Positions 1 through 13,408 of a stretch of DNA of 13,408 nt are shown here, piece by piece. Positions within the stretch are counted from its first letter, which is position 1. Every line of letters starts with the position of its first letter. Origin of the DNA: Ruminococcus flavefaciens (GTDB taxonomy: Bacteria; Bacillota; Clostridia; Oscillospirales; Ruminococcaceae); the NCBI GenBank assembly GCA_902796705.1, contig CADBQF010000285.1:1-13408 (forward strand). Reading direction: 5' to 3'. The notes under the pieces were generated by a model. That model saw nothing but the letters and a program-made list of their open reading frames with translations, searched no databases and was not told where the DNA came from. The translations under genes and the position numbers were made by a program.

Positions 1-278
1 AGGAACAGCTTATGGATATTTTCGTTCATAGCATAGGAAAGGAGCTTTTTCTCCTGTCTGAGTTTAGGTGCGGTATCTGCAAAAAGGCCTATGAACCGTT
101 CTTTCTGTGTTATGATATCTATGCCGTGACTGCTGACTATCTTCCTGACGGCGGAAACAGCCGTCATTTCTTCCGCAGCTTTTTTCTTTTCAGAAAAAAC
201 ACTTTTGCATATAGGGCAGATATCGAGTTTCTGTCCGGGCTTTTCTATCCATTCAAATCCGCACGAATCGCATTTCAT
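1..278 (-). CDS. Zinc-ribbon/helical-domain protein, paralog of the upstream MORN proteins (3' end outside window)
   Basis: Partial gene: the start is present and the reading frame runs off the left edge after 92 complete codons. The protein starts MKCDSCGFEW and has cysteines at 3, 6, 21 and 24 (CxxC...CPxC), a treble-clef or zinc-ribbon pattern, one residue tighter between the pairs than in its paralogs. Residues about 38-92 form the helical domain shared with the next three genes, with the same core (ITQKERFIGLF, then APKL, then EKKLL). The ATG at 276-278 is preceded by GGAGGA at about 284-289. It lies 27 bases after the stop of the previous gene on the same strand and is probably in the same operon. 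MORN repeats would be expected downstream from the paralogs but are not visible here. The molecular function is unknown; cytosolic location is inferred from the absence of a signal peptide. Confidence 0.85.
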   Translation of the reverse strand, partial: MKCDSCGFEWIEKPGQKLDICPICKSVFSEKKKAAEEMTAVSAVRKIVSSHGIDIITQKERFIGLFADTAPKLRQEKKLLSYAMNENIHKLF

Positions 279-305
279 AGCTGTTCCTCCAGTTGATATC
301 CGGTA

Positions 306-1457
306 TCAGATGAATTTGCCTAAAATGCTCGTTGTCTTGAATTCATCGTTCTCCCAGACACCTTTTTTGACTTTTCCGTTATGAGTGAACGAACCTACGC
401 CGTGGCGGTCGTCCTGATTCCATTCGCCCTCATATTTATCGCCGTTTTTGTAATACATTATACCCTGACCGTAACGCTTGTTGAGCCGCCAGCTTCCGTC
501 GTAGTTATCGCCGTTGATGTAGAACATCCTGCCGTATCCGCTCTGTGAGCCGTTCTTGAAATTGCCGGTGTAGATGTCACCGTTCCTGAATTCCATTTTG
601 CCCATTCCGTCGAGGTCGTCGTTTTTCCATTCGCCCTCATAGACATTCCCGTTGGAATATCTCATGATGCCCTTGCCGGAGCGTTCGCCATTTTTCCAGC
701 TTCCGTCATAGACATCGCCGCCGGAATACTTCATGACGCCTTTTCCGGAGCGTTTTCCGTTTTTCCAGCCGCCCTCGTAAACATCTCCGGAGGGATATTT
801 CATGATGCCTTTTCCTGTACGCTGACCGTTTTTCCATTCGCCCTCGTAGACATTCCCGTCAGGATATGTCATAGTGCCGTTTCCGTGCGGCAGACCGGCG
901 GAATTCTTTTCTCCGGAATATTCAGCACCTTTCGGGAGGATATTGTCCGGGATATTTTTTTCAGCCGGAGCAGTTTTTTCCGGAGCTTTCACAGTTTCGG
1001 CAGATTTTTCTTTTTCAGCGGGAGCAGGGGAGACAGCTTTTTCCTGTATAGCTTCGTTCCAGCCGAGAGCTTCGGATAAAATGCCGATAAGTCTGTCTAC
1101 AGCCTCAGAAGTGAGCAGTCCTTCAAGCTCAGCTTTTACCTCTGAGATCACCGCATTGTTCTCCTTATCGCCATAGATGATGAAATGGCGAAGGGCATCT
1201 CCTGCGGCTGCCATAGCGAGCAGCTTTCGTTCATATGTCAGTTTAGGGGCGAGAGCATTGAAGCGTTCTATGAATCTTGTATGCTGTGTCAGTATATCTA
1301 TGCCGTACTGTTTTATGATCGTCCCTACAGCTTTTCCGGCGGAGATATCGTCCGTATCCGCCTTGATGCCGAGAGATGCCTTGCATACAGGACAATTTGT
1401 GAAATTATCTTTTCCGGGGCGGTCTACCCATTCAAATCCGCATGACTGACATTTCAT
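306..1457 (-). CDS. Zinc-ribbon MORN-repeat protein, 383 aa
   Basis: Residues 1-25 hold the zinc ribbon (Cys3, Cys6, Cys22, Cys25). Residues about 40-134 hold the conserved helical region (core RFIERFNALAPKL, then ERKLL, ending at ALGW). Residues about 138-172 are a linker rich in Ala, Pro, Glu and Lys. From about residue 180 to 360 there are about eight MORN repeats of 23 residues, consensus-like VYEGEWKNG..-GKG-M-Y-NGD. The protein ends in a tail, WENDEF...GKFI, that resembles the ends of its two complete paralogs. There is no signal peptide or membrane helix, so it is probably cytosolic. In known families MORN arrays form beta-hairpin solenoids that mediate dimerisation or lipid/protein contact; the role here is not known. 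The start is ATG at 1455-1457 with GGAGGT at 1464-1469. It sits 18 bases after the stop of the 772-aa paralog. Confidence 0.93.
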   Translation of the reverse strand: MKCQSCGFEWVDRPGKDNFTNCPVCKASLGIKADTDDISAGKAVGTIIKQYGIDILTQHTRFIERFNALAPKLTYERKLLAMAAAGDALRHFIIYGDKENNAVISEVKAELEGLLTSEAVDRLIGILSEALGWNEAIQEKAVSPAPAEKEKSAETVKAPEKTAPAEKNIPDNILPKGAEYSGEKNSAGLPHGNGTMTYPDGNVYEGEWKNGQRTGKGIMKYPSGDVYEGGWKNGKRSGKGVMKYSGGDVYDGSWKNGERSGKGIMRYSNGNVYEGEWKNDDLDGMGKMEFRNGDIYTGNFKNGSQSGYGRMFYINGDNYDGSWRLNKRYGQGIMYYKNGDKYEGEWNQDDRHGVGSFTHNGKVKKGVWENDEFKTTSILGKFI

Positions 1458-1475
1458 GTATATACCTCCAGTTTA

Positions 1476-3794
1476 TCAGAATAATTTGAAAATGGACTGA
1501 AATTCATCGAATTTCCATGTTCCCGTCTTGCTTTTTCCGTTCTTTTTATAAAGAGTCCCGTTTCCGTGCCGTCTGTTGTATTTCCATTCTCCGTCGTATA
1601 TCTCACCGTTTGCGTAGACCATTCTGCCTTTTCCGGAGCGTTCGCCGTTTTCCCATTCGCCGGTGTAAACGCTGCCGTTGGGGTAGTGCATAGTACCCTT
1701 GCCCTCATAATGTCCGTTTTTCCATTCGCCGTCATAGAAGCTGCCGTCAGGAAAAGTTTCTTTTCCCTTGCCTGTACGACTGCCGGAGTTCCAGTATCCG
1801 TCGTAAACAGAGCCGTTTTTGTAAGTCATTACCCCTTTTCCGGACTGGACATCGTTATGCCAGTTACCGTCGTAGGAAGTGCCGTTGGAATAGAGGATCT
1901 TTCCCTTTCCATAACGCTTATCGTCGTTCCAGCCGCCTTCGTAGATATCACCGTTGTCATAGTACATTTTTCCGAAGCCGCTGCGTTTGCCGTATTTTAT
2001 ATCTCCGGAGTATTTACCGTTCAGGAATCGGATAATTTTCTGGCTGTCGGAATTTTTCAGCATACCGTTTTCAAATATGCCTGATTCTTTTCTGCCGTCA
2101 GCATAGGTGAGAGTGCCTTTTCCGTTGTAGATGCCGTATTTCCATTCGCCCTCGTATATACGTCCGTCGCCGTATGTCATTCTGCCGTATCCGTTGCGTG
2201 AGCCGTACTTCCAGTCTCCGTCATAAATATCACCGTTTGAATATCTCATCCTGCCTTTGCCGGACGGCGTGGCATCTTCCCACTGGCCAGTATAAAAATC
2301 GCCGTTTTTATAGTGCATCCTGCCTCTTCCGTGACGCTTGCCGTCTTTGAATTCACCGTAATATGTGCCGTTGCTGAATTCTCTTTTCTCTTTTGCAGTG
2401 CTGTTATCAAGCGATGAAAAAGTGCTGTCCAGAAGCTTGCCGTCTGACCATTTGCCGCTCGACTGTTTTCCGTCCCCGTAGGTGATAGTTCCCTGACCGT
2501 TACGCATATCGTCCGACCATTCGCCCACATATTTGCAGCCGTCGTGATATTCCATGACACCGTGTCCGGAGCGTTTTCCGTTTTGCCATTTGCCGGTATA
2601 GATATCATTGTTTTTGTAGAACATAGTTCCTTTTCCGTGCGGTAAGGAATCCTTTATTTCGCCTGAATATCTTCCGTCCGGCAGGTCCAGAGTATGTTTT
2701 CCGGAAAGCGGCATACCGTTCTTCCAGTTGCCCTCGAATACATTGCCGTTTGCGTAGGTCATTTTTCCGTATCCTGTTCGTGAACCGAATTTCCATTCGC
2801 CCTCATAGACAGAACCGTCGGCATATTTCATCTTACCTTTTCCGGACTGTGCATCTTCTGACCATTCGCCGTCGTAAACATCGCCGTTATTGTAACGCAT
2901 GATGCCTTTTCCGTGACGCTTTGAATCCTTGATATCGCCTGTATAAGAGCCGTTGCTGAGCTTTAACGTTCTGTTCTGGGGCATAGTATCCTGAACAGCT
3001 TTTCCGTCAATCCATTCACAGGTGAATGAGCTTCCGTCCGGGAAAGTCATAGTACCTTTTCCGTTGGGGAGATCGTTTTCCCATATACCCTCAAATATCT
3101 TTCCGTCCGAAAAGACTTTCTTTCCAATGCCTGACCGCTTGTCATCTGACCAGTTTCCGGAATATGACGAACCGTCAGTATATTTCATAATGCCCTGACC
3201 GTTCCTGCTGTTGTCTTTCCATTCGCCGTCGTAGACATCGCCGTTGGAATACTTCATCACGCCTTTTCCGTGCTTTTTGGTGCCTTGCATCTCGCCTGTG
3301 TATTCGCCGTTGTAGAAGATCTCAGTGCGGATATTTCCGGAGGAATTCTTTTCGGGAAGGTTATTTTCAGCCGGAGCGATATCTATCTCATTATCCCAGC
3401 CGAAAGCTTTGGTGAATATCTCAAGTATCTTTACAGCCGAATCCCTGTTGAGGACTTCTGTGAGCGTTTTTCCGGCTTTACGCAGAGAATCCTCACGCTG
3501 ATCGTCTTTGCATCTGATAAAGAAATTCTGTATATTCTCCGCAAAAGCATGGAGGAGAAGCCGCTTTTCATGTGAAAGCTTGGGTGCGATATCCCCGAAA
3601 AGACCGATAAACCGTTCTTTCTGCTGCAAGATGCCCATACCGTATCTGTTGATTATCTCCTTTACAGCATCAGCCGCAGTAAGGTCTGTACTGACCGGCT
3701 TTTCTGTAAGCTGTCTGCCGCAGAACGGGCATTTCGTCTGGTTGGAGAAGTCAGGACTTGCTTTCCACTCCGAGCCGCATGAATTACATTTCAT
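1476..3794 (-). CDS. Large zinc-ribbon MORN-repeat protein, 772 aa, with block super-repeat
   Basis: Residues 1-25 carry the zinc ribbon (Cys3, Cys6, Cys22, Cys25) and about 40-133 the helical domain (core QQKERFIGLFGDIAPKL, ending FTKAFGW). A short linker leads into about 25 MORN or degenerate MORN units from residue 161 to about 760. These fall into five blocks opening near residues 165, 284, 376, 479 and 595; each block opens with a Y-[ST/Y]-G-[ED]-x-K-like unit and the first four close with a repeat that loses the consensus. The protein ends WKFDEFQSIFKLF. An in-frame ATG two codons upstream (3798-3800) touches the GAGGT of the ribosome binding site directly. I prefer the ATG at 3792-3794, which gives six bases of spacing and an MKC start like the paralogs. 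No signal peptide or membrane helix is seen. Function unknown; a long binding scaffold is a reasonable inference. Confidence 0.93.
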   Translation of the reverse strand: MKCNSCGSEWKASPDFSNQTKCPFCGRQLTEKPVSTDLTAADAVKEIINRYGMGILQQKERFIGLFGDIAPKLSHEKRLLLHAFAENIQNFFIRCKDDQREDSLRKAGKTLTEVLNRDSAVKILEIFTKAFGWDNEIDIAPAENNLPEKNSSGNIRTEIFYNGEYTGEMQGTKKHGKGVMKYSNGDVYDGEWKDNSRNGQGIMKYTDGSSYSGNWSDDKRSGIGKKVFSDGKIFEGIWENDLPNGKGTMTFPDGSSFTCEWIDGKAVQDTMPQNRTLKLSNGSYTGDIKDSKRHGKGIMRYNNGDVYDGEWSEDAQSGKGKMKYADGSVYEGEWKFGSRTGYGKMTYANGNVFEGNWKNGMPLSGKHTLDLPDGRYSGEIKDSLPHGKGTMFYKNNDIYTGKWQNGKRSGHGVMEYHDGCKYVGEWSDDMRNGQGTITYGDGKQSSGKWSDGKLLDSTFSSLDNSTAKEKREFSNGTYYGEFKDGKRHGRGRMHYKNGDFYTGQWEDATPSGKGRMRYSNGDIYDGDWKYGSRNGYGRMTYGDGRIYEGEWKYGIYNGKGTLTYADGRKESGIFENGMLKNSDSQKIIRFLNGKYSGDIKYGKRSGFGKMYYDNGDIYEGGWNDDKRYGKGKILYSNGTSYDGNWHNDVQSGKGVMTYKNGSVYDGYWNSGSRTGKGKETFPDGSFYDGEWKNGHYEGKGTMHYPNGSVYTGEWENGERSGKGRMVYANGEIYDGEWKYNRRHGNGTLYKKNGKSKTGTWKFDEFQSIFKLF
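1515..3314 (-). repeat. MORN-coding tandem repeat array (about 69-base period)
   Basis: These bases encode residues 161-760 of the 772-aa protein as consecutive units of mostly 23 codons. The units are diverged at the DNA level but keep the Tyr/Phe-x-Gly-x-Trp and Gly-x-Gly positions. Degenerate, longer connector units occur around residues 257-281, 351-374, 443-475 and 567-592 and divide the array into five blocks. This is a coding repeat, not a CRISPR or a non-coding satellite. Confidence 0.9.
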
Positions 3795-3811
3795 AGTCAT
3801 ACCTCAGTTTA

Positions 3812-5368
3812 TCATGATCTGTTGAAAAGATTTTTGAAAAAGCAGAAACTTCCGTTTTTCCATTCGCCTGTCTTTGTTTTACCGTTCGGATAGTGCATTG
3901 TTCCCTGCCCGTGAGGTTTTAGATCGTCCCATTCGCCTTCGTAAACATTGCCGTTGGGGTAAGTGATCTTTCCTTTGCCTTTTTTTTGCACCAATTGAGA
4001 AGTATCCCATTCGCCGTCGTATATTGTAATAGCCTTATCGTAAACATATTTCAGTTTTCCCTTAGTCAGCTTTCCGTCTTTGAAAGTTCCCGCATAGGTA
4101 TATGAATAATGTCTCATATAACCAGTTATTGTATTATAGCCGTATTCAATGCCGGTGTCGTATCCTGAATATTCATACATACCATATCCACTAAGCTTAT
4201 CGTCTTTCCATTCGCCCTCATAGGAATACTTTATATTATTGTCCGAATATGACATTTTACCCTGTCCGCAGCGTTTATAGTTATCCCATTCGCCATAATA
4301 ATACCTGTTATCAGCGGTATAGTGTATACTTCCGTTCCCTTTTGTATATCCTCTCCATGTACCGGAAAAGATGTTCCCAGAATGTTGAGAAGTACCGCTT
4401 CCGTAAGGAATGTCTTTTGTCCAGCCGCCCTCATAATAATCTCCATTTTTATAGATCAGTTTTCCATTTCCCCAACGTTTGCCGCCTCTCCATTCGCCGT
4501 CATAGATCTCACCGCTTTGATATTTTGCTCTGCCTTTTCCGTGCGGCTGACCTTTTGCATTTACTTCGCCTGTATAAGTGAAGTCATTGATTTTTCTGTC
4601 GGTAACATATTTTTCAACTGGCGGTGCGGGAACAGGTTTGGGTGAAGGCTGCGGCGAAGGAACAGACTTGGCAGGTGTTTTCTTTGTGGTTTGGGTTTGG
4701 GGAGCGTTCTTTGACTTGGCAGGAGTCTTCTTTGTGGTTTGGGTTGTGGAAACACTTTCTGATTTTGCAGGCGTTTTCTTTGGTGTTTTTGTTTTGGAAG
4801 CCGTCTTTTTGCTGCTGTCCGCTACGCTTTTTTGAGATTCTGAAATTACTTCCTTACTCTTTTTTATGTAAATATGAAGAAGCTGATAATAAAGCTTTGC
4901 ACGCAGAGCAAAGAGTTCCTGCGAAGAAGTGATATCACCGCCTTCATTTTCCGCTGAGGGAGCTGAGTTCCATTCAAAAGCTTCAGTAAAAATACCGATT
5001 ATCTTATCCACAGAAGCATCGTTCATCATTTCAGAAAGAATGTACCTTACACGCTTTAAAACGTCAGGACGTTCGCTTTCTTCACATTTTATGAAGAATT
5101 TAGCGATGTTTTCATTGAGAGCATATGTGAGCAGTTTTTTCTCCTGTACAAGCTTCGGGGCAAAATCACTGAAAAGTCCTAAGAATCGCTCTTTTTGCAG
5201 GATAATGTCACTTCCGTATCCCCGGAATATCTCCTTTACTGCCTGCTCAGCGGTAAGCTCTGTATCAGGAGAAGCCGCCGCAAGCGATATCCCGCAGAAC
5301 GGACAAACCGTCTGTTCTGAAAAACGTGGACTTGCTTTCCACTCCGAGCCGCATGAAAAACACCGCAT
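3812..5368 (-). CDS. Zinc-ribbon MORN-repeat protein with Lys/Pro-rich KKTPAK linker, 518 aa
   Basis: First gene of the paralog cluster. Residues 1-25 hold the zinc ribbon (Cys3, Cys6, Cys22, Cys25) and about 40-133 the helical domain (QKERFLGLFSDFAPKL, ending FTEAFEW). Residues about 150-175 are a predicted helix (ELFALRAKLYYQLLHIYIKK). Residues about 185-252 form a basic, Pro-rich linker with three 16-residue repeats containing KKTPAK. From about 264 to 500 there are roughly nine MORN units; several in the middle (about 375-450) are irregular, long and tyrosine-rich, while the last two are canonical. The tail FCFFKNLFNRS is aromatic like those of its paralogs. ATG at 5366-5368 follows AGGAGG at 5375-5380. 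It lies 47 bases after pgcA on the same strand, with a hairpin between. It is likely cytosolic. The function is unknown; the basic linker could contact nucleic acid, polyphosphate or acidic membranes (inference). Confidence 0.93.
   Translation of the reverse strand: MRCFSCGSEWKASPRFSEQTVCPFCGISLAAASPDTELTAEQAVKEIFRGYGSDIILQKERFLGLFSDFAPKLVQEKKLLTYALNENIAKFFIKCEESERPDVLKRVRYILSEMMNDASVDKIIGIFTEAFEWNSAPSAENEGGDITSSQELFALRAKLYYQLLHIYIKKSKEVISESQKSVADSSKKTASKTKTPKKTPAKSESVSTTQTTKKTPAKSKNAPQTQTTKKTPAKSVPSPQPSPKPVPAPPVEKYVTDRKINDFTYTGEVNAKGQPHGKGRAKYQSGEIYDGEWRGGKRWGNGKLIYKNGDYYEGGWTKDIPYGSGTSQHSGNIFSGTWRGYTKGNGSIHYTADNRYYYGEWDNYKRCGQGKMSYSDNNIKYSYEGEWKDDKLSGYGMYEYSGYDTGIEYGYNTITGYMRHYSYTYAGTFKDGKLTKGKLKYVYDKAITIYDGEWDTSQLVQKKGKGKITYPNGNVYEGEWDDLKPHGQGTMHYPNGKTKTGEWKNGSFCFFKNLFNRS
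4643..4786 (-). repeat. Three 48-base tandem repeats encoding KKTPAK units
   Basis: Residues 195-242 of the 518-aa protein are three 16-residue units (48 bases each), each containing KKTPAKS. On the plus strand the repeated core reads like ACTTGGCAGG, then TCTTTGTGGTTTGGGT in two of the three copies; the third copy is more diverged. The composition resembles histone H1-like basic tails, an analogy only. Confidence 0.85.
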
Positions 5369-5384
5369 ATTTTACCTCCTATGG

Positions 5385-5408
5385 AAAAGGGCGAACCGGA
5401 GTCCGCCC
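5385..5408 (-). terminator. Modest intrinsic terminator after pgcA
   Basis: On the minus strand the sequence GGGCGGA-CTCCGG-TTCGCCC can form a seven-pair stem (one G-U) with a six-base loop, followed by TTTTCC. It lies 7 bases past the pgcA stop and just before the ribosome binding site of the first MORN gene. The short U run suggests partial termination, so some read-through into the MORN genes is likely. Confidence 0.5.
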
Positions 5409-5415
5409 AGAAAAA

Positions 5416-7131
5416 TTATTCAAATATCTTTGTAAAGTCGCCTGCCAGCTTAGCTTCGAGCACCTCGGCATCAGCGTGTGTAGGCTGCTTTGCAGTGAAG
5501 TAAGTCTTGATCTTAGGTTCAGTGCCTGACGGACGGACGATCACCTTTGAACCGCCCTCAAGGAAGAACGCAAGGACGTTCGACTTAGGAAGAGTTATCT
5601 GTGTCTCCTGACCTGTTGTGAGGTCACGGGAAATACTTGCATCGTAGTCGTCAAATCTTACAACTTTGAGACCGCCGATCTCTGTCGGGTGGGCAGTGCG
5701 GAGAGAAGTCATGAGGTCTTTCATCTTTGTCATGCCGCTCTCGCCTGCGAATTCAAAGCTGTGGAGAGTCTGGTGGAAAACACCGTACTTCTTGTACATA
5801 TTCTCTCTTGCTTCGAGGAGCGTGATGCCCTTTGTGCGGTAGTAAGCAGCCATTTCGCAGATGAGCATTGAAGCGTCAACAGCGTCCTTGTCACGTACAT
5901 AAGTGCCTGAGAGGTAGCCGTAGCTCTCTTCAAATCCGAAAATATAGCGGTTCTCTTCGCCGTCAGCTTCGAGAAGACCGATCTGCTCACCGATGAACTT
6001 GAATCCTGTGAGGACTTCTCTTATCTCAACGCCGTATTCCTTGCCGATGAGATTAACTATATCAGTAGTAACGATAGTCTTGACAGCAACAGGTCTTTCG
6101 GGCATAGTGCCGTTTTCAGTTCTCTGCTGGCAGATATATTCGAGGAGCATAGCACCGACTTCATTTCCTGAGAAGAGTGCATATCCGCCCTTTCCGTCCG
6201 GAACAGCGATGCCTACACGGTCGCAGTCGGGATCTGTAGCGAGGAGGAGATCAGGCTTTACTTCATCGCAGTAGCGGAGACCGACTGCAAGAGCCTCACG
6301 TATCTCAGGGTTCGGATAAGGACAGGTCGTGAAGTGTCCGTCCGGGTTCTCCTGTTCTTTTACTACAGTTACATCAGAAATGCCGATCCTGCGGAGGATC
6401 TCACGAACAGGCTTGTTTCCTGTACCGTTAAGGGGAGTGAAAACGACTTTGAGTCCGCTGTCAGCACAGAGTTTTGTATTGATGCCCTCTTTGAGTACGT
6501 TCTCATAGAAAGCATCGATAACGTCCTGACCGATGAAAGTGATATTGCCCTTTGCAACTTCCTCATCGAATACAGCGTGCTTTACGCCGTTGAATATATC
6601 GAGCGAATTGATCTTGCTCAGGATTATCTCAGCACCTCTGAGAGTTATCTGGCAGCCGTCCTCGCCGTATACCTTGTAGCCGTTGTACTTGGCAGGGTTG
6701 TGGCTGGCAGTTACCATGATACCGCCCTGGCATCTGAGCTGACGTACAGCGAAGGAGAGCATGGGGGTGGGCATGAGTTCGGTATAGATATGTACCTTTA
6801 TGCCGTTTGCAGCGAGTACCTCAGCAGCAGCCTTTGAGAAAACGTCCGACTTGATGCGGCTGTCGAAGGAGATAGCAACTGACGGTGAGTCATACTCCTG
6901 GTTGAGATAATCTGCGAATCCCTGTGTAGCACGTCTGACGGTATATATATTCATGCGGTTCGTACCGGCACCGATAACGCCTCTGAGACCGCCTGTACCG
7001 AATTCAAGGTCACGGTAGAATCTGTCGTTTATCTCTTCTGCATCACCTTTTATATTGACAAGTTCTTCTTTAAGATCGGGATCTTCTTTTGCGTTCTCGA
7101 TCCACAGATCATAAAGTTCGGTAACGTTCAT
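5416..7131 (-). CDS. pgcA: Alpha-phosphoglucomutase / phosphohexomutase family, 571 aa
   Basis: Converts glucose-1-phosphate and glucose-6-phosphate through a glucose-1,6-bisphosphate intermediate, feeding glycolysis, glycogen metabolism or UDP-glucose synthesis; cytosolic. All signature loops of the alpha-D-phosphohexomutase family are present in order: the FGTGGLRG substrate loop (44-51), the catalytic phosphoserine motif TASHNP (141-146, Ser143), the metal loop DPDCDR (300-305), the sugar-recognition loop GFEESYGY (399-406), and the phosphate loop RPSGTEPK (533-540). The length fits the long Firmicutes PgcA-type enzymes. The GFEES loop fits glucomutase activity, although some activity on mannose phosphates cannot be excluded. 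The ATG at 7129-7131 follows AGGAGG at 7139-7144 with 7-base spacing. It has its own promoter and follows the PFK gene's terminator, so it is probably a separate unit from PFK. Confidence 0.96.
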   Translation of the reverse strand: MNVTELYDLWIENAKEDPDLKEELVNIKGDAEEINDRFYRDLEFGTGGLRGVIGAGTNRMNIYTVRRATQGFADYLNQEYDSPSVAISFDSRIKSDVFSKAAAEVLAANGIKVHIYTELMPTPMLSFAVRQLRCQGGIMVTASHNPAKYNGYKVYGEDGCQITLRGAEIILSKINSLDIFNGVKHAVFDEEVAKGNITFIGQDVIDAFYENVLKEGINTKLCADSGLKVVFTPLNGTGNKPVREILRRIGISDVTVVKEQENPDGHFTTCPYPNPEIREALAVGLRYCDEVKPDLLLATDPDCDRVGIAVPDGKGGYALFSGNEVGAMLLEYICQQRTENGTMPERPVAVKTIVTTDIVNLIGKEYGVEIREVLTGFKFIGEQIGLLEADGEENRYIFGFEESYGYLSGTYVRDKDAVDASMLICEMAAYYRTKGITLLEARENMYKKYGVFHQTLHSFEFAGESGMTKMKDLMTSLRTAHPTEIGGLKVVRFDDYDASISRDLTTGQETQITLPKSNVLAFFLEGGSKVIVRPSGTEPKIKTYFTAKQPTHADAEVLEAKLAGDFTKIFE

Positions 7132-7161
7132 AAAAAAACCTCCTAAAAAGAAATCAAATAA

Positions 7162-7190
7162 ATTATAGCATATTTTTTCAGATTTGAAAA
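7162..7190 (-). promoter_or_regulatory. Promoter of pgcA (extended -10)
   Basis: On the minus strand TGCTATAAT lies at 7162-7170, a perfect -10 with the TGn extension. TTTTCA at 7185-7190 is a four-of-six -35 with a 17-base spacer. The predicted start near 7154 leaves a leader of about 23 bases containing only the ribosome binding site. Confidence 0.75.
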
Positions 7191-7260
7191 GGGTATTTTA
7201 AGCTCTGACAAATAATTTTTTGTTTTAATAATAAATTTTTGCCGGAATATCGTGCATCTG

Positions 7261-7305
7261 CACAAAAATAGCGGCCTCCGTTGACAGATAGTCTGCGGAG
7301 ACCGC
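7261..7305 (-). terminator. Strong intrinsic terminator of the phosphofructokinase gene
   Basis: Arms 7271-7280 and 7296-7305 form a ten-pair stem on the minus strand (GCGGTCTCCG with CGGAGGCCGC), followed by TATTTTTG. The one non-Watson-Crick position is G-U in minus-strand RNA but C-A in plus-strand RNA, which fixes the strand. The PFK 3' untranslated region before it is about 80 bases and includes two further small hairpins: TCAGAT-GAAG-ATCTGA at 7351-7366, and a short ACGGTA/TACCGT inverted repeat at 7322-7335. Confidence 0.85.
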
Positions 7306-7386
7306 TGAGAATTTGTTTTGAACGGTAAATACCGTAAGTTCTCCGCCTTTTCAGATCTTCATCTGACTGCTTTTATGATATGCCTT

Positions 7387-8469
7387 TCAGTCACCGAATG
7401 ACACACCGATATCACGTGCAGCAATGACGAGATGGTTCTCTGTATCGACGAATTTGGTTTTGCCTGCTATATCCTCAAGCTTGTTGGAAGTGATCTTGTT
7501 GCCGATCTTTGCGACTGTCCTGCCGTATTTTTCCTTTGCGATGAGGTATGCAGCGTGTACACCGAACTGAGTTGAGAGGACTCTGTCGTAGGCACTCGGA
7601 GCTCCGCCTCTGAGCATATGTCCGGGGACGCAGACTCTTGCCTCCATGCCGGTATTTGCCTGTATCTGGGCAGCTATGCGGCTCGTAGCAGTGATTATGC
7701 CTGCTTCTGCACGCTTCTTTGCACGTTCTTTTTTCTTCATCTGAGCTTCATTTATATCGAAAGCACCCTCAGCTACAGCGAGGATAGAGAAAGTCTTTCC
7801 GGATGCACTTCTTGCCATTACAGCATCACAGATCTTATCAATATCATAAGGTATTTCAGGTATGATGATTATATCAGCACCGCCTGCGATACCTGCATTG
7901 AGGGTGAGCCAGCCGGCTTTGTTTCCCATTATCTCGCATACGAGTATCCTTGAATGGCTCGCAGCGGTCGTGTGCAGACGGTCGATTACATCAGTTGCGA
8001 TATCGACAGCAGTATGGAAACCGAAGGTAACATCTGTTCCGTAGATATCGTTGTCGATAGTTTTGGGCAGACCTATTACATTAAGTCCTTCGTCAGCGAG
8101 GAGCTTTGAAGTCTTGTGAGTTCCGTTTCCGCCGAGAGTGAGGAGACAGTCGAGCTTCTGCTTGTGGTAGGTATCCTTCATGTTCTTTACCTTGTCAACG
8201 TTGTCCTCACCGATGACCTGCATCATCTTGAACGGCTGACGCTTAGTTCCGAAGATCGTTCCGCCCTGGGTGAGTATGCCCGAAAATGCTGACGGTGACA
8301 TATCCTTGCAGAGATTGTTTATGAGTCCGTAGTAGCCGTTGGATATTCCGACTATCTCAACATTGTCCTCACCGAAACGCTCATAACAGGCTTTAGCCAC
8401 ACCTCTGATCGTAGCGTTGAGTCCGGGGCAGTCGCCTCCGCTTGTGAGAATGCCTATCCTTCTTTTCAT
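7387..8469 (-). CDS. pfkA: 6-phosphofructokinase, 360 aa
   Basis: Phosphorylates fructose-6-phosphate to fructose-1,6-bisphosphate, the committed step of glycolysis. Nucleotide-loop motif TSGGDCPGLNA is at 9-19. The phosphoryl-donor loop is GGNGT (113-117) and the catalytic motif PKTIDND is at 135-141, with Asp139 matching the E. coli catalytic Asp127. Other fructose-6-P site motifs are MGNKAG (181-186), PE at 204-205 and LRGG at 286-289. By comparison with E. coli PfkA, Gly116 matches Gly104, a residue linked to ATP use. Lys136 replaces Gly124, as in pyrophosphate-type and long-group PFKs, and Asn115 replaces Asp103. ATP is the more likely donor, but this is not settled. The ATG at 8467-8469 follows GGAGGT at 8477-8482. 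It lies 37 bases after the phosphodiesterase gene with no clear terminator or promoter between, so the two may be co-transcribed. Confidence 0.95.
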   Translation of the reverse strand: MKRRIGILTSGGDCPGLNATIRGVAKACYERFGEDNVEIVGISNGYYGLINNLCKDMSPSAFSGILTQGGTIFGTKRQPFKMMQVIGEDNVDKVKNMKDTYHKQKLDCLLTLGGNGTHKTSKLLADEGLNVIGLPKTIDNDIYGTDVTFGFHTAVDIATDVIDRLHTTAASHSRILVCEIMGNKAGWLTLNAGIAGGADIIIIPEIPYDIDKICDAVMARSASGKTFSILAVAEGAFDINEAQMKKKERAKKRAEAGIITATSRIAAQIQANTGMEARVCVPGHMLRGGAPSAYDRVLSTQFGVHAAYLIAKEKYGRTVAKIGNKITSNKLEDIAGKTKFVDTENHLVIAARDIGVSFGD

Positions 8470-8506
8470 AGTTATTACCTCCGTTTTTGAAATTTATAAT
8501 AAAGAC

Positions 8507-10750
8507 TTATTTCTGATCTTTTTTGGAAGTCTGCTTGATATTCTGCTCAAAGAAATCCTGCAATTTTTCAGCCGGCATGGGCTTTCCGTAGAGATATCCC
8601 TGACCGAAGTCACAGCCTGCCTTTCGGAGGATATCCTCCTGATTCGGATTTTCGATGCCTTCAGCGATAGTTTCTATCTTCTTGGATTTGGCTATCCTTA
8701 TGACGGAAGAAACTATCTCATATGCGATATTATCGTGTTCGATGTCGATGATGAACGACCTGTCGAGTTTCAGCAGAGTTATCGGGAGTATCTGCAAATA
8801 GCTCAGTGAAGAGTATCCTGTGCCGAAATCGTCCATTGCGAGTTTTACGCCGAGTTCACGCAGTTTGTTCATTTGTGAAACTGCGTAGTCGATATCGCTC
8901 AGGGCGAGAGTCTCGGTGAGTTCGACTTCGAGCCATTCGGCATCGAGACCGGATTTTGCGAGAGCCTCGAATACCTTGTCCCTCAGATCGGCCTGATAGA
9001 AGTCAGACGAAGTGAAGTTGATCGACATGACGATATTCGGATAACCCATTTTCTGCCACAGCTTGTTCTGGCGGCAGCCTTCGTTGAGTACGAATTCGCT
9101 TATCTTTCCGATAAGGTGCGAGCTTTCAGCGATAGGTACGAAAGAGTCCGGCTTCACGATAGTTCCGTCCGGCTTTATCCAGCGGATAAGAGCTTCAACG
9201 CCCATTATCTTTCCTGTTGAGAGATCTATTTTCGGCTGATAGAAGAGCTGGAGTTCGTTGTGCTTGATAGCGACGGCGAGTTCCTTTTCAAGCTCAGTCC
9301 TGCCGATTATGGAGTCGTGCATACTCGGTTCATAGCCGCATATGCTGCTGTTCGAGCCGACGCTTGATTTAAGGGCGAATTCGGCGTGTTCGAGGACTTC
9401 AAGGAATGAATTACCGTCCTCCGGCATCTTTGAATAGCCTGCCGAACAGCTAAGGTTGACGGAAGCAAAATCATCGACAGCGAGCTTTGCGAACTCGTCC
9501 TGTATAGCTTTTGCGGTTCTTATCGGGAGTTCATCGTCGCCGTAGTCACGCAGGACTATAGCGAAATTATCACCGCTCATACGTGCGGCAAGTCCGCCGG
9601 GCGTAACGAATTTATACATTATATGAGCGAAATTGCGGAGGATATAGTTTCCGTTCTGATAGCCGCAGGTATCGTTTATGATATGGAAACGGTCTATATC
9701 GAGAACTATTATCCAGTAGGAATATTTCAGCAGGCGGCAGGTCTCGAAAGTTTCCTGACCGACGTCCATGAGTTTGTTCCTGTTGGCGATCTCCGTAACT
9801 TCATCGATATACGCAAGACGCTCGATGAGAAGATCCTTTTCGTGTTCCTGAGTCACATCGATTATCGCACCGCCGAAGAGGGGGAGGGTGTTTCCCGTAC
9901 CCTTTATCGATTTATAGCGGTATGCGTACCATTTATAGAATCCGTCAGCAGAGCGTATGCGTATATCTATGCTCTTGACCTCGGCAGATTCGCCGGAGTC
10001 AACTGATTTTATCGCACTGTCGAACTGTATCCTGTCGTTCGGGTGAACGAGCGTGCGGAAGTTCTTGATGCTGATATTATTCGATTTAAGGCCGAGCATA
10101 CGGACTGTCTCAGTCGAAGCGACATAATTTTTCTTGTCGCTGCTCATGAGTATGCCGATCTCAGCGAGTTCCATAGAGGCGTTGAAGAAGTCGTTCGCAC
10201 TTGCGAGGTTGACCTTCATCTTTTTTATCTCAGTGAGGTTGAATCCCGTGCTGAGGTAGAGCGAGAGCTTTTTCTTCCTCTTGACGAGAGAAGTGCTCCA
10301 TGCTATAGTAGTGACCACGCCGTTGGCATTCTTGAACCTTGACTCATAGGAATTGCTCTCCGTGAGGTCTTTCACGACCTCCTTGTTGAGTTCCTTTAGG
10401 GCGAATGCACGCATGATCTCTTTTTTATAATCGAAATCAGTGCCGCTCAGACCGAGCTGCTGTCTCATACGCTTGTTCATATATACAGCGGAGAAGTCGT
10501 CGGTCCATATTATCATTTCTGTATTGAGACCTTCTGAGATGCCTGCGATATCGGAAGCATCGACAGAGGATTTATGCTTGCGGTAGATCCATGCAGCTAT
10601 CGAGAGTATTATGCTCAGGAAGGCGATGGTACATATATAAGTTATGATAACGGCTCTGGAGGTTTCCGGGTGGAAGCGGGTATATGCGATTATCAATCCT
10701 GTTGCAGCGGCAATAACGACGGCTGCACCCAGAGGACTATTATAACCCAA
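8507..10750 (-). CDS. Membrane-anchored PAS-GGDEF-EAL protein, probable c-di-GMP phosphodiesterase, 747 aa
   Basis: Two membrane helices lie at about 7-23 and 33-55, followed by two PAS-like segments (about 70-175 and 185-305; PAC-like WYAYRYKSIKG at 274-284). The GGDEF domain (about 310-470) is degenerate: the signature is SGDNF (392-396), with the catalytic Glu replaced by Asn, so diguanylate cyclase activity is unlikely. The EAL domain (about 485-735) keeps all expected catalytic residues: Glu519 (EAL), Asn578, Glu610 (ELTE), Asp640-Asp641 (DDFGTG), Lys661, Glu697 (AEGIE) and Gln717 (GQGYLYG). It should hydrolyse c-di-GMP to pGpG at the inner membrane face, with PAS and GGDEF as sensory input. 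The start is TTG at 10748-10750; AGGAGGGG (10757-10764) precedes it by six bases and no ATG is in reach. It is divergent from the response regulator gene and lies upstream of the PFK gene. Confidence 0.94.
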   Translation of the reverse strand: MGYNSPLGAAVVIAAATGLIIAYTRFHPETSRAVIITYICTIAFLSIILSIAAWIYRKHKSSVDASDIAGISEGLNTEMIIWTDDFSAVYMNKRMRQQLGLSGTDFDYKKEIMRAFALKELNKEVVKDLTESNSYESRFKNANGVVTTIAWSTSLVKRKKKLSLYLSTGFNLTEIKKMKVNLASANDFFNASMELAEIGILMSSDKKNYVASTETVRMLGLKSNNISIKNFRTLVHPNDRIQFDSAIKSVDSGESAEVKSIDIRIRSADGFYKWYAYRYKSIKGTGNTLPLFGGAIIDVTQEHEKDLLIERLAYIDEVTEIANRNKLMDVGQETFETCRLLKYSYWIIVLDIDRFHIINDTCGYQNGNYILRNFAHIMYKFVTPGGLAARMSGDNFAIVLRDYGDDELPIRTAKAIQDEFAKLAVDDFASVNLSCSAGYSKMPEDGNSFLEVLEHAEFALKSSVGSNSSICGYEPSMHDSIIGRTELEKELAVAIKHNELQLFYQPKIDLSTGKIMGVEALIRWIKPDGTIVKPDSFVPIAESSHLIGKISEFVLNEGCRQNKLWQKMGYPNIVMSINFTSSDFYQADLRDKVFEALAKSGLDAEWLEVELTETLALSDIDYAVSQMNKLRELGVKLAMDDFGTGYSSLSYLQILPITLLKLDRSFIIDIEHDNIAYEIVSSVIRIAKSKKIETIAEGIENPNQEDILRKAGCDFGQGYLYGKPMPAEKLQDFFEQNIKQTSKKDQK

Positions 10751-10810
10751 AATGTTCCCCTCCTTTTTATAATAAGAATTCCGGTGAGGTATGCTGATGC
10801 CGGATCATCT

Positions 10811-10853
10811 TGTCAATGTCTATTATAGCAAATGTTACTGAAAATGTCAATGT
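10811..10853. repeat. Direct repeat TGTCAATGT flanking the phosphodiesterase promoter
   Basis: The nonamer TGTCAATGT occurs at 10811-10819 and 10845-10853, 34 bases apart. One copy supplies the -35 hexamer and the other overlaps the predicted transcription start. The spacing is a little over three helical turns, so both could lie on about the same face of the DNA. An operator role is inference. Confidence 0.5.
10822..10850 (-). promoter_or_regulatory. Consensus sigma-A promoter of the EAL gene
   Basis: Minus strand: TTGACA at 10845-10850, a 17-base spacer, and TATAAT at 10822-10827 preceded by TGC. Both hexamers are perfect and the -10 is extended. The predicted start near 10815 gives a leader of about 65 bases, in which a short TCCGG/CCGGA hairpin is possible before the AGGAGGGG site. 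Confidence 0.88.
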
Positions 10854-10942
10854 ATATTTTGTATCTGATTACAGATTTTATAAAATTGACGGAAATTTAC
10901 CTGTTTTTTTCACAGAATATACACTTTTCCAAATTATAATGT

Positions 10943-10948
10943 TATAAT
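10943..10948 (+). promoter_or_regulatory. Probable -10 box for the two-component operon
   Basis: TATAAT is at 10943-10948, with a second overlapping candidate TATAAT at 10935-10940. The hexamer 17 bases upstream (TACACT, 10920-10925) is only a weak -35 match, which would suit an activator-dependent promoter. The predicted leader of about 48 bases contains a GCGGA/TCCGC hairpin (10965-10969 with 10980-10984) just before the GGAGGA site at 10991. Confidence 0.5.
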
Positions 10949-11002
10949 AAGATACATGAAAAAAGCGGAGCTGATGATGTCCGCAGATACGGAGGAGATA
11001 GT

Positions 11003-11677
11003 ATGGCACATATCCTGATAGTTGACGATGAATTCAATATAAGAAATGTAGTGCGTGAGTATGCGGAGTTTGAGGGATATCAGGTGACTGAAGCAGAAAA
11101 CGGCATGGAAGCTGTTGCACTTTGCAGCGAACACGATTACGACCTTATCATAATGGACGTTATGATGCCCCGCCTTGACGGTTATTCAGCCTGCAAGGAG
11201 ATACACAAGAAAAAGAACATTCCCGTCATCATGCTTTCGGCAAGAGGCGAGGAGTATGACAAGCTGTTCGGATTCGAGATAGGCGTTGACGATTATGTAG
11301 TAAAGCCTTTTTCTCCCAAGGAACTCATGGCGAGAGTCAAAGTCGTCCTCAAACGCAACAGCCGCCAGGAGGAGAAATCGCAGATAGACAAGTACGTATT
11401 CGAGGGGCTTGAAGTCGATATCTCCGGAAGAGAAGTATACGTCAACGGCAAGAAGGCTTCCATGACTCCCAAGGAGTACGACCTCCTTTTCTACCTCGTG
11501 AAGAACAAGAATATCGCCCTTACAAGAGACAAGCTGCTCGAAGAAGTATGGGGATATGATTTCTTCGGTGACGACAGGACGGTCGATACACATATTAAAA
11601 TGCTCCGCAACAGTCTGGGCGAGTACCGCAAATTCATTGTTACTCTGAGGGGAATGGGGTATAAGTTTGAAGCTTGA
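11003..11677 (+). CDS. OmpR/PhoB-family response regulator, 224 aa
   Basis: DNA-binding partner of the kinase that follows. The receiver domain (about 1-120) has the acidic pair Asp8-Asp9, the phospho-acceptor Asp52 (IIMDVMMP), the switch residue Ser79 (MLSARG) and Lys101 (VVKPFSP). The C-terminal winged-helix domain (about 128-224) includes the typical MTPKEYDLL, DDRTVDTHIKMLR and RGMGYKFE segments. The ATG at 11003 follows GGAGGA at 10991-10996. It is transcribed away from the EAL gene across a shared 252-base region, so control of that gene is plausible but unproven. The specific stimulus cannot be told from sequence, so no gene symbol is assigned. Confidence 0.96.
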   Translation: MAHILIVDDEFNIRNVVREYAEFEGYQVTEAENGMEAVALCSEHDYDLIIMDVMMPRLDGYSACKEIHKKKNIPVIMLSARGEEYDKLFGFEIGVDDYVVKPFSPKELMARVKVVLKRNSRQEEKSQIDKYVFEGLEVDISGREVYVNGKKASMTPKEYDLLFYLVKNKNIALTRDKLLEEVWGYDFFGDDRTVDTHIKMLRNSLGEYRKFIVTLRGMGYKFEA

Positions 11678-13109
11678 TAAGATCAGCAAGGCACACAGCC
11701 GCCTTCCGCTGAGGTTCAATGTGTGGGTGCATTTTGTGGCGTTCACGATACTTGTATTTGTCCTGATGTGGTTCTTTCAGATAGTTTTTCTGGAGAAGTT
11801 CTACAAGGGCATGAAGACACGTTCCGTCACAAACTGTGCGGAAGAAGTCATCGCATCTTTTGAGGAGGATTATAATTTCGGCGACCGTTCGTCTTTTATA
11901 GAGACATATTCCCGTGTGGCGGTCGAGAATGACCTGTGCATCGAGATACTCGACAAATACGGCAGATCAATGTATTCAAAGGACGTTCTCGGAGAATGTC
12001 TTATCCACGGCAAGGAGAACAGGACGTATGTTTTCCTTGAAAGCCTGAAAAAGAGCGGAAAGACGCAGATCATGTACAGGAAAGTCAACCCCCGCACGAA
12101 TACCGAGATGCTCATTTACGTAGGCATACTCGGAAAAGCCGACAGTCCTGACGGCTATCTGCTCATAAATTCCGCACTTGCACCGGTAAGCTCCACGATA
12201 GTGATACTGAAGAATCAGCTCATGATAATCACTTTCATACTTATCCTCATAGCGTTCATCATATCACTTTTCCTTGCGAAGAGGATCTCAGATCCTATCG
12301 ACAAGATCACAAAAGCCGCCGAAAATATGGCTAAAGGCGACCTCAGCACGCAGTTCGACGGCAGGGGATACCTCGAAGCCAAAAAGCTCGCTGATACGCT
12401 TATGTACGCCGAAAAGGAACTCTCCAAAGTAGACACGATGCAGCGTGATCTCATTGCAAATGTATCCCATGACCTCAGAACGCCTCTGACGATGCTCAAA
12501 GCTTATGCGGAGATGATACGTGACCTCTCCGGAGACAATCCCAAGAAGCGTAATGAACATCTTGAGATAATCATAAACGAGACAGACCGTCTTTCGGCTA
12601 TGGTGAACGATATCCTCGACCTCTCAAAGCTGGAGAGCGGCAAGCAGGAACTCCACACGACGAGCTGCCGCATAGGAAGCAAAATGAACGAGATAATCGA
12701 CCGGTTCAAGGGAATATCCGATAAAATGGGCTACAATATCCATTTCATACCCGACGAGGAACGGACTGTCACCTGCGATGTCGGAAAGATAGAACAGGTC
12801 ATCTACAATCTTATCAATAATGCCATAAACTATACCGGCGAGGACAAGCAGGTATTTGTCCGCCAGATCAACAAGGAGAACGGCGTACTCATAGAAGTTG
12901 AAGATACGGGCGACGGCATCGAGGAAGACAAGATAAAGCTCATCTTTGACAAGTATTACCGCTCCGAGAACCATAAGCGTGAAGTCGTCGGCACAGGACT
13001 CGGTCTTTCAATCGTTAAAGCGATACTAAAGCTCCACGGGTACGATTTTGGTGTACGAAGCACTGTCGGAAAGGGGTCTGTATTCTGGTTCATGATAAAC
13101 GATCAGTAA
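11667..13109 (+). CDS. Membrane sensor histidine kinase (HAMP-HisKA-HATPase), 480 aa
   Basis: Phosphorylates the preceding response regulator. One membrane helix is at about 20-42 and a second at about 184-204, enclosing an extracellular sensor of about 140 residues with no family I recognise. HAMP follows (about 204-256). The HisKA helix carries the phospho-acceptor His268 in VSHDLRTPL. The ATP-binding domain has an N box (Asn381, Asn384, Asn385 in NLINNAINY), a G1 box DTGDG (413-417) and a G2 box GTGLGLS (442-448). The start is TTG at 11667, overlapping the regulator stop by 11 bases; GGGG at 11656-11659 is the likely ribosome binding site. A TGA at 11646-11648 in the same frame rules out an earlier ATG, and starting later would lose the basic N-terminus before the first membrane helix. 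The overlap suggests translational coupling. Confidence 0.94.
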   Translation: MKLDKISKAHSRLPLRFNVWVHFVAFTILVFVLMWFFQIVFLEKFYKGMKTRSVTNCAEEVIASFEEDYNFGDRSSFIETYSRVAVENDLCIEILDKYGRSMYSKDVLGECLIHGKENRTYVFLESLKKSGKTQIMYRKVNPRTNTEMLIYVGILGKADSPDGYLLINSALAPVSSTIVILKNQLMIITFILILIAFIISLFLAKRISDPIDKITKAAENMAKGDLSTQFDGRGYLEAKKLADTLMYAEKELSKVDTMQRDLIANVSHDLRTPLTMLKAYAEMIRDLSGDNPKKRNEHLEIIINETDRLSAMVNDILDLSKLESGKQELHTTSCRIGSKMNEIIDRFKGISDKMGYNIHFIPDEERTVTCDVGKIEQVIYNLINNAINYTGEDKQVFVRQINKENGVLIEVEDTGDGIEEDKIKLIFDKYYRSENHKREVVGTGLGLSIVKAILKLHGYDFGVRSTVGKGSVFWFMINDQ

Positions 13110-13159
13110 AAGTTCAGAAAATTTTGCTTTTTTATCACACGTTGTACACATTTGTGTTT

Positions 13160-13165
13160 TATAAT
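13160..13165 (+). promoter_or_regulatory. Possible -10 box for a small RNA
   Basis: TATAAT lies 51 bases after the kinase stop. No good -35 is present at 16-18 bases, so this promoter would need an activator or be weak. The inverted repeat ACACATTTGTGT at 13146-13157 lies directly upstream. Confidence 0.35.
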
Positions 13166-13201
13166 AAAGATGCTGAGGGGAGACCCGAAGCTGATTTTTC
13201 A

Positions 13202-13238
13202 TGGTAATTTAATGTTTCACCCCAACATTAAATTATTA
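13202..13238. repeat. Inverted repeat: 15-pair hairpin with TCACCCC loop
   Basis: Arms 13202-13216 and 13224-13238 pair over 15 positions, with two G-U pairs in plus-strand RNA and none mismatched; the inner 12 pairs are perfect Watson-Crick. The seven-base loop is TCACCCC. The G-U pairs would be A-C mismatches in minus-strand RNA, which favours plus-strand function. Confidence 0.8.
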
Positions 13239-13268
13239 ATCCCCAATAATCCCTATATCATGGCAGAT

Positions 13269-13300
13269 GAGCTTCCTTGACCGGAGGCTCGTTTGTTTTA
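13269..13300 (+). terminator. Intrinsic terminator
   Basis: GAGCTTCC (13269-13276) pairs with GGAGGCTC (13283-13290) around the loop TTGACC, with one G-U pair in plus-strand RNA, and is followed by GTTTGTTTTA. It would end the candidate small RNA and any transcript reading through from the kinase gene. Confidence 0.75.
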
Positions 13301-13357
13301 TGCAGAAAAATACCGGGAACTTATACTTGCTGCTTATAAAGAGGTTTATACCTTTTA

Positions 13358-13394
13358 GTGGGGGAAACCTTTCTGAGGAAAGGTTCTCCCCCAC
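13358..13394. repeat. Imperfect hairpin element (GTGGGGG...CCCCCAC), probable intergenic repeat
   Basis: Arm 13358-13372 (GTGGGGGAAACCTTT) pairs with 13379-13394 through a single bulged base, with loop CTGAGG. The following ACACCCCCTTCC resembles the flank of a hairpin repeat I recall as scattered between genes in Ruminococcus-type genomes; this is from memory. It lacks a clean T tract in the window and could be a repeat, a terminator variant or a mobile miniature element. Confidence 0.6.
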
Positions 13395-13408
13395 ACCCCC
13401 TTCCAAAG

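Follow-up and report, generated by a model that had tools for sequence, protein, structure and literature searches.

A tandem array of paralogous MORN genes

The window, by which we mean the whole 13,408-nucleotide stretch of DNA that was analysed, is all of contig C285 from a genome of Ruminococcus flavefaciens (2.27 Mb in 441 contigs, with 88.7% completeness). It contains four adjacent genes on the same strand, A to D, which are separated by just 11, 18, and 27 bp (Table 1). Their N-termini all read M-x-C-x2-C and then C-P-x-C, which we call ZnR (a four-cysteine ribbon), and are followed by a helical domain of about 100 residues, which we call HEL. A to D and four other proteins of this genome align over about 135 residues, at 30-54% identity to A. 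AlphaFold2 predicts that residues 1-140 of gene A's product form the ribbon and then seven helices (mean pLDDT of 90.8). For gene B, an ATG at 3794 agrees better with the paralogs as the start of translation.

Table 1. Genes and other features of the array and its surroundings. Coordinates are those of the window except for the last three rows, which lie on contig C194 of the same genome.
Feature	Coordinates	Strand	Length	Content and basis
Gene A	5368-3812	minus	518 aa ORF	ZnR, residues 3-25; HEL, about 37-136; Thr/Lys/Pro-rich linker, about 150-255; irregular MORN array, about 264-510
Tandem repeat in gene A	4665..4782	minus	48-bp unit	TRF; in the linker, with repeated KTPAKS-like units in the translation
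Gene B	3800-1476	minus	774 aa ORF	ZnR-HEL and at least 21 MORN units
Gene C	1457-306	minus	383 aa ORF	ZnR-HEL and 8 MORN units
Gene D	278-3	minus	first 92 residues	ZnR and half of HEL; truncated at contig end
Terminator-like stem-loop	5389..5408	minus		between pgm and gene A; consensus match only
pgm	5416..7131	minus		phosphoglucomutase-type; Pfam and synteny; one flank of the array
Phosphofructokinase gene	7387-8469	minus		Pfam; outside the array
PAS-GGDEF-EAL gene	8507-10750	minus		Pfam; outside the array
ORF G	L011 8081-7377		234 residues, open-ended	MORN protein at the right end of C194
Gene E	C194		375-382 aa	
Gene F	C194		279 aa	

Behind the shared module, the three complete proteins carry MORN repeats. 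The Pfam model (PF02493) matches 4 stretches in A, 21 in B, and 8 in C, with 73, 355, and 136 bits, respectively, against a gathering cut-off of 22.5, so all three are MORN repeat proteins by this score. By our manual reading of motif positions, the units of B fall into five blocks. Because the alignment extends over about 135 residues and the Pfam scores are far above the cut-off, neither the paralogy nor the MORN assignment is due to chance. The initial annotation of this DNA had described four adjacent genes with a common ribbon and helical domain, with long and different MORN arrays in the three complete ones, and both descriptions were correct (for D, they extend to half of HEL). Its view of the genes as a set of paralogous repeat scaffolds of different length also agrees with our data: the genes are intact and tightly packed.

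MORN proteins have been studied before, and the 23-residue repeats of A, B, and C resemble those of TbMORN1, for instance, as it is described in the accessible text of PMC7725318. The array differs from that protein in being bacterial, in having an N-terminal ZnR-HEL module, and in consisting of tandem paralogs.

The array probably has six genes

The initial annotation also spoke of a cluster of four genes. There are indeed four in the window, but this number is an edge effect, as the array runs on into contig C194 of the same genome. The right end of C194 encodes more genes of this kind: G, which is open-ended and lacks its start, E, and F. In the alignment, D ends about three residues ahead of the start of G, and the reading frames are compatible with a single gene. 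The ends of C285 and C194 do not overlap. Gene D probably continues as ORF G, which would bring the array to six genes.

The order of the flanking genes in relatives supports this arrangement. In all eight relatives' loci that we examined, pgm is followed by yigZ-dgt-dnaG-rpoD on one strand. EAL and PFK genes lie ahead of pgm in six of the eight (L211 ends at pgm, and L215 has other genes at this place), and a gene for ribosomal protein L31 (rpmE) precedes yigZ in L212, L213, and L215, with confirmation by Pfam in L213. In the source genome, EAL-PFK-pgm is on C285 and rpmE-yigZ-dgt-dnaG-rpoD is on C194, where genes were named by reading the sequences and rpmE through its similarity to the gene that Pfam identified in a relative. 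A comparison of coordinates places pgm and dgt 1.1-3.4 kb apart, in the same order and on the same strand, in 11 of the 16 genomes of the genus that were searched; in two others they are near each other in a different order or on different strands (G059 and G032), in G029 they are 24 kb apart, and in G028 and G037 they are on separate contigs. This synteny supports placing the six genes, which span about 8.1 kb, between pgm and rpmE-yigZ-dgt-dnaG-rpoD, and the array was probably inserted there. The flanks are housekeeping genes, and the site between pgm and rpmE varies, with other genes occupying it in L214, L216, and L217 among the eight loci.

The HEL domains of A, B, C, E, and F form a single clade (support 93/89), which implies that the array expanded by duplication within the lineage. 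These five are all of the fully readable copies and all are intact, so the decaying copies that the initial annotation had named as grounds for rejecting its reading were not found among them. Since the N-termini of the intact copies are just 38-54% identical to that of A, the copies are probably old. Furthermore, a second assembly encodes the full-length product of gene A with nine substitutions, none of which is within residues 1-150 (P = 0.065, not significant). Among the matches from the genus that were listed and inspected, we found the ZnR-HEL-MORN architecture in the source genome only. The six genes are probably a lineage-specific array, of which the window holds the larger part.

HEL is combined with many different arms

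We scanned 28 HEL proteins against Pfam at E = 10 and found no family that covers HEL and none that matches more than three of them. The best match to any HEL was DUF3942 (E = 7.6e-4, in 2 of the 28 members). The domain itself is constant while its fusion partners vary: besides MORN (in the window), these are Sel1, LRR_5, FGE, YfhO, DHHW, a GajB-like UvrD helicase, Clp_N, and zf-C4_ClpX, as well as a weakly matched, DpdF-like DEAD helicase (E = 0.008).

In the genus, the commonest HEL protein is ZnR-HEL-LRR_5, and HEL-Sel1 forms a second class. The ZnR-HEL-LRR_5 proteins, which are mostly from Ruminococcus, have the same N-terminal module as the MORN array, but their arm is LRR_5, they lie within a kinase operon, and there is usually one copy. 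Where these proteins have been named, they are called leucine-rich repeat or cell wall-binding proteins. The MORN and ribbon parts also occur in other combinations. G029 and G059 have a ribbon and MORN (by Pfam) without HEL, as does G060 with a partial ribbon. In G019 the order is reversed, with MORN ahead of HEL (HEL E = 2.4e-5 among the fetched ORFs), and in G895 a HEL protein that is encoded upstream of the kinase has a tail weakly resembling MORN (Pfam E = 0.009, below the cut-off).

HEL and a TerY-P-type kinase occur together in the genus

A profile search with the N-terminal region, with tabulation of neighbours, had been named beforehand as a check, and it ties HEL to switches of the TerY-P type. 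According to the part of PMC11090510 that was available, which cites Anantharaman et al. 2012 for it, the TerY-P triad consists of the vWA protein TerY, with the MIDAS motif DxSxS, a PP2C phosphatase, and a Ser/Thr kinase with a C-terminal ZnR. A similar trio of kinase-ZnR, PP2C, and vWA genes is known from actinobacteria (PMC7159879, in the text available).

HEL and the kinase occur together in 60 of 72 genomes of the genus, and the other 12 have neither (P = 6.5e-14; this and the other co-occurrence P values, for genus, order, and neighbourhood tests, ignore shared descent). In G005, the HEL match was to the ribbon only, and we scored this genome as HEL-negative. In 58 of 59 cases, a match in the size class of the LRR_5 proteins shares a contig with the kinase and is less than 3 kb away from it; the exception, in G016, is on a short contig. 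Three genomes have only HEL-Sel1-size matches (G013, G034, and G045), and the kinase is present in all three, on another contig in G013 and G045.

Inspection of individual loci gave the same picture. In each of the seven loci that extend far enough (L013, L053-L057, and L071), ZnR-HEL-LRR_5 adjoins genes for a Ser/Thr kinase and a vWA protein, and a PP2C gene is also present in six of these, L071 stopping inside the vWA gene. An eighth locus, L058, is on a 5.6-kb contig and shows no kinase or vWA neighbours. Three loci of a second type (L065, L066, and L072) have two TerD-type genes along with the kinase, vWA, PP2C, and HEL-LRR_5 genes; the TerD assignment is by Pfam in L065 only and by matching first residues in the other two. 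In an alignment of 17 of the kinases, the cysteines of the C-terminal ribbon are at nearly identical places.

The association extends beyond the genus

We scanned 394 genomes of the order and found the kinase in 15 (at E = 1e-60), HEL in 17, and both in 13 (P = 3.4e-19, taking the two scans, from their listed handles, as covering the same 394 genomes). The four genomes with HEL and no kinase in the scan are G076, G091, G100, and G660. One kinase-only genome, G839, encodes a ZnR-HEL-Sel1 protein with a window-like ribbon directly upstream of the kinase and is thus a fourteenth genome with both; at the kinase locus of G836 we found no clear HEL. G848, which is counted among the 13, has a partial HEL match just after PP2C.

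Outside the genus, HEL is near the kinase in 11 of 17 HEL genomes and in 9 of 13 genera, or in 10 of 14 genera if Methylomonas (below) is included. By our estimate, a kinase would lie near HEL by chance in about 1% of genomes of 2-3 Mb. Nine of the 11 loci have all three parts of the triad, and in G814 and G764 the kinase alone was recognised. At E = 1e-15, five HEL-positive genomes lack a kinase of this type (G660, G076, G418, G100, and G091), and in G794 HEL and the kinase are on different contigs.

Several of these kinase modules have more than one HEL gene beside them: four in G607, three in G200, and two in G614 (one of them weak, E = 0.008). A tblastn search of a plasmid collection with the HEL of Fuchsiella (G468) returned one record (E = 5e-15), a plasmid from the gammaproteobacterium Methylomonas sp. 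AM2-LC. It encodes the kinase, vWA, and PP2C, and then five HEL genes in tandem: HEL-Sel1, two HEL proteins with tails, Clp_N-HEL, and ClpX-zinc-finger-HEL. Two genes beyond this row, the plasmid encodes a MORN protein that shows no match to HEL. The five HELs are nearly alike, which suggests that they are recent duplicates that acquired different arms. Together with G607 and G200, this implies that tandem arrays of HEL genes with different arms beside kinase modules probably arose more than once.

The initial annotation was aware of no bacterial system of this composition that had been described. This still holds for the ZnR-HEL-MORN array: in the literature searched, the original 2012 Ter paper aside, we found no description of it or of HEL, whereas TerY-P modules and MORN proteins were already known. 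The N-terminal module, however, is no orphan, as it is regularly encoded with a TerY-P-type kinase, vWA, and PP2C.

Three kinase modules in the source genome

The source genome has three kinase modules, on contigs C408, C333, and C125. The operon on C408 has every part of a TerY-P triad: a vWA protein (PF00092, 34 bits) with the MIDAS motif DTSGS, a PP2C protein (PF13672, 116 bits), and a kinase (PF00069, 39.8 bits) with a C-terminal zinc ribbon (Cys 325, 327, 346, and 349). In the C408 kinase, Gly replaces the Mg-binding Asn of most of the others, so its full catalytic set is not intact; the C333 kinase lacks the catalytic Asp. Because of these changes, it is unsure that the C408 and C333 kinases perform phosphotransfer.

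None of the ORFs in the window, or in 8.1 of the 14.1 kb of C194, encodes a kinase, vWA, or PP2C, which leaves HEL as the only link between the MORN array and the switch. By the ORFs of the window and of L011, the array is not itself a TerY-P triad. HEL does not appear in the definition of the triad in the available part of PMC11090510, and it brings arms that are repeats or enzymes.

HEL as a candidate docking module

Since HEL remains beside the kinase module whereas its fusion partners vary, the most plausible reading is that it serves for docking. We propose, with a probability of about one half and from sequence comparisons, that HEL is a docking module and that the MORN proteins are exchangeable arms that serve a TerY-P-type switch in trans. 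HEL, aided by the ribbon, would bind a common partner in the complex of kinase, vWA, and PP2C. The arm behind it (MORN here; elsewhere LRR_5, Sel1, FGE, helicase, or Clp-type) would select a client or a place, and the kinase and phosphatase would use phosphorylation to switch either the arm or the client. In this scheme, the MORN proteins would work in trans with at least one of the C408, C333, and C125 modules. We infer these steps, namely physical docking, the choice of client by MORN, phosphorylation, and action in trans, from the gene arrangements described above.

The proposed role of HEL resembles that of the effector-associated domains (EADs), which are helical and serve as adaptors between effectors and core parts (PMC7159879, as far as its available text goes). 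Both are small helical domains found on many partners. The likeness is in the way of working: no EAD family is among the 25 listed of 36 weak Pfam matches to the 28 HEL members. More tentatively, and by analogy with the death-like adaptors of animals, HEL may be an unnamed adaptor, present in at least two phyla (that of the window and Pseudomonadota), that links many arms to one TerY-P-type phospho-switch. The six MORN proteins might then be exchangeable, phospho-controlled scaffolds of different length, acting in trans.

Alternatively, the MORN arms might assemble with each other into a filament, a ring, or an envelope patch, with homotypic contacts between the HEL and ZnR parts and a link to the kinase that is only ancestral. 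No kinase module lies beside the array in the sequence examined, the arms of A, B, and C differ in length, and, in the accessible text of PMC7725318, MORN proteins with solved structures use their repeats to dimerise and no binding of TbMORN1 to lipid vesicles was seen. Nevertheless, in 10 of 14 outside genera HEL adjoins the kinase, irrespective of its arm, and we consider independent scaffolds rather unlikely.

A role in defence seems less probable still. In that case, an arms race would have expanded the MORN proteins into a varied set of sensors or effectors for a response to phage or stress that is linked to TerY-P. This would fit the two TerD genes in the second type of HEL locus, the helicases fused to HEL (GajB-like and, weakly, DpdF-like), the placement of all nine gene A substitutions behind the N-terminus (again, P = 0.065), and the reports of some TerY-P modules in defence contexts (PMC11090510 and PMC4978471, both in the parts available). 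However, PADLOC gave no match for A, B, or C or for the vWA and PP2C proteins that were tested, the Pfam scan of the window found no nuclease or toxin domain in the array, and the array is flanked by housekeeping genes. Finally, a single episode of tandem expansion that left genes with little function, now heading for loss, would explain why the five HELs tested form one clade and why the architecture is confined to the source genome among the genus matches listed and inspected, but it is very improbable given five intact copies that are probably old and a full-length gene A protein in a second assembly.

TerY-P-type kinase modules recur in many bacteria, and to our knowledge, few of their clients have been proven. 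If HEL is the docking module that we propose, it would be a searchable domain that marks the partner proteins of TerY-P modules, and it would provide a list of candidate clients across many genomes. Through the link between HEL and kinase modules, bacterial MORN proteins would also gain a testable role.

Kinase modules and the genes that accompany them

The kinase of the second module in this genome, which lies on contig C333 (Table), has YHQMSRNSFF in its sequence and lacks the catalytic Asp. Because the Asp is absent, this protein may, judging from its sequence, be a pseudokinase that has been kept along with its vWA and PP2C genes. In several kinase operons (L013, L053, L054, and L057), PP2C is followed by a GGDEF-type gene, which could link these operons to cyclic di-GMP.

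Loci with HEL, MORN, or kinase-module genes (HEL, helical domain; ZnR, four-Cys ribbon)
Locus	Source	Positions	Features
L120	contig C333	3838-5181	kinase of second module
L013		1514-2566	GGDEF-type gene after PP2C in kinase operon
L131	G029 (genus genome)	152-10168	three vWA genes together with a kinase, PP2C, and an HSP70-type gene
L139	Methylomonas sp. AM2-LC plasmid CP157007.1	6072-13501	kinase-vWA-PP2C, then five tandem HEL genes
L168		9471-11738	HEL + helicase fusion adjoining kinase module
L169		14045-17170	HEL + helicase fusion adjoining kinase module
L012		3605-6547	610-aa protein with Sel1 repeats and C-terminal ZnR-HEL, then second Sel1 protein
L067	G029	8876-10845	two ZnR-MORN genes without HEL, flanked by presumed riboflavin genes

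MORN genes and the insertion site

The genes that flank the L067 pair are taken, from their sequences, to be riboflavin genes. In another genus genome (G060), two contigs (L135/L136) with similar neighbours each end in MORN genes. Many of the genus loci that we fetched (L075 and similar) encode a MORN protein of about 374 amino acids that starts with MGMLDF or MGMMDF. This protein had no ribbon or HEL match in these loci, and among the matches listed it was absent from the genome of the window.

The spot between pgm and rpmE, where the array probably sits in that genome, is a variable insertion site, as relatives (L214, L216, and L217) hold other genes there, including DUF6311 in one.

HEL proteins with other domains

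The N-terminal part of the 610-aa protein at L012 matches PADLOC's BnzA (E = 1.5e-8). The second Sel1 protein appears to begin a HEL at the contig end.

The two HEL fusions at the L168/L169 pair are candidate defence versions: one carries a GajB-like UvrD helicase, and the other, a weak case (E = 0.008), carries a DpdF-like DEAD helicase. On the Methylomonas plasmid, two of the five HEL genes have Clp_N or ClpX zinc-finger parts, through which Clp proteolysis might be linked to the kinase switch.
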